Below the pieces are notes generated by a model. The model saw nothing but the letters and a program-made list of their open reading frames with translations, was not told where the DNA came from and did not search any database. Of a stretch of DNA of 64,000 bases, positions 1 through 64,000 are shown piece by piece. The DNA is from an uncultured Bacteroidota bacterium. GTDB lineage: Bacteria > Bacteroidota > Rhodothermia > Rhodothermales > UBA10348. The position numbers were made by a program, and so were the translations under genes. The first letter of the stretch is position 1, and each line of letters opens with the position of its first letter. Location of the stretch: NCBI GenBank assembly GCA_937876355.1, contig CALFHN010000145.1, positions 1-64,000 on the forward strand, read 5' to 3'.

Positions 1-379
1 TGAATTCGTAAAAGTGTTTTCCTTCTACAATATCGATTTTAAAATCACCCGTTAACCCTTCCAGTTCTCCGGTCCCCGAATCAGGAACGACTGTGATCTG
101 CATACTAGGCATTCCTTTATTCATAAGCGCGGAATGCTGGAGCACAAAAGTACCGCCTCGTCCCTCCAAGCTGCCGGTCACTTCTTCAAGAGCCACATAC
201 CCCGCCGATCCGCTCACACCCGTTCTGGCAGCCAGCATTTGTCCTTTGGTTGTTGCGGTGAGATCTCCTTCAATCTCTTTATCAATCGACATGCGGGCAA
301 AAAAAGTGTTGTGCTCCACATTCTCGAAGGAAAGCGGTTTTAGGGATACGACAAAAGTACCTTTTGCAGTAGTTGACAT
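1..379 (-). CDS. DUF3224-like domain protein, partial (3' end beyond window start)
   Basis: Reverse-strand translation from ATG at 379: MSTTAKGTFVVSLKPLSFENVEHNTFFARMSIDKEIEGDLTATTKGQMLAARTGVSGSAGYVALEEVTGSLEGRGGTFVLQHSALMNKGMPSMQITVVPDSGTGELEGLTGDF; the GRGGTFVLQH...VVPDSGTGELEGLTG pattern is typical of DUF3224. Not in the supplied ORF track because it runs off the window. Confidence 0.7.
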   Translation of the reverse strand, partial: MSTTAKGTFVVSLKPLSFENVEHNTFFARMSIDKEIEGDLTATTKGQMLAARTGVSGSAGYVALEEVTGSLEGRGGTFVLQHSALMNKGMPSMQITVVPDSGTGELEGLTGDFKIDIVEGKHFYEF

Positions 380-556
380 AAGTAAACTCTGTGTGACTCT
401 TCAATGACGTCCAGCTTCAGTGCGGCACTTCCGAGGTTCGCTGGCTAAACTTCGATTGTACAATAAGGAATTTGATTATCTCTTTCATCGTAGGTGTTCA
501 AATCCTATTATTGAGACTCAACTACTGAAACTACCCGCCTACCAGCCAAATCCACA

Positions 557-1219
557 ATGAAATCACTTCTAACTTCTCTGATCGTTGCTGTCATAACCGT
601 CGGAATGGCGGCGCAAGCCAATGCCCAAGATCCAAAAGCCTATCCGGACATGAGTTTCTTTATTACGAGCTCAGGTCCAGGCAACGGTGCAAATTTGGGC
701 GGACTAGAAGGGGCAGACGATTTTTGCATGCTGCTCGCAGAAGCAGCGGGCTCAGAAGGCAAGGAATGGGCCGCGTATCTGAGCGCAGCACCTTCAGATG
801 GCTCCGAGGCCATAAACGCCCGCGACCGAATTGGATCAGGTCCTTGGCACAATTCCAAAGGAGTACTCATCGCTAATTCGGTTGATGATTTACACAGCGA
901 CAAGGCCAATCTTACAAAAGAAGCTTCTTTGGATGAGGCCGGAAATGTAGTAAACGGTCGCGGAGATTCTCCCAACACACACGATATTCTGACCGGAGCA
1001 ACACTAGAAGGATTATTTCTCGTAGGAGAAGACGATACAACCTGTAGCAATTGGACGAGCTCGGAGGACGGTAGTGCACTGGTAGGCCATCATGACCGCC
1101 AAGGTGGAGGAGCTAACCCAACATCTTGGAATTCAGCGCACGCATCCCGTGGTTGTAGCCAAGCCAATCTTCAGGCTTCTGGTGGAAACGGCCTGTATTA
1201 CTGTTTCGCGAAAAAATAA
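557..1219 (+). CDS. Secreted hypothetical protein, lectin/endostatin-like (DUF1554-like) motif
   Basis: ORF with Sec signal peptide (MKSLLTSLIVAVITVGMAAQANAQ) and 'ADDFCMLLAEAAGSEGKEWAAYLS...' plus C-terminal Cys pattern. Confidence 0.55.
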   Translation: MKSLLTSLIVAVITVGMAAQANAQDPKAYPDMSFFITSSGPGNGANLGGLEGADDFCMLLAEAAGSEGKEWAAYLSAAPSDGSEAINARDRIGSGPWHNSKGVLIANSVDDLHSDKANLTKEASLDEAGNVVNGRGDSPNTHDILTGATLEGLFLVGEDDTTCSNWTSSEDGSALVGHHDRQGGGANPTSWNSAHASRGCSQANLQASGGNGLYYCFAKK

Positions 1220-1280
1220 TCTGGAATGTGCGCCTGGGCCACTTTTTAATAAAACCAGTCTAGCACCGCAAGGTCACCTG

Positions 1281-1619
1281 CTATTTCGACGACCAAAATA
1301 CGGTCGAAATTTTCCATTGATTCAAGATTTCGGTGGGCGGAATCCGTCCATCTGATCCATCTTCAGCCTCTTCAACGTCATATCCAGGAATCGCCTGCTT
1401 GACCAAATCGATGGAAAATGGTGATCCCTCAGGCATTCCAAGCAACCCAATCTCCGAGATTACGATGTCCTCAAGAAATTGAGATCGATCAATTACCCCT
1501 TTCGACTCTTCCGCCTTTGGGGCCGGTGGTACGGACACGGTTTCGACGTCTTTTTGGCAACCTGAACCCACTAAAAATAGGCCTGCCAATAGAAGACGAA
1601 AGTCCTTTCTTGAGATCAT
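1281..1619 (-). CDS. Putative lipoprotein, hypothetical
   Basis: Internal ATG at 1619 gives MISRKDFRLLLAGLFLVGSGCQKD, a lipobox signal; a better start than the longer ORF call. Confidence 0.55.
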   Translation of the reverse strand: MISRKDFRLLLAGLFLVGSGCQKDVETVSVPPAPKAEESKGVIDRSQFLEDIVISEIGLLGMPEGSPFSIDLVKQAIPGYDVEEAEDGSDGRIPPTEILNQWKISTVFWSSK

Positions 1620-1938
1620 CTTTGCACTCCTAGATTTTTTTGGCAGATTAAGGAGACGGAAGTTAATATGCAGACGTGCTGATCCCTCAATTCCAAGATT
1701 GCGAGAATCTCTGGAATCTCTGCAAACCATTCACATCATCTTGCAACAGTGTCGGTCACCTTCCGTAGACGCCTGTGTCTTCACAATATGCGAAGCACCT
1801 ATTAATTGGTTCTTACCTGCTACCAAAGACGTAACAATACATAAGGAATGAAGTGTCTCTGTCCCACGTCTAAATCATGTGGAAAAAACAGGCTTTTTGA
1901 ATAGTCTTCGACTCTTCCTTTAGAAAAACAGAACCCTT

Positions 1939-3330
1939 ATGAACAGAATTATGACCGGTCGACACATTATGTCCAGTCCTCTTAATACCATTTTGCACGC
2001 TGTCCTTTTAGTTGCCCTCTTTTGGGGATTCGCTGCACCCAACGTCCAGGCCCAACAGGTGCGGGATGTTAGTTTTAATGAAGCTGTCCAAATTGCCCTA
2101 GAGCGCAACGTGACGATTCTTCGAGCAAAAAACAATCTCGATCTACAAGAATTGACCGTAAAATCCGAGAAAATGGATTTCCTGCCGAACTTCAACATGT
2201 CCTCGGGAGCTAACAGAAATTATGGTCTTCAATTTGACCAGACGACCGGAAGGCTCGTAAATGCATCCAACGACGGATTTAATTTGTCCGCCAGTTCAAG
2301 CATAAGCTTGTTTGCAGGTTTTTCAAACGTCGCGACCTTGGCCGGTGCTCGTGCAACACTTGAAGCCCAAGAATTTTCATACGAAAGAACACGTCAGACC
2401 GTTGTGTTCAACGTAATCTCCAACTACTTGAATGTCATCCTTGCGGAAGAAACCATTCAAATTCGCCAAGAAGATGTAGAATCCCAGACTAAACTTCTTG
2501 AACAAATCGAAGAATTCGTACGGGTAGGTACCCGCGCTATTTCAGATTCGTACAATCAGCAAGCTACTTTAGCAAACGCTGAAGCCCAGCTTTTGAATGC
2601 TGAATCCAACTATCAAGTCAGCAAAACCCGTCTGATCCAGGTTCTTCATCTTGATCCACTTTCGGATTACAATTTTCTTGCTCCGGATGCGGCTGAACTA
2701 TCTGTTAAAACGCGCACCTACGTCCCTCAGGATTTGTTGCTTGCCGCTTTTGAGCGCCGAGCAGATCTTCGAGCACAGGAATTTTCGATCGAAGCTGCCG
2801 AGCAGAGCATTCGATCTGCAAAATCGGGATCATTGCCTACGTTAAGTATGTCGACCAGCGCCAGTTCTAGCTATTCGTCCAACGGTCAAAGTAACTTCAA
2901 CGACCAGTTAGACAACAATCGGAGCGAACGAGTCGGTATCAACCTGTCCATTCCAATTTTCAACCGGTTCAATACTAAACGAAATATTGAAGCGTCAAAA
3001 GTGCAGTATGCTAACGCCCGACTTGATTTAGAAAACCTTCAACAGAATGTGGCCATCGAAGTGCGCCAGGCATATCTCGATTACCAAACTGCCGTTAAAA
3101 GACTGGAAGTAACTCAAAAAGGATTACAAGCCTCAGATCAAGCCCTGCAAGTTGAGCAAGAGCGCTACAATGTCGGAGCTTCGACTTTGGTTGAATTAAC
3201 TCAAGCTCGCTCCCGATTTGTTGATTCTGCAAGCCAGCGCGCTCAAGCAGTCTTCCAATTCCATTTTCAACACCGAGTAATAGAATATTATCTCGGTACT
3301 CTTGACCCCGGACAACCCCTGTTTAACTAA
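1939..3330 (+). CDS. TolC family outer-membrane efflux protein
   Basis: 463 aa, signal peptide, two repeated OEP halves with long helices (VSFNEAVQIALERN...; QAYLDYQTAVKRLEVTQKGLQASDQALQVEQERYNVGASTLVELTQARSRFVDS). Confidence 0.9.
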   Translation: MNRIMTGRHIMSSPLNTILHAVLLVALFWGFAAPNVQAQQVRDVSFNEAVQIALERNVTILRAKNNLDLQELTVKSEKMDFLPNFNMSSGANRNYGLQFDQTTGRLVNASNDGFNLSASSSISLFAGFSNVATLAGARATLEAQEFSYERTRQTVVFNVISNYLNVILAEETIQIRQEDVESQTKLLEQIEEFVRVGTRAISDSYNQQATLANAEAQLLNAESNYQVSKTRLIQVLHLDPLSDYNFLAPDAAELSVKTRTYVPQDLLLAAFERRADLRAQEFSIEAAEQSIRSAKSGSLPTLSMSTSASSSYSSNGQSNFNDQLDNNRSERVGINLSIPIFNRFNTKRNIEASKVQYANARLDLENLQQNVAIEVRQAYLDYQTAVKRLEVTQKGLQASDQALQVEQERYNVGASTLVELTQARSRFVDSASQRAQAVFQFHFQHRVIEYYLGTLDPGQPLFN

Positions 3331-3373
3331 TCCCTAGGGTCCAACCTGTTTTATCCCACACAACGTATTCCCC

Positions 3374-4738
3374 ATGGCGAAGAAGAAAAAGAACGCTACC
3401 AAACGCATCTTATTTATTGTTGGTGCCTTAATCATCCTTATTGTAGTTGTTGGCGTCACAGTTAAGGCAACTGGCATATTAGGCTCCTCCGACAAAACTG
3501 TCGAAGTTGAAATTGGAAGTGTTGAGATTCGGACTGTCACTCAAGTTGTTACGGCCTCCGGCAAAATTCAACCAGAAATCCAGGTTAAAATCAGCCCTGA
3601 TGTTTCTGGAGAAATTGTTGCTTTGCCCATCGCCGAAGGCGACAAAGTCAAACGCGGACAACTCTTGGCCCGCATAAAGCCCGATTTTTACCAGGCTCAA
3701 GTAGATCAAGCTGACGCGTCTGTTTTGCAGGCCAAGGCCGCTGAAGCTCAGCGAAGAGCTGATATGCTTCAGGCTGATTCTGATCACAAACGCCAAACAG
3801 CCCTATACAATTCGGGAGCCATTTCAATTTCGGCATTTGAAACGTCTGAAAACCGCTTTGAAGCCGCAAAGTCCTCTCTTGAGTCCGCCGAATACAATGT
3901 CCTGATTGCTGCTGCTAGACTTAAAGAGTCCAAGGAGAATTTGTCGAAAACCTCGATTTACGCTCCAATTGATGGTACTATTTCTGTATTGAATGTGGAG
4001 TTGGGAGAACGCGTAGTCGGAACGACCCAAATGACGGGGACGGAGATGATGCGAGTGGCCAAATTGGATTTGATGGAACTTGAAGTGGACGTGAACGAGA
4101 ATGATGTTGTCAACGTAGCTGTTGGCGACACGGCGTCCGTAGATGTTGATGCGTATCCAAGCCGCCTGTTTAAAGGTGTGGTCACAGAGATTGCAAATTC
4201 AGCTAGGGTGCAGGGACAGGGAACGCAAGAACAGATCACCAACTTCCTGGTCAAAATTCGAATTTTGGATCCCCATAACATGTCTTTTGACAAATCCGGT
4301 GCAGATGACATCGTTAACAACAACGAGGTACCGGTTTCATCAACGTTAATGCCCAATTTTCGTCCAGGAATGAGCGGCACGGTAGATGTCTTTACTCACA
4401 CTGTTACTGGGGCCACTGCTGTTCCGATTCAGGCGGTGACCGTTCGCGACTTTACTAAGTTGAAAAAAGCTCAGGGAGGCACGGCAGACGATTCGACCAG
4501 AACAGCTAAAATAGGAGATGAAGACCTTCGCCGGGTCGTTTTTATCCTGGAGGATGGCAAAGCCAAAATGGTCGAAGTTGAAACTGGTATCTCAGACGCT
4601 ACCCACTACGTGATAATTTCAGGGGTTAGCGTTGGGGACAAGGTGGTTCTTGGGCCATATCGTGTCATTTCCGCCACCTTGAAACCAAATGATGCAATAG
4701 TTGAACAGAAACGACCGAGCTTCGCAACAGAGAGATAG
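3374..4738 (+). CDS. HlyD/MacA-like periplasmic adaptor subunit
   Basis: N-terminal TM, biotinyl-lipoyl-like 'KISPDVSGEIVALPIAEGDKVKRGQLLARI' and 'TSIYAPIDGTISVLNVELGERV'. Confidence 0.88.
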   Translation: MAKKKKNATKRILFIVGALIILIVVVGVTVKATGILGSSDKTVEVEIGSVEIRTVTQVVTASGKIQPEIQVKISPDVSGEIVALPIAEGDKVKRGQLLARIKPDFYQAQVDQADASVLQAKAAEAQRRADMLQADSDHKRQTALYNSGAISISAFETSENRFEAAKSSLESAEYNVLIAAARLKESKENLSKTSIYAPIDGTISVLNVELGERVVGTTQMTGTEMMRVAKLDLMELEVDVNENDVVNVAVGDTASVDVDAYPSRLFKGVVTEIANSARVQGQGTQEQITNFLVKIRILDPHNMSFDKSGADDIVNNNEVPVSSTLMPNFRPGMSGTVDVFTHTVTGATAVPIQAVTVRDFTKLKKAQGGTADDSTRTAKIGDEDLRRVVFILEDGKAKMVEVETGISDATHYVIISGVSVGDKVVLGPYRVISATLKPNDAIVEQKRPSFATER

Positions 4739-4755
4739 TTAGCTGACTTTATAAG

Positions 4756-5502
4756 GTGGATAATATGAAAAATACGAGTCAGCGTGAGCCCATTATTGAG
4801 CTCAAAGAAGTTAAGAAAATCTACAAGATGGGTACGCAGACGGTTAGAGCTCTGGACGGTGCGACTATCCAGATTTTCCCAAACGAATACGTAGCCATAA
4901 TGGGCCCATCAGGGTCTGGCAAATCGACAATGATGAATATCATTGGTGCCCTTGATGTCCCAACTAGTGGGACCTACATCCTTAACGGCCAGGATGTAAG
5001 TGATATGAATGATGATGAGCTTGCAGCTGCGCGAAATCGCGAAATCGGTTTTGTCTTTCAAACGTTCAACTTGCTTCCTCGCATGGATTGCCTTTCAAAC
5101 GTGGAGCTGCCCCTCATTTACGCGGGAATCTCAAAGTCCAAACGAATTGAAATGGCAACAAAAGCCTTGGTCAACGTTGGACTTGGTGATCGCATGGATC
5201 ACAAACCTAACGAACTTTCTGGGGGACAACGCCAGCGCGTTGCAGTGGCAAGGGCACTAGTGAACGATCCCTCGATTCTTCTTGCCGATGAACCAACGGG
5301 AAATTTGGACTCTAAAACAGGCAATGAAATTATGGTTTTGTTTGAGGCTCTTCATGCAGCCGGTAACACCATTTTATTGGTTACCCACGAAGAAGAAGTC
5401 GCTCAACATGCTCGGCGAATTATTCGCCTTCGCGACGGCAAAATCGAAACGGATGTAGTTGTTCCAAATCCAACTCTTGCGAAAGTTATGGCCGACTCCT
5501 AA
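4756..5502 (+). CDS. ABC transporter ATP-binding protein (MacB/LolD type)
   Basis: Walker [10 protein letters not shown], signature [15 protein letters not shown], Walker [14 protein letters not shown]. Confidence 0.92.
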
Positions 5503-5531
5503 AGAGTGCAGGTAGTAGCTATCTAAGCACC

Positions 5532-6002
5532 CTATAAAGCGCAGCTATACGGCTTTGAGGTTCGAACGAACGTGATTTGGCCTTCGCTTCGCTTGATTAT
5601 TACGAGTTGAAACGGCAACGACAAGGCCTGTAGGGTCAGGCAATCTTGGCCAGGGGTTGCGAACTCGTAGTTGACGGTTATGTGATCACCTGTTTTTTCA
5701 ATCGATTTTACTTCTACCACGTATCCGCCAGATTCGGTTGGTACGGCGATCAAGCCCACCATCACTTGGGTGAAGTCGACCTCCGGAATTGGACCCAACG
5801 GCCTAATTTTGGCCAGCATTTCTTGAAGTGATGATTCGTCCTTCAAGATCACTTCCAGTGTATCCCGAACAGAGCCATTTTGACCCATTCCAAGGGTTTC
5901 AAAGTACAACACCTCATCCGGACTAGTGTCAGCCACAGGTTGGCTTTCGCATCCAGAAATAAGAAGTGTGCCAACTAAAAGGCTTGTGAATATTCGAATC
6001 AT
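5532..6002 (-). CDS. Lipoprotein with PrcB C-terminal-like domain
   Basis: ATG at 6002 gives MIRIFTSLLVGTLLISGCES lipobox; 'VPTESGGYVVEVKSIEKTGDHITVNYEF...FQLVIIKRSEGQITF' resembles PrcB_C. Confidence 0.5.
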   Translation of the reverse strand: MIRIFTSLLVGTLLISGCESQPVADTSPDEVLYFETLGMGQNGSVRDTLEVILKDESSLQEMLAKIRPLGPIPEVDFTQVMVGLIAVPTESGGYVVEVKSIEKTGDHITVNYEFATPGQDCLTLQALSLPFQLVIIKRSEGQITFVRTSKPYSCAL

Positions 6003-6058
6003 AGTAATTATTTCGTGCATCTTGGCAGTGGGAATATAGTATTGAGGCCCTTCAATAA

Positions 6059-6661
6059 ATGACATTTGACTTGAATCCGTACATCGAATCCTTCTTGCCT
6101 CTTTTTGTGGCAGTGAACCTTCCAGGCATCCTACCCATTTTTATGAGTATGACGGACGGGATGACCGTGAAAGCCCGCAGAAAGCTTGTTATCCAGGCTT
6201 CTTCGACTGCATTTGCCGTTGCTGTTTTGATTTTGTTTGCCGGCGAAATCATTTTTAGCGCTTTAGGCATTACGGTGAACGATTTGAGAGTGGGAGGTGG
6301 ACTAATTTTATTGATTTTATCCGTGACCGATCTCATTTTTGGCGACTATCGTCAAAGGGGAACTGTCGAGGACGAGAATACAGAATCAAGTATTGGAATC
6401 GTTCCTATTGGGATTCCATTGATTATTGGCCCGGCCGCTATTACTACGATCATCGTAAGTCAACAAAGTTTCGGTTACATGCCGAGTCTAGTTTCACTTT
6501 TGCTCAATTTGAGCCTAGTGACCATCGGTTTCATGATTGGGCCCCCTTTGATTGAAAAACTTGGGTCCGGTCCTGCCAAGCCAGTCGCAAAAATTACAAG
6601 TCTGTTTCTTGCCGCCATCGCTGTAGCCATGATCCGAGTCGGAATCGTTGGAATGTTATAG
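6059..6661 (+). CDS. MarC family integral membrane protein
   Basis: 200 aa, multiple TM; 'FVAVNLPGILPIF...VPIGIPLIIGPAAITTIIV' MarC hallmark. Confidence 0.85.
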   Translation: MTFDLNPYIESFLPLFVAVNLPGILPIFMSMTDGMTVKARRKLVIQASSTAFAVAVLILFAGEIIFSALGITVNDLRVGGGLILLILSVTDLIFGDYRQRGTVEDENTESSIGIVPIGIPLIIGPAAITTIIVSQQSFGYMPSLVSLLLNLSLVTIGFMIGPPLIEKLGSGPAKPVAKITSLFLAAIAVAMIRVGIVGML

Positions 6662-6662
6662 G

Positions 6663-8861
6663 CTATTTGTCTTCTTTCAGACTGGCTTTCATTTGAGCCA
6701 CAGTATCTCGTAATTCTGCGGCCCGTTCGAAGTCCAGATTCGAAGCAGCTTCCATCATTTCGGTCTTCATTTGTTTGATCATGTCCCGCTTCTGATCGTT
6801 AGTCAGATATTTCATTAGCGGATCGGCAACAGCTTTTAATTGATCAGGCCCGTCATAGTAATGAGAAGATGGACCGCCCGCTTCATGACGCTCGTCCGCG
6901 ATGGCCGTACCCTCGCGAATTTGGTCGATCGATTTTTTGACCGTGACCGGGGTAATACCATGCTCGATGTTGTACGCCTCCTGTATTTCTCGCCGACGCG
7001 CAGTCTCTTCCATCATCCGAGCCATAGAGCCGGTAATTTTGTCGGCATACAGTATAACTTTGCTTCGAACATTTCGGGCGGCGCGGCCGGCAGTCTGAAT
7101 CAGCGATTTATCAGAGCGAAGAAATCCTTCCTTATCGGCGTCAAGAATCGCTACAAGGGATACTTCCGGGAGATCAAGACCTTCCCTAAGCAAGTTGACA
7201 CCTATGAGCACATCAAAAGTGCCTAGCCTCAGTCCGCGAAGAATTTCAACCCTTTCGAGCGTAACGATATCGGAATGAAGGTAGCGGACCTTGATTCCGT
7301 ACCCGTCTAGGTAGTCGGCGAGGTCTTCCGACATTCGTTTAGTCAAAGTGGTCACTAAAACACGCTCGTTCCGCTCTGTGACGATCTGGATTTCCTCTAA
7401 CAGATCATCAATCTGATTTTTACTTGGCCGGACAACCACTTCTGGGTCAGGAATTCCCGTTGGCCGAATAACTTGCTCAATAAAAACACCGCCTGTCAAT
7501 TCCAATTCGTAATCGCCTGGAGTAGCGCTGATATACATGACTTGATGCTGCTTTTCTTCAAACTCTTCAAAGGTCATGGGTCGGTTGTCGAGAGCCGAAG
7601 GAAGCCGGAAGCCATGTTCAACTAAGTTGAGCTTGCGTGATCGATCCCCATTATACATAGCCCGTACCTGGGAAACGGAAACGTGACTTTCATCAATAAC
7701 CATCAGAAAATCATCCGGAAAGTAATCCAAAAGACATTTCGGACGCTCTCCGGGGGCGGAACCCGTTAAATGCCGAGAATAGTTTTCGACTCCAGAACAA
7801 TATCCAACTTCTCGCAGCATCTCAATATCGAACATCGTTCGTTGCTCGAGACGGTGCGCTTCCAGCATCTTCCCGTTTTCTTGTAGAACGGCAAGGCGCC
7901 AACGCAACTCTTCTTCGATCGTGGCAATGGCCTTGGCTATCTGGTCTTTTGGCGTAACAAAAATCTTGGCGGGGTAGATTGTCAGGTATCGATCTTCGGC
8001 GATTTCTCGTCCGGTCAAAGGCTCAAAAATGCTGATTTTTTCGACTTCATCGCCCCAAAATTCAATCCTATAGGCCTCTGTCTCCGAGTAAGCCGGGAAA
8101 ATTTCAACTACGTCGCCCCGAACCCGAAATGCGCCTGGAATAAACTCGACATCGTTGCGGGAGTAAAAAATATTGGATAATCCATGTAGCAACTCGTTGC
8201 GCTGCACCGTGTCGCCAACTTTGAGCTGTACAATTTGCTTCCGGTATTCGTCTGGCGATCCAAGGCCGTATATGCACGAAACGCTTGCTACAACAATCAC
8301 ATCCTTTCGTCCGGAAACGAGGGCGCTAGTTGCCTTAAGTCGTAGTCGATCTATTTGATCATTGACCGACATATCCTTTTCGATGTACGTGTCGGAATGC
8401 ACGATATAGGCTTCCGGTTGGTAGTAATCGTAATAGGAGATAAAAAACTCAACAGCGTTATTTGGGAAAAAGTGTTTAAGCTCTGCATAAAGCTGCGCCG
8501 CCAACGTCTTGTTGTGGCTTAAGACCAAGGTTGGTCGGCCTGCTTGGGCAATGACGTTGGAGACCGTAAACGTTTTACCCGTTCCAGTCGCGCCAAGGAG
8601 AACTTGGTGCCTTTCCCCCCTGTTCAGGCCCTCCAATAGTTCTTGAATTGCTCGCGGCTGATCCCCAGTAGGTTGAAATTCAGAGACCACCTGAAACGGC
8701 TGCTCTGTACTTAACAATTGAGAATGAGGAGATTGTTCTGCTGGAATCAACGGATTAAAGGTGTGCCATTTGAGGAAAAAGTCGTAAAATGAAGTTCGGA
8801 TTGGTCCTAGGAAACGAAGAAAGACGTGATCCGTACTGTTCTGAAACATGTACCCATCCAT
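6663..8861 (-). CDS. uvrB: Excinuclease ABC subunit UvrB (start codon uncertain; N-terminal extension likely over-called)
   Basis: [66 protein letters not shown]-terminal UVR motif. Confidence 0.97.
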
Positions 8862-8902
8862 CTGTCGATGGTTCGACGGATTACCCCTGAGAGTTCCCCC
8901 TT

Positions 8903-10018
8903 ATGATGAAGATAGCACCAGCCCTGTGTCTACTGTTTCTCTTAGCCGCCTGTTCGGCGCAGGACGAATCTGCAGCACAATCGGAAGGCATGACGGTAGA
9001 AGATTTTGAGCCTCGTTCTACTCTTGTGGTCGAAGAACATCCAATTACTCGCGCCAAATTTCCATTTGTTGACGTACACAGCCACTGGTTTCGGGCTCCT
9101 GAAATGACCCAGGGTGCCGTTGACACGTTGATCATGGAAATGGATGGAATGAACATGGGTGCATTGGTCAATCTTTCAGGAGGTTGGGGAGAAAACCTAG
9201 CTGGAGCCGTCTCCAATATGGAGAAAAAATATCCGAACCGAATCGTAACGTTCGCCAACGTTGATTTTGACAGCGTTGGAGCGCCCAATTGGACTGAAAA
9301 TGCAGTTGCCCAACTTAGAGCCGATGTAGCTTCCGGTGCCCGTGGATTAAAAGTCTACAAAAATCTCGGTATGGATGTGATGGACGTGGATGGCAATCGA
9401 GTTGCGGTAAACGACACCCGCTTAGATCCCATTTGGGCTCTATGTGGTGAACTGGGTATTCCAGTTCTTATCCACTCGGCCGATCCCGCCAATTTCTGGC
9501 AGCCCAAAGATAAGTTCAATGAAAAATGGCTCGAGTTAGAACTTAATCCGCGCCGGCTCCGTGCTCCAGAAACGAATCCTTCGTTTCAGTCCATTATGGA
9601 TGAGCAGTACAGCATCATTGAGAAACACACTCAGACCACGTTTATCAGCGCACATATGAGCTGGATCGGAAACGATTTAGGGAAAATGGGTGGACTATTG
9701 GATAAATACCCCAACATGTACAGTGAAATTGCGGCTGTCATTTATGAGTTCGGACGTCAGCCTATTGCAGGCCGGGCGTTTTTGACCAAATACAAAGACC
9801 GCATCCTGTTTGGAAAAGACACATACAGAGTGAGCGAGTTCGACACGTATTTCCGCACCCTCGAAACGGCGGACGAGTACTTCCCTTATTACAGGAAATA
9901 CCATGCTCAGTGGAGGATGTACGGAATGAATCTTCCGGATGATGTACTGAAGGCGGTCTACTACGAAAATGCACTCCGCATCATTCCGGGCCTAGATGCT
10001 TCTGTCTTTACTAATTAA
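8903..10018 (+). CDS. Amidohydrolase family lipoprotein
   Basis: Lipobox LFLLAACSAQ; metal motifs 'VDVHSHW', 'LIHSADP', 'FISAHMSW', 'ILFGKDTY'. Confidence 0.8.
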   Translation: MMKIAPALCLLFLLAACSAQDESAAQSEGMTVEDFEPRSTLVVEEHPITRAKFPFVDVHSHWFRAPEMTQGAVDTLIMEMDGMNMGALVNLSGGWGENLAGAVSNMEKKYPNRIVTFANVDFDSVGAPNWTENAVAQLRADVASGARGLKVYKNLGMDVMDVDGNRVAVNDTRLDPIWALCGELGIPVLIHSADPANFWQPKDKFNEKWLELELNPRRLRAPETNPSFQSIMDEQYSIIEKHTQTTFISAHMSWIGNDLGKMGGLLDKYPNMYSEIAAVIYEFGRQPIAGRAFLTKYKDRILFGKDTYRVSEFDTYFRTLETADEYFPYYRKYHAQWRMYGMNLPDDVLKAVYYENALRIIPGLDASVFTN

Positions 10019-10051
10019 GACGTCCAGCATTGGCTAGAAAGAAAGTTTGAG

Positions 10052-10087
10052 AAAAAAGGGGGATCGACTTCGTCGATCCCCCTTTTT
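10052..10087 (+). terminator. Rho-independent terminator, probably bidirectional
   Basis: aaaaaagggggatcgacttcgtcgatccccctttttg: GGGGGATCGA/TCGATCCCCC stem flanked by A and T tracts, between convergent genes. Confidence 0.88.
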
Positions 10088-10088
10088 G

Positions 10089-12374
10089 TTATCTAAATTC
10101 AACCTTAAACCCAACGGATGGCAGAAAGGGTAATTGATCTACCCGCTTAAAGGTAAACAGGTCGTAATAAAACAGATTGTTACGGTTAAACAGATTCACT
10201 GCCCCCGCTCTCATGGTGACTACATAGCGACCTTTTTCGACCCGGCGCTCCAACCACACGTCAACCCTAGAGTAGGCTGGTTGACGACCAGAATAAGGGT
10301 TTGAGTACAAAATTCTGTCAATTCCTGCTTCCTTCGTCACGTCGACACCCGGTGTAAGTAGGTACCACACATCAAAACCGCCAGACTGGGTGAACGGAAG
10401 GCCAGATCCATATTGAAACTGGACGGTCATCCCAACTTCACCTTTTTGAGCATGAAGGAGGGCGTTTAGCTGATGACGGCGATCGTGCGATGGATTATAG
10501 GTGTACGATGCCGTTTCATATTCAACCTTGGAATATGCATAACTAACGTATCCATCAAATACAGACTCGAACCAAAACGGTCGGTTTTCTACGTTTAGTC
10601 GAGCATCAAATCCGAAGGCTGTCCCCTTTGCAGCCTGCTGAGTGGTCGTAAACTTCGGAAACGGGCTAAAAATGGGTACGGACAAGTTATCGTAGGACTT
10701 GTAATACCCTTCAAGTGCCGCATTCATCCATGGAAAAAGCTTCACGTTCCAACCCAAAATGGCATGTTGGGCCTCTGTAGCTTTGGCGTTTTCCGGGGTT
10801 GTGACCCAGGCATAAAAAATATTCCCCAGATCACGTTCGTCAGAGAGGCCGGAAATGGCTTGATGAAAGATCCCCCAAGAGGCATTGATTTGGTGCCGTC
10901 CGGTCCGCCCCATTGGCCAATACGACATTCTAAATCGGGGCTCGATCCAATTCTGTGACCGCTCCGGTAAGGTGTAGACATGCACACCCGGGTTTACGCT
11001 GACATTGCCCCCGGCCAATTCGAATGTACTCTCGGCATAGGAGCTGATCTCTTGTAGCTCGTCTTTCGTGGAGGTTAATTCAGTAAATAAATCATCCAAT
11101 AGAAGGGAAAATTTAGTGTTGCGATAGGTCGACCCCACCGACACGTCTGCGCCTTTTAACTGATAGGTAAGCCTCGTTTTCACGTCGATACTTTCGAGGG
11201 TGGACCGGCGCTCGACATCGTCCTCAGGACCGAATTCATTGGTCATTTGAGACGAACCTGCGGTTACAACGGCTACAAGTGGAATTCGATTTGAGCGGTA
11301 CGTGTAGGTACCTCCGAAAACGCGATTTGTCCATGCGACTTCGGTGCTATCTGTGATTTCAGAAGCTTCTGTTTCGCCAAAAACACTCTTTTTGGTGCCG
11401 GCTATATCGCCTCGATCCTCTGAATCCAAAGCGGTAAATGAAATGGAGTGACTTGAACCCAGCAGCGCGTGTATTTTCCCAAATCGGTCACCAAAACGAT
11501 ACGGCATCTTTTGGCCCACCAAGGAGGGAAACAGTTCTTCAATTAATGACTGGCGGACGGAGGCAATCATTGAAACACGTCCCTTGACCAGTGGTCCCTC
11601 GATGGTGGCGGAGCTTAAAAATGGAGCAAGGGCCAGCGAACCGGCCAAATTTTGTTTATTCCCGTTGCGTGCGTGCACGTCCAACATGGACGATACTCTG
11701 GTCCCGTATTGCGCACTAAATCCACCGGTATAAAAGTCGGCCCGGTCGACCAGTTCTTCAGGGAACGCAGAAAAAACACTTAAAATGTGGAATGGCATGT
11801 AGACCGGAATACCGTCTAGGAACGCCATATTCTGGTCAACGGCGCCACCCCGAACAAACAGTTGCCCACCCCGATCTCCTTGTACCACAACGCCTGGGAC
11901 GGTCTGGAGATACGCTGCAAGATCGCCTGACACTCCTGGAACCGGCACACGTCGTATTTCAGCTGGAACGACGGATTCCAGCCCGGCAATTACCGTTGTG
12001 ACGCCTCCCTCCTTCTCCGCCTCAACAACCAACTCTCCGATCTCAGCTGTTTTGGGCAAAAGAACAAAGGATCGTTCGATCAATTCACCCGCAGAAAAAG
12101 TCATGTTTTCCCGAACATCACTAAATCCAATAAAGGAAACTCTTAACTCATACGTCCCCGGCCGAATGCGATTTAGAATGAAATAACCGTCCCCATCGGT
12201 CGCCGTGCCCAAAACAAGCCGGTCAGACTGAAAAAGAGCCACGGTGGTCCCCTGAAGGGGTTGCTCAGAAGATGCGTCCGTTACAAAACCGCGAATCAAA
12301 GCCTGCTGCGCCAGAGCCGACTCGGGCAATACCAGCATAAAAGTAAGTAGAACTACGTAGTAAAAACGATTCAT
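10089..12374 (-). CDS. TonB-dependent receptor with N-terminal carboxypeptidase-regulatory-like domain
   Basis: 761 aa; signal peptide, 'GFVTDASSEQPLQGTTVALF...', plug domain 'YLQTVPGVVVQGDRGGQLFVRGGAVDQNMAFLDGIPVY', terminal aromatic 'VGFKVEFR'. Confidence 0.9.
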   Translation of the reverse strand: MNRFYYVVLLTFMLVLPESALAQQALIRGFVTDASSEQPLQGTTVALFQSDRLVLGTATDGDGYFILNRIRPGTYELRVSFIGFSDVRENMTFSAGELIERSFVLLPKTAEIGELVVEAEKEGGVTTVIAGLESVVPAEIRRVPVPGVSGDLAAYLQTVPGVVVQGDRGGQLFVRGGAVDQNMAFLDGIPVYMPFHILSVFSAFPEELVDRADFYTGGFSAQYGTRVSSMLDVHARNGNKQNLAGSLALAPFLSSATIEGPLVKGRVSMIASVRQSLIEELFPSLVGQKMPYRFGDRFGKIHALLGSSHSISFTALDSEDRGDIAGTKKSVFGETEASEITDSTEVAWTNRVFGGTYTYRSNRIPLVAVVTAGSSQMTNEFGPEDDVERRSTLESIDVKTRLTYQLKGADVSVGSTYRNTKFSLLLDDLFTELTSTKDELQEISSYAESTFELAGGNVSVNPGVHVYTLPERSQNWIEPRFRMSYWPMGRTGRHQINASWGIFHQAISGLSDERDLGNIFYAWVTTPENAKATEAQHAILGWNVKLFPWMNAALEGYYKSYDNLSVPIFSPFPKFTTTQQAAKGTAFGFDARLNVENRPFWFESVFDGYVSYAYSKVEYETASYTYNPSHDRRHQLNALLHAQKGEVGMTVQFQYGSGLPFTQSGGFDVWYLLTPGVDVTKEAGIDRILYSNPYSGRQPAYSRVDVWLERRVEKGRYVVTMRAGAVNLFNRNNLFYYDLFTFKRVDQLPFLPSVGFKVEFR

Positions 12375-12565
12375 GGGCGGCGGTTAAAGCCAATCGGCGA
12401 ATTGGGCAAGGTCAAAAAATGGGCGTCGGTGTAGAATACGATTCTACTTTGACTTGCGGAATCTACCTGCCTTCAATCTTCCGTTTCCAACACCTTTTGC
12501 CAGTTGTCGGATTTTTGAATCCAGTTGCCTTCAGCCCCTAATGAACGGAATTTACTCGCATCTAA

Positions 12566-13186
12566 TCAGGCGCCGTGGCGCTCTTGCAACACGGCGACAA
12601 CATCTGCCAATCTCAATTTCCTTGCTTGAAGCAGTACCAAAAGATGGTAGACTAGGTCGGCAGCTTCTTCAGAGAGCTGTTCATCCGTACCAACTACGCC
12701 TTCTAGAGCCGTTTCGAGGCCTTCTTCACCCACCTTCTGCGAAATTCGCTTCACTCCGGACTTGATCAACTGCATCGTATATGAAGCTTCATCGCCAGCT
12801 TCAATTCGCGCCTCTATTACATTCTCCAAATCAGATAAAAAGGAGATTGGAGATTTTTCATTTTCTTCTGCCCAACACGTGTCGGTGCCCGTATGACAAG
12901 TTGGGCCGACAGGAGAGGCCAATATTAGAAGTGTATCTCCATCACAATCTACCCGTATCTCTTTGGCGCGCAACACATTACCGGACGTCTCTCCCTTTTG
13001 CCAAATCCTGTTTTTTGAACGGCTGAAAAACGTGACCAATCCAGTGGAACGGGTCAGCGAAATGGCTTCCTCATTCATATATCCCAACATCAGCACATTC
13101 TTAGTGATTGAATCTTGGATTATAGCAGGAATTAACCCGTCGTCAGCGAATCGCAGAGATTGGCCAGTTTCGAATAGAGAAATCAT
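12566..13186 (-). CDS. hisIE: Bifunctional phosphoribosyl-AMP cyclohydrolase / phosphoribosyl-ATP diphosphatase
   Basis: '[13 protein letters not shown]...[27 protein letters not shown]' (HisI) followed by HisE helical domain '[36 protein letters not shown]'. Confidence 0.95.
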
Positions 13187-13938
13187 AGTCTTACCGGAAT
13201 GTCATGGGACTGAAGAAGTGATTTGAGTTTCGGAATTGCAACTTCATGAAAGTGGAAAATACTTGCCGCAAGCGCAGCATCGGCCGTATTCGTTCCGAAA
13301 AGATCCAGAAAATGCTGCATGTCTCCTGCCCCACCAGACGCTATAACCGGAATAGACGCTGCTTGGGAGATTTTTCGAGTGATTTCGAGGGCAAAACCGG
13401 ATTTAGTGCCGTCATGATCCATGGAAGTCAAAAGAATCTCGCCCGCACCCAGGTGTTCGACCTCTTTTGCCCATTCGTCTGCCTTCTTTGCCGTCAGAAG
13501 TGTACCGCCATGAGAATGCACCATCCATTCACCATTCAGCAATCGAATATCTATCGCTACAACAACGCACTGACTTCCGAACTGAGCTGCCATTTCGCTA
13601 ATTAATTGTGGGCTAGTTATGGCGGATGAGTTGACGGCCACTTTGTCCGCTCCGGCGGCTAGAAGAGCCCGAGCGTCTTCTACCGTTCTGACGCCTCCAC
13701 CAACTGTAAATGGGATATTAATGACCTCTGCAATTCTACGAACTAGGTCAATAAGCGTCCCACGAGTTTCCAAAGTGGCTGCAATGTCCAAAAAAACAAG
13801 TTCGTCTGCGCCCTGCTGAACATACGCCTCCGCTAACTCGACGGGATCCCCAGCATCTTGGAGGTTCACAAAATTTACGCCCTTTACGGTGCGGCCATTC
13901 TTGATATCTAAGCAGGGTATGATTCGTTTGGTCAGCAT
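13183..13938 (-). CDS. hisF: Imidazole glycerol phosphate synthase cyclase subunit
   Basis: [23 protein letters not shown]...[28 protein letters not shown]...; overlaps hisIE start by 4 nt. Confidence 0.96.
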
Positions 13939-13999
13939 GACTTTAAATTACGCACTCCAGAACGCTATATTCGTGACCTTGCAGCGAAATTTTTTGAAC

Positions 14000-14043
14000 T
14001 ATGTCGTACCGCGACGCAGCCTATGTCCCAACACGACGTAGCC
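14000..14043. repeat. Two imperfect tandem copies of a 22-bp unit
   Basis: TATGTCGTACCGCGACGCAGCC / TATGTCCCAACACGACGTAGCC, 17/22 identical, between hisF and the padR fragment start. Confidence 0.75.
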
Positions 14044-14068
14044 TCCATTTCATTCAAAAAACATTGAC

Positions 14069-14290
14069 ATGATTCCAAAGTCATTGGTCGCAGCATCCTT
14101 AAAACCATTCATCCTCTCGGTACTAACTCGAGGGCCGATCTACGGATACGAAATAATTCAACGCGTGCATGGACTCACAGATGGGGATATTTCATGGACC
14201 ACCAGCACGCTCTATCCTGTGCTCCACAAGCTTGAAAACGAGGAGTTGCTGGAGAGTTTTTGGGAAGAAGTAGACCAAGGGTACCGAGCA
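14069..14290 (+). pseudogene. PadR family regulator, truncated (winged-helix N-terminal part only)
   Basis: MIPKSLVAASLKPFILSVLTRGPIYGYEIIQRVHGLTDGDISWTTSTLYPVLHKLENEELLESFWEEVDQGYRAKK, then unrelated sequence that reads as an ABC permease on the opposite strand. Confidence 0.75.
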
Positions 14291-15116
14291 AAAAAACATA
14301 TCGGATGTCCCCGTTTGTTTCCAACTCATTCGAAAGGCCTGAATAGAGGTGGATTCTGGTTATTGGCTTAAACTGAATCAATTCACCTGATGCGGCAGAG
14401 TCCATGTTCGACGCATGCGCGTGCATAAGTTGTGAAAGCGCAGGTAATGATGTTTCTCTGGTTAGCTTGACATACGTATAAAAAACAGACCATTTCTCCA
14501 TGATTCTATTGTAGCTCACAAGTGGAAGAGTGGTCATGGATGCTACAAAATCGACGTGAATTGTTGAAATCACTCCCGGCATGGACGTTGAGGGAAAGTC
14601 GGAAGTAGAGGCAGGCATCAACGCAGACTTTCCGCCTATACCTTGGGTTTGCACTCGGAATATTTGATCTGACTGGTCATAGAATTTGTCGAAGCTCAGT
14701 TCGTCATTTATATACAGCCCAATAAACAGACAGGTTGACAGGGCCACAGCAAGACCGACAACATTTATCATGGATTGGGCAAATTGTCTTTTGAAGGAGC
14801 GGGTCGCGATGTACAAGTAGTGACCAATCATAGAAATTCCGAAAAGCACTTCACTCTTAAAATTTTGTTTTCTTTTGTTTCGACCGAATCGTACTGGTTC
14901 AAATGCAGATTCCAGCTCCACTTGGGTTCCCAGCGCCACTGTTGATTGGGAAAAAGCTTCTTTTTCGGTCAAGCCACCTAGCCTAGGTCTTTCAATTTCT
15001 TTCCGAAGATGGTCTTCTAATTCATCCAGATCATCGTCTAAAAAAGTGCGCCGCATCCGAAGCGCATGTCTCCATGACGCGATTGCCGGTTCAAGATCAA
15101 AAATAGAGTTCCGCAT
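14290..15116 (-). pseudogene. FtsX/MacB_PCD-type ABC permease with N-terminal 'permease prefix' domain, 3'-truncated
   Basis: Start MRNSIFDLEPAIASWRHALRMRR...DDLDELEDHLRKEIERPRLGGLTEKEAF; MacB_PCD-like to '...HLYSGLSNELETNGDIRYVFLLG', then breaks into the antisense of the padR fragment; remaining TM domains absent. Confidence 0.7.
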
Positions 15117-15144
15117 TTTTCCGACGGAGTTTTCGCAATTCCTA

Positions 15145-15486
15145 TTACAGAGCAATTCTAGGTTCTAGTCCCCAAAGACGGGCCAAAATGGCATCGATCT
15201 GAAGCCACTGATCTCGTTCTGCTGCCAATTGTTCGGTCCCGCCAGAACTCAATCGGTAGTATTTTCGTCTTCGGCCTGCGTCAGTAAGAACCCAATACGA
15301 CTCGATATATCCTTCGTCTTCCAATCTGTGGAGAACCGGATACAACGAGCCGTCTTTCCAAATGAGTTGGCCAAACAAATATTATCGCACACGTTGGATA
15401 ATTTCGTACCCGCAGGAGTCTTCCTTCGCCAAAATTGACAACAGAATGGGGCGAACTGAAGCTCCAACTAGTTCTTTTGATATCAT
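15145..15486 (-). pseudogene. PadR family regulator interrupted by an in-frame TAA
   Basis: Reverse strand from ATG at 15486: MISKELVGASVRPILLSILAKEDSCGYEIIQRVR*YLFGQLIWKDGSLYPVLHRLEDEGYIESYWVLTDAGRRRKYYRLSSGGTEQLAAERDQWLQIDAILARLWGLEPRIAL*; both halves in the same frame and colinear with PadR. Confidence 0.8.
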
Positions 15487-15795
15487 GGTGCTTTTTTTAC
15501 ATTGAAGTTCTTTGTACTGCGAGAGATATAACAAGAAGTTCTATGTAAGCGTTTCATCGCCTCATCATGTCCACAATTGAAAAAAATGGTCACTTTATTG
15601 GTTATCTAGCCAATCAGATTTTGTCGAGTGGTGTAGAAGGACTAGATTGCTCCGGGATGGCTTCTAACCTCCACGTTGCCTTTCATTTATTTGAAGCCTA
15701 TTTAGACGTATACTGGCGCGAATTAAAACTTCTGCTGCTACCGCCACCAGCGCTGATTCAATTCGCAGACTGAACCTTTTTCTTAAAGAAACACC

Positions 15796-17907
15796 ATGTA
15801 TAAACGGTTCCACCGCTCGATTTTCTTGAATGTAGGACTGATGGTTTTATTGACTATTGCAACAGTCCCTGCAAATGGTCAGGATTGGATTAAGAGCATG
15901 CCTGGTTACGAGCAGTTTGAGAGTATGCGCCCGCAGATTCAAGGGTCAATCATATCGGGAAGCATCAATCCGACATGGGCTGATGACAGCGGTTCTTTTG
16001 AGTACACCTACAACGGGAAATTATTTAAGTACGACATCAAACAGAAAAAAACGATCGAGATCGAAGGCGAAGCTGCCCCCGCCGCGGGCAGAGGCCGAAG
16101 GGCTGGTGGCCCGGCCAGAGGCAGACAGTTTGATTCCGCGGAATCCACTGATGGAAAACTAAAGGCATTCTACCGTGACCAAAACATGTGGCTTAGCGAT
16201 GTTGACGGTTCGAATGAAAAGGCACTTTCTACTGATGGCAACGAAAAAACGAGGATTAAAAACGGTACCGCGAGTTGGGTATACGGCGAAGAGCTCGGAC
16301 AAAGAACTGCCATGTGGTGGTCCTCTACGAGCCAGAAAGTGGCCTATTTCAGATTTGATGACAGCGGAGTGCCCGATTATCAGCTCCAAATGGATCAAAC
16401 CAAGATTCAAAGCTCTTTGGATATTGAAGCTTATCCTAAAGCAGGCGTTACAAATCCAATTGTAGATTTATTCGCCTACGATGTCGCTAGCGCCAAAACT
16501 GTAAAAATGGACATTCGAGATGGTAAACCAATGTCCGATGACGTTATAGGCCACTACACCTACAACGCTTCTTGGACTCCGGATGGAAAAGAGTTGCTTG
16601 TAAATCGGACGAATCGTTGGCAAAACATTCTGGAAATTGCTGCTTGCAGCGCAGAAACAGGAAAATGCCGCGTGGTGGTCCGAGAAGAGTGGCCAGAAAG
16701 TTGGGTCGATAATACGCCTACCATGCAATTTTTGGCTGATGGACAGCGATTTATCTGGGAATCAGAACGTACAGGATGGCTCAATTACTATTTGTACGAT
16801 TTGAGTGGAACGTTATTGGCGACTTTAACCAATCATAACTTTGAAGTAGCCGGTATCACTAGCGTAGATGAAAAAGACAATGTGTTGTGGTATATGGCCC
16901 GTTCCGGGGACAACCCCATGAAAATGCAGCTCCATCGTGTTGGACTTGACGGTAAAGGCGACAAACGTATTACGAACCCGGCATTTAACCACACCATTAG
17001 AGCATCGCCAAATAACAAGTATTTCGTTGATGTGGCTCAGACACACGCAATCCCTCCTGTTTCTAGCTTAATAAATCAGTCAGGGAAGGTCTTGGCGGAA
17101 TTGGCCACCAGCGATTTGACGAAATTCAGAGAATTGGGCTTACACAACGCCGAACTCTTTACGTTCAAAGCTGCCGATGGAGTGACTGACTTATACGGAA
17201 TGCTTAGCAAACCATCAAATTTTGATCCTGCTAGAGAATATCCGCTCCTGATCAGCGTTTACGCGGGACCTAAAACCAACGGCGCACGCGAAACATTTAG
17301 CGCTAGCAGTTCATTATCGGAATATGGATTTTTGGTCGCCTCTCTCGATTCACGAAGTGCTGCTGGTCGCGGGAAACGATTCCTCGACGCCATTTACGAG
17401 AAATTGGGAACGGTCGAAATCGATGACCAGGCTGCAGGCGTCAAAGCGCTTCGCGAACGCCCTTATGTGGATGGTTCACGCGTTGGGATATATGGAACAT
17501 CATACGGAGGATATGCCTCAGCCATGGCTTTGGTGAGATATCCCGACGTGTTTCAGGCAGCTTCTTCTTCTTCGCCTGTAACAGATTGGCGCCATTATGA
17601 CACTATCTATACAGAGCGTTATATGAGAACACCTCAAACCAATACGGCTGGTTATGATGAGGGATCAGTAATGACTTATGTTGACGACCTTCAAGGCCGT
17701 TTAATGTTGTACTATGGAACGGCGGATAACAATGTACATCCATCAAATATGATGCAACTAATCGAGGCACTTCAAAACGCTGGAAAGAGTTTCGACGTTC
17801 AGGTTGGACCAGATAGAGGTCATTCTGGTATAAATCAGTACCGAATGATGGAGTTTTTCATCGATAATTTGGTGATTCGGCCTTCCGCAATGCTTTTACA
17901 CAACTAA
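15796..17907 (+). CDS. S9 family peptidase (dipeptidyl-peptidase IV-like)
   Basis: 703 aa; DPPIV N-terminal propeller plus catalytic GTSYGGY, 'YYGTADNNVH', 'DRGHSG'. Confidence 0.92.
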   Translation: MYKRFHRSIFLNVGLMVLLTIATVPANGQDWIKSMPGYEQFESMRPQIQGSIISGSINPTWADDSGSFEYTYNGKLFKYDIKQKKTIEIEGEAAPAAGRGRRAGGPARGRQFDSAESTDGKLKAFYRDQNMWLSDVDGSNEKALSTDGNEKTRIKNGTASWVYGEELGQRTAMWWSSTSQKVAYFRFDDSGVPDYQLQMDQTKIQSSLDIEAYPKAGVTNPIVDLFAYDVASAKTVKMDIRDGKPMSDDVIGHYTYNASWTPDGKELLVNRTNRWQNILEIAACSAETGKCRVVVREEWPESWVDNTPTMQFLADGQRFIWESERTGWLNYYLYDLSGTLLATLTNHNFEVAGITSVDEKDNVLWYMARSGDNPMKMQLHRVGLDGKGDKRITNPAFNHTIRASPNNKYFVDVAQTHAIPPVSSLINQSGKVLAELATSDLTKFRELGLHNAELFTFKAADGVTDLYGMLSKPSNFDPAREYPLLISVYAGPKTNGARETFSASSSLSEYGFLVASLDSRSAAGRGKRFLDAIYEKLGTVEIDDQAAGVKALRERPYVDGSRVGIYGTSYGGYASAMALVRYPDVFQAASSSSPVTDWRHYDTIYTERYMRTPQTNTAGYDEGSVMTYVDDLQGRLMLYYGTADNNVHPSNMMQLIEALQNAGKSFDVQVGPDRGHSGINQYRMMEFFIDNLVIRPSAMLLHN

Positions 17908-17914
17908 ATTAGGC

Positions 17915-17957
17915 GTGCGGGAAAACAAACCCTTGTTTTCCCGCACCAGTTTTTTTT
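17915..17957 (+). terminator. Rho-independent terminator
   Basis: gtgcgggaaaacaaacccttgttttcccgcaccagttttttttatt: GTGCGGGAAAACAA/TTGTTTTCCCGCAC stem plus T tract after the S9 peptidase. Confidence 0.88.
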
Positions 17958-18105
17958 ATTCAACCTTTAGTCTTCTGCCCGAATGGGAGCTATTGTTTGA
18001 CAGAACGAGGGTATCGTCACGAAAAATTATGTCATAGAAGGCGGTGAGGCGGGTTACAAACGCTTTCGTCTTATATCTCAGGTCTTAAAACCTACCACTC
18101 TGAAC

Positions 18106-18825
18106 TTGATTCGTCAAGCTGGCTTAAAACGGGGCATGTCCTGTTTAGACGTTGGATGTGGAGGAGGATCAGTTACTCTGGACTTAGCCCGACTCGTCGG
18201 CCCTAATGGCCGAGTCGTCGGAATGGATTTCGATGCTGTCAAGCTCGATTTAGCAAAACAACACGCAGCGGATAAGCACGTCGACAACGTGTTTTTTGTC
18301 GAGGCCGACGTAACTGAACTCGAGGATATTAATACCTACGACTTCGTTTACGCCCGGTTTTTACTCTCCAACCTAAAAGAGCCTGATGTTATGCTCGCCA
18401 AAATGGCAGCGGCATTAAAGGCTAAGGGTGTGTTGGTGATTGAAGATGTCGACTATAGGGGCCACTTCTCGTATCCACAAAATGATGCTTTTGATAGATA
18501 TGTTGAACTATATCAACAGCTTGGAAGCAAACATGGAACCAATCCAAACATTGGATGCGAAATCCCTCTTATGATGGCGGATGCAGGCCTTATCGACGTG
18601 GAAATGTTGTTAGCCGACCTGGTTTTTGACAAAGGAGATGGCAAGACGACGAGCAAAATTACGCTTGACTCTATTGCCAAGGCCGTAATAAAAGATGGAT
18701 TGGCCACTAAGGCTGAAATGACCCGTCTAGGCGAGGAGCTCGATAAGTTTGTAAAAAGTAAACGCACCTTAATGAGCATGCCCCGCATCTTTCAGGTATG
18801 GGGTACAAAGGTAAAAGTTAAGTAG
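18106..18825 (+). CDS. Class I SAM-dependent methyltransferase (annotated start TTG probably not the ancestral start)
   Basis: 'GMSCLDVGCGGGSVTLDLARLVGPNGRVVGMDFD'; homologous-looking N-terminal sequence continues upstream in frame (NYVIEGGEAGYKRFRLISQVLKPTTLN). Confidence 0.8.
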   Translation: MIRQAGLKRGMSCLDVGCGGGSVTLDLARLVGPNGRVVGMDFDAVKLDLAKQHAADKHVDNVFFVEADVTELEDINTYDFVYARFLLSNLKEPDVMLAKMAAALKAKGVLVIEDVDYRGHFSYPQNDAFDRYVELYQQLGSKHGTNPNIGCEIPLMMADAGLIDVEMLLADLVFDKGDGKTTSKITLDSIAKAVIKDGLATKAEMTRLGEELDKFVKSKRTLMSMPRIFQVWGTKVKVK

Positions 18826-18839
18826 ATCTACTTCAGATC

Positions 18840-19524
18840 TCATTCAAACAAAGTCGCTTGTTTTGTACCAGTCTCCAGAGCGAGCAACATCCTCTTCCGG
18901 TGCAATCCTCCCCCATATCCCGTTAGCGACAACATCGGACCCAAGGGTGTCATTATTCGGTCCAAATACACAACGGTTGAGTCTTTGGTTGTGCTGGCCG
19001 CAAAGCCGGTAAATTTTTTGATCGCATCAGTGAATCCCGCCATTGATTCGTAACCAACGTCAAATGCCGTTCCCGTGACGCTATTCCCGTTTTTCATATT
19101 TCCCAAGGCTTTTCCAAGGCGCCTTGCTCGGCTATATGCATGAAAGGTCATTCCATAGTGTGACCTGAACCATCTTTCTAGTCCGCTCCGGTTCGATATT
19201 TAACACTCTTAAGTCTTGATCTCTCCATCGAAAGGCTGGGTCTTCGTCAACCTTACCAAGAAGCTCTTCCACCCAATTCGGAGCTGCATCAAGGTTCTCG
19301 AGGGGTTTACACCGCTTGCTCGGACGAAAACCGCCATCCAAAGCATCTTTTACCGTTTTAAAAAAGGTAACGTTTTCGGGTTTGGGTTTGGGTTTGCGGG
19401 CTGAACAGGTCGGACGGCAAAAAATACCAGTCGTATAAACCCCCGTAATAAATATACCTTCATACGAGGCATCGCTATTCGTAAACGCGCGAATCATTTC
19501 TGACTGCGAAGGAAGCTCAAGCAT
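18840..19524 (-). pseudogene. ada: Ada (methylated-DNA repair/transcriptional activator) remnant: frameshifted and internally deleted
   Basis: ORF 19132-19524 carries the Ada zinc domain (TGIFCRPTCSARKP...GFRPSKRCKP); ORF 18840-19151 in another frame carries AraC HTH, 'IMTPLGPML' (start of MGMT part) and the extreme C-terminus 'LTGYGGGLHRKRMLLALE', with no PCHR active site. Confidence 0.85.
19378..19400 (+). other. Canonical four-tract G-quadruplex motif
   Basis: GGGTTTGGGTTTGGGTTTGCGGG: four G3 tracts, loops 3/3/5 nt, inside the ada remnant zinc domain. Confidence 0.75.
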
Positions 19525-19626
19525 GTTTTACCAATCTTTCGAATGATTTCTATCAGAGAAAATCGTTCTTATCGGGCGATCTCGCCACCGCTAAATCAAC
19601 ATAGAACTCTAAATTATCCAACTGAA

Positions 19627-20883
19627 TCAATCAGGCAGCGCCGCCCCTGACTTGGAATGGAGGGTTTCTTTCATGACCATACTGGAAATGATTCCTGATG
19701 TGGCAGTTAGTACTGCAATGGTACCGATGGCCCATTCTAGCCCGAATACATCTGAAAGGAACCCTGCAAGCAGCGCTCCAATAACATAACCACCGTCTCG
19801 CCAAAGTCGGTACACGCCAATCGAGGTGGCGCGCCAATTCGGGTGAACCACGTCTCCGATGGCCGCAAGAAGCGTTGGATAAACAAATGCAGTGCCAATA
19901 CCCAACAGAATCATAGATGTGGCCAGTATCACGAACGAGTGCCCAGTCATGAGGAGGCCAATTCCAGCAGCTTGAATCAACATCCCTGAAACAATCAAAG
20001 GTTTTCGACCGATCCTGTCCGACCATACACCAGTTCCCAATTGTCCCAACCCCCAAATCGCAGGGTAAAGCGCTGCTAAAAGACCAATTTCCTTAAGTCC
20101 CAGCCCCAAACTAGCATAATAGATAGGAAAAAGGCCCCACACCATGCCGTCGTTGAGATTGTTCACGAGGCCGGCCTGACTCACCGAAAACAAATTCGGA
20201 TTCTCCCAACTGGTCATGCGAAATATTCGGACGAAACTAGGCCTGCCAACAGGATCGGTTTCTTCGAATTGTCGTGCTTCTAACTCAGCATGACCCCTCG
20301 TTTCCTTTACGAAAAAGACGGTTAGAAACAAGCCTAACAGAGCAAAAGCGACACCCAAATAGAAGGGATGTGGTCTTATTGAATACGCAGCGGCAATGTA
20401 ACCGGAGGCGAGGGCAGCAAGGGAAACGGCGACATATCCTGCCGACTCGTTGAGGCCCATCGCAAGGCCTCTTTGTTTGGGTCCTACGAGGTCAATTTTC
20501 ATCACTACGGTACTCGACCAAGCGAGCCCTTGATTTATTCCCAACAAAAGATTTGCTGCAACAATCCAAGACCAAGACGGAGCCCACATAATCAACAATG
20601 GAACTGGAATCCCAACCAACCATCCTGCAATCAACACGTTTTTTCGACCAAATCGATCGGCCCAGGTGCCCGCGAAGAGGTTGGCGATAGCCTTTGCCAA
20701 TCCGAAAGTGCCAATGAATGACAATATGGCCATTTTTGAGGCGATGCTGAATTCATCCTCAGCTAGAACCGGCAAAATGGCCCGCTCTAGACCCACCATC
20801 GCCCCCACAAAGGCATTCACCACAACCAGAAGCGAAAATTGCTGCCAGTTTTCTGATAGTCCGAGTTTTATTTCTGGAGGCAC
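19627..20883 (-). CDS. MFS transporter
   Basis: 418 aa, 12-TM pattern, 'GTWADRFGRKNVLIAGW', 'GVWSDRIGRKPLIVSG'. Confidence 0.88.
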   Translation of the reverse strand: MPPEIKLGLSENWQQFSLLVVVNAFVGAMVGLERAILPVLAEDEFSIASKMAILSFIGTFGLAKAIANLFAGTWADRFGRKNVLIAGWLVGIPVPLLIMWAPSWSWIVAANLLLGINQGLAWSSTVVMKIDLVGPKQRGLAMGLNESAGYVAVSLAALASGYIAAAYSIRPHPFYLGVAFALLGLFLTVFFVKETRGHAELEARQFEETDPVGRPSFVRIFRMTSWENPNLFSVSQAGLVNNLNDGMVWGLFPIYYASLGLGLKEIGLLAALYPAIWGLGQLGTGVWSDRIGRKPLIVSGMLIQAAGIGLLMTGHSFVILATSMILLGIGTAFVYPTLLAAIGDVVHPNWRATSIGVYRLWRDGGYVIGALLAGFLSDVFGLEWAIGTIAVLTATSGIISSMVMKETLHSKSGAALPD

Positions 20884-21189
20884 TCTTCTGGATGAATTAT
20901 TTGATCGGAACTACGAGCATTCGCTCACTTTCGGCTACCATATTACGAACAAACAGGATGATAGACCCGTCCTTGGAGAATCAAGAACGGTGGACTAAAA
21001 ACTTCATGTCTCTTCAAAAATCCTTATCTCAGTAAGCAACCATCTGACCTGGGCAGGTCACATATAAAAGGTATATTAGGGACTCGCACGACTGTTTGAA
21101 GTAATTTAAAACAGTTACTTTCTGGAGTGCGGGTGCTTGCTCGCCGCACATCACCTGCCTTTATACATCCTCTGATTTGGGAAAAACAT

Positions 21190-21414
21190 ATGACTAGATT
21201 TGGAAGCCCCTTTCAAAATGGAACCCTGAGTTCATTGATTTTGGGAATCGGACTAGTCTTAGCAATGAGTTATTTTTATCTCGCATCTCCTGTCAAGAAG
21301 CCTGTGTTCTTGGTTCTGATTATTCTTGCTATTCTATCAACAATCGGATCGTACTACCGGTACCAAAACCTCAGACGTCAGAGCAGAAACAAATTTCCCA
21401 ATGGCGCTGATTAA
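21190..21414 (+). CDS. Small two-TM membrane protein, hypothetical
   Basis: MTRFGSPFQNGTLSSLILGIGLVLAMSYFYLASPVKKPVFLVLIILAILSTIGSYYRYQNLRRQSRNKF; internal ATG preferred over 21127. Confidence 0.45.
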   Translation: MTRFGSPFQNGTLSSLILGIGLVLAMSYFYLASPVKKPVFLVLIILAILSTIGSYYRYQNLRRQSRNKFPNGAD

Positions 21415-21768
21415 CTAAGAGAACGATGTCTTGTCGGAATGCCTAACAAAGTATATTCCTGAGGCCTCCGACCGGACGATGCGTGCAAAGCTGCGTTGAG
21501 ATGGTCAACGTGTTTTTGGCGATTGTTACGAAATGGGTCACAGAGAACGGCACGACATCCTGATCCATTTGATAGGCATGGATTTCGCAGAGAAACGCGT
21601 CCCGTTCAAATTCGCTGCATTGGTTTCCAAGTAATTCAGAAACCGTTGTGATGACTCCAAAATTACGGTTGAAATACTCTGCTTTTTCTTCTAGGCCAAA
21701 AAAACCACTCCCTTCGTCTGCTTGGTCTTTTTGTTTGCCCCTTTCAAACAAGTTTGACGGGTCTAAAC

Positions 21769-21806
21769 AAAAAAACCCACTCACTGCATGAGTGAGTGGG
21801 TTTTTT
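21769..21806 (-). terminator. Rho-independent terminator downstream of tRNA-Ser
   Basis: aaaaaacccactcactgcatgagtgagtgggtttttt: ACCCACTCACT/AGTGAGTGGGT stem with A/T tracts. Confidence 0.85.
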
Positions 21807-21810
21807 CTTG

Positions 21811-21899
21811 CGGAGGAGGAGGGATTCGAACCCTCGGTACCCTATAAAAGGTACGCAGGTTTAGCAAACCTGTGGTTTCAGCCACTCACCCACCCCTCC
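21811..21899 (-). tRNA. tRNA-Ser (anticodon GCT)
   Basis: Reverse strand GGAGGGGTGGGTGAGTGGCTGAAACCACAGGTTTGCTAAACCTGCGTACCTTTTATAGGGTACCGAGGGTTCGAATCCCTCCTCCTCCG: acceptor stem, CAGGT-TTGCTAA-ACCTG anticodon arm, long class II variable arm, GGTTCGAATCC T arm. Confidence 0.95.
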
Positions 21900-22115
21900 G
21901 GGGCCGATGCTGAATGAATTGACGCCTAGGCGTTTTTTTCAGGCAAGACTTAAAAATACGCAGATTGCGGTCCTGCGTCAACGAAGAGAACATCAATTTA
22001 TTCAGTAGCTCTGAATCTTATGCCAAATGTATGGTTTTCTCCGCTAATTAAAGGCCGCTAAAGGTGTGAACAGCACCGTACGAGTCGCTCAAAAGCCGAT
22101 TTGAGAATGAAACGA

Positions 22116-22952
22116 TTACAGCGCGAATGCCAGCACACGGCTTGGACCACCGCTGGCCCCCGCGATTTTGGGTACTCCGACCATAACCGTTGCCCCTGAA
22201 ACCGGCAATTCACTCAAATTGGCCACACTTTCAATCCCCCACCTGTTGCTAGGCAGCCACTGGAAATGAGCTGCAAAATCTGGTGACGGCCCGAAGTCCA
22301 AACTCAAGGTGTCGGACATGATGCCGACGACATCCTTTTCTTCCATCATGTAGTCAATCGCCTCTAGGTGGAAACCTGGAAAATGCATAACTCCAGCGTC
22401 ATCGGCATTCCTGAAACGAGTCCCGTCCATTACGTATGCATCCCAACCACTATTCATAGCCACAATCGCTCCGGCCGGAAGTGGGCCGTACACCGATTCC
22501 CATGCCTTAATGTCGTCGGGAGTAACTTGAGCATCTGCATTTTCAGTCGCTCTAGCCCTAATGTCTATCACAGCGAGTGCCCCGACCAATTTGGACACGG
22601 GTATGGTGTCGGCCGTCTGGGATCCATCAAAATGAAATGGAGCATCCATATGAGTTCCTGTATGCTCATTTATGGTCCACTGATTCAGATTGAAACCCGA
22701 CTCAGCAGCTGAATACAGGGACTCTATTTTGAGTTGGGATGGTCCGAAATAGGTCGGAAAATCTTCTCTGAGAGTGTGAGTAAGGTCTACGATGCGGTTA
22801 TAGTTTATGGTCTTCGAAACAGGTGACTCCGTAACGTTCACACCAGTACAACCAGCCAAAGCCCCGGCCGCGGTCACCATTGAAGCGCTCTTTAAAAACG
22901 ATCGGCGGCTAAGGGATCTGACTATCTGTTCGTGGCAAGCGGGTACACACAT
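22116..22952 (-). CDS. Cyclase family (kynurenine formamidase-like) protein with Tat signal
   Basis: Twin-arginine SRRSFLK leader; 'VDLTHTLREDFPTYFGP', 'NEHTGTHMDAPFHF', 'VMHFPGFHLEAIDYMMEEKDVVGIMSDTLSLD'. Confidence 0.85.
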   Translation of the reverse strand: MCVPACHEQIVRSLSRRSFLKSASMVTAAGALAGCTGVNVTESPVSKTINYNRIVDLTHTLREDFPTYFGPSQLKIESLYSAAESGFNLNQWTINEHTGTHMDAPFHFDGSQTADTIPVSKLVGALAVIDIRARATENADAQVTPDDIKAWESVYGPLPAGAIVAMNSGWDAYVMDGTRFRNADDAGVMHFPGFHLEAIDYMMEEKDVVGIMSDTLSLDFGPSPDFAAHFQWLPSNRWGIESVANLSELPVSGATVMVGVPKIAGASGGPSRVLAFAL

Positions 22953-22985
22953 AGCGGTTTGGGATTAGGTGAAAAGCGATCTCTA

Positions 22986-23903
22986 TTAAGAATAGACAGG
23001 TGTTAGCCAGTCCATATATTTTTCAACTTTTCCGGTCACCACTTTTTGGTAGTGATTCAGCAAGCTTTGCGCAATGGGACCCGCATTGCCGTCCCCAACC
23101 AGTCGGTGATCAATTTTTCCAATAGCGGCAACACCCACTCCTGTTCCGCAGAAAAATGCTTCGTCTGCGAGATACAGCTCAGATCGGTCGATGCTACGCT
23201 CTACGACTTCGAGGCCAAGGTCTTCTCGGCCAAATTGAATGATCGATTTACGGGTAATGCCTTCCAACACGTTGTCGGTAATTGGCGGCGTGATAAGTAC
23301 ACCATCGCGAACCATAAACAAATTGGCTGCACTTGCCTCGGAAACGTGGCCGTCCTGCGTTAATACCAACGCTTCATCGAATCCGTTCATCACGGCCTCC
23401 GTTTTTGCCAAGGCGCTGTTGATGTACGTTCCGGAGATTTTACCGCGAGCAGGAATCGCATTATCATCGACCCGCCGCCAAGAACTGAAGCCCACGCTCA
23501 GGGCACCTTCCTTTTTGATGTAATGGCCCACTGGCTGACTGTAAATGGCAATTTTGTCGGTAGAGTCGTGTAGTTGAACGCGGAAAACGCCATCGTCTTT
23601 ATAAATGATGGGCCGAATATATACGTTCTGACGCCAGCTTTCCTTTCGCAACAGGTCGGTCGTAATACCTATAAGTTCTGCATTGGAGTGTCCAATATCA
23701 CTCATCAGAAACTTAGCGCTATTTAAAAGCCTTTTGTAATGCTCGCCTGCTCTAAATATGTAAAGCTGCTCCCGTTCCTCGTTCCAAAACGCCCGAATTC
23801 CGGCAAAACAGCCTATTCCATAATGAAAAGTAGTACAAGTAACACTAACGTGGGCATCGGCAATGGGCACGATGGCCCCGTCATGAAAGGCAAATTTGGT
23901 CAT
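22986..23903 (-). CDS. ilvE: Branched-chain amino acid aminotransferase
   Basis: 'VTCTTFHYGIGCFAGIRAFWN', 'YINSALAKTEAVMNGFDEALVLTQDGHVSEASAANLFMV', 'EAFFCGTGVGVAAIGKID'. Confidence 0.9.
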   Translation of the reverse strand: MTKFAFHDGAIVPIADAHVSVTCTTFHYGIGCFAGIRAFWNEEREQLYIFRAGEHYKRLLNSAKFLMSDIGHSNAELIGITTDLLRKESWRQNVYIRPIIYKDDGVFRVQLHDSTDKIAIYSQPVGHYIKKEGALSVGFSSWRRVDDNAIPARGKISGTYINSALAKTEAVMNGFDEALVLTQDGHVSEASAANLFMVRDGVLITPPITDNVLEGITRKSIIQFGREDLGLEVVERSIDRSELYLADEAFFCGTGVGVAAIGKIDHRLVGDGNAGPIAQSLLNHYQKVVTGKVEKYMDWLTPVYS

Positions 23904-23914
23904 TACAGTGTGGT

Positions 23915-24310
23915 TTATTTTAGATATTCTGGATCAACCGGGACTTTCATTCCCGTGGCCATCCCGTTTGTTTGATGGGCCATTCCAATAAGGGCCATTA
24001 GTTCTTCGTACTGCCCAGCCGTCATTCCCTTTGCGACCGCATTAGCGGTGTGTGAATGAATACAGTAATCGCAGTTGTTAGCTACTGATACTGCAATATA
24101 GATCAATTCTTTAACCAAAGGATCTAACTCTCCTGGGGCAAAAACTTCTTTGATATCATTCCAAACCCGTTTTAAAGATGTCGGATGATTCGCCAAGGCC
24201 TTCCAAAAGTTATTGATGAAGTCCGTCTTCCGGACCGCCCTTATATCATCAAAAATCGCACGGACTTCGGGCGAGGCATCCTCGTATTCAATTAAGTTTA
24301 CTGTGGCCAC
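23915..24310 (-). CDS. Carboxymuconolactone decarboxylase family (AhpD-like) protein
   Basis: 'LVKELIYIAVSVANNCDYCIHSHTANAVAKGMTAGQYEELMALIGMAHQTNGMA': CxxCxxxH motif. Confidence 0.9.
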   Translation of the reverse strand: MATVNLIEYEDASPEVRAIFDDIRAVRKTDFINNFWKALANHPTSLKRVWNDIKEVFAPGELDPLVKELIYIAVSVANNCDYCIHSHTANAVAKGMTAGQYEELMALIGMAHQTNGMATGMKVPVDPEYLK

Positions 24311-24469
24311 GTTTAATATTCCCCAGAATTCATGTGATGGACAGACCTTTCGCTCTTAGTGTACAACAAAATCAAAAATTATGCCCTCTTCATTAACACG
24401 AAGCACTGTTTTAAAAATCCAACGAACAATAGCCGATACCGGAAGCACGACTTACACCGGTGTTGAGAA

Positions 24470-25060
24470 ATGAAATATGGTCTTATCGTCCTCGTAATGG
24501 CCGTTTTTGGCATGGGCGAATACGCATTTGTTGAATACCACCCATTGCAACCCCATCAAAGGGTTTACAAGTTTCAAAAGCTTCCCATCGTGAAGCAAAT
24601 TGTTCTACATCAGGAAGAAGAGCTAGTAAGAAAAGCAATTGAAGGATCCGAGGATGGATCGTTACCAATTAGTTATGGCGGTGAAAGGATTTCTTGGACG
24701 CTGGTAGGGGAGTGGAAACAAGCCCGGAAAAAGGGGATCAAGCTGCGAAAATGGGCGGTGAGACATCTCAGAGAGATAAAAAAAGCTAAAAGTAATCTTC
24801 CAAGGATGATAGAACAGGCCGAAGGTGATGACCCTTCTGCCGCTGCCCAAATATTTTGGACCGCCAAAATGTTAGGCGATGCTGAGTTAAAAGAGAAGGC
24901 TGTTTCCCTTCTAAGGGATCATCCAACGCCCATCGAGAAATTTTACTATCAACTGTTCACGTCCGCTCCCGACAACTCGAGAAATGGAGTTGATTCGGCC
25001 TTAATGCACACACGAGTTGCCATCGAAAACTTGCGGAGCCCCTTTGCATCAGACGCGTAG
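24470..25060 (+). CDS. Hypothetical protein, helical, possible signal/anchor
   Basis: 196 aa ORF, N-terminal hydrophobic segment; no family recognised. Confidence 0.5.
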   Translation: MKYGLIVLVMAVFGMGEYAFVEYHPLQPHQRVYKFQKLPIVKQIVLHQEEELVRKAIEGSEDGSLPISYGGERISWTLVGEWKQARKKGIKLRKWAVRHLREIKKAKSNLPRMIEQAEGDDPSAAAQIFWTAKMLGDAELKEKAVSLLRDHPTPIEKFYYQLFTSAPDNSRNGVDSALMHTRVAIENLRSPFASDA

Positions 25061-25195
25061 TTTAAGCTACAGACCGCGCAGAACGCCAACTCAATAACAT
25101 TGCTTCAGCAAAACGCTGCCAGGGGAAACAGGAAACGAATTGGATGATCGAGCAACTAAAGTCTGAAGGACTACTGAAATAAGACCAAGACTATA

Positions 25196-26119
25196 TCAAC
25201 CCGCTTCCATGGCGTCGGCGCCAGACGTGATCTCGATAAGTTCGGTTGTAATGGCGTCCTGACGGGCGCGATTGTATTTCAACTTCAGTTCCTTGAGCAG
25301 GTCTCCGGCATTGGTTGTCGCGTTGTCCATGGCCACCATGCGAGCGCCCTGTTCGGAAGCATTAGATTCTAGCAAAGCACGCCAGATCTGATAATTCAAG
25401 AACCGTGGGACCAGAATGTCCAAGATTTGGTCAACGCCTGGTTCGAAAATGGGATCATCCACATATTTCCCCGAGTCTTCCGACGTATCCGTCGTATCTG
25501 ATTCCATGACGGGGGTCAAAAACCGCTCCGATGGAATTGGAATGAACGGTTCCATGATCCGGTTTTGGGAAATCGTGTTCTTAAATTCGTTGTAGACAAC
25601 AAATACTTCGTCCCATTTGCCTTCCAAAAATCCGTCTTCGGCCACTGATGCAACTTCATCTGCGGTCGTAAAGGAAAGCTTATCGAACACACCTCGAAAA
25701 TCGCCAACCAATTGATAACCGCGCCGCTTGAAGTGGTCGTGACCTTTACGACCAACACACACTAAAAATAAGCGTCCACTATCACGGTGTGCTGCATATT
25801 TTTCGTTGATCGCCTGTTCAGCTAGCTTTGTAACATTGGAGTTGAAGGCTCCCGCCAATCCACGATCGGCAGTGATAATCACCAACAATACCTTATCTGG
25901 CGACTCACGCGGTTTAAACAGCGGATGAAGCGAGGTATCTATGTGGGATTTTAGCCGCGTAATGATCTCAGATATCTTGAACGAATACGGTCTAGTCGCA
26001 AATATATTCTCTTGAGCACGACGCAGTTTAGCGGCCGCAACCATTTTCATGGCCCGGGTTAGCTGCTGCGTGTTACCTACCGAGGTGATTCGGCTTCGTA
26101 AGTCTCGAAGGCTTGCCAT
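25196..26119 (-). CDS. atpG: F1Fo ATP synthase subunit gamma
   Basis: MASLRDLRSRITSVGNTQQLTRAMKMVAAAKLRRAQ ... ASEQGARMVAMDNATTNAGDLLKELKLKYNRARQDAITTELIEITSGADAM. Confidence 0.97.
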   Translation of the reverse strand: MASLRDLRSRITSVGNTQQLTRAMKMVAAAKLRRAQENIFATRPYSFKISEIITRLKSHIDTSLHPLFKPRESPDKVLLVIITADRGLAGAFNSNVTKLAEQAINEKYAAHRDSGRLFLVCVGRKGHDHFKRRGYQLVGDFRGVFDKLSFTTADEVASVAEDGFLEGKWDEVFVVYNEFKNTISQNRIMEPFIPIPSERFLTPVMESDTTDTSEDSGKYVDDPIFEPGVDQILDILVPRFLNYQIWRALLESNASEQGARMVAMDNATTNAGDLLKELKLKYNRARQDAITTELIEITSGADAMEAG

Positions 26120-26176
26120 AGTCTCAGGTGGATTGCGCTGTGATTAGAGTCCGAAAAGGATCGACTAATAAATGAG

Positions 26177-27772
26177 TTAATCTTGTGTGGCGAACAGTTC
26201 GACTAGTTCTTTGGCTTCTTTCGTAAACGTTTCCGTCAACTCATCCGAAACAACCCCAGAAGAAACGATAGAGCCCAAAGCTTCCGGATGTTTCATCTTG
26301 ATGCGGTCAATGAAGTCTTTTTCGAACTGTTTTACTTTTTTGGTAGGTACTGCGTCGATCAATCCCTTCCCAGCCACAAAAATAATGGCAACTTGTTCTT
26401 CAACCGGCATCGGTACGAACTGCCCCTGTTTCAACACTTCAACCAGTTTCTCACCACGCGTTAGCTGACGCTGGGTTGCTGCATCAAGATCAGATCCGAA
26501 CTTTGAAAAGGCTTCTAGTTCACGATACTGGGCAAGGTCAAGGCGAAGTGTACCAGACACTTTTTTCATCCCCTTGATCTGAGCATTACCACCAACACGA
26601 GATACCGAGATACCTACGTTAATGGCAGGCCGAACTCCAGCATTAAATAGACTTGATTCCAAGTAAATCTGACCATCTGTGATCGAAATCACGTTGGTTG
26701 GGATATAAGCGGAAACGTCGCCAGCTTGCGTTTCAATAATAGGAAGAGCGGTAAGCGAACCACCACCTTTCACTTCACCCTTTAAACAATCTGGAAGGTC
26801 GTTCATGTTTTTAGCAACGGCATTGGAAGAAGTGATCTTCGCTGCACGCTCTAACAACCGACTATGCAAGTAAAACACGTCCCCAGGAAACGCTTCACGT
26901 CCCGGTGGACGACGAAGTAATAGTGATACCTGACGATAGGCAACCGCCTGTTTCGAAAGGTCATCATAAATAATCAGGGCGTGTCGGCCCGTGTCGCGAA
27001 ATAATTCACCAATACATGCACCGGCAAACGGAGCGATGTACTGCAAAGGAGCAGGCATGGCCGCTCCAGCATTCACAATAACCGTGTATTCCAATGCTCC
27101 GTTCTCTTCCAAAGAACGCATTACCTGGGCTACAGTAGAGTTTTTCTGGCCGATAGCCACATAGATGCAATAAACAGGCTTGTCTGTTTTGTGCGTCGAC
27201 TTCTGGTTGATGATCGTATCCACCACAACAGCCGTTTTACCCGTCTGGCGGTCACCAATTACGAGTTCACGCTGTCCACGTCCAACAGGAATCATGGAAT
27301 CGATAGCCTTAATACCCGTTTGAAGCGGCTCAGTAACCGGTTCACGGAAGATTACCGAAGGCGCTTTGCGCTCGAGCGGCATCTCATAGGTTTTCCCGGT
27401 GAAAGCGCCTTTGCCGTCCATTGGACGTCCCAGCGGATCGATCACGCGTCCTAGCATGTCTTCAGATACGTTGATAGACGCAATGCGCTTTGTACGGCGT
27501 ACTTCGTCTCCTTCCTTGACCTTATCGGCTTCACCAAAAAGAACAGCACCAACGTTGTCCTCTTCAAGGTTTAGCACCATGCCTGAAACGCCACTTCGTG
27601 GGAAATCTATTAGCTCGCCGGCTTGCACATTGGCAAGACCGTAAATACGAGCGATACCATCACCCACTTGAAGGACTGTTCCTACTTCGTATACGTCCGT
27701 AGTTGCTTCAAAGCCGCCAAGCTCGCGCTTCAAAACAGCGGTGACTTCATCCGGTCTGATTGCCGTTGCCAT
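26177..27772 (-). CDS. atpA: F1Fo ATP synthase subunit alpha
   Basis: [33 protein letters not shown]; '[29 protein letters not shown]'. Confidence 0.97.
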
Positions 27773-27824
27773 CGTAATTCGTTTGTTTCTGTTCGGATGA
27801 GCCAAGGCCCATCACACTGTCAAT

Positions 27825-28373
27825 TTAATTCCGAGACCCAGTTTCGAGGCGTTCTCGAAGCGAAGCCAATTGATTAACTACACTCGCATCATATACCGTA
27901 TCTCCCACTCGGATGACAATTCCACCAAGGATGGACGTGTCTACCTTTGTTTCGAGCCGGATTTTGCTGCCAGTCAGCTTCTCAAGTGAGACTATCAATC
28001 TTTTTTCGTCATCGTCAGAAAGTGGAAGTGCCGTGCGCGCCGAAACGCCCACAACTCCAGACTGACGATCTCGAAGTTCTCGATATGCCTTCACAACCTC
28101 TGGAAACAACCCCTCACGGCGCTTTTCAACGAGTAACTCGAGAAAGCGGAGCGTAAGCGAATCAATGCGTTCACCAAAAAGAGCACGAAACACGTCCGCT
28201 TTCTTTTCGCGAGAAACGACTGGGCTACTAAATAGTCCGGCAAGCTCACGCGAAACCTTAAGTCCATCACTAATGAGGGACATGTCAGCTGAAACGTGTT
28301 CGCTTTTACCGGCCGATTGGGCCTGTTCGTCGAGCGCCTTGGCGTAACGGCGAGATATCGTGATTTCGCTCAT
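27825..28373 (-). CDS. atpH: F1Fo ATP synthase subunit delta
   Basis: MSEITISRRYAKALDEQAQ ... 'LGGIVIRVGDTVYDASVVNQLASLRERL'. Confidence 0.93.
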   Translation of the reverse strand: MSEITISRRYAKALDEQAQSAGKSEHVSADMSLISDGLKVSRELAGLFSSPVVSREKKADVFRALFGERIDSLTLRFLELLVEKRREGLFPEVVKAYRELRDRQSGVVGVSARTALPLSDDDEKRLIVSLEKLTGSKIRLETKVDTSILGGIVIRVGDTVYDASVVNQLASLRERLETGSRN

Positions 28374-28388
28374 TGTTTACTGGGCAAA

Positions 28389-28895
28389 TCAGTTCTTCGA
28401 AAGGTCGCCTAGAAAATTGTCAACAATTTTCTTTTGACGATCTGCATCCAAATTTTCGCGCAAAATCTTTTCGGCAGCCTGAATGGCTAAATCCGCGACC
28501 TCATTTCTGAGACTGTTGAGTGCGTTGTCTTTCTCGCGCTCAATCTCAGCCTGAGCCGAATCTTGCAGTTGCTTAATTTGGACCCGAGTTTTGTCTACTT
28601 CTTCCGTACGGATGCGCTCAGCTTCGTCACGGGCTTCCCGAAGGATTGCCTGTGAGTGAACTTCGGCTTCACGTCGAGCTTTGTTGTTATCAGACTGAAG
28701 CTGTCTGGCTTCTGCCAGCGCTTTTTCTGCCTGAGACAAAGACTCGTGGATCGTTTCCTCACGGGTGGTCATAGCCGACAAAATCGGCCCCCATGCATAC
28801 TTTTTCAAAAGAAGAAGTAATGCCCCAAAAGTGATACCGATCCAGATTATTAATCCGGCGTCGGGAGCAAGTAGATCTACTGCTAATACGATCAT
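28389..28895 (-). CDS. atpF: F1Fo ATP synthase subunit b
   Basis: MIVLAVDLLAPDAGLIIWIGITFGALLLLLKKYAWGPILSAMTTREETI plus long helix. Confidence 0.93.
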   Translation of the reverse strand: MIVLAVDLLAPDAGLIIWIGITFGALLLLLKKYAWGPILSAMTTREETIHESLSQAEKALAEARQLQSDNNKARREAEVHSQAILREARDEAERIRTEEVDKTRVQIKQLQDSAQAEIEREKDNALNSLRNEVADLAIQAAEKILRENLDADRQKKIVDNFLGDLSKN

Positions 28896-29011
28896 GGTTG
28901 GTCGTACAGGTTTATTTACGGGCACTTCGAGTTTCGAAGTACGCCCATGTCAGTTTGTGCCAAAAAGATGACTCGAACCAATTATCGTTTCGTGGCCGAA
29001 ACCACCAATCC

Positions 29012-29239
29012 TTACTTAGTAAGCAGGATAATGCAGATAACCAGGCCGAAAAGTGCAACACCCTCAATAAGAGCGGCTGCAATAATCATTGTGGTACGAA
29101 TATCGCTGGTTGATTCTGGCTGACGTGCGGTAGCTTCCATAGCTGGACCAGCAAGTTTACCGATTCCGAGACCAGCACCAAGGGCAACTAGACCTGCACC
29201 AATACCTGCGCCGAGGTATGCTAGAGCTGAAGGTTCCAT
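29012..29239 (-). CDS. atpE: F1Fo ATP synthase subunit c
   Basis: 75 aa; GAGIGAGLVALGAGLGIG, ARQPE loop, 'AALIEGVALFGLVI'. Confidence 0.95.
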   Translation of the reverse strand: MEPSALAYLGAGIGAGLVALGAGLGIGKLAGPAMEATARQPESTSDIRTTMIIAAALIEGVALFGLVICIILLTK

Positions 29240-29290
29240 TAGATTTCCTGTTGTCGTTTGTTTGTTACGAAATAGATGAGAGAATTTTTA

Positions 29291-30490
29291 TTAGGCGGAT
29301 ACTGTTTCTGAATGATCTGAAACATGACCTACACTATGAGCATGATCGTGGCCGTGATCATGCTCTTGGATCGCCATTGAGATAAACAATGCAGAAAGCA
29401 TCGTAAAGACATAAGCTTGGATTAGAGAAACCAACAGTTCGAGCAAATACACAAATAGTGCAAAAGCCACGCTGACTGGAGCTACGCCATATCCTGCGCC
29501 TGGGCCAAACATCTGGGCGAACGAAAAAATGAAGCCAATTAGGCTTAAAATAACTAAGTGACCAGCCGTCATGTTGGCAAAAAGTCGGATTGCGAGGGCA
29601 ATAGGTTTTGTGAAAATGCCCATTATTTCAACTGGAATCAAAATCGGTCTAATAAACGCAGGCACTCCTGGGGGCCAGAAAATATGTCCCCAATAATCTT
29701 TAGTACCGCCTAACTGGGTTATGACGAAGGTGAAAAACGCCAATACTCCCGTCACCATCAAATTTGAAGTGGCGGTTGCTCCAAAAGGAACAAGGCCTAT
29801 AAAATTCGATGTCAGGATGAAAAAGAAAGCCGTAAGCAGATACGGAAGGTACTTATCTGTTTTTGCACCTAGGTTAGGACGAGCAATTTCATCTCGGACA
29901 AACATGATGATCGTTTCAAAGAAATTCTGAAACAAACCTTTCGGTGCTGAATCGCGGCCGATACCGCGTTTGTACATGCCAGCCAATCGCGTCATGAAAA
30001 ACAGCAACAAAGCCATGCTTAACCAAGCAAAAAACAAGTGGCGCGAAATAGATAGGTCCAATACAATGTGGCTACCTTCTGCTGCCAACAATTGACCTTC
30101 TATGTCTTCAAGAGTAACCTCAATTCCAGAAGAAGCTGCATGTTCTTCAGCAGTGGCCCCGCCATCGGTAGCTACCTCATGTGATTCGTCTTTCGCAGGA
30201 CCATGCTCACCGGCTGAATGATCTACGGTGTAGTGGCCGTTTAGAATAGCAGAGGTCGTAGAACGAAACAGGTCTAAACCGTAACTCCCATCTTTATGTT
30301 GAACCACAAAAATACGAGGAAGCTCAAATGGGTGAAATGGAGCAATGTCTAGGTAATACGCGTTCGCGCTGTGATGAAGAGCATCGAATTCTTTCACTTC
30401 TTTTGAAACTTGTGCAACTGCAACCGGTGGCAAAGCCATCATGGCCAGCTGAGCTAGAAGAAGAAATATTGAGGCCCGTTTGATCATCAT
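29291..30490 (-). CDS. atpB: F1Fo ATP synthase subunit a (long form, His-rich C-terminal tail)
   Basis: 'SNFIGLVPFGATATSNLMVT', 'PIALAIRLFANMTAGHLV', 'LLELLVSLIQAYVFTMLSALFI'; tail EHDHGHDHAHSVGHVSDHSE. Confidence 0.95.
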   Translation of the reverse strand: MMIKRASIFLLLAQLAMMALPPVAVAQVSKEVKEFDALHHSANAYYLDIAPFHPFELPRIFVVQHKDGSYGLDLFRSTTSAILNGHYTVDHSAGEHGPAKDESHEVATDGGATAEEHAASSGIEVTLEDIEGQLLAAEGSHIVLDLSISRHLFFAWLSMALLLFFMTRLAGMYKRGIGRDSAPKGLFQNFFETIIMFVRDEIARPNLGAKTDKYLPYLLTAFFFILTSNFIGLVPFGATATSNLMVTGVLAFFTFVITQLGGTKDYWGHIFWPPGVPAFIRPILIPVEIMGIFTKPIALAIRLFANMTAGHLVILSLIGFIFSFAQMFGPGAGYGVAPVSVAFALFVYLLELLVSLIQAYVFTMLSALFISMAIQEHDHGHDHAHSVGHVSDHSETVSA

Positions 30491-30536
30491 ATATATATCG
30501 TCGGCCGTTTGGGCCCGTTCATCCAATTAAATAAGT

Positions 30537-30911
30537 CTAGTCTTTTTGACTATCGTCCTTTGAATTCTTCTGGATGTTGCTTTGTTGGCGATGTAAAATG
30601 ATAGTTTCAGCAGTTAAACCAATCGTAAACACGATGAAAAATCCTGCCAGTAATGCTGTGCTATCCAACGAAGTCAGAAGCAAGATGAGCGTCAAAAGGA
30701 TGAGTGTTACAAAAATTCGAGCAACCATTCCCCCCAAGACAAGCATCATAAATGCTCTCTGAGACGACCCCACGGCAATCCTTCCCAAGAAAAGCGCAGC
30801 TAGGCTATAAAGCCCTGCGATTCCAACTCCTATAAGAGCACTGAACCAAAATCCTTCAGTCATGAGAGCACTACCGATAGCGGCGTCCGGGTGAACACTA
30901 ACAGACCCCAA
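30537..30911 (-). CDS. ATP synthase subunit I-like membrane protein
   Basis: 124 aa, four hydrophobic segments, directly upstream of atpB. Confidence 0.6.
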   Translation of the reverse strand: MGSVSVHPDAAIGSALMTEGFWFSALIGVGIAGLYSLAALFLGRIAVGSSQRAFMMLVLGGMVARIFVTLILLTLILLLTSLDSTALLAGFFIVFTIGLTAETIILHRQQSNIQKNSKDDSQKD

Positions 30912-31007
30912 AATTAAGGACTACGCCCGGCACGCACAGCTTTTCAGGGGTGAATTATGAATGAATGGGCGGTGCTGAGGAGTGAAAAAAAGATGAACTA
31001 GGGTCAA

Positions 31008-31274
31008 TCAATTTGATTCGGGTGGCTTTTTTTCGTCGTGGTTTTTTTTGGCCTCTGCAGATAAGAGCTTGGTGATCCGAAATAATTGGATGAAAAAAGA
31101 CACCATTCCAATAGCTGACCCGACTATCAAATATCGAGGAGAGGTATCTAGCCAGCGATCTATCAAATATCCTGCGCCGACATAAAACAGCATCGCCCCG
31201 GCAAGGCTAATCCCGACTGTCAGAAACGGAGAAGCATCATGGAGACTATTTTGCCATTTGGGGTTTTTAGTCAC
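31008..31274 (-). CDS. AtpZ/AtpI family protein
   Basis: 88 aa, two TM: 'LTVGISLAGAMLFYVGAGYLIDRWLDTSPRYLIVGSAIGMVSFFIQLFR'. Confidence 0.8.
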   Translation of the reverse strand: MTKNPKWQNSLHDASPFLTVGISLAGAMLFYVGAGYLIDRWLDTSPRYLIVGSAIGMVSFFIQLFRITKLLSAEAKKNHDEKKPPESN

Positions 31275-31722
31275 CTGCCATCAACGAAAACGTGCTGGCT
31301 TTTGGGGTAGCTGCATTTTCTGACTTAGAACCGTTTCCAGTCATTCCGTTTTTAAGGACGTCTGCACGAGATTTATCCAATTGTCCCATATGGCATGTGC
31401 CCTCTATAATGGCACCTTCTTCTACGATGAGCCGGGAAGTCCGGATAGTACCTTCTACGCGCGCTGTTTCTTTCAAGACCAAACGGCCCTTTACGAAAAT
31501 GTCTCCTAACAGCCTCCCTGCCACGTCGGCCTCTTCTGCGTGAATCTCACCCTCTACAGATCCCTCTTGGGCGATGATCGCTTTGCCATCGACCCGTAAT
31601 ATACCTTTTAAGGAACCACTCACACGAGTATCGTCTTTGGCACTAAGGCTGCCTTCAACGTGAGTTCCGGCTGCGATTAGGTTGATCTGAGTAGGTGTGC
31701 TGGGAGAGAAATTTTTTGCCAT
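31267..31722 (-). CDS. Bactofilin family cytoskeletal protein
   Basis: 'NLIAAGTHVEGSLSAKDDTRVSGSLKGILRVDGKAIIAQEGSVEGEIHAEEADVAGRLLGDIFVKGRLVLKETARVEGTIRTSRLIVEEGAIIEGTCHM' beta-helix repeats. Confidence 0.92.
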   Translation of the reverse strand: MAKNFSPSTPTQINLIAAGTHVEGSLSAKDDTRVSGSLKGILRVDGKAIIAQEGSVEGEIHAEEADVAGRLLGDIFVKGRLVLKETARVEGTIRTSRLIVEEGAIIEGTCHMGQLDKSRADVLKNGMTGNGSKSENAATPKASTFSLMAGD

Positions 31723-31809
31723 GAGACTATAGCTTTATGATGTACGTCGAACCTGATCGATCCGTCTCGTCGCGGTGGAATAATAAGGTAGGATAATAAG
31801 GTGGTAAAA

Positions 31810-32754
31810 CTACCAACCCAAAACATACGCTCTAGGATCCTGAGCAAGACCATTATGCCACAATTCGAAGTGCGCATGGGGTCCAGAAGTTATTTCTCCA
31901 GAATTGCCCGTTAGCGCAACCGCTTCTCGATCCCGTACACGATCCCCAACCTGTTTTAATAAACTGGAGTTGTGCTTAAAAACGGATATAAATCCACCCG
32001 CATGTGCGATCGCGATGACTTGGCCTCCATCGTTCAACCAGTCAGCGAGCACCACGTATCCATCACCAATACTACGCACCGCACTACCTTCCTCCACTGC
32101 TATGTCAATGGCGTAGTGGCCTGTCCGAGCATCAAATCCCCGGGTTAAGAGGCCGGAAACCGGAGGCAGAACCGGAAAAGAAATCGAAGACAGGTAACTA
32201 GGTCCCGTGTTATATGCTGGAAGGGTTTCAGAAGGCGCCCCGTTTAGTTGCGCAATTGGCATGGCCGGTTGCACATGGTCTTCCCAATTTTCAGAGGGAT
32301 CGGGGAGTTCTAAATCAGCAAGCGTCGTTCCATCTTCAAAAACCGGAAGCTCTTCATCGACCGCGGTCGAGGGGACGTATTGGATGTTACCAAGAATCAT
32401 GTCCCGAAGTCTTTGAAGATATTCCTCTTGTAAAGCAAGCGAGTCTGCCATGCTTTGGATTCGAAGCTCATTTTGCCTGGCTTCACTCCTCATATTTTCG
32501 GAACTAGCTCCAGGCAAGCTATCGCGGAGGGGAGTAAAAAGTAGCACGGCTTGGATGGCCATAAATAGTACAAACAAGAAAGCGGAGGTCACCACTAAAA
32601 TGGTTAACGGCTTTAACGTAATTACGCCATGCTGCTTCAGTCTCTCAGCATCCATTACCACAAAAGTAAAAGATCGACTAATTTGACGTATGAATTCAGA
32701 GAGAAGGCTTTTCATAAAAGCATAAATATGGCTCGAATGTGCTTGTAGAGGCAA
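31810..32754 (-). CDS. M23 family metallopeptidase
   Basis: 'LTRGFDARTGHYAIDIAVEEGSAVRSIGDGYVVLADWLNDGGQVIAIAHAGGFISVFKHNSSLLKQVGDRV...SGPHAHFELWHNG' (HxxxD, HxH). Confidence 0.9.
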   Translation of the reverse strand: MPLQAHSSHIYAFMKSLLSEFIRQISRSFTFVVMDAERLKQHGVITLKPLTILVVTSAFLFVLFMAIQAVLLFTPLRDSLPGASSENMRSEARQNELRIQSMADSLALQEEYLQRLRDMILGNIQYVPSTAVDEELPVFEDGTTLADLELPDPSENWEDHVQPAMPIAQLNGAPSETLPAYNTGPSYLSSISFPVLPPVSGLLTRGFDARTGHYAIDIAVEEGSAVRSIGDGYVVLADWLNDGGQVIAIAHAGGFISVFKHNSSLLKQVGDRVRDREAVALTGNSGEITSGPHAHFELWHNGLAQDPRAYVLGW

Positions 32755-32796
32755 ACTCCCCCTCTTCTCGCTAAGTTTCCTTAATGCAACAAGGAA

Positions 32797-32826
32797 TTGA
32801 CACGTACGCTAAAGATGCCGTATATT
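32797..32826 (+). promoter_or_regulatory. Candidate promoter upstream of rpsT
   Basis: TTGACA - 18 bp - TATATT. Confidence 0.4.
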
Positions 32827-32878
32827 TATAGGCTCTGAAATTATTCCGTTGAATTCCGTTTAGTGTACGGTACGCCCT

Positions 32879-33130
32879 ATGCCTCAGCATAAATCAGCAG
32901 CCAAAAGAGCTCGCCAGACCGAATCCCGCCGCGCGCGTAATCGCGTTCATCGTAGCAAAATGCGCACGATGATCAAAAAACTTCGTACAATCGAAGATTC
33001 TACCGAGGCACGCACCATGTTAAATGACATCAAAGGTATGTTGGATCGCATGTCGTCCAAAGGTTTGATTCATTCAAATAAAGCTGCAAACTACAAAAGT
33101 CAGTTAGACAAGCACGTAAACGCGCTTTAG
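32879..33130 (+). CDS. rpsT: 30S ribosomal protein S20
   Basis: MPQHKSAAKRARQTESRRARNRVHRSKMRTMIKKLR...GLIHSNKAANYKSQLDKHVNAL. Confidence 0.95.
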   Translation: MPQHKSAAKRARQTESRRARNRVHRSKMRTMIKKLRTIEDSTEARTMLNDIKGMLDRMSSKGLIHSNKAANYKSQLDKHVNAL

Positions 33131-33306
33131 TCTTCTGTTTTGCGACCGCTTTTTACACCACTTTGACCTAAGAGGCTGCCTTCTTTATTAAGGCTGCCTC
33201 TGTTAGGTTTTGATAGAGAACACTTTGGTTCTCTTAGTCGTTACAAGCGCCAAACTGTGATATCCGGCACAATGTCGGAACACTGCAACCTCATCCAACT
33301 CCTAAC

Positions 33307-34245
33307 ATGTCAAGAAAGTATTTCTCCAATCTTGTTGTCTTGACGTTATTTGCGTCCGGAATGATCTTTACCGGCTGCAAAAGCGTTCCTGTCGACATTC
33401 TTTCAATGACCGCGCCTGATAGTCTTTTGACGAATCAGAACGGTAACTTTGCAATAACCACCAATGAAAAAGCGAAACTTCCGGTAGACGTTTCTTGGAA
33501 TTTCGGTGACAGTAAAAGCGCTAAAGGAACGACGACTTCGCATTCCTTCTCTGCACCCGGAACCTACACCGTTGCTGTTACGGCTTCTAACCGTAAGGGG
33601 AAATCGACTGACGTAAGTTCAGCTTCAGTAGTTGTTATGAACCCGGCAGTGGCCGCTTCCATTGTTAGTCTTCGTGCAAGTAACAATTCGCCTGACACGC
33701 AAACCTCGGTGACTTTGTCGGCCTCCGTAAATGGAGATACACCGATGTCATACGCTTGGACTTTTGGCGATGGTGGCACAAGCAGCAGTGCATCTCCGTC
33801 ACACACCTTTCCTAAAGCCGGTTCGTATACCGTTCAGCTAAATGTCTCTAACAAAGCTGGTTCAGATTCTCGTACGATGACATTAGATGTGGCCATGTAC
33901 GAAGCTGAGATTTGTAAAGAAGTGACCGAGCTTGCCGCTGCTTTATTTGATCGCAATGCTTCAGGTTTGACTGATGGTGCTCGCGACGCTCTTAACGAAA
34001 ACGTCCAAATTCTAAATGAGTGCCCAAACATGAACGTTCGTGTTGAAGGCCTTTCTGCCCCAGGCGAGCGTCGTGCACAAGAACTTAGCGAAGACCGTGC
34101 CCGTGCCGTTGAGCAGTTCTACACCGGCAACGGTGTTGCTGCTGCACGCATTGTCACTCTCGGCAAAGGCCGCGCCGAAGGTTTGACGAGTAAAAAAGAA
34201 GGTCTTGCCCAGTATCGACGCGTTGATACCATCGTAGTTCGATAA
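33307..34245 (+). CDS. Lipoprotein with two PKD domains and C-terminal OmpA-like domain
   Basis: Lipobox FTGCKS; 'VSWNFGDSKSAKGTTTSHSFSAPGTYTV', 'YAWTFGDGGTSSSASPSHTFPKAGSYTVQL'; OmpA 'NVRVEGLSAPGERRAQELSEDRARAVEQFYTGNGVAAARIVTLGKG'. Confidence 0.88.
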   Translation: MSRKYFSNLVVLTLFASGMIFTGCKSVPVDILSMTAPDSLLTNQNGNFAITTNEKAKLPVDVSWNFGDSKSAKGTTTSHSFSAPGTYTVAVTASNRKGKSTDVSSASVVVMNPAVAASIVSLRASNNSPDTQTSVTLSASVNGDTPMSYAWTFGDGGTSSSASPSHTFPKAGSYTVQLNVSNKAGSDSRTMTLDVAMYEAEICKEVTELAAALFDRNASGLTDGARDALNENVQILNECPNMNVRVEGLSAPGERRAQELSEDRARAVEQFYTGNGVAAARIVTLGKGRAEGLTSKKEGLAQYRRVDTIVVR

Positions 34246-34322
34246 AAGGCTATTTGCGGCTTCTCTCGTAATTTTCGAGGTTTTTGCATCCGCAAGGTCG
34301 TTGTCTTTGGACACAGTCTCCT

Positions 34323-34358
34323 AAAAAGGGGGGCGCCCGCAGGGCGCCCCCCTTTTTT
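34323..34358 (+). terminator. Strong rho-independent terminator
   Basis: aaaaaggggggcgcccgcagggcgccccccttttttc: GGGGGGCGCCC/GGGCGCCCCCC stem plus T6. Confidence 0.92.
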
Positions 34359-34456
34359 CATTTCAGGAATACTGAAACCGGACGATACCTCCTGCAAGTG
34401 CCACTACGCTTCGTAGACGGCTCCATCCATTGTTAATGGTCATCCAGCTTTCAGGA

Positions 34457-35587
34457 ATGAGAAACCCTTTTCGCCACATATTGGCATTGTTGCTTTTGAT
34501 AGCGGCAACCTCGCTCTCGGCTAGTGCCCAGAGTAATCAGTTCCGTGATTCCCAGGCACATATTGGAGTTGGCCTAGGTCTTTTTACATATCATGGACCC
34601 ATCGACCTCCTGAAACCAAGAGGTGTATCTAATTTTGTACGTGAGCACGACCCAGCAATTGTTTTCTTAGGCTCTTTCCCGTTAAAAAAGGATCTGTTTT
34701 TCTTTCGCGGAATGGCTCTTTTCACCAATATTAGTACTAAAGACGGCCGAAAATTAGTGGGCACCGGACAGAATGAATTTCTGACCAGCCACATTTTCAT
34801 GTTTGAAACGCAAGTAGTGATGACGCTTCGCCGCGGTTCGAAAAGCAGGATAATGCCGTATATATTTACAGGATTCGGAGCTACGACAGCCGGTCTTTTC
34901 AACAGAGACACCAGAAACAACGTTGACCTACCCGGCCGCGGAGTTCCAGGACCAGAACGCTCTGTCTACCATCTTCCCGTGGGAATTGGCGTAGACGTAG
35001 CCTTTAACGGCTGTTGGTCTGCTTTTGCAGAAGCCAGTTATCGGTGGGACCTGAACTATGTGTGGCGCAATGAAAAAGACTACGACCCACACAATACCTC
35101 GCTAGTTATGGCAGGTATACGAGGTTGTATTCGGACCACTCCTCAAGCAACTCCTCCTCCTGCACCAATCCCTCCTCCGTTGGCCGTTCCGGGATACGAT
35201 CCACCGCTGCCCCGAACGCCGCGTGTATGTACTCTGATTGAACTCAATAGCGTGTATTTTGCTTCGAATACGATTGATCTGAGCAAAGCCAGTCGCGAGG
35301 ATCTCGATGAAAATATCGAGGCCCTTCGCCTGAACCCAACATGTTGTGTGTCTGTTATTGGGTATGCCGAGAATTCCGACGCCAACATCTATGCGTTGAG
35401 GCTTGCAAGACAACGTGCAGATGCCATATATAACTACTATATCGGCGCCGGCCTTCGAGCAGAACGCTTCACTGTCGAGTCCGATATTGGCCCAACCGTC
35501 TGCCCAAAGGGAAAAGACGGAAAAGGTTGTGTAGAAAACTACAAAGTCGCTACCGTGCCTTTCGACTGTTCGTTATTGTATCGATAA
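34457..35587 (+). CDS. Outer-membrane beta-barrel protein with OmpA-like domain
   Basis: Signal peptide from ATG 34457, Pro-rich linker TPPPAPIPPPLAVPGYDPPLPRTP, OmpA-like 'LNSVYFASNTIDLSKASREDLDENIEALRLNPTCCVSVIGYAENSDANIYALRLARQRADAIYNYYIG'. Confidence 0.78.
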   Translation: MRNPFRHILALLLLIAATSLSASAQSNQFRDSQAHIGVGLGLFTYHGPIDLLKPRGVSNFVREHDPAIVFLGSFPLKKDLFFFRGMALFTNISTKDGRKLVGTGQNEFLTSHIFMFETQVVMTLRRGSKSRIMPYIFTGFGATTAGLFNRDTRNNVDLPGRGVPGPERSVYHLPVGIGVDVAFNGCWSAFAEASYRWDLNYVWRNEKDYDPHNTSLVMAGIRGCIRTTPQATPPPAPIPPPLAVPGYDPPLPRTPRVCTLIELNSVYFASNTIDLSKASREDLDENIEALRLNPTCCVSVIGYAENSDANIYALRLARQRADAIYNYYIGAGLRAERFTVESDIGPTVCPKGKDGKGCVENYKVATVPFDCSLLYR

Positions 35588-35661
35588 GCTTCTTCTTGCG
35601 CTATAGCGAACTACCCAGAGGCTAGCCGGTTTGACACCCATTCCAACGCACGGATAGGGTT

Positions 35662-36633
35662 ATGTCTGACAGGCTTTCCACATCGGAACTTAGTAAAGCG
35701 CTAAAAAACGCAGCCGTCAAACTTGGCTTTGAGGCGTGTGGCATATCTACAGCAACAGAACTCACGAATGAAAAATCCCGACTTCAAGAGTGGTTAAATC
35801 GCGGAAACCATGCTAGCATGGGATGGATGGAAAATCACTTTGAGAAAAGGGTTGATCCAAGAAACCTCGTGGAAGGAGCAAAAAGTGTTGTCTCCGTTAT
35901 CCAAAGCTATTATCATCCTTTCGAACCCACCGACAACCCTTCGATAGGACGCGTGAGCCGGTACGCTTGGGGAGACGACTACCATCTCGTCATGAAAAAA
36001 AAGCTGTTCGCTCTTCTGGAATGGCTAAATGAGAACGCGGGAGGCGCTAATGGCCGAGTGTTCGTCGACTCTGCACCCATGATGGATAAAGTCTGGGCAG
36101 CAAAAGCGGGGCTCGGATGGATCGGAAAGCACACCAACTTAATCTCAGAACAACATGGGAGTTGGTTTTTTATCGGCGAATTAGTCGTGGATGTCGAACT
36201 CGATCCAGATCAGCCTGTCTTGGATCATTGTGGATCGTGCACCCGGTGCCTTGATGCCTGCCCTACAAACGCTATCACAGAACCCTACGTGGTCGATGCT
36301 AATCTCTGCATCTCATACCTCACCATCGAACATCGTGGGCCAGACCTACCCCAGGATGTTGCAGACAAGCACGGAAACTGGATCTTTGGGTGTGATATAT
36401 GCCAAGAAGTCTGCCCTTGGAATAAATTCAAAACAGAATCCCAAGAATCACGGTATTTACCCCGTGAAGGCGTACTCGACACGGATCTTCAAACCTGGAG
36501 TGAGTTGAGCCAAGAGGAATTCAGCGAGTACTTCCGACAGAGTGCGGTTAAGCGGACCAAATTGGACGGGCTTACTCGAAACGTGCACTACGCTCAAATG
36601 AACGCGCGTTCAAAAGCTCCCGATGCGACTTGA
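35662..36633 (+). CDS. queG: Epoxyqueuosine reductase
   Basis: 'CGISTATELTNEKSRLQEWLNRGNHASMGWMENHFEKRVDPRNLVEGAKSVVSVIQSYY', two 4Fe-4S motifs (CGSCTRCLDACPTNAI; CDICQEVCPWN). Confidence 0.95.
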   Translation: MSDRLSTSELSKALKNAAVKLGFEACGISTATELTNEKSRLQEWLNRGNHASMGWMENHFEKRVDPRNLVEGAKSVVSVIQSYYHPFEPTDNPSIGRVSRYAWGDDYHLVMKKKLFALLEWLNENAGGANGRVFVDSAPMMDKVWAAKAGLGWIGKHTNLISEQHGSWFFIGELVVDVELDPDQPVLDHCGSCTRCLDACPTNAITEPYVVDANLCISYLTIEHRGPDLPQDVADKHGNWIFGCDICQEVCPWNKFKTESQESRYLPREGVLDTDLQTWSELSQEEFSEYFRQSAVKRTKLDGLTRNVHYAQMNARSKAPDAT

Positions 36634-39280
36634 GTATGGGGAAACTGACTCTAAAAGTAGACCCTGAGCCTTTTTTGCTTTCGACATCGATATGTCCGTT
36701 CATCAACTCCGCTAAGCGCCGAGCTAACGCCAAGCCCAACCCTGTGCCTTCATATTTGCGGTTGCGCCAATCTTCCTCTTGAGAGAAGGCGTCGAATAAA
36801 TTGCCGAGATAATCTTCGGAGATTCCTACACCCGTGTCGACTACGTCAACAAGAACAAATTCACCTCTGGAGTACATGTTAACCTGAATACTTCCCTCCT
36901 CCGTGAATTTGATGGCATTCGACAAAAGGTTGTCAAATATCTGCGAAACTCTTCTAGCATCACCCACGATGAGCTGGTCTGTTTCGTGCATGGAGAACTG
37001 AATATCTAGTCCTTTTCTGTCTGCGCTCGAACGTACTTTTTCGACAGAACCTCGCACAATCGAAGGCAGGGAGACGCTCGATTGTTGTAGCGAAGCCTTC
37101 CCCATCTCGATGTTGGAAAGTTCAAACAAGTCGTCAACGAGGCTGAGTAATTTTTGAGAGCGTTCAGCGATGGCAGCAAGGAATTCGTGAACCTGTTCCG
37201 GCATATCGGTTGACAGTTCCTCTTCAAATTCTTCCATCTCTTTTTCAAGCAATTGAGCAAAACCGTGAACAGCGCCAAGGGAAGTCCTGATTTCGTGGCT
37301 AAGCGTAGCAATAAATGCCGTTTTTGATCGGTCAGATGCTTCAGCCTCCTTTTTGGCCTGAAGTAGTACCAATTCAGCTGCTTTTTGCTCGGACACGTCA
37401 GAAATAATGCCGTTTACAGCGGTCATCCCGGTTGAATCGCGGCTTGGCGTGGCATGCTCCCTCAACCACCGAATGGTCCCATCTAGGTGATAGATCCTGT
37501 AGGTTACCCTACTTTCGTGTCCTTCCAAAAGAGTAAGATTATGGGTTCGGATGAGAGTGGTATCATCGTCATGTACCACCTGTTTGATCCAATCAATTGA
37601 TTTTTCACCCTCTTGCATCAACTGAGATGGTTGATAGCCCGTGAGCACGGTAAACTGATCGGTCGCAAAATGATACCGACGATTCCCGTCTTTGTAAAAA
37701 CTAAATCCAAATAGTGCATCGTCAATCGAAGCTACCGTTGTTCTGTAGCGCGCGCCTAGCTGTATCCATGAGTACAATGACTCAAACAAGCGAACCACAT
37801 CGTCAATAAAAGACGTTCGTGAAGCATCTGGCCGGGCCTCAGATTTATCCCAGGCGAAAACGAGGTAGCCCGCAAATTGGCCATTGTCCTCGATTGGGGC
37901 AATCCAACAACTCCCGGCCTCCAAACGGTCGCAAATCCCAAATCCATCCATATCGGAATAACGTAAAAACGCTCCGCTCTTCAAGTCTTCAAAATACGCT
38001 ATCTCCTCCCTTTCGATCGATTCTGGTGCGTCATAACGGTCTTCTCGAGACCACGCCGCAATCTCCACCATTCGGTCCTTTCCGACAGAAAGCCCGAGAA
38101 GACTAGATCGAAAAGCTCCCATCGCTTCGCCCATCAAAGCCAATGCAGAATCCTTAAATATGTGCGGATCAGGGCTAATGGTTGCAAGCTCTCGAAGGCC
38201 ATTTTTTACTTTTTCGGAATGCTCTAAGCGTGCCAATTCTTGTTCGCGTCGCACCCATTCGGTTCGATCTTCCACGAGAAGAGTCGCACCAATTACATGA
38301 CCCTCTGGATGAACGATGCCGGCAGCGTGTATTTTTACGTGCCGATTGACATTCCGTGAGGCCGGATCCAGAAAATCTACGTTGAGAACGGAAGACGAAG
38401 GTTGCTCAATGGCACTTTGAATGTGAAAGGCTGATTCCGGAGACAGACTGAGGACTTCATTCAACTTCAGGCCCAACCATGAAGAATCAGGATCTTCTCC
38501 AACTAGAGCACGAAAATAGTGGTTCTCGAACGTGACTCTCGCGTCTGCATCCAGATAAAGTACTCCAATCGGACCTTGTTCAAGAAATGACTGAAAAATG
38601 GAATCCTGAACGTAGGACCCGTCTATAAAATTTTCTCCTTCTCCGAGCGGTAGAATGATGACTTGAAATTCATCTCCAACGGACTGCACCATGTGCAGGA
38701 CACCAATTCGCGAAGATTTTCCAAAGCGGACTGAAGCATGAGAAGAGCCGTCTTTGGCCGCCAACTCCATTAACTCCGCAATTTTCCACCTGTCTTCTGG
38801 ATGAATCAACTCCGACAATATTGGGCGACCAATTAATTGCTGGGGATTTACCCCAAACTCTCGGCCGATGGCTTCATTGACGTATCGAGTCAACCCGGTC
38901 ATATTTAAACAGGCTGCGGGCTGAGGAATGCGATCCATCAATGCCCGAAACGAAAAGTGATCCCGCATCCCATTTAGCGTGTCGGGCTCATAACCTATCA
39001 CAAACCAACCTTGATCGACTCCTTTGGACAGGCCCTTCAGATGTAATCCACCCAGCGTAACTGGTAGTTCTTCGGGTTCGTCGCCTTCAAGACACTCTAG
39101 AGCAATTTGTAAATCTTTGGATAACATCGATCCTACTCTCCATCCCCAAGCCAGCCTTCCAAATGGGTTGAGACTGACGATCGTTCCGGAAGGAGAAACT
39201 TCAGCAAAAGCCAATTCTGGATCCTGTTGATTCTCTGTCGAACTTGATGAAATAAAATGAAGTAAGGCGTCCAGGGACAT
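36572..39280 (-). CDS. Multi-PAS/GAF hybrid-type sensor histidine kinase (no receiver domain seen)
   Basis: H-box FIATLSHEIRTSLGAVHGF, N-box RRVSQIFDNLLSNAIKFTEEG, DTGVGIS, GTGLGLALARRLAELMNGHIDVESKKGSGSTF. Confidence 0.92.
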   Translation of the reverse strand: MSLDALLHFISSSSTENQQDPELAFAEVSPSGTIVSLNPFGRLAWGWRVGSMLSKDLQIALECLEGDEPEELPVTLGGLHLKGLSKGVDQGWFVIGYEPDTLNGMRDHFSFRALMDRIPQPAACLNMTGLTRYVNEAIGREFGVNPQQLIGRPILSELIHPEDRWKIAELMELAAKDGSSHASVRFGKSSRIGVLHMVQSVGDEFQVIILPLGEGENFIDGSYVQDSIFQSFLEQGPIGVLYLDADARVTFENHYFRALVGEDPDSSWLGLKLNEVLSLSPESAFHIQSAIEQPSSSVLNVDFLDPASRNVNRHVKIHAAGIVHPEGHVIGATLLVEDRTEWVRREQELARLEHSEKVKNGLRELATISPDPHIFKDSALALMGEAMGAFRSSLLGLSVGKDRMVEIAAWSREDRYDAPESIEREEIAYFEDLKSGAFLRYSDMDGFGICDRLEAGSCWIAPIEDNGQFAGYLVFAWDKSEARPDASRTSFIDDVVRLFESLYSWIQLGARYRTTVASIDDALFGFSFYKDGNRRYHFATDQFTVLTGYQPSQLMQEGEKSIDWIKQVVHDDDTTLIRTHNLTLLEGHESRVTYRIYHLDGTIRWLREHATPSRDSTGMTAVNGIISDVSEQKAAELVLLQAKKEAEASDRSKTAFIATLSHEIRTSLGAVHGFAQLLEKEMEEFEEELSTDMPEQVHEFLAAIAERSQKLLSLVDDLFELSNIEMGKASLQQSSVSLPSIVRGSVEKVRSSADRKGLDIQFSMHETDQLIVGDARRVSQIFDNLLSNAIKFTEEGSIQVNMYSRGEFVLVDVVDTGVGISEDYLGNLFDAFSQEEDWRNRKYEGTGLGLALARRLAELMNGHIDVESKKGSGSTFRVSFPILKSHRELLNARSFERSARFE

Positions 39281-39337
39281 GCAGAAAAACCCGAGTAGAA
39301 TTAATTAGCTACCCTTCTGCTAATTCAGTGCCAGATT

Positions 39338-40612
39338 TTACGATTCCGGCACATTTCCTTGAAGATAATCTTCTTTTTCTGCAGGAACGGCCCTAGATAG
39401 CCAAATTAAGCCACTTATTGTCGAAATAACTCCGAATCCCAATACGGTATTTCGGAGAGAAAGTAGTCCCATTTCAAGAACGAGACTCGCAACGAGAATC
39501 GAGACTGCTTCGGTTGTCATGACGAACAACCATTCATTTGCGAATACTCGGCCTCGAAACTTGTCGGCCGACCGCTTCTGTAACAGCACAGTGGAAAGGA
39601 CCCAATTTGACCCGCCGGCAATATGAGCAAGCATAACCGGAAACAGGATGAACCACGACCACGGCAAAAGCCCCACGAGCATGTACCCGACGCCAGTGAA
39701 TGCAATACAGACACCTATCACGCTAACCCAGCGCTTTTCGTCGATGAACAGCGTGCGCGCGGCGATAGGACCGATTGCGGTCCCTATGCCGCGCGCAGCA
39801 AAAAGTGCCCCAATCGAAGCGGCCGCATGCTCAGGATTCATTTGGCCCCCGACGAGCACCAACATATAAACCAATCCTCCTCCAGCGATGGCCCAAACTG
39901 CCTTTACGGTCGCAATTCTTTGAATCGCGGGATGATTCCGAATAAATTGCCAACCTTCCCGAATTTCGTGGTGAGCAGATTTAATCAACGACGGTCTCGT
40001 TCCGATAAAAACGGGGGATAAAATGACAACGCGATAAATAAACCAGGCAGATACCACATAACTAAGGCTGTCTAGAATAAATACCACCTTTAATCCGAAA
40101 ACCTCAGCTGCGAAACCGCCGATAGCCGCCCCTAGGGCCAACATCACTGACCACGTCGCCGACATAATTGTGTTGGCGGTAACAAGATCTTTCCTTTCGA
40201 CAATATTGGGCAGTGACGCGATCTGTGCCGGACGAAACACGGAAGCCACGATGACCTGCATCGCAATCAGGATGTAGATCAAATAAACTTCGCTTGGCTC
40301 ATTCACGACCAAAAACCCGAGTACAATCACGGCTCGGAGCAAGTCCGAGATAATCATGGCCTTGCGACGGTCAAATCGATCTACCAACACGCCCGCCAGC
40401 GGTGAGGCTAAGGCCATGGGAAGCATCTTGGTTATAAATACGGCCCCTAAGGCGAACTCTGAACCCGTGAGTTGTAGGATCAGAGCATACAAGGCAATCG
40501 TGTTGAACCAATCTCCAAAAAGAGACACGACATTACCAATCCAAAGCCTCCGAAACGACACATTCGTTCGAATGAGCTCCACATAACCGGAAGGAGGATT
40601 GATGTTACCCAT
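39338..40612 (-). CDS. MFS transporter
   Basis: '[64 protein letters not shown]'. Confidence 0.88.
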
Positions 40613-42152
40613 CCAATTCGGCTTCAGCCTCTTCTTCAACTTCAGGTCTTAAAAGTGGAAATAGGATTACATCCCGAATAGAACGTGAATTGGTCATGAG
40701 CATGGCAAGTCGGTCAATTCCAATTCCTAATCCGGCTGTTGGGGGCATCCCATATTCCAACGCCCGCAAATAGTCCTCATCGAGCTGCATGGCTTCCGAA
40801 TCCCCTCGCAGGCCAAGAGCTACTTGATCTTCAAAACGAGCTCTTTGGTCGTCCGGATCGTTGAGTTCAGAAAACGCATTACAAAGCTCTTTTCCATTAC
40901 AAATTGCTTCAAATCGTTCTACCAACCCTTCCTTCGTTCTATGTCGTTTGGCCAACGGACTCAGCTCTACCGGATAGTCTGTAATAAACGTGGGTTGAAT
41001 CATGTGCGGCTCTACAAATTCACCAAATACCTCATCAATAATTTTCCCACTACCCATGGTGGTATCAACATGAAGACCCAGTTTTGTAGCGATAGCCGCC
41101 AGTTCATCTCGAGATTTGCCTGACAGATCTGCTCCCGTTTTTTCTAAGACCGCCTCAAACAATGGAATTCGTTTCCATGGACGTTTGAACGAAATGGTAT
41201 TTTCTCCAATTTTCAGATCGGTCTTACCGTGTAGCGCGATCGCAATGGTTTCAACTAATTCTTCCACGAGATCCATCATCCAATTGTAGTCTTTGTACGC
41301 TACATACAACTCCATCATCGTGAATTCAGGATTGTGGAATCGAGAAAGACCTTCGTTTCGGAAATCTTTTGAAATCTCGTAAACCCCATCAAATCCACCT
41401 ACAATGAGCCTTTTCAGGTATAACTCGTCGGCGATACGAAGAAAAAGCTTCATATCTAACGCGTTGTGATGTGTTGTAAATGGGCGGGCTGCCGCTCCTC
41501 CATAGATGGGTTGTAGAACCGGCGTTTCAACTTCTATATACCCGCGCGTATCTAAAAACGTACGCATCGTGGTAATCATGCGGGCCCTTTGCTGAAACGT
41601 ATGCCGAACCTCTGGATGAACCACCAAATCGACATACCGCTGTCGATACCGATATTCCTTGTCCGTTATTTCGTTGAATACTTTCCCATCCTGTTCCTTT
41701 TCTATTGGGAACGGACGAAGCGCCTTTGATAAAATTTCAAACCGAGTTACGTGAACAGAAATCTCGCCTACTCGGGTTCTAAAAATATATCCTTCTAATC
41801 CAACGACATCTCCAATGTCCACCAATTTCTTAAAAATCGAGTTGTAATACCCCTCGGGTAGGTCGTCACGAGTTATGTAAACTTGGATCCGACCGGCCTG
41901 GTCTTGCAAATGGAAAAAAGCCGCTTTTCCCATAATCCGCATGGACATGATCCTTCCTGCGACAGAAACCTGAAAAGGTTCTTTGGCAACACCATCAATA
42001 GGTTGATGCTTAGACTCGTCAAAAGACGATAGAATGTCTGAAGAATGGTGAGTGACATCCCAGGAGTACCCATAGGGTTCAAAACCAGCCTGATCTATTT
42101 GAGCCCTCGCTTCGCGCCGAAAGACTTCTTGGTCCGAATATTCTCTCGACAT
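40605..42152 (-). CDS. lysS: Lysyl-tRNA synthetase (class II)
   Basis: '[42 protein letters not shown]', '[23 protein letters not shown]', '[37 protein letters not shown]'. Confidence 0.97.
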
Positions 42153-42154
42153 AA

Positions 42155-42901
42155 TTAATTGCTCGGTGCAGTGTATTCAGCCAATCTTGTAATAGTCATT
42201 TCAACACGCTCCAAAGGCATATCCCGCAAACGAGGATCTCCTTGGCCCGTGGAACCAGGTGTAGGAGTAGTCGCAATCTTATCCAAGACATCAAACCCTT
42301 CGACCAATTCGCCGAACACGGTATACTGCATGTCCAACCAAGGCGCGCCGCCCATTTTTGTGTAAATCTCTCGCTGGGCATCGGTGTATTTAAAAGGACG
42401 CTTAATGGCCATCCCCACCTGTCCTTCAAACTGAGTCAAATCCTGCTCCGGCACGGGTCGGCCTTGCACCACATAAAACTGTGAACCTGACGACCTCCGT
42501 TCAGGGTTAACACCGTCTCCCTGTCTCGCGCTTACGAGCGCTCCCCGACGGTTGATAAAATCGGGCGATATTTCGGCTTCCAGCGTGTACCCCGGATCTC
42601 CTAAACCATCGTTATAAGGATCGTCATCCTTAGAATTAGGATCCCCACCCTGAATCATGAATCCTGCCATAACTCGATGAAAACTCGTTCCATTATAAAA
42701 TTGTTCATTGACTAATTTGATGAAGTTGTCCCGATGAATGGGGGTTTCATCATACAATTTGACCACCAAGCGGCCCAAGTTGGTATCGATAGAAAAATAA
42801 TTGGTCATAGACTCTTGAGATTGAGATGCACATCCCGATGCAGGGATTAACAGAATGCTTGCGACTAAAAAGATTTTGAGAAAATAGTGGGGACGTATCA
42901 T
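42155..42901 (-). CDS. Cyclophilin-type peptidyl-prolyl cis-trans isomerase (lipoprotein)
   Basis: Lipobox IPASGCAS; '[21 protein letters not shown]', 'GSQFYVVQG', '[18 protein letters not shown]'. Confidence 0.92.
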
Positions 42902-42955
42902 TTATTTTACGATTAGGAATCGAATTGAAAATACAGGTTGCTTTAGCGAGTACGA

Positions 42956-43426
42956 CTACCCATCCATCCAATTTCTGGACTCGAGCAGATACTCGTTATA
43001 ATGATCTCTCAAAAGGCTGACACATTGCGCGGTTAAATCGCGCACAGCAGAGCCCTTTTCTTGTTTTGAAACCATCCCTGATAGCTGCTCTACACATTCT
43101 TCCAAAACGTGAGTAGTTTCTGAAAGTGCAAACCACCAAGATGCCTCATCCAAAGCCACAACTTTTGAGAGGGATACTTGTTGCGGCAGTTCCGCCCCTA
43201 AAACTTCGATCATGTGGGATGTTTCGCTTCGCATTTGTGTCATTTTAGTGCGTTGCGCTAACGAAATGGAGGTTGCTTCCAAGGCTTTTTCAACAGCCAG
43301 AACACGGCGAAGCATCGTACCGATTATAGTCGCTACGGAAAGGAATCGGGCATCTTTTTTTGGCACCGATGCCACTATTTGTACGATCCTATCGAGGGCT
43401 TCTTTTTCTTGCTTCATTGAAATCAT
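42956..43426 (-). CDS. Hypothetical helical protein
   Basis: 156 aa ORF, 4-nt overlap with the upstream DUF2520 gene; no family recognised. Confidence 0.6.
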   Translation of the reverse strand: MISMKQEKEALDRIVQIVASVPKKDARFLSVATIIGTMLRRVLAVEKALEATSISLAQRTKMTQMRSETSHMIEVLGAELPQQVSLSKVVALDEASWWFALSETTHVLEECVEQLSGMVSKQEKGSAVRDLTAQCVSLLRDHYNEYLLESRNWMDG

Positions 43427-44325
43427 TCGGAAGTAGCGTCTCTGACAATATGATCGCTAATCGTATCCAGTAGTGCAACAGCCTGATCAGCAGGCAGGCG
43501 CCCGGACCGGACGGCCAAATGTACTGATTCTGTAGCTATTGAACCGTACAGGGTTAAGAGGTGAGGCAATCGCTTGGCGATTGCCTCAAAATGTTCTCGA
43601 AGGGTTCCAACATCTCCCCGAACAATCGGCCCTGTGAGCGCTATATACTGGCTTTTTGTCAAAGCGTTTTGGATACTCGTGCGAATGAGTGGCCCCATCG
43701 CTTCCTTAAATCCGGAACCCGCTCCTGCGGCTTTTTCCCACATTTCCTCGGATACTGACATCAGGGTGATGGCGGCATTGCCGGCCATTACGGCTGAAGC
43801 ATGATACAACGATTTGTTTTCAGACAAAATTTCCACAGGCTCTGCAAGCAGCCCGTTAGCTAAATGACGAGCGTGTTCTACACCCATCGGATCCCCTTCT
43901 ATGCCAATGGTAATTCCCCTGAACGAAGATCCGTCTTCGGTCCCTAAAAAAGTCTGAAGAGGGTGAAAAGACCCAATAAACGCCCCTTTTTGAGCGAGCG
44001 CATCCAAAACGTTTTTATTGTGGACTCCAGAGGTATGAAGTACGGTCTTCCCTTGCCAATCTCCGTGCCCCGAAATCTTAAAACTGACCTTTTCTAATTG
44101 ATCGTCGGAGATAGACAGAATCACAAGATTTGAGTCCGTCCCCTTCCAATTTTGAATTTCTACGACTTCGCCATAACCTATTTCATCCACCAAACGTTGT
44201 CCCGAACTCCGGTTTCGAACCACCACCTGGTCTAACCGCATTCCCAATTTTACAAGTGAGCGACCAAGGACTGCCCCAAGTGAACCGGCTCCAACCAGTG
44301 TGAAATCATTCAGTTCGGTGGCCAT
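43423..44325 (-). CDS. Rossmann-like / DUF2520 domain protein
   Basis: 'LVGAGSLGAVLGRSLVKLGMRLDQVVVRNRS', 'LVILSISDDQLEKV', 'VLHTSGV', 'IGSFHPLQTF', DUF2520 C-terminal helices. Confidence 0.85.
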   Translation of the reverse strand: MATELNDFTLVGAGSLGAVLGRSLVKLGMRLDQVVVRNRSSGQRLVDEIGYGEVVEIQNWKGTDSNLVILSISDDQLEKVSFKISGHGDWQGKTVLHTSGVHNKNVLDALAQKGAFIGSFHPLQTFLGTEDGSSFRGITIGIEGDPMGVEHARHLANGLLAEPVEILSENKSLYHASAVMAGNAAITLMSVSEEMWEKAAGAGSGFKEAMGPLIRTSIQNALTKSQYIALTGPIVRGDVGTLREHFEAIAKRLPHLLTLYGSIATESVHLAVRSGRLPADQAVALLDTISDHIVRDATSE

Positions 44326-44326
44326 T

Positions 44327-45115
44327 CTAACCGCGACCTATCAGCGCACCAACAAACCCGTGAACATCGTTGGTGGGCGCCACAAGATCGCACACGTGAA
44401 CACGTTTGTACCGACGATGTGTGGCCGCAATCATAGCAGATATTACACCGCCTTTCCCCTGTACCACGATTTCATTCTCCTGATTGAGAAGGGTCATCAT
44501 GCGTGAAACATCCAGGTCAATCAGGGCGCGCTTAAACATTTTTAGCCCTTTTGGAGAAGCTTTCAAAATGTCCATGCAGACCACCGTAAGTGTGTTCCGA
44601 TTAAACATGATTTCGCCTACAGCACTACCGAGTTCTTTGCAAAAATCGACGGTTTCAGAGCCCATGACAAGCGGAACGACTGTAAATTCGCCTAAAACCG
44701 TTTGAAGAAACGGAAGCTGCACATCGATCCCGGTCATGTTGAAATGGCCAGTATCATCTAGATAGATGTCATCGTCTTCGTCGCATAGCTCGTTTCGTAT
44801 TCGGTCGTCGACCACAACATCACCCAAAGGAGATGTGTAGGTATCCAAGCTGCACGCCGTAATACGTTTGAAATCGCCAATTCCACTTGGAGCGATGGAA
44901 ATAACGGTATCAAAATTAATTTCAAACAATGACTTATAGACGTCGGCTGAAATAATTCCGCCAGCAACGCTGGGCGTATTGGGAACGAAAACAATGTTGG
45001 CAAAATAATTCACCGGCTTCGCTTTCGACTCCTTTAAAAAGGCTGAAATCTGTGCGATTAGGGGAGAACGTTGCGTCGCGAATGTGGGGGCTTCTATCTG
45101 CTGCATGGTATACAT
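44327..45115 (-). CDS. Memo-like (AmmeMemoRadiSam protein B-like) protein, degenerate metal site
   Basis: 'VFVPNTPSVAGGIISADVYKSLFEINFDTVISIAPSG...YTSPLGDVVVDDRI...DTGHFNMTGIDVQLPFLQTVLGEFTVVPLVMG' parallels Memo; canonical metal-ligand motifs not preserved. Confidence 0.65.
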   Translation of the reverse strand: MYTMQQIEAPTFATQRSPLIAQISAFLKESKAKPVNYFANIVFVPNTPSVAGGIISADVYKSLFEINFDTVISIAPSGIGDFKRITACSLDTYTSPLGDVVVDDRIRNELCDEDDDIYLDDTGHFNMTGIDVQLPFLQTVLGEFTVVPLVMGSETVDFCKELGSAVGEIMFNRNTLTVVCMDILKASPKGLKMFKRALIDLDVSRMMTLLNQENEIVVQGKGGVISAMIAATHRRYKRVHVCDLVAPTNDVHGFVGALIGRG

Positions 45116-45242
45116 TTCTTACAGGATGTGATACCCTGTTTAATCATGTAAGATCAAAGGCGCTATACATGAAAATTAGGGCCAACAGGTATAACCATCA
45201 ACCTTTCTAGTTCTGAGACTGCGCGAATTGAGTATCCAAAGT

Positions 45243-47594
45243 TTAAATATCTATCTCTCGTTTGCGAACAATAAAAAGACCTTCACGGCGAGACGTGACT
45301 AGAATTGCACCCGATTTGAAATACGGATAACTACTCCATGTGCCATCAAAACCAGCTACATTGTCCGCATTAGGCGTAGTATCGAAGTAACCCACCTCTA
45401 CTGGATTAGTACGGTTTCGAATATCAATTACCCGTAAGCCGCTTGAGTTATTGGTCTGATACATAAAGTCGCCTTTTACATACAGGTTATGATCGGTCGA
45501 ATTAGAGTCTCCAAAATATTCAGCAATCATCTCCGGATCGTCTAAGTCAGTCATATCCCAAATCATCGTCCTTGTTCGATCCGTAATGCCTCCCGTTTCA
45601 TCTCCTTCGTCATTCTGATAGAAGTATCGGTGATCATCTGTAAACCAACCCTGGTGCACATAGGCAGAATTTGGATAGGTACCTTGACTCAGCGCAACAG
45701 GATTATCCTTATCGGTCACGTCAGAAACGCTTATCGCCGTTCCGTTTGCTCCAACACAGATTTCTTTCCCCTGGTGTTCTGTATCCGGCCCTTCATACGT
45801 CACGCATTGGGCATCGTGTGTTGCACCAGATCCTCGATTTCCAGTCTCGGGGTCATTAAAACAGCCTTTAAAAACCGGTTGTTGGGGGTCGTTGATATCG
45901 ATCATGTGGAGTGCTCCGCCGCATGTCTCGCCCCCTGAACTATTGCCCACCGTGTACGCAAAACCCGTGGTTTCATTTATTACGATATTGTGGGCGCTGG
46001 CGATATTGGTGTATAAAACGTCTGGCGAATAGGTTTCAAACGATCCAGACCAGTCCCGTAAGCGGCGCATATCAAAAATCTGCATCCCATGCTGTCCTGC
46101 ACCATCTGCAACGATAAACGCATGATCCTTGAAAACTTTCATGTCCCGCCACGTTGATCCGGGTGAACCAGGAGTGCGAGGCAATTCTCCCAGTACAACT
46201 GGTTGTAAAGAGTTTGATACATCTATGAAAACTGCCGCTTCCATATGACCAATAATGCCGTATTCCTTACCCGTTTCCTCATCTGTCCATCCCCAGACGT
46301 CATTAAGACGTACCCCTCGGTTCATCCGTAAATCCTTTAAAGGAATAAAAGAGACTAAATCCACGTTCTGACAGGCGTAGCCATTCGCCTTGCCTTCCTC
46401 GCATTCAATCTCTGCTCCGGCCACTGGCGGCAAATCGGGAACTGGTCGATTGTAGTTCGAGATTTCATTCCAAGCTCCCGATGCATTTTTTTTGTAGATC
46501 ACAGCGGACCCTAGTCCGTAGTCATTACCCGGCATTCCAATGGCCGCAATATTGCCATGAACGGCTATTGAATTCCCAAATTGAGTACGTCCACCTTCGA
46601 TGCTGTTCTCTATGGTAGACAACAACTTATACGTCTTACTGTCATATCTGTAGATGACTCCGCCAAAATTACTAGCCAACGGAGCCGATATCCACACTTC
46701 ATTGTCTGACATGGCCAAGGAAGCCCCAAAAAAGGCAGTCCCCATGGCATCTGCGGCCATCGTCAAATCTGTAATCTTACTCCAAGATCCATTTTTACTG
46801 CCATAAACGGACACAAGACCTAAACCCCTTCTGGCCCGCGGATTCGCGGCATACAGTTTTCCGTTTAGCAAAAAAATGGATCCGCCAAGGCGAAGTTCGG
46901 TATCTCCAGCGTCCGCTTCGATCAGGCCTAACGGTTTGTAGCCGCCTTCCAAACTATATAGCTCGATGCGTCCATTGCTTGCCGAAAACCCCGGAGAACC
47001 GACTGCCAAAATGCCGTTTGCTGCTGCCAGGCTCCCACCAAACTCTGCTCCGCTTTCGGAAGCCCCAGATTGCAATGTGGCAACCTTCTCCAAATCAGCA
47101 GAAGCAGAATAAAGCGTCACTTGACCAACTTTTGCGTTTGTATTAGGTGCTCCAATCGCAATAATATCTCCATTAACCGCTAATGAAGCCCCAAATCCAT
47201 CATTTCCACCATTTTCCGCCACAATACGACCCGTCTGAGTCCACCAACCATCTAGGTTTTTTTCAAAAACATAAACGGCCCCAGCGTTGCTCAAAGCTCC
47301 CGGGCTAGACACGACTAACCGACCGTCTCCAAATGCCATTAGGGTACCAAATCGGTCACTAATCTGCGCGTCATTTGAAGAAATGGTTTGAATGACATCC
47401 CATGATCCGCGATTGTTTTCGCGAAGGACGTGAATCATACCAGGTGTACTATAGCCCGATACCTCAGCGACCAAAATATCATCTCCGACCATAATGATAG
47501 AAGTACCGTAGGCATCCCAAATACTAGAGGTTATGGGAGGCGCGCTTGGAGAAAACGCAGCAAGTATGCTTGCAAATAATAAGACTAAGTGCAT
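45243..47594 (-). CDS. Choice-of-anchor B family protein: N-terminal FG-GAP-like repeats plus C-terminal LVIVD propeller
   Basis: 783 aa; repeated 'FGASLAVNGDIIAIGAPN' units, then 'DVWGWTDEETGKEYGIIGHMEAAVFIDVSNSLQPVVLGELPRTPGS...GATHDAQCVTYEGPDTEHQGKEICVGANGTAISVSDVTDKDNPVALS'. Confidence 0.85.
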   Translation of the reverse strand: MHLVLLFASILAAFSPSAPPITSSIWDAYGTSIIMVGDDILVAEVSGYSTPGMIHVLRENNRGSWDVIQTISSNDAQISDRFGTLMAFGDGRLVVSSPGALSNAGAVYVFEKNLDGWWTQTGRIVAENGGNDGFGASLAVNGDIIAIGAPNTNAKVGQVTLYSASADLEKVATLQSGASESGAEFGGSLAAANGILAVGSPGFSASNGRIELYSLEGGYKPLGLIEADAGDTELRLGGSIFLLNGKLYAANPRARRGLGLVSVYGSKNGSWSKITDLTMAADAMGTAFFGASLAMSDNEVWISAPLASNFGGVIYRYDSKTYKLLSTIENSIEGGRTQFGNSIAVHGNIAAIGMPGNDYGLGSAVIYKKNASGAWNEISNYNRPVPDLPPVAGAEIECEEGKANGYACQNVDLVSFIPLKDLRMNRGVRLNDVWGWTDEETGKEYGIIGHMEAAVFIDVSNSLQPVVLGELPRTPGSPGSTWRDMKVFKDHAFIVADGAGQHGMQIFDMRRLRDWSGSFETYSPDVLYTNIASAHNIVINETTGFAYTVGNSSGGETCGGALHMIDINDPQQPVFKGCFNDPETGNRGSGATHDAQCVTYEGPDTEHQGKEICVGANGTAISVSDVTDKDNPVALSQGTYPNSAYVHQGWFTDDHRYFYQNDEGDETGGITDRTRTMIWDMTDLDDPEMIAEYFGDSNSTDHNLYVKGDFMYQTNNSSGLRVIDIRNRTNPVEVGYFDTTPNADNVAGFDGTWSSYPYFKSGAILVTSRREGLFIVRKREIDI

Positions 47595-47898
47595 TGGGGG
47601 GCCTTTTTTTGACTAAATGTTCGGGGTAAACATACCCAAGAAACAGGAAAATAGGTGAAGGAGCAATGGTTATGCTTCATTTGAAGAAAGTCTGCTAAAA
47701 TGGCAGTTGGGGACGGGATCGATTTTATGGTGCACTTTTTCGTCCCCTGGATCATTTTCAGGGTTTCCCCGGTTTGTTTTAATTGTTTTAGGACTAAATT
47801 GTCTGCTTATTGCCATACAGCCATTTAATCCTAGCTCACATTTTACACTAGCTCATTTTCCCCCCACACATTATAATCGCCCCAACCGGAATGCAAAC

Positions 47899-48573
47899 AT
47901 GAAGTATTCCACGTTATTAACCTCCTTCTTTTTTTTGATTTTGATCGCGGGATGCGATTCTGCCGTTTCGTCTGAAGAGGTGGAGATCAACGCGCCCATC
48001 TTATTGGTTCCTGCAAACGGTTCTGAAACGGCCGATGCCGTGTTATTGGATTGGGATGACGTGAGCGGCGCCACGGAATATGTCGTTCAAGTTTCCCGAA
48101 ATCAGGAGTTTACCGACCTCGTAGATGAATCTAGAGTGCTGGACAGATCCGAATACATTATTCGAAGGCTAACCAAACAAACGGTTTTGTATTGGCGGAC
48201 AAAAGCAAAATCCAAAAATGGTGTTGAAGGAAGGTGGTCGACCGTCTATTCATTCAAGCCCGTACGCCAAGCGTTTTTTCCGAGCTATCCCGAGCAGTCT
48301 TTTCCCATTAACGGCTCAAAAAATCATGAACGTTCTGTAATGCTTCGCTGGGAACCGGTCGCTGAAGCCCTCTCCTATCACTTGGTTGTAACGATTGACG
48401 AGGACATGCTACTTTTTCAGGTTGATTTGGAAGATTTAAAATCCACTTCGTTTTTCGCCGAGGGCCTCGTACTCACCTATCCTTATTGGTGGAAGGTGCG
48501 CTCACTCAATGCCGCTGGATATTCTGACTGGTCTCCGGTTTGGATATTTGAGATTAAGTTCAACGAAGACTAA
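47899..48573 (+). CDS. Lipoprotein with two fibronectin type III-like domains
   Basis: MKYSTLLTSFFFLILIAGCDS lipobox; 'PVNGSETADAVLLDWDDVSGATEYVVQVSRNQEF'-type repeats (sequence reads VPANGSETADAVLLDWDDVSGATEYVVQVSRNQEF). Confidence 0.8.
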   Translation: MKYSTLLTSFFFLILIAGCDSAVSSEEVEINAPILLVPANGSETADAVLLDWDDVSGATEYVVQVSRNQEFTDLVDESRVLDRSEYIIRRLTKQTVLYWRTKAKSKNGVEGRWSTVYSFKPVRQAFFPSYPEQSFPINGSKNHERSVMLRWEPVAEALSYHLVVTIDEDMLLFQVDLEDLKSTSFFAEGLVLTYPYWWKVRSLNAAGYSDWSPVWIFEIKFNED

Positions 48574-48576
48574 CCT

Positions 48577-49896
48577 ATGAAACGCCTTCTTTTTGCTGTC
48601 TTGGTCCTTTCCGTCGGCGCTTGCGACTCATCTTCTTCCGTTGAATTGGACGACATGGAATTAAATGACCAATTAGAACAGCTGATCACGTTAAACGGGC
48701 AGCGAAGACTGGCCAATTTTGTATTACCGGAAAGCGATGATTTTGAATCTATTCCTCAAGATCCTCGAAATCCACTGACGTCGGAAAAGGTGCTCCTTGG
48801 CCAAATTCTTTTCCACGAGCCAGGAATTAGTCAAAAAGCATTACATCCCATGGGGAAAGGCACCTTTTCCTGCGCGTCGTGCCACCATGCCAAAGCCGGC
48901 TTTGCGGCCGGACGTCAGCAATCCATTGGTGATGGAGGAAGTGGCTGGGGGACGCAGGGTGAGCTTCGGACGGCCTCAAGCGCCTACACCCTAGAAGAAG
49001 TGGATGCGCCTCCCTTGCGAAGTCCCAGCATTCTTAATGCAGCATTCCAACGGGTCATGTTGTGGTCTGGTGCGGCGGGGTCAGCTGGCCCTAACAATAA
49101 TACGGAAGCGTTTTGGCTGAACTCTGGCGAATCGCGGGTAAATCATCTCGGATATGACGGAGTAGAAACACAAGCTATTTTGGCTCTGAACACGCATCGA
49201 ATGGACGACCTTTCGAGTACCCTCGTCGCTTCCAACACGACGTACTTGGATCTTTGGAACAGGGTTTATCCTGGCCAACCAATCTCAGACGAATTAGCCG
49301 GACTGGCTATTGCGGCTTTCGAACGAACCGTCCTGGCGAATAAAGCTCCCTTTCAGCGATGGTTAAAAGGCGAAACTGGTGCCTTGACCTCTGCTCAAAA
49401 ACGTGGAGCATTAGTATTTTTTGGTCCCTCTCGGTGTTCCGATTGTCACACTGGGCCAGCTCTAAACTCCATGGCATTTTATGCTTTGGGAATGCCAGAC
49501 CTGTCCGGGGCCGGGGTGATTCGACCTCCAAGCGAGTCTAAAGGCCGAGGTGATTTTTTAACTAACAATCAAGCAGACTACAAATTTAAAGTCCCCCAGT
49601 TATACAACATGTCTGATGCTCCTTTTTTAGGTCATGGTGGGACATTCAAGAGTGTTGCTGAAGTAATAGACTATTACGTAGCGGCCGTCCCCGATAGATT
49701 CCTTCCTGCGGGTACTTTAACGGGGCAGTTCCAACCACTGACATTAACAAACGCCGAAATCCGCGATCTGAATTCATTCTTAAATGATGCACTTAAAGAT
49801 CCAGATTTGATGCGATATCAACCTAAATCTGTTCCGTCAGGCGGGTGCATTCCGGCAAACGATATCCAGTCCCGCCTCGATCTCGGCTGTAACTAG
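48577..49896 (+). CDS. Diheme cytochrome c peroxidase / MauG family lipoprotein
   Basis: Two CxxCH motifs (FSCASCHHAKAGFAAG; SRCSDCHTGPALN), CCP-like 'KVPQLYNMSDAPFLGHGGTFKSVAEVIDYY'. Confidence 0.92.
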   Translation: MKRLLFAVLVLSVGACDSSSSVELDDMELNDQLEQLITLNGQRRLANFVLPESDDFESIPQDPRNPLTSEKVLLGQILFHEPGISQKALHPMGKGTFSCASCHHAKAGFAAGRQQSIGDGGSGWGTQGELRTASSAYTLEEVDAPPLRSPSILNAAFQRVMLWSGAAGSAGPNNNTEAFWLNSGESRVNHLGYDGVETQAILALNTHRMDDLSSTLVASNTTYLDLWNRVYPGQPISDELAGLAIAAFERTVLANKAPFQRWLKGETGALTSAQKRGALVFFGPSRCSDCHTGPALNSMAFYALGMPDLSGAGVIRPPSESKGRGDFLTNNQADYKFKVPQLYNMSDAPFLGHGGTFKSVAEVIDYYVAAVPDRFLPAGTLTGQFQPLTLTNAEIRDLNSFLNDALKDPDLMRYQPKSVPSGGCIPANDIQSRLDLGCN

Positions 49897-49953
49897 CGGT
49901 CAATTAACGAAAAGGTGTTCTGCACTCTAAAAATTGGACCTGCGGCTACGTTC

Positions 49954-52296
49954 TTAGATGTCAACCACCTTTTTCTTCAAGAAAAATACCCCTTCTCGCC
50001 CCGAAGAAACCACGATGACGCCGCTTTTGAAAAACGGATAATTACTCCAGGCGCCCAATACTGGAGAATTATCGTTCGGTCCATACGGTACGGTATCAAA
50101 CGAAGCCACCTCAACTGGATTTGCGGGATCCGATATGTCCAAGATGCGAAGACCGGCCAAATAATTGGTTTGATACATCAAATTTCCTTTGACATACAAG
50201 TTGTGGTCAATCGCACTGTTATCCGCGAAATAAAATCCAGACAGTTCTGGTTCATCTAGGTCAGTCAGATCAAAAATGATCGTACGGGTGGCATCTACCA
50301 GATCGGATGCCTCGTCGCCTTCATCGTTCAAATAGAAAAACCGATGATCTTCGGTGAGCCATCCTTGATGCGCATAGGCAACACTAGGATAGTCGGCAAT
50401 CGAAACAGCGACGGGGTTGCTCTTGTCCGTAACGTCGGCAATGGACAAGGCCGTTCCGTTTGAACTCAGGCATATCTCCCGTCCAGCATAATCCGGGTCT
50501 GGCCCGTGATAATTGACACATTGTGCGTCGTGAGTGGCTCCCGATCCGCCCCTACCCGTTCTTGGCTCATTAAAACAACCAGCAAATACGGGAACGGCAG
50601 GGTCTGCCAAATCGATCATGTGCAACGCACCTCCGCAGCTTTCCCCACCAGAATCGCTCCCCACCGCGTAGAGGAATCCACTGTCTTCATTGATGATCAG
50701 ATTATGAGAGCTGTATATCCCTTTGTAAATACCGGTTTCTTTAAAAACGGTTGGCGCACCTTGCACATTTCGAAGCTGGGTCAGGTCGAAAACTTGCATA
50801 TGATGAGCTCCAGCTCCATCCGCCACGATGTAGGCGTAATTGCGATACACCTTCATATCTCGATGTAGGCTCTGATGTCCAGAAGCCGAGTACGGCAAAT
50901 CACCCAAAAAGACGGGATTGGAGGGATCGGCAAGACTAACAAATGAAGTCCCATCCGTCCTTCCAATAATGGCGTATTCAATTTCGGATTCAGGGTCCGT
51001 CCAGCCCCAAACATCATTCATTTGGATGCCTCGTTTTGCTCCAACATCCGAACGGGACAAAAACGACATCATGTCCACATCTTCGCAGGGAAAATCGCCC
51101 GCCACCAAATCGTCGCAGGTCACTTGTTCTCCGGTAACGGTGGCAAAAACGCCAGAATCACTATACAAGATATTTTGAGCGATCCAACCAGAGGTTTCCA
51201 TCGTAAACGGAAACGCGGCTCCTTCAAAATTATCGTGACCTTGGGAACCCACAATTGCAGTGCTTCCAGCAACGGATATGGAACTTCCAAAACCACTCCG
51301 ATACTGTAGGTTCGACGGTTGAAGAAGCTTGATGCTACTCATTCTCATGGAAATCGGATTGACTTCATATTGGTAGACGGCGCCGTTTTGATTGCCATAT
51401 CCCGGTGCGCTTACCCAGAGAGTGGAGCCTTCAAAGGCCAAAGAAGAACCGAATTGTTCATTCCCTTTTGAATCAAAAGGTTCAATTTTTAAATCGTAGT
51501 TATACTTTTCTGACTCGGCATCGCGTACATAGATTGTTGCAGCTCCTTTGCGAACGTCATGCCCCGGCATGCCAACAACCATGTGTTCGCCTGCCAACAA
51601 AACAGACGATCCGAACGCATCGCCTTCCTGTGGAGCGGAATACTCCAATGCACCTTGCGAATTCCAAAGACCATTCGCGAATTTGAATACCTCAACCATC
51701 CCCGTATTACCGTTTACGAAGGGTGATCCAACTGCCGCAAAACCGCCAGACAACGAAATGGCATTTCCCCAACCGGTTCGCCCTTCGCCCGACTCGGTCA
51801 CCAATTTCGCACCGGCCACCCACGTATTTCCGGTTTTTTTCCAAGTATAGACCGATGGGTTGCCATTTCTACCCTCAATAGCTGTTGCGAGAATGTGATT
51901 CCCGTCCGTTGCCAATTTGGTACCAAGACCTTCATCTCCATTTTTTAATATTGCGGTTTCAATCCATTCATTGTTGCCACTTCGCTCAAACACGTACACG
52001 GCATTGGCGAGCGGGGCGCCCACTACAAGTGTATTACCTGCCAATGAAATCGAGCGACCAAAACCATTTCCAGCATTCTCCGAATCTGAGGCTTGAATGG
52101 ATTTGCCCATTTGCCAGTCCCCATTGGAATCAGACTCGTAAACAAACAACGAGCCATTTTGAATGAGATTTCGGCCTTCGCCAATATAAATGCGTCCATC
52201 TTCAGCCGCTGACGCAGCTCCAAATTGAAGAGCATATTGACCAAAAGAGGGGCTGACTCCAAGAAAAAAAGCAGCTAGAAATGCAAAACGTTTCAT
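49954..52296 (-). CDS. Choice-of-anchor B family protein, paralogue of 45243-47594
   Basis: Signal peptide from ATG 52296 (MKRFAFLAAFFLGVSPSFGQ); FG-GAP-like repeats; 'DVWGWTDPESEIEYAIIGRTDGTSFVSLADPSNPVFLGDLPYSA...GATHDAQCVNYHGPDPDYAGREICLSSNGTALSIADVTDKSNPVAVS'. Confidence 0.85.
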   Translation of the reverse strand: MKRFAFLAAFFLGVSPSFGQYALQFGAASAAEDGRIYIGEGRNLIQNGSLFVYESDSNGDWQMGKSIQASDSENAGNGFGRSISLAGNTLVVGAPLANAVYVFERSGNNEWIETAILKNGDEGLGTKLATDGNHILATAIEGRNGNPSVYTWKKTGNTWVAGAKLVTESGEGRTGWGNAISLSGGFAAVGSPFVNGNTGMVEVFKFANGLWNSQGALEYSAPQEGDAFGSSVLLAGEHMVVGMPGHDVRKGAATIYVRDAESEKYNYDLKIEPFDSKGNEQFGSSLAFEGSTLWVSAPGYGNQNGAVYQYEVNPISMRMSSIKLLQPSNLQYRSGFGSSISVAGSTAIVGSQGHDNFEGAAFPFTMETSGWIAQNILYSDSGVFATVTGEQVTCDDLVAGDFPCEDVDMMSFLSRSDVGAKRGIQMNDVWGWTDPESEIEYAIIGRTDGTSFVSLADPSNPVFLGDLPYSASGHQSLHRDMKVYRNYAYIVADGAGAHHMQVFDLTQLRNVQGAPTVFKETGIYKGIYSSHNLIINEDSGFLYAVGSDSGGESCGGALHMIDLADPAVPVFAGCFNEPRTGRGGSGATHDAQCVNYHGPDPDYAGREICLSSNGTALSIADVTDKSNPVAVSIADYPSVAYAHQGWLTEDHRFFYLNDEGDEASDLVDATRTIIFDLTDLDEPELSGFYFADNSAIDHNLYVKGNLMYQTNYLAGLRILDISDPANPVEVASFDTVPYGPNDNSPVLGAWSNYPFFKSGVIVVSSGREGVFFLKKKVVDI

Positions 52297-52364
52297 GATA
52301 GATTCCGGATGGGTTAAGGCAAGCACTTCCCCAAATCTATTGAATCCGTAGCGATATCAAAATT

Positions 52365-52991
52365 TTAGGGAATAGAAAGAAATTGAAACCCGGATCCCTG
52401 AAGCGAATCGACGGAAGCGGCACGCCACCCAATAGGGACCAAATCTATCTCAGGTAACATCCTGGAAGGGCCCATCAACGACCACTTTATCAAATCCTTA
52501 TTCCATTCCATGGGAAGAGCAGATGCGGGCTGACCATAGGCATCAGAGGGCATCATCATTGACTTTACGGAATTATTTCCACCCAAATCGTCATCACTGG
52601 TAACGCTTGCTTTTCTAACTGCTGTCAACCCAACCATCATGCCCAAAATAACCACTAAACTAACAGAAGACGTAAGCATCGCAGCATGGCCTAACCTCTG
52701 AACAAATACGGCCTCAGTTCGATCTTGTCGGAACAGTTCTCCGGCAACTCTTCGCTTTATTTGGTCCTGAAGAGATTCTTCGTTGGGATGACGGCAGCCA
52801 TAAGAACACAGCATGGTACGGGTTTGACACAAACAGCGAGCATGATTAGCCAATTCAGGATTGACTGCTAGGTACTCCTCAAAAGCAACTCGAACAGACG
52901 GATCCATAGTACCGTCGACGTACTCACAAAGGAGTTCGTCGAGTTGTTCATCCGAATGATCTGAATAGTCAGGATAGTAGCTTTCAGGCAT
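52365..52991 (-). CDS. Putative anti-sigma factor, membrane-spanning, Cys-rich
   Basis: 'DEQLDELLCEYVDGTMDPSVRVAFEEYLAVNPELANHARCLCQTRTMLCSYGC' zf-HC2/ZAS-like N-terminus, single TM 'MLTSSVSLVVILGMMVGLTAV', downstream of an ECF sigma. Confidence 0.65.
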   Translation of the reverse strand: MPESYYPDYSDHSDEQLDELLCEYVDGTMDPSVRVAFEEYLAVNPELANHARCLCQTRTMLCSYGCRHPNEESLQDQIKRRVAGELFRQDRTEAVFVQRLGHAAMLTSSVSLVVILGMMVGLTAVRKASVTSDDDLGGNNSVKSMMMPSDAYGQPASALPMEWNKDLIKWSLMGPSRMLPEIDLVPIGWRAASVDSLQGSGFQFLSIP

Positions 52992-53083
52992 AAGCAACTG
53001 GAAAGTGAGTCCGTACCTGTTTCTCAACAAACGTGATTAAGGAAGGTTCTCGACTCCCAAAAACTTTGCCAGTCCCAGCCAAG

Positions 53084-53122
53084 GTGGGAGGCCAATGTGG
53101 GAGACCAATGCGGGAGGAATGC
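53084..53122. repeat. 13-bp tandem repeat x3 (third copy degenerate)
   Basis: GTGGGAGGCCAAT / GTGGGAGACCAAT / GCGGGAGGAATGC. Confidence 0.7.
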
Positions 53123-53183
53123 CAAAAAAACGAGTGGGCCGTTGGCAGAGGAAAATATTCGATTTCCCCTGCCAACGGCCCAC
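53123..53183 (-). terminator. Terminator-like hairpin between sigma and anti-sigma genes
   Basis: 15-bp perfect stem GTGGGCCGTTGGCAG/CTGCCAACGGCCCAC (53134-53148 / 53169-53183), followed on the minus strand by CTCGTTTTTTTGG. Confidence 0.8.
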
Positions 53184-53205
53184 CCAAAAAAAACATTCAA
53201 ACTGA

Positions 53206-53901
53206 TTAGTCGCTCAGAGGAGAATAAACCTCTTTCAACAAGCTCTGAAGCTTGGTTCGGCCACGATTTATACGGCTCTTAACCGTTCCCATGGGAAGGC
53301 CGGTAATGTCGGCAATCTCTTCGTAAGCCAATTGCTGCACATCCCGAAGAACAACAACCTCGCGAAATTCTTCAGGAATCTGGCGAAGAGCTTCTTGAAT
53401 AAAGAAGTCCTGAATAGTCGATTCCGTGTGTTTATCTGGGCTAAACGTTTCGTCCGGAATTTCAACTTCGTACTCTTCGTCATCACGGTTAACCGATTGC
53501 AACGAATACAAACGACGACGTTTGCGTTTACGATATTCAGACCGAGCTAGGTTACCGGCAATGGTATACAACCAGGTTGAGTATTTCGCAATTCGACGAT
53601 ATGAATGCCGATTGCGATACACCCTCAAAAATGTTTCCTGCAGGAGGTCTTCACACTCCTTCATATCTCCAAGGAAACGATATATGTAGTTCGTAAGTGG
53701 GTCTTTGTAGCGACTCACCAAAATATCGAAGGCCTCGACTGTTCCCATTTGAAATTGGGACATGAGGTCTTCATCGCTCATTTGACTGAGCGCATCAAAA
53801 TGTCGGTTGTTTGGATTAACATTTCCGATTAATCCAAATTCCGACGCCTTAACCGTAAGCGTTCGCTTCTTGAGCTTTCCAGCGGTTTCGGTGTCAATCA
53901 T
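53206..53901 (-). CDS. RNA polymerase sigma factor, ECF family
   Basis: 'ILVSRYKDPLTNYIYRFLGDMKECEDLLQETFLRVYRN', 'STWLYTIAGNLARSEYRKRKRR', 'LREVVVLRDVQQLAYEEIADITGLPMGTVKSRINRGRTKLQSLL'-type region 4 (reads FREVVVLRDVQQLAYEEIADITGLPMGTVKSRINRGRTKLQSLL). Confidence 0.94.
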   Translation of the reverse strand: MIDTETAGKLKKRTLTVKASEFGLIGNVNPNNRHFDALSQMSDEDLMSQFQMGTVEAFDILVSRYKDPLTNYIYRFLGDMKECEDLLQETFLRVYRNRHSYRRIAKYSTWLYTIAGNLARSEYRKRKRRRLYSLQSVNRDDEEYEVEIPDETFSPDKHTESTIQDFFIQEALRQIPEEFREVVVLRDVQQLAYEEIADITGLPMGTVKSRINRGRTKLQSLLKEVYSPLSD

Positions 53902-53957
53902 AGTTATTAGGTAATCTGCGGGATCTACCCCGTCTGTATTTCGTACGGTTGCTCTGA

Positions 53958-53989
53958 ACAGGACAGCAGCGACACAGGACAGCAGTGAC
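53958..53989. repeat. 16-bp tandem repeat upstream of the ECF sigma gene
   Basis: ACAGGACAGCAGCGAC / ACAGGACAGCAGTGAC, 15/16 identical, directly adjacent. Confidence 0.85.
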
Positions 53990-54042
53990 TTCGAAGGTAA
54001 TAGTTCTTACCAGCCTTAGTTCTACTGATAGTTAGTACCACT

Positions 54043-54081
54043 GACAGACTGTCCGTTACAGTAACGTCCCAAATTGTTGGG
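54043..54081. repeat. Three consecutive short palindromes
   Basis: GACAG-A-CTGTC (54043-54053), CGTTAC-A-GTAACG (54054-54066), CCCAA-ATTG-TTGGG (54068-54081). Confidence 0.7.
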
Positions 54082-54112
54082 ATATTGTTAAATCGAACAA
54101 TTTTCTGCTTTC

Positions 54113-54135
54113 AAAAAGGCCAAAAGGCCTCTTTT
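54113..54135 (-). terminator. Probable terminator of holA
   Basis: aaaaaggccaaaaggcctctttt: AGGCC/GGCCT stem with flanking A/T tracts just past the holA stop. Confidence 0.5.
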
Positions 54136-54140
54136 CGGCA

Positions 54141-55130
54141 TCAGTATACCAAAATCCGGCGGAATAATAGATCGAGAATCAACCGATCACTCCGCTGGCT
54201 GCCTCCCTTCAACTCGTAATCCGCAGCCAAAAGGCACGAAATAGCGTTTTCGAGAGCTTTTCTGTCAAATCGTCGTAGCGAGCTAAGATACTCTTTTAAA
54301 ATGTAGGGTGAAACCCCAATGGCGGCTGCCATCTTTTTTTCGGGTGCTCTAGATCCCTGCAATCCTGTCAGTTGCCACAGTTTTATAAAGAACGATGTCA
54401 GGACAGAAACGATACGATTCGCTTCCGAACTGCTTGATGAAGACTGCTGCAACAATCGTTCCGAGATCCGCATTGCATCCTGAAAACTGTTTTCACCCAC
54501 AACCCGCTGCAATTCGAAGACATTGTATTCGCGCGTCTGTCCACTTGCCTGCACAACGTCCTCTGCCGTAAACACTTTTCGATCTCCGACAAAAGCAGAT
54601 AACTTCCCAAGCTCTGCTGAAACCGCCGACAACGAAGGCCCTACATAATCAGACAACATCTGAACAGCTTTGGCATCCATGGAAAAGCCCCGTTCTTTCG
54701 CCATCTGCTTAATCCAATTGGGCAATTGGTTTGGATAAAGCGCTTTGAATTCCAGAGCCCTGCCGCCCTCTTTAAGAGCGCGATAAGGGTGCGAACTAAG
54801 GTTCGGTTTCCCCGAACACACTAAGAACACCACACAAGCCGGGTTAAATTGCTCCCGCAAAACTTTGAAGATGGCGTTATCCTTCATTTTGTCGAAATCT
54901 CGAATCACCACTACCCGGCGCGTAGCCATCATGGGGTAAGCTCGACATGCACTCAGCGCAGCTTGAGCATCCACCTCACTGCCATACAACAGATCTAAAT
55001 TGAAATCTTTTTCGTTCGGAGCTAACGCGTTTTCGAGCAACGCTTCCTGAAGACGATCGATGAAAAAACGTTCTGCGCCGTACAACAAATACAGCGGCTC
55101 AAATTTCCCGTTTTGGAAATCGGACAGCAC
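54141..55130 (-). CDS. holA: DNA polymerase III subunit delta
   Basis: 'PLYLLYGAERFFIDRLQEALLENAL', 'RRVVVIRDFDKMKD', 'VVFLVCSGKPN', 'LSAELGKLSAFVGDR'-like pattern (reads VSAELGKLSAFVGDR). Confidence 0.88.
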   Translation of the reverse strand: MLSDFQNGKFEPLYLLYGAERFFIDRLQEALLENALAPNEKDFNLDLLYGSEVDAQAALSACRAYPMMATRRVVVIRDFDKMKDNAIFKVLREQFNPACVVFLVCSGKPNLSSHPYRALKEGGRALEFKALYPNQLPNWIKQMAKERGFSMDAKAVQMLSDYVGPSLSAVSAELGKLSAFVGDRKVFTAEDVVQASGQTREYNVFELQRVVGENSFQDAMRISERLLQQSSSSSSEANRIVSVLTSFFIKLWQLTGLQGSRAPEKKMAAAIGVSPYILKEYLSSLRRFDRKALENAISCLLAADYELKGGSQRSDRLILDLLFRRILVY

Positions 55131-55161
55131 ATCGATATAAGAATTCTCTTTAGCCGTAAAA

Positions 55162-55635
55162 TTAACTATTGAACTTTATGACACTTTCATGCAGTCTCTC
55201 TGCAATTGCTTTCAGGAAAGTACCATCCGATTGTGTGATCTGAAAAGAGAATCGTGAAATGAATTCCTGGCTGCGATTTTTCGAATCGTCCCACTCGAAC
55301 GACGAAATACCTTGAAGGTGCTCAATAACGTTGCGTCGGCCCAGTTGAATGCTGTCTATGACACTCGAAAGAGACTCCATGGAAGCATCAGGCGCAGTAG
55401 CGCCTCCTAATTCAGATACATGGACGCTCCATTCTTTCCTTGCCATTTCAACGTACATCTCGAGAAGAGAAGGTGCTGAATCCATCGGCTTCGCCTCAAT
55501 CTGGACCTGTGGGATGCGCATAAGCCATGGTCGCTCTGCCTCTAATTCATCGAGGAGATAGGATAGTTGATCCAGTATCTGATCTCTATTTGAACTAGCT
55601 GGTTGACTCGGTGATGGAGGGCCGGCAGAAGTCAT
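55162..55635 (-). CDS. Hypothetical protein
   Basis: 157 aa ORF, close behind nuoI. Confidence 0.6.
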   Translation of the reverse strand: MTSAGPPSPSQPASSNRDQILDQLSYLLDELEAERPWLMRIPQVQIEAKPMDSAPSLLEMYVEMARKEWSVHVSELGGATAPDASMESLSSVIDSIQLGRRNVIEHLQGISSFEWDDSKNRSQEFISRFSFQITQSDGTFLKAIAERLHESVIKFNS

Positions 55636-55638
55636 GCT

Positions 55639-56268
55639 CTAGTGTTTTGCTTGGCTTTCCATATCCCGGGCTAGACCGGCTAAGAATGCACTGTCTTTGA
55701 GCGAGTGTCGATTGTTAGAGCGCTGGTAATCCCAGGTTTCATTGCCAAACTGTGGATTCTGACGGGTGTGAAGGAAATCCAACCTGTCTGCTAGTCGCTC
55801 TTTCGGCACAAGCAGCCTGTCCATTCCGAAAATGGCCTCGTCACGGTTCTGAAATGTCATATCGTATTCTTTTGACATGACAATAGCTTCTTCAGGACAC
55901 ACTTCTTCGCAGAAACCACAGTAAATGCAGCGAAGCATATTAATTTCAAACCACTGTGGTTCACGCTCTTTTGGCCCCTCCATTTCCTGAGATTGCATAG
56001 AAATGGCCATCGGTGGGCATGCTCTAGCGCAAAGATTGCACGAAACACATCTCGCCTTGCCATCTTCTTCAACCAAAACGGGCCGTCCGCGATAGGAATC
56101 TGGTGGGTACCACTGCTCCTCTGGATACTGAAACGTATACATCGGCTCCTTGATCATCTTACGAAAAGAGTATCCAAGACCCTTAAACACTTCAGGAAGA
56201 TACATTCTTTCCCAGAAGTTTAGAGTGCGCTCATTTTTTCGAGCCGTATTTACAGGAGTTCCAGCCAT
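55639..56268 (-). CDS. nuoI: NADH-quinone oxidoreductase subunit I
   Basis: '[18 protein letters not shown]', '[18 protein letters not shown]'; '[18 protein letters not shown]'. Confidence 0.93.
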
Positions 56269-56367
56269 GGATTTTCTAATCTTAAGTCGACTTTACAGGA
56301 AACGAAATATAGGACATTTGAAGCGTCCTGAATTGCGGAGGAGTTAATTCAACAACAGTTCAAGAGG

Positions 56368-57669
56368 CTACTTTTGCTTAAATACCATTTTGATCGGTAC
56401 TCCTTCAAACGAATACCAAATTCTGAGTTGATTTTCCAAATATCGCTGGTATGATTCCGCTACCCCTTTTGCGTAGTTCGTAAAGAAATTAAATACCGGA
56501 GGCGCGGTGCGTACTTGGGTTACAAATTTGATCTTCACCCGTTGATTACGATACAACGGCGGGGCATGGCGCTCGACCACGGTGGCTAAGAATTCATTGA
56601 GTTCCGAAGTAGAAATCCGCTTGTGGCGCTCCTTTTCGACATGAAGAACTTTGTCTAGGAGCTTATGAACCCGTTGTTTGGTAAACGCCGAAATGGTAAC
56701 GATCGGCACATAGTCTAGAGTTCTGAGGCGGTCTTTGACCATTGCCTCGTATTCCAGGACGGAATTTGTGTTCTTTTCGATCAGATCCCACTTGTTGATG
56801 GCAACGACCAATCCCTTTTTCATTTGTTCGGCCTGAGCCAACACTTTGATGTCTTGGGATTCCAAAGGCTCCGTTGCATCCAACATCAGCACCGCAACAT
56901 CGCACGTTTCAATGGCCCGTTCCGTGCGTAAATAGGCGTAGAATTCAACGTTTTCTTTGACTTTTGCCCTTTTTCTAAGTCCCGCCGTATCGACGAGAAC
57001 CACTTCTTGTCCGTGATATTTCATGACGGAATCGACCGAATCCCTGGTCGTACCGCTTATTTCCGTTACTATTGAACGTTCCGTGCCTAATAATGCATTC
57101 GTTAAAGAGGATTTTCCAACATTTGGCCGGCCAATAATGGCGATCCTAGTCCGAGAATCCTCTACTTCAGGTTCACTTTCCGGCAATAACTTATTAACCG
57201 CATCAAGAAGGTCGCCGGTGCCCATTCCGTTAATTGAGCTCAGCGCATATACATGGTCGAATCCTAGTTCGTAAAGCGAATGCGCGTCCCAGCGCCTCTC
57301 GTCGTTATCCGCCTTATTTCCTACTACCAACACCGGACGATCGGACTTTCTCAATACCGATGCCATTTCTTGATCCAGATCAGTAACCCCTGTTGTCACG
57401 TCATTGACGAATAAAATCAGGTCTGCTTCTTGGATGGCCAAGTGAACTTGTTCTCGGATGGCGGCCTCAAAACGATCGGCCGAGTTGGGAACGAACCCAC
57501 CCGTATCCACAATGGAAAAAACGCGCCCTCCCCACTCAACATGGCCGTATATACGGTCCCTGGTTACCCCAGGCTCGTTGTGTACGATGGAATGGCGTTC
57601 TTCAGTTAGACGATTGAAAAAGGTGGATTTGCCCACATTAGGGCGACCCACAATAGCGACAAGTGGCAT
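56368..57669 (-). CDS. der: Ribosome-associated double-GTPase Der/EngA
   Basis: Two G domains: GRPNVGKSTFFNRL ... GRPNVGKSSLTNALLG; NKADN, NKWDL; KH-like C-terminus. Confidence 0.97.
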   Translation of the reverse strand: MPLVAIVGRPNVGKSTFFNRLTEERHSIVHNEPGVTRDRIYGHVEWGGRVFSIVDTGGFVPNSADRFEAAIREQVHLAIQEADLILFVNDVTTGVTDLDQEMASVLRKSDRPVLVVGNKADNDERRWDAHSLYELGFDHVYALSSINGMGTGDLLDAVNKLLPESEPEVEDSRTRIAIIGRPNVGKSSLTNALLGTERSIVTEISGTTRDSVDSVMKYHGQEVVLVDTAGLRKRAKVKENVEFYAYLRTERAIETCDVAVLMLDATEPLESQDIKVLAQAEQMKKGLVVAINKWDLIEKNTNSVLEYEAMVKDRLRTLDYVPIVTISAFTKQRVHKLLDKVLHVEKERHKRISTSELNEFLATVVERHAPPLYRNQRVKIKFVTQVRTAPPVFNFFTNYAKGVAESYQRYLENQLRIWYSFEGVPIKMVFKQK

Positions 57670-57710
57670 TCGAATGCTTGCGATGATTCAGCCCGGAGGC
57701 CGTGATTGAG

Positions 57711-58526
57711 CTAGAGGCGCTCTTTACGCTCAATATACAGCGCGCGGAACAGCATAAATGCGGTTTCAGCAGTTTCTGTTGTGAACCAATAGTTGATTCC
57801 GGCACCAATTGCTGCTCCAGCGATAGGAATCATCTGGGCGATCTTCCTTCCACCGATATTTTTTGCAATTTCGCGAGGTAAATGACGATTCTGATCTCTA
57901 AATGTCCCGCTTACGCGGCCTTTATAATCCGAAGAGTGCGCTAAAGCCGCTGCTGCCACCGTAATTTCACGCAAAGATGCGTTTTTAGACTCTCTTGATC
58001 CTGACGCCGCGACGTTAAATATGGATAAAACCAATGGGCCATGTGCTGGGCCACTTACGTCGAAACCGTACGCCGCTCCAATTTGTTGAATCAAACGTAG
58101 GTTAATTCCAAATAAAAGTGGAATATCCGCTGCAATCAAAACGGCTCCACCGAGTCCTGTTCCTCCGCCCTCGACCGCGGCCATTATGGCATTTTCGGAA
58201 AAATAACTTTTGGAAAGCCCATCTAAAGTAGCTAGGTCGGCGCTTTGCAAGTCCGCAATGGTCTTTACATCAACGCCCCTTGCCTTGGCCGATTTAAGCA
58301 CTTCAATGGGATCGTACGTCCACGTGGAGCCTTCATTTAATAGGGACAAGAATTTTGAGATCGATCTATCTACTTGATCGATAACCTCGTCCGGTACAAC
58401 TCGCTCAATTACCCAATCCATCGGAGCCATGGCCCAGTTCATGGCCTGCGCCACTAACGAGGCATCGCCGTGCTGCCACTTTTCAATATCTCGTTGAACA
58501 GATCGTTCGTATTCAGTCAGTCGCAT
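57711..58526 (-). CDS. EcsC family protein
   Basis: 'GLGGAVLIAADIPLLFGINLRLIQQIGAAYGFD', 'GRKIAQMIPIAGAAIGAGINYWFTTETAETAFMLFRALYIERKER'. Confidence 0.85.
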   Translation of the reverse strand: MRLTEYERSVQRDIEKWQHGDASLVAQAMNWAMAPMDWVIERVVPDEVIDQVDRSISKFLSLLNEGSTWTYDPIEVLKSAKARGVDVKTIADLQSADLATLDGLSKSYFSENAIMAAVEGGGTGLGGAVLIAADIPLLFGINLRLIQQIGAAYGFDVSGPAHGPLVLSIFNVAASGSRESKNASLREITVAAAALAHSSDYKGRVSGTFRDQNRHLPREIAKNIGGRKIAQMIPIAGAAIGAGINYWFTTETAETAFMLFRALYIERKERL

Positions 58527-58591
58527 TGAGCGCTCCCTCTTTGAGTGTCAAGAAACGTGGGAGTTTACTTCGCTGAAAATGAGCTCAGGGG

Positions 58592-60082
58592 TTAATCCAT
58601 AATATCGAACTTTCGCAGTAATCGATACATGGTGGCTCTTCCGATCCCAAGCTCAACAGCCGCACGATCCACGTTGTGATCGCAAAGCCGATATGCACGC
58701 TCCACAGCGCGCTGCTTAAGTTCTTCAAGCGATACGATGCCCCCATCGCCGTCTTCCAGAGAAATGTCTTCTTCGTCAAAGTCGTTTCCGGAATAGGGTG
58801 TACTTACTGAATGGGATTCAGGTTGCGTCTTTTCGACTCGAGGTGCAGAGAAACTGGTTTCTGCCGCTTGCGCGAGTGTCATTCGTTCCGACCAAGGCGA
58901 TATCGTGCCAAGATCAGATATCATTAAATCTGTTGCGCTTACTTCGGCTTCGTCGCTCAATAGGATTGCCCGTTCGATGGCGCTTTTCAGTTCGCGAATG
59001 TTTCCTGGCCAAGAATGGGCTGCAATAGCTCTTCTTGCTTCCGTTGAAAGTTTTTTACCTTTGAATTCGGGGTGCGATTTGGTGAATTCGCGGAAAAAAT
59101 AATTGGAAAGCAGCAGCAAGTCTTGTCCTCGTTCCCGCAGTGGAGGTAACGGAACGGGAAACTGAAACAGCCGATAATACAGATCTTCTCTAAATTTGTG
59201 TTCGCGAATCATCTGAACCACATCTTTATTTGTGGCGCTGATTACGCGTGCGCTAAAATCAATAGTGTCGCTTCCGCCGACCCGTGTAATTTCTCCCTCT
59301 TGTAGCGCTCGTAACAATTTGGCTTGGAGGTCGAGGTCCAATTCGCCAATTTCATCTAAAAAAATGGTGCCCCCATCGGCCTGTTCAAATTTGCCGATCT
59401 TTCGGGCATAGGCGCCCGTAAAGGACCCCTTTTCATGTCCAAAGAACTCGCTTTCCATCAAATCTCGTGGAATTGCTGCACAGTTCACAACCACAAATGG
59501 GCCGCGCTTACGTCCTGAGGCGTAATGAATGGCTTTGGCTACTAATTCCTTACCCGTTCCACTTTCACCCTGAATTGCCACCATCAGGTCTCCCCGAGTG
59601 GCCTTTTCGATCATTCGATAGACATTGGTAATCGAAGGTGATTCGCCAATCATCCCACCAACTTGATATTTTTCACTCACTTCGGATCGAAGACTGTCGA
59701 CTTCTCTTTCCAAAGACACCTTCTCTAAGACATTCCGAACGATTGAATCGAGCTTAACCAAATCATCCTGACCCTTAGTGATATAGTCATAAGCGCCAAT
59801 TTTCATTGCTTCCACGGCGGTGTCAATTACACCCTGTGCCGAAACCATGATAACGGGAATTTCTGGATGACGAGTCACCATTCGACGAAGCACTTCAACC
59901 CCATCAATGCCTGGCATCATGATGTCTAGAAGCATCAAATCTGGTTTTTCATCCAAACTTTTGAGCACTTCGTCTCCGCTGTGAAATACCTTTACATGGT
60001 AGTTCGCATTTTTATCCAGTCGGTAGCTGAGCATTCGAGCATAATGCCTGTCATCGTCAACTACGAAAATGCGATATTTCAT
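58592..60082 (-). CDS. Sigma-54-dependent response regulator (REC-AAA+-Fis)
   Basis: REC 'MKYRIFVVDDDRHYARML...DLMLLDIMMPGIDGVEVLRRM'; AAA+ GESGTGKELVAKAIH, GSFTGA, Fis-type HTH 'VDRAAVELGIGRATMYRLLRKF'. Confidence 0.95.
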   Translation of the reverse strand: MKYRIFVVDDDRHYARMLSYRLDKNANYHVKVFHSGDEVLKSLDEKPDLMLLDIMMPGIDGVEVLRRMVTRHPEIPVIMVSAQGVIDTAVEAMKIGAYDYITKGQDDLVKLDSIVRNVLEKVSLEREVDSLRSEVSEKYQVGGMIGESPSITNVYRMIEKATRGDLMVAIQGESGTGKELVAKAIHYASGRKRGPFVVVNCAAIPRDLMESEFFGHEKGSFTGAYARKIGKFEQADGGTIFLDEIGELDLDLQAKLLRALQEGEITRVGGSDTIDFSARVISATNKDVVQMIREHKFREDLYYRLFQFPVPLPPLRERGQDLLLLSNYFFREFTKSHPEFKGKKLSTEARRAIAAHSWPGNIRELKSAIERAILLSDEAEVSATDLMISDLGTISPWSERMTLAQAAETSFSAPRVEKTQPESHSVSTPYSGNDFDEEDISLEDGDGGIVSLEELKQRAVERAYRLCDHNVDRAAVELGIGRATMYRLLRKFDIMD

Positions 60083-60102
60083 TAAACTAGTCCTTGAAAG
60101 TT

Positions 60103-60164
60103 CGGTTGGATGGTTTTGACATCCGAATGCATAGTTCACCCTCTGTGAATGGCATCCACAACCG
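60103..60164 (-). promoter_or_regulatory. Structured 5' leader candidate upstream of the sigma-54 response regulator
   Basis: Minus-strand CGGTTGTGGATGCCATTCACAGAGGGTGAACTATGCATTCGGATGTCAAAACCATCCAACCG: outer stem CGGTTG(TG)GATG/CATCCAACCG; inner TTCAC/GTGAA; competing GGATG/CATCC. Confidence 0.45.
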
Positions 60165-60258
60165 TTATCGGGCGCTGAAACGGAACCTTAAGGGAAAATT
60201 ATCAAAATGAGACAGAGAGTTTAAAGAGGTTGGTAGCTTGCAACCTTGGATCTTGGTC

Positions 60259-61071
60259 CTAAAGTAAAGCCAGACCCAATCCACCGACTAAAAAACAGTA
60301 GAAAGCGAAGTATTGAAGGCGACCGCGGCGGACAAAGTCCAGCACGAGACGAATTGCTGCAATCCCAGAGACAAAAGCAATCAATGTCCCTAATAATAAG
60401 ATAGCCCAGTCCGCAACGGCCGCTGCAGAAAATGCATCGGCAATTTTAAAAACTGTAGCGCCTATAACCACTGGGATTAACATCAGGAAAGAAAAATCGG
60501 CTGCTTTCTCCGGATCCACGCCTTGATAAAGCGCGGCACAAATCGTCGATCCAGATCTGGAAATCCCTGGAATCATGGCAAAAGCTTGGGCGCATCCGAT
60601 CACAAAACTTTTGGGCGCGGTCACTGCTCCCGTGGGCGCTTTAACCAGTCTAGTCAAAATGAGTAGGACACCCGTCACCAAAAGCATTCCTGCGGCCAAA
60701 CGCGGAGAAGAAAAAGCGGCCTCAATTGCACCGCCCCAAATGGCATAAACGGTAAAGGTTGGAATCATCGTAATCAGAATGTGAATGCCCATTCGAAAGT
60801 GTTCTTCTGATTTATACGCCTTTTCCCAGTCCGTGGGATGAATGGCACTTTGGACAAAACCTTGAACTAGATTCAGAATCCGTGAGCGGTACACCCACAA
60901 AATGCTCATAATGGTTCCGAAATGAACCATCACCTCAAACAAAACATCAGAATCAGCGGCATCAAGACCCAAGAAATGTTGGGCCAGAACAAGGTGCCCG
61001 GACGAGGATACCGGGAGAAACTCGGTAATTCCCTGTATTAAGCCCAGTAGAATGGATTCCCACCAAGTCAT
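60259..61071 (-). CDS. uppP: Undecaprenyl-diphosphate phosphatase
   Basis: 'LIQGITEFLPVSSSGHLVLAQHFLG', 'IPGISRSGSTICAALYQGVD'. Confidence 0.95.
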   Translation of the reverse strand: MTWWESILLGLIQGITEFLPVSSSGHLVLAQHFLGLDAADSDVLFEVMVHFGTIMSILWVYRSRILNLVQGFVQSAIHPTDWEKAYKSEEHFRMGIHILITMIPTFTVYAIWGGAIEAAFSSPRLAAGMLLVTGVLLILTRLVKAPTGAVTAPKSFVIGCAQAFAMIPGISRSGSTICAALYQGVDPEKAADFSFLMLIPVVIGATVFKIADAFSAAAVADWAILLLGTLIAFVSGIAAIRLVLDFVRRGRLQYFAFYCFLVGGLGLALL

Positions 61072-61306
61072 AAGATCATGTTTTGCGTGTTTGAAAGAAG
61101 GACAAAGGTACAAAGCCAGCCGTTATCTGCTACGTCAATCAAGCCCAATTTGTCGTAAATCTTACGGAAGAATGACCTTTTCATTCAATTCTATTTAACT
61201 GTTTCCTCAGATAAACCGATATTAGTTTTCGGACTTATTACTCTTCTTTCTTTTACGCGACGGAGTGAATGTCCTTACAAAAATTATGTACCTAACCTAG
61301 ACGGTC

Positions 61307-62314
61307 ATGCGAAATATCGCCCTTGCCACTCTTTTTTCGCTGAGTCTTGTACGTTGTGACACGATAATTGGAGGCGATCACCCAGCGTCTTTTAAGGGAG
61401 ACGAAACGGCAGTCCTAACCCACGCGCCTGCTGTTCCAGATTCTATTCGCCGAGACTACGGCACTACAGTGCATGTAAAATTGGATGCCATCGAGAAATT
61501 TGGATTACTCGATACCGGAGTTCAATATCGCTTTTGGACCTTTGGTGGAGAGGTACCGGGTCAATTCATTCGAGTACGTGAAGGCGATCAAATTGAATTT
61601 GAGCTGCATAACCATGCTGACAATTTCTTCATCCACAATATTGACCTTCATGCAGTCACTGGACCTCATGGAGGTGGAAAGGCCTCAGTCACACCCATAG
61701 GCGAAACTAGTTCGTTCACTTTTACAGCCCTTCATCCGGGTCTATACGTTTATCACTGTGCAACCGCGCCAGTAGGAATGCATATTGCCAACGGCATGTA
61801 CGGGTTGATCTTGGTTGAACCTAAAGGTGGGCTTCCAAAAGTTGACAGAGAGTATTACGTGATGCAGGGTGAATTCTACACGACTGGACCATATGGCCAG
61901 CAAGGATTTCAGCCGTTTAGCATGACAAAAGCACTCTCCGAAGATCCAGAATATGTCGTTTTTAACGGGTCTGTTGGTTCTATGACTGGTGAAAAAGCAC
62001 TAAAGGCAAAAGTTGGTGAGACGATCCGATTGTTTGTAGGAAATGCCGGCCCAAATTTGATTTCATCGTTTCACATTATTGGAGAAATGTTTGACGTGGT
62101 CTACGGCGAAGGGGGGCCATTCCCTACTCATGAAACGATACAAACAACCCTGATACCAGCGGGTGGGGCTGTGATCGTGGAGTTAAAAGTGGAAGTACCC
62201 GGCACGTATATGTTGGTAGACCACTCTATTTTTCGAGCAATGAATAAAGGCGCTCTTGGCATGCTGGAAGTGACAGGAGAACCCTCCATTGACATTTTTT
62301 CGGGTAAAAACTGA
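61307..62314 (+). CDS. nirK: Copper-containing nitrite reductase-like two-domain cupredoxin protein
   Basis: '[24 protein letters not shown]', '[29 protein letters not shown]' (type-1 Cu H/C/H/M), '[17 protein letters not shown]', '[18 protein letters not shown]'. Confidence 0.85.
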
Positions 62315-62326
62315 CCTGAAAGAGTC

Positions 62327-63916
62327 TTATTCCGGAAGTTTGGGGGCAACCAAGACTACTTTTTCGCGCTCAACTAAGACTGCGCCAGGAAGGGCTTTTC
62401 GCGGTTTTCGGACGTATTTGCGCTCGACAACAATAACAGGGACAAGTGCACTAGGGCGAGCCTTGCTGTGCCACGCTGCGATGGCAGCTGCTTGTTCTAT
62501 GATCTTCTTGGAAGGTTTATCCTCTCGGCCTCGAAGCCTAAGAATGGTATGAGAGCCCGCCACACCACGGGCATGGAGCCACAAATCATACTTCCGTGAG
62601 TCTCGCAGGGTCAATTGGTCGTTTTGTTTTGCATTTCTTCCGACCCACACCTCGTACCCGTCATCCAAGACATAACGTCGATAAGGGACGATATCTGGAT
62701 CATCGGGACTTGCTCGAAGTGCTCTCAACCAGGTTTCATGTTTTGTTTGGAACTTCGTTACGTTTTCTACGGTGTCTAAATGTAACGCCTCATCTAACAG
62801 TTTTTCGAGGTCGGCAGCCGTTTTTTGCAAAGACTGTAGTCGCTCCAACGACACTTCCCGAGCCGCGCGTGCTGCTTTGGCTTTTTCATAGTAGCGGCCA
62901 GCGTTCTCAATTGCGGAACGATTGGGGTCCATTACGATCAACACGTCCGGGCCTTCAGAAATTATATCTGGTACGGTAACGTGAAGGCTGCCGGGGGTAT
63001 ACAGTCTAGGCTGCGCCATGAGTAAGTGGCCCATTTTTTCATGCAGGTCAGCTCGACTGGGCTTGTCCAATTCCAAAACTACCTTGCCAAGGCTCTTCCG
63101 AGCTCCCACCGCTCTAACCTTGATAGATTTAAGCAAGGGATCATACAACCCTGAGAATCGCGTGACGGCCATTTTCCGCCGTGCACAGACACAAACAGCC
63201 TGGTCGACCGATTCAAATTCTTCCGGTTCAAGACCTAGAGAACTCAGAAATATGGTTGAAAAAAATGGAATGCGCCCCTCACCCCAATAAACCAATGATT
63301 TGGGACTATCAAGCTCATCCAACATTTGTAGAATCGAAGCGGACAGAATCTGAGGATCCTCTATTGGGCCTGTCCTGCTCCACAACTCTTCAATTAGTGC
63401 CTTAGGGAAAAGTGGGACCAATGTTTTTAAATGTTTTCCCTTGGACAGATGCGCCTCGATTTCCTCAGGTGTTGGTGGTGGGGGCGCGATTCTCAATTCC
63501 GGTATCGCAGCATTCGAACCTCGAAATGACGAAAGAGTCTTATTTGGGCCATGCCTAAAAAAAACATTGGCACGAGGTCCGTAAATGGCAAAATGGACTG
63601 AATCTCCTGAGGTTAGCCTGAGAATGACCATTCGGTCCCTCTGCGCCAATTCTATTCCCGCCACTTGCTGATTCCGAAGTGGCGCAAAAACGTCTACAAC
63701 GTTTTTGCGCCATCGATTGGATCCCGAATACATGAACAAGTGTCTGAGCGGTGCCTGTACAGAAGCATTGAGTGACCACTGGGCCCCCTCTGAGGTTTCG
63801 AATACCAGAATCAAGCTTCCTTTGTGTTGGGAATACCCTTCTACGACAACAGCGCCAGCGAGACGGGGGCCCCACTCTTCGATAAGAGCGCGAAGTGTGT
63901 AATAATTGGTGAGCAC
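62327..63916 (-). CDS. NFACT/RqcH-family ribosome quality control protein
   Basis: NFACT-N with 'AQRDRMVILRLTSGD', central coiled coil, NFACT-R 'RNAKQNDQLTLRDSRKYDLWLHARGVAGSHTILRLRGREDKPSKKIIEQAAAIAAWHSKARPSALVPVIVVERKYVRKPRKALPGAVLVEREKVV'. Confidence 0.88.
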   Translation of the reverse strand: MLTNYYTLRALIEEWGPRLAGAVVVEGYSQHKGSLILVFETSEGAQWSLNASVQAPLRHLFMYSGSNRWRKNVVDVFAPLRNQQVAGIELAQRDRMVILRLTSGDSVHFAIYGPRANVFFRHGPNKTLSSFRGSNAAIPELRIAPPPPTPEEIEAHLSKGKHLKTLVPLFPKALIEELWSRTGPIEDPQILSASILQMLDELDSPKSLVYWGEGRIPFFSTIFLSSLGLEPEEFESVDQAVCVCARRKMAVTRFSGLYDPLLKSIKVRAVGARKSLGKVVLELDKPSRADLHEKMGHLLMAQPRLYTPGSLHVTVPDIISEGPDVLIVMDPNRSAIENAGRYYEKAKAARAAREVSLERLQSLQKTAADLEKLLDEALHLDTVENVTKFQTKHETWLRALRASPDDPDIVPYRRYVLDDGYEVWVGRNAKQNDQLTLRDSRKYDLWLHARGVAGSHTILRLRGREDKPSKKIIEQAAAIAAWHSKARPSALVPVIVVERKYVRKPRKALPGAVLVEREKVVLVAPKLPE

Positions 63917-63937
63917 GACGCGCCTATTCGAAAATGA

Positions 63938-64000
63938 TTACTTCTTTTTTTGAGGGCGGCTTTGAGATTCTGCGATCGTGGAAAGAATCCAGATTGCGGC
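63938..64000 (-). CDS. C-terminal end of an unidentified CDS (5' end beyond window)
   Basis: Minus-strand frame ...AAIWILSTIAESQSRPQKKK* with hydrophobic then basic tail, immediately upstream of the NFACT gene. Confidence 0.35.
   Translation of the reverse strand, partial: AAIWILSTIAESQSRPQKKK

Follow-up and report, generated by a model that had tools for sequence, protein, structure and literature searches.

Ada locus and its features

On the minus strand, positions 18840-19524 of the window (the whole 64,000-nucleotide stretch of DNA analyzed here) hold the remnant of a gene for a bifunctional Ada protein, in a genome of the Rhodothermales (Bacteroidota). Ada proteins of this kind have three parts: a zinc site that accepts the methyl groups of DNA phosphotriesters, a helix-turn-helix (HTH) of the AraC type that then activates transcription, and a C-terminal O6-methylguanine methyltransferase. 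Here, the sequence similar to Ada is spread over two ORFs. Across 115 codons, ORF1 has 80% amino acid identity to the Ada of the congener G002, while ORF2 (18840-19151, minus strand, 103 aa) holds the second part of the HTH, followed by the Ada/Ogt C-terminal tail. Taken together, the surviving codons are 78 to 80% identical, at the amino acid level, to G002 and G003. The features are as follows.

18106-18825, plus: SAM-dependent methyltransferase, flanking, syntenic and intact
18840-19524, minus: whole ada remnant, very probably a pseudogene, with Pfam matches to Ada_Zn_binding (E 2.7e-26) and HTH_18 (E 9.4e-10) split over the two ORFs
18840-18929, minus: Ada/Ogt C-terminal tail, SLTGYGGGLHRKRMLLALETGTKQATLFE, plus stop
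18929-18930, minus: in-frame deletion junction (129 residues lie between the flanks in G001, G002, G003, and G005; junction DNA compared)
18930-19172, minus: HTH region and first methyltransferase-domain residues (WFRSHYG...TPLGPML) in the ORF2 frame, 86% amino acid identity to G003 over 81 codons
19132-19524, minus: ORF1, 130 aa, with the Ada zinc-binding (methylphosphotriester sensor) domain and the HTH start, then out-of-frame MVQVTLWNDLSCI
19173-19178, minus: +1 frameshift, AGAAAGATGG in the window versus AGAAGATGG in the two nearest congeners, G002 and G003; the homologous reading passes from ORF1 to ORF2
19318-19320, minus: lost zinc ligand, AGC (Ser), changing PCKRC to PSKRC; Cys in 12 of 12 intact Adas compared
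19378-19395, minus: extra 6-bp repeat unit, KPKPKP versus KPKP, not in any of the 12 intact Adas
19583-19600, minus: upstream 18-bp element GTTGATTTAGCGGTGGCG, with two substitutions in the window, conserved 5' of ada in four congeners and reading GTTGATTTTTCGGTGGCG in two of them
19627-20883, minus: MFS transporter, flanking, syntenic and intact

The order DPP-IV peptidase, SAM methyltransferase, ada, MFS transporter is common to the window, G002, and G003, and the ada locus is therefore orthologous; similarity to intact ada genes and a shared gene neighborhood are thus both found here. The three neighboring genes are full length and intact, which argues that the assembly is not generally frameshifted in this region. 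Of the neighbors, the convergent SAM methyltransferase is 73 to 74% identical between the window and G002 or G003, compared to 89% between G002 and G003, and has changed faster on the window branch than the other neighbors.

The 18-bp element is conserved 5' of the ada coding region at L022, L023, L024, and L025, while the surrounding intergenic DNA is not. Judged from this conservation, it is a possible ada promoter, operator, or Ada-binding site. As a marker of a regulon it was discarded: among six genomes, one non-ada match was found at up to two mismatches (a site in G002), and reversed-pattern controls were about as frequent.

Lesions within the gene

A sequence-only reading of this DNA had proposed that the catalytic core of Ada, including the PCHR active site, is gone and that the frame is kept across a junction at about 18925-18932. 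Alignment bears this out. Exactly 387 bp, or 129 codons, are missing between GPM(L/M) and SLTGYGGG compared to G001, G002, G003, and G005; in all four of these congeners, which have the region, the stretch between the same flanks is exactly 129 codons and carries IPCHRIIG. With the junction mapped at 18929/18930, ORF2 reads ...YLDRIMTPLGPML up to the break and continues in frame with SLTGYGGGLHRKRMLLALETGTKQATLFE. Lost with the PCHR site is nearly the whole methyltransferase part, namely the greater share of its N-terminal domain and of DNA_binding_1. The remaining tail is indeed like that of Ada and Ogt, as had been suggested, with 66 to 71% identity to the congener tails in a gene that is orthologous by position. 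However, the extreme C terminus, described earlier as intact, is only nearly so; in the window, M and A replace the K and D that the four compared congeners have in common (RKxKLLDLE).

Microhomology at the junction, raised as a possibility, amounts to about 1 bp at most when the two break sites are compared within each living relative, the true ancestor being absent from the comparison; in G003, for instance, the DNA at the break points reads ...CTG/GCC and ...GGG/TCG. A repeat-mediated deletion was rejected on this basis. When the missing methyltransferase segment was searched for across the assembly, no displaced copy was found, the matches being the tail itself and the small C16 paralogue discussed below.

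The deletion was the one lesion listed by the sequence-only reading, and that list was incomplete, since it left out the +1 frameshift, the loss of a zinc ligand, and the 6-bp duplication. The frameshift, at about 19173, is the reason that the gene now appears as two ORFs; it falls at the start of the HTH and separates the sensor from it. Programmed frameshifting at AGAAAGATGG was considered and set aside, as no recognized motif was seen and the product would lack the active site anyway. Aligned to 1adn, the lost ligand is the equivalent of E. coli Cys69; the four cysteines of CRPSC and PCKRC are the zinc binders (2023 review, PMC10779285). Among the papers searched, nothing on point emerged for a described ada pseudogene, for ada loss, or for Ada Cys69.

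The window gene thus lacks the full set of four zinc cysteines, the PCHR methyltransferase domain, and a continuous frame through zinc domain, HTH, and methyltransferase, all features of a functional Ada. We are confident that it is a degraded, nonfunctional gene, a pseudogene, and its inactivation was probably recent compared to the divergence of the genus. In this reading, its ancestor was a normal three-part Ada; the window lineage then lost the core of the methyltransferase by an in-frame deletion and one zinc ligand by substitution, and a one-base insertion severed the HTH from the sensor. Neither remaining ORF would be expected to sense, regulate, or repair. From these lesions, ada has presumably lost its function, and the cell would be left without an inducible adaptive response of the Ada type.

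Ada and alkyltransferase-like genes in relatives

An intact Ada in one open frame is present in three of five congeners (G001, G002, and G005; 364 to 401 aa from stop to stop, the orthologues themselves being about 351 to 354 aa) and matches all four Pfam domains: Ada_Zn_binding, HTH_18, Methyltransf_1N, and DNA_binding_1. The ada gene of G003 (L025:6018-6100) has independently been truncated at its 5' end: it lacks the start and about 41 codons, among them those for both CRPTC cysteines, and what is left of the frame is immediately preceded by a TGA. Its methyltransferase half is preserved. G010 (L143:9093-10471, minus strand) has a zinc-domain relic with FFRPAC and PCLRS, in which two zinc cysteines are lost and no HTH match is found, adjoining an intact stand-alone methyltransferase ORF. 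Only C-terminal parts of Ada are found in G004 and G009. Separately, the ada gene of G024 (L006:1504-2552) shows a frame change within the methyltransferase domain, at residues 281/282, which marks either a further pseudogene or an error in the assembly.

Across the family, 14 of 27 genomes have an Ada zinc-domain match, the window and the degenerate or truncated copies of G003 and G010 included, and 18 of 27 have a strong match to DNA_binding_1 of the Ada/Ogt type (E below 1e-28). Since G019 and G020, both at least 95% complete, are also without such a strong match, its absence from the window genome is not unique. Partial loss of Ada in these relatives usually affects the N-terminal sensor half; the window shows the reverse and less usual case, in which the methyltransferase is lost. 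The window gene fits a pattern of repeated ada erosion in the family and is, in that sense, a comparative curiosity.

The possibility of a second intact ogt or ada, also raised by the sequence-only reading, was not borne out. Searches of the window genome's assembly turned up neither a further Ada or Ada zinc domain nor an Ogt carrying both of the methyltransferase domains. About 7 to 8% of the genome is estimated to be missing, and a second enzyme could therefore lie there. The only other alkyltransferase-like gene is the C16 paralogue (L001:1432-1788, 118 aa by ORF call), which has DNA_binding_1 only, with LPCHRVVN. Its nearest solved structures by sequence are 3gva (S. pombe Atl1) and 2kif (Vibrio), and the PCHR cysteine is kept in it and in the seven relatives' copies that were read. 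A gene of the C16 class is present alongside an Ada/Ogt-type enzyme in all five congeners and in most family members. Neither the window genome nor any of the five congeners has AlkB, which was considered as a compensating change and is hence uninformative.

One can envision that this family loses the adaptive response piecemeal, with different halves of Ada lost in different species, that the window lineage passed through an AdaA-like intermediate, and that O6-methylguanine repair is left to the small PCHR paralogue; we consider this whole scenario rather improbable. The value of the locus lies mainly in the comparative set to which it belongs, one Rhodothermales family in which some genomes have an intact Ada, others an Ada truncated at one end or the other, and others none. 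Such a set could help in asking when a lineage can do without the adaptive response and whether the small PCHR paralogue then takes its place.

History of the loss and known systems

In the zinc and HTH parts, nonsynonymous divergence (pN) is 0.085 to 0.135 between the window and G002 or G003, about the same as the 0.085 to 0.120 between G002 and G003; synonymous sites are saturated in most pairs, so that dN/dS is not obtainable there. Two of 50 positions that are invariant in other intact Adas are changed in the window, one of them the zinc Cys, and this is within the range of functional members. Because the surviving codons are little decayed while synonymous sites are saturated, the loss of ada appears recent relative to the genus; had the gene been dead throughout that divergence, much heavier decay would be expected. 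A recent loss explains the low decay of the zinc and HTH sequence, although residual function would do so as well. The tail is changed at 8 of 27 positions at which G002 and G003 agree, compared to 12 of 129 elsewhere (Fisher p 0.009).

The faster change in the tail hints, only suggestively, that the deletion preceded the frameshift. In such a history, compatible with the gene now being a pseudogene, the in-frame deletion would first have left, for a time, a working AdaA-like sensor-regulator, with the frameshift and the Cys loss coming later. The deletion did keep the frame, and amino acid changes are in excess in the tail and not in the zinc and HTH parts. However, an in-frame outcome has a one-in-three chance, several of the tail changes are at sites that also vary among outgroups (in G001 and G005), leaving only K>M and D>A as clear losses, and G002 and G003 may be sisters. 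Today, moreover, the HTH is frameshifted and the zinc ligand gone. We regard this history as conceivable and somewhat unlikely.

That leaves two readings in which the gene is not a pseudogene. The 387-bp gap and the extra base might be artefacts: the genome is a draft that was probably assembled from a metagenome (2.9 Mb in 181 contigs, estimated to be 92.4% complete, with the window on contig C145), the congener genomes are MAGs, and the G024 gene has an internal frame change as well. Yet such errors would have to account, within a single gene, for a deletion, a missense change at an invariant Cys, the gain of a repeat unit, and the insertion of one base, and to spare its three neighbors. That the two break sites share no repeat above about 1 bp in relatives also speaks against them; we consider an assembly or consensus error very unlikely. 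Alternatively, the split could have given two functional short proteins, the sensor ORF1 and an ORF2 translated from the ATG at 19151, with 103 uninterrupted codons. The split, however, lies inside the HTH (ORF2 begins at position 22 of the HTH_18 model), the active site is missing from ORF2, and ORF1 is short of one zinc ligand, so that we give this reading hardly any credence. A pseudogene remains our preferred interpretation.

Compared to known systems, the window locus is orthologous to bifunctional Ada of the E. coli type (NCBIfam PRK15435), whose domain order, Ada_Zn_binding, HTH_18, Methyltransf_1N, and DNA_binding_1, is common to the intact congener Adas; it differs in that its frame is interrupted and in that the core of the methyltransferase and one zinc ligand are gone. 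In Bacillus subtilis, the sensor-regulator and the methyltransferase are separate proteins (PMC10779285). A zinc domain and HTH without methyltransferase, as in AdaA of that type, is what the deletion alone would leave in the window. Unlike AdaA, the window gene does not encode a complete zinc site and an unbroken HTH in a single frame, with its HTH frameshifted and a Cys lost, and it carries a leftover Ada tail; it has arisen by decay, not as a separate gene. The C16 paralogue is like the small alkyltransferase-like proteins (ATLs; Atl1, 3gva, and Vibrio 2kif) in size and in its nearest structures. In most ATLs, the active-site Cys is replaced by Trp (PMC10779285), whereas the C16 paralogue retains PCHR. 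Set beside these systems, the window ada is one more inactivated repair gene, ordinary and not a new kind of system.
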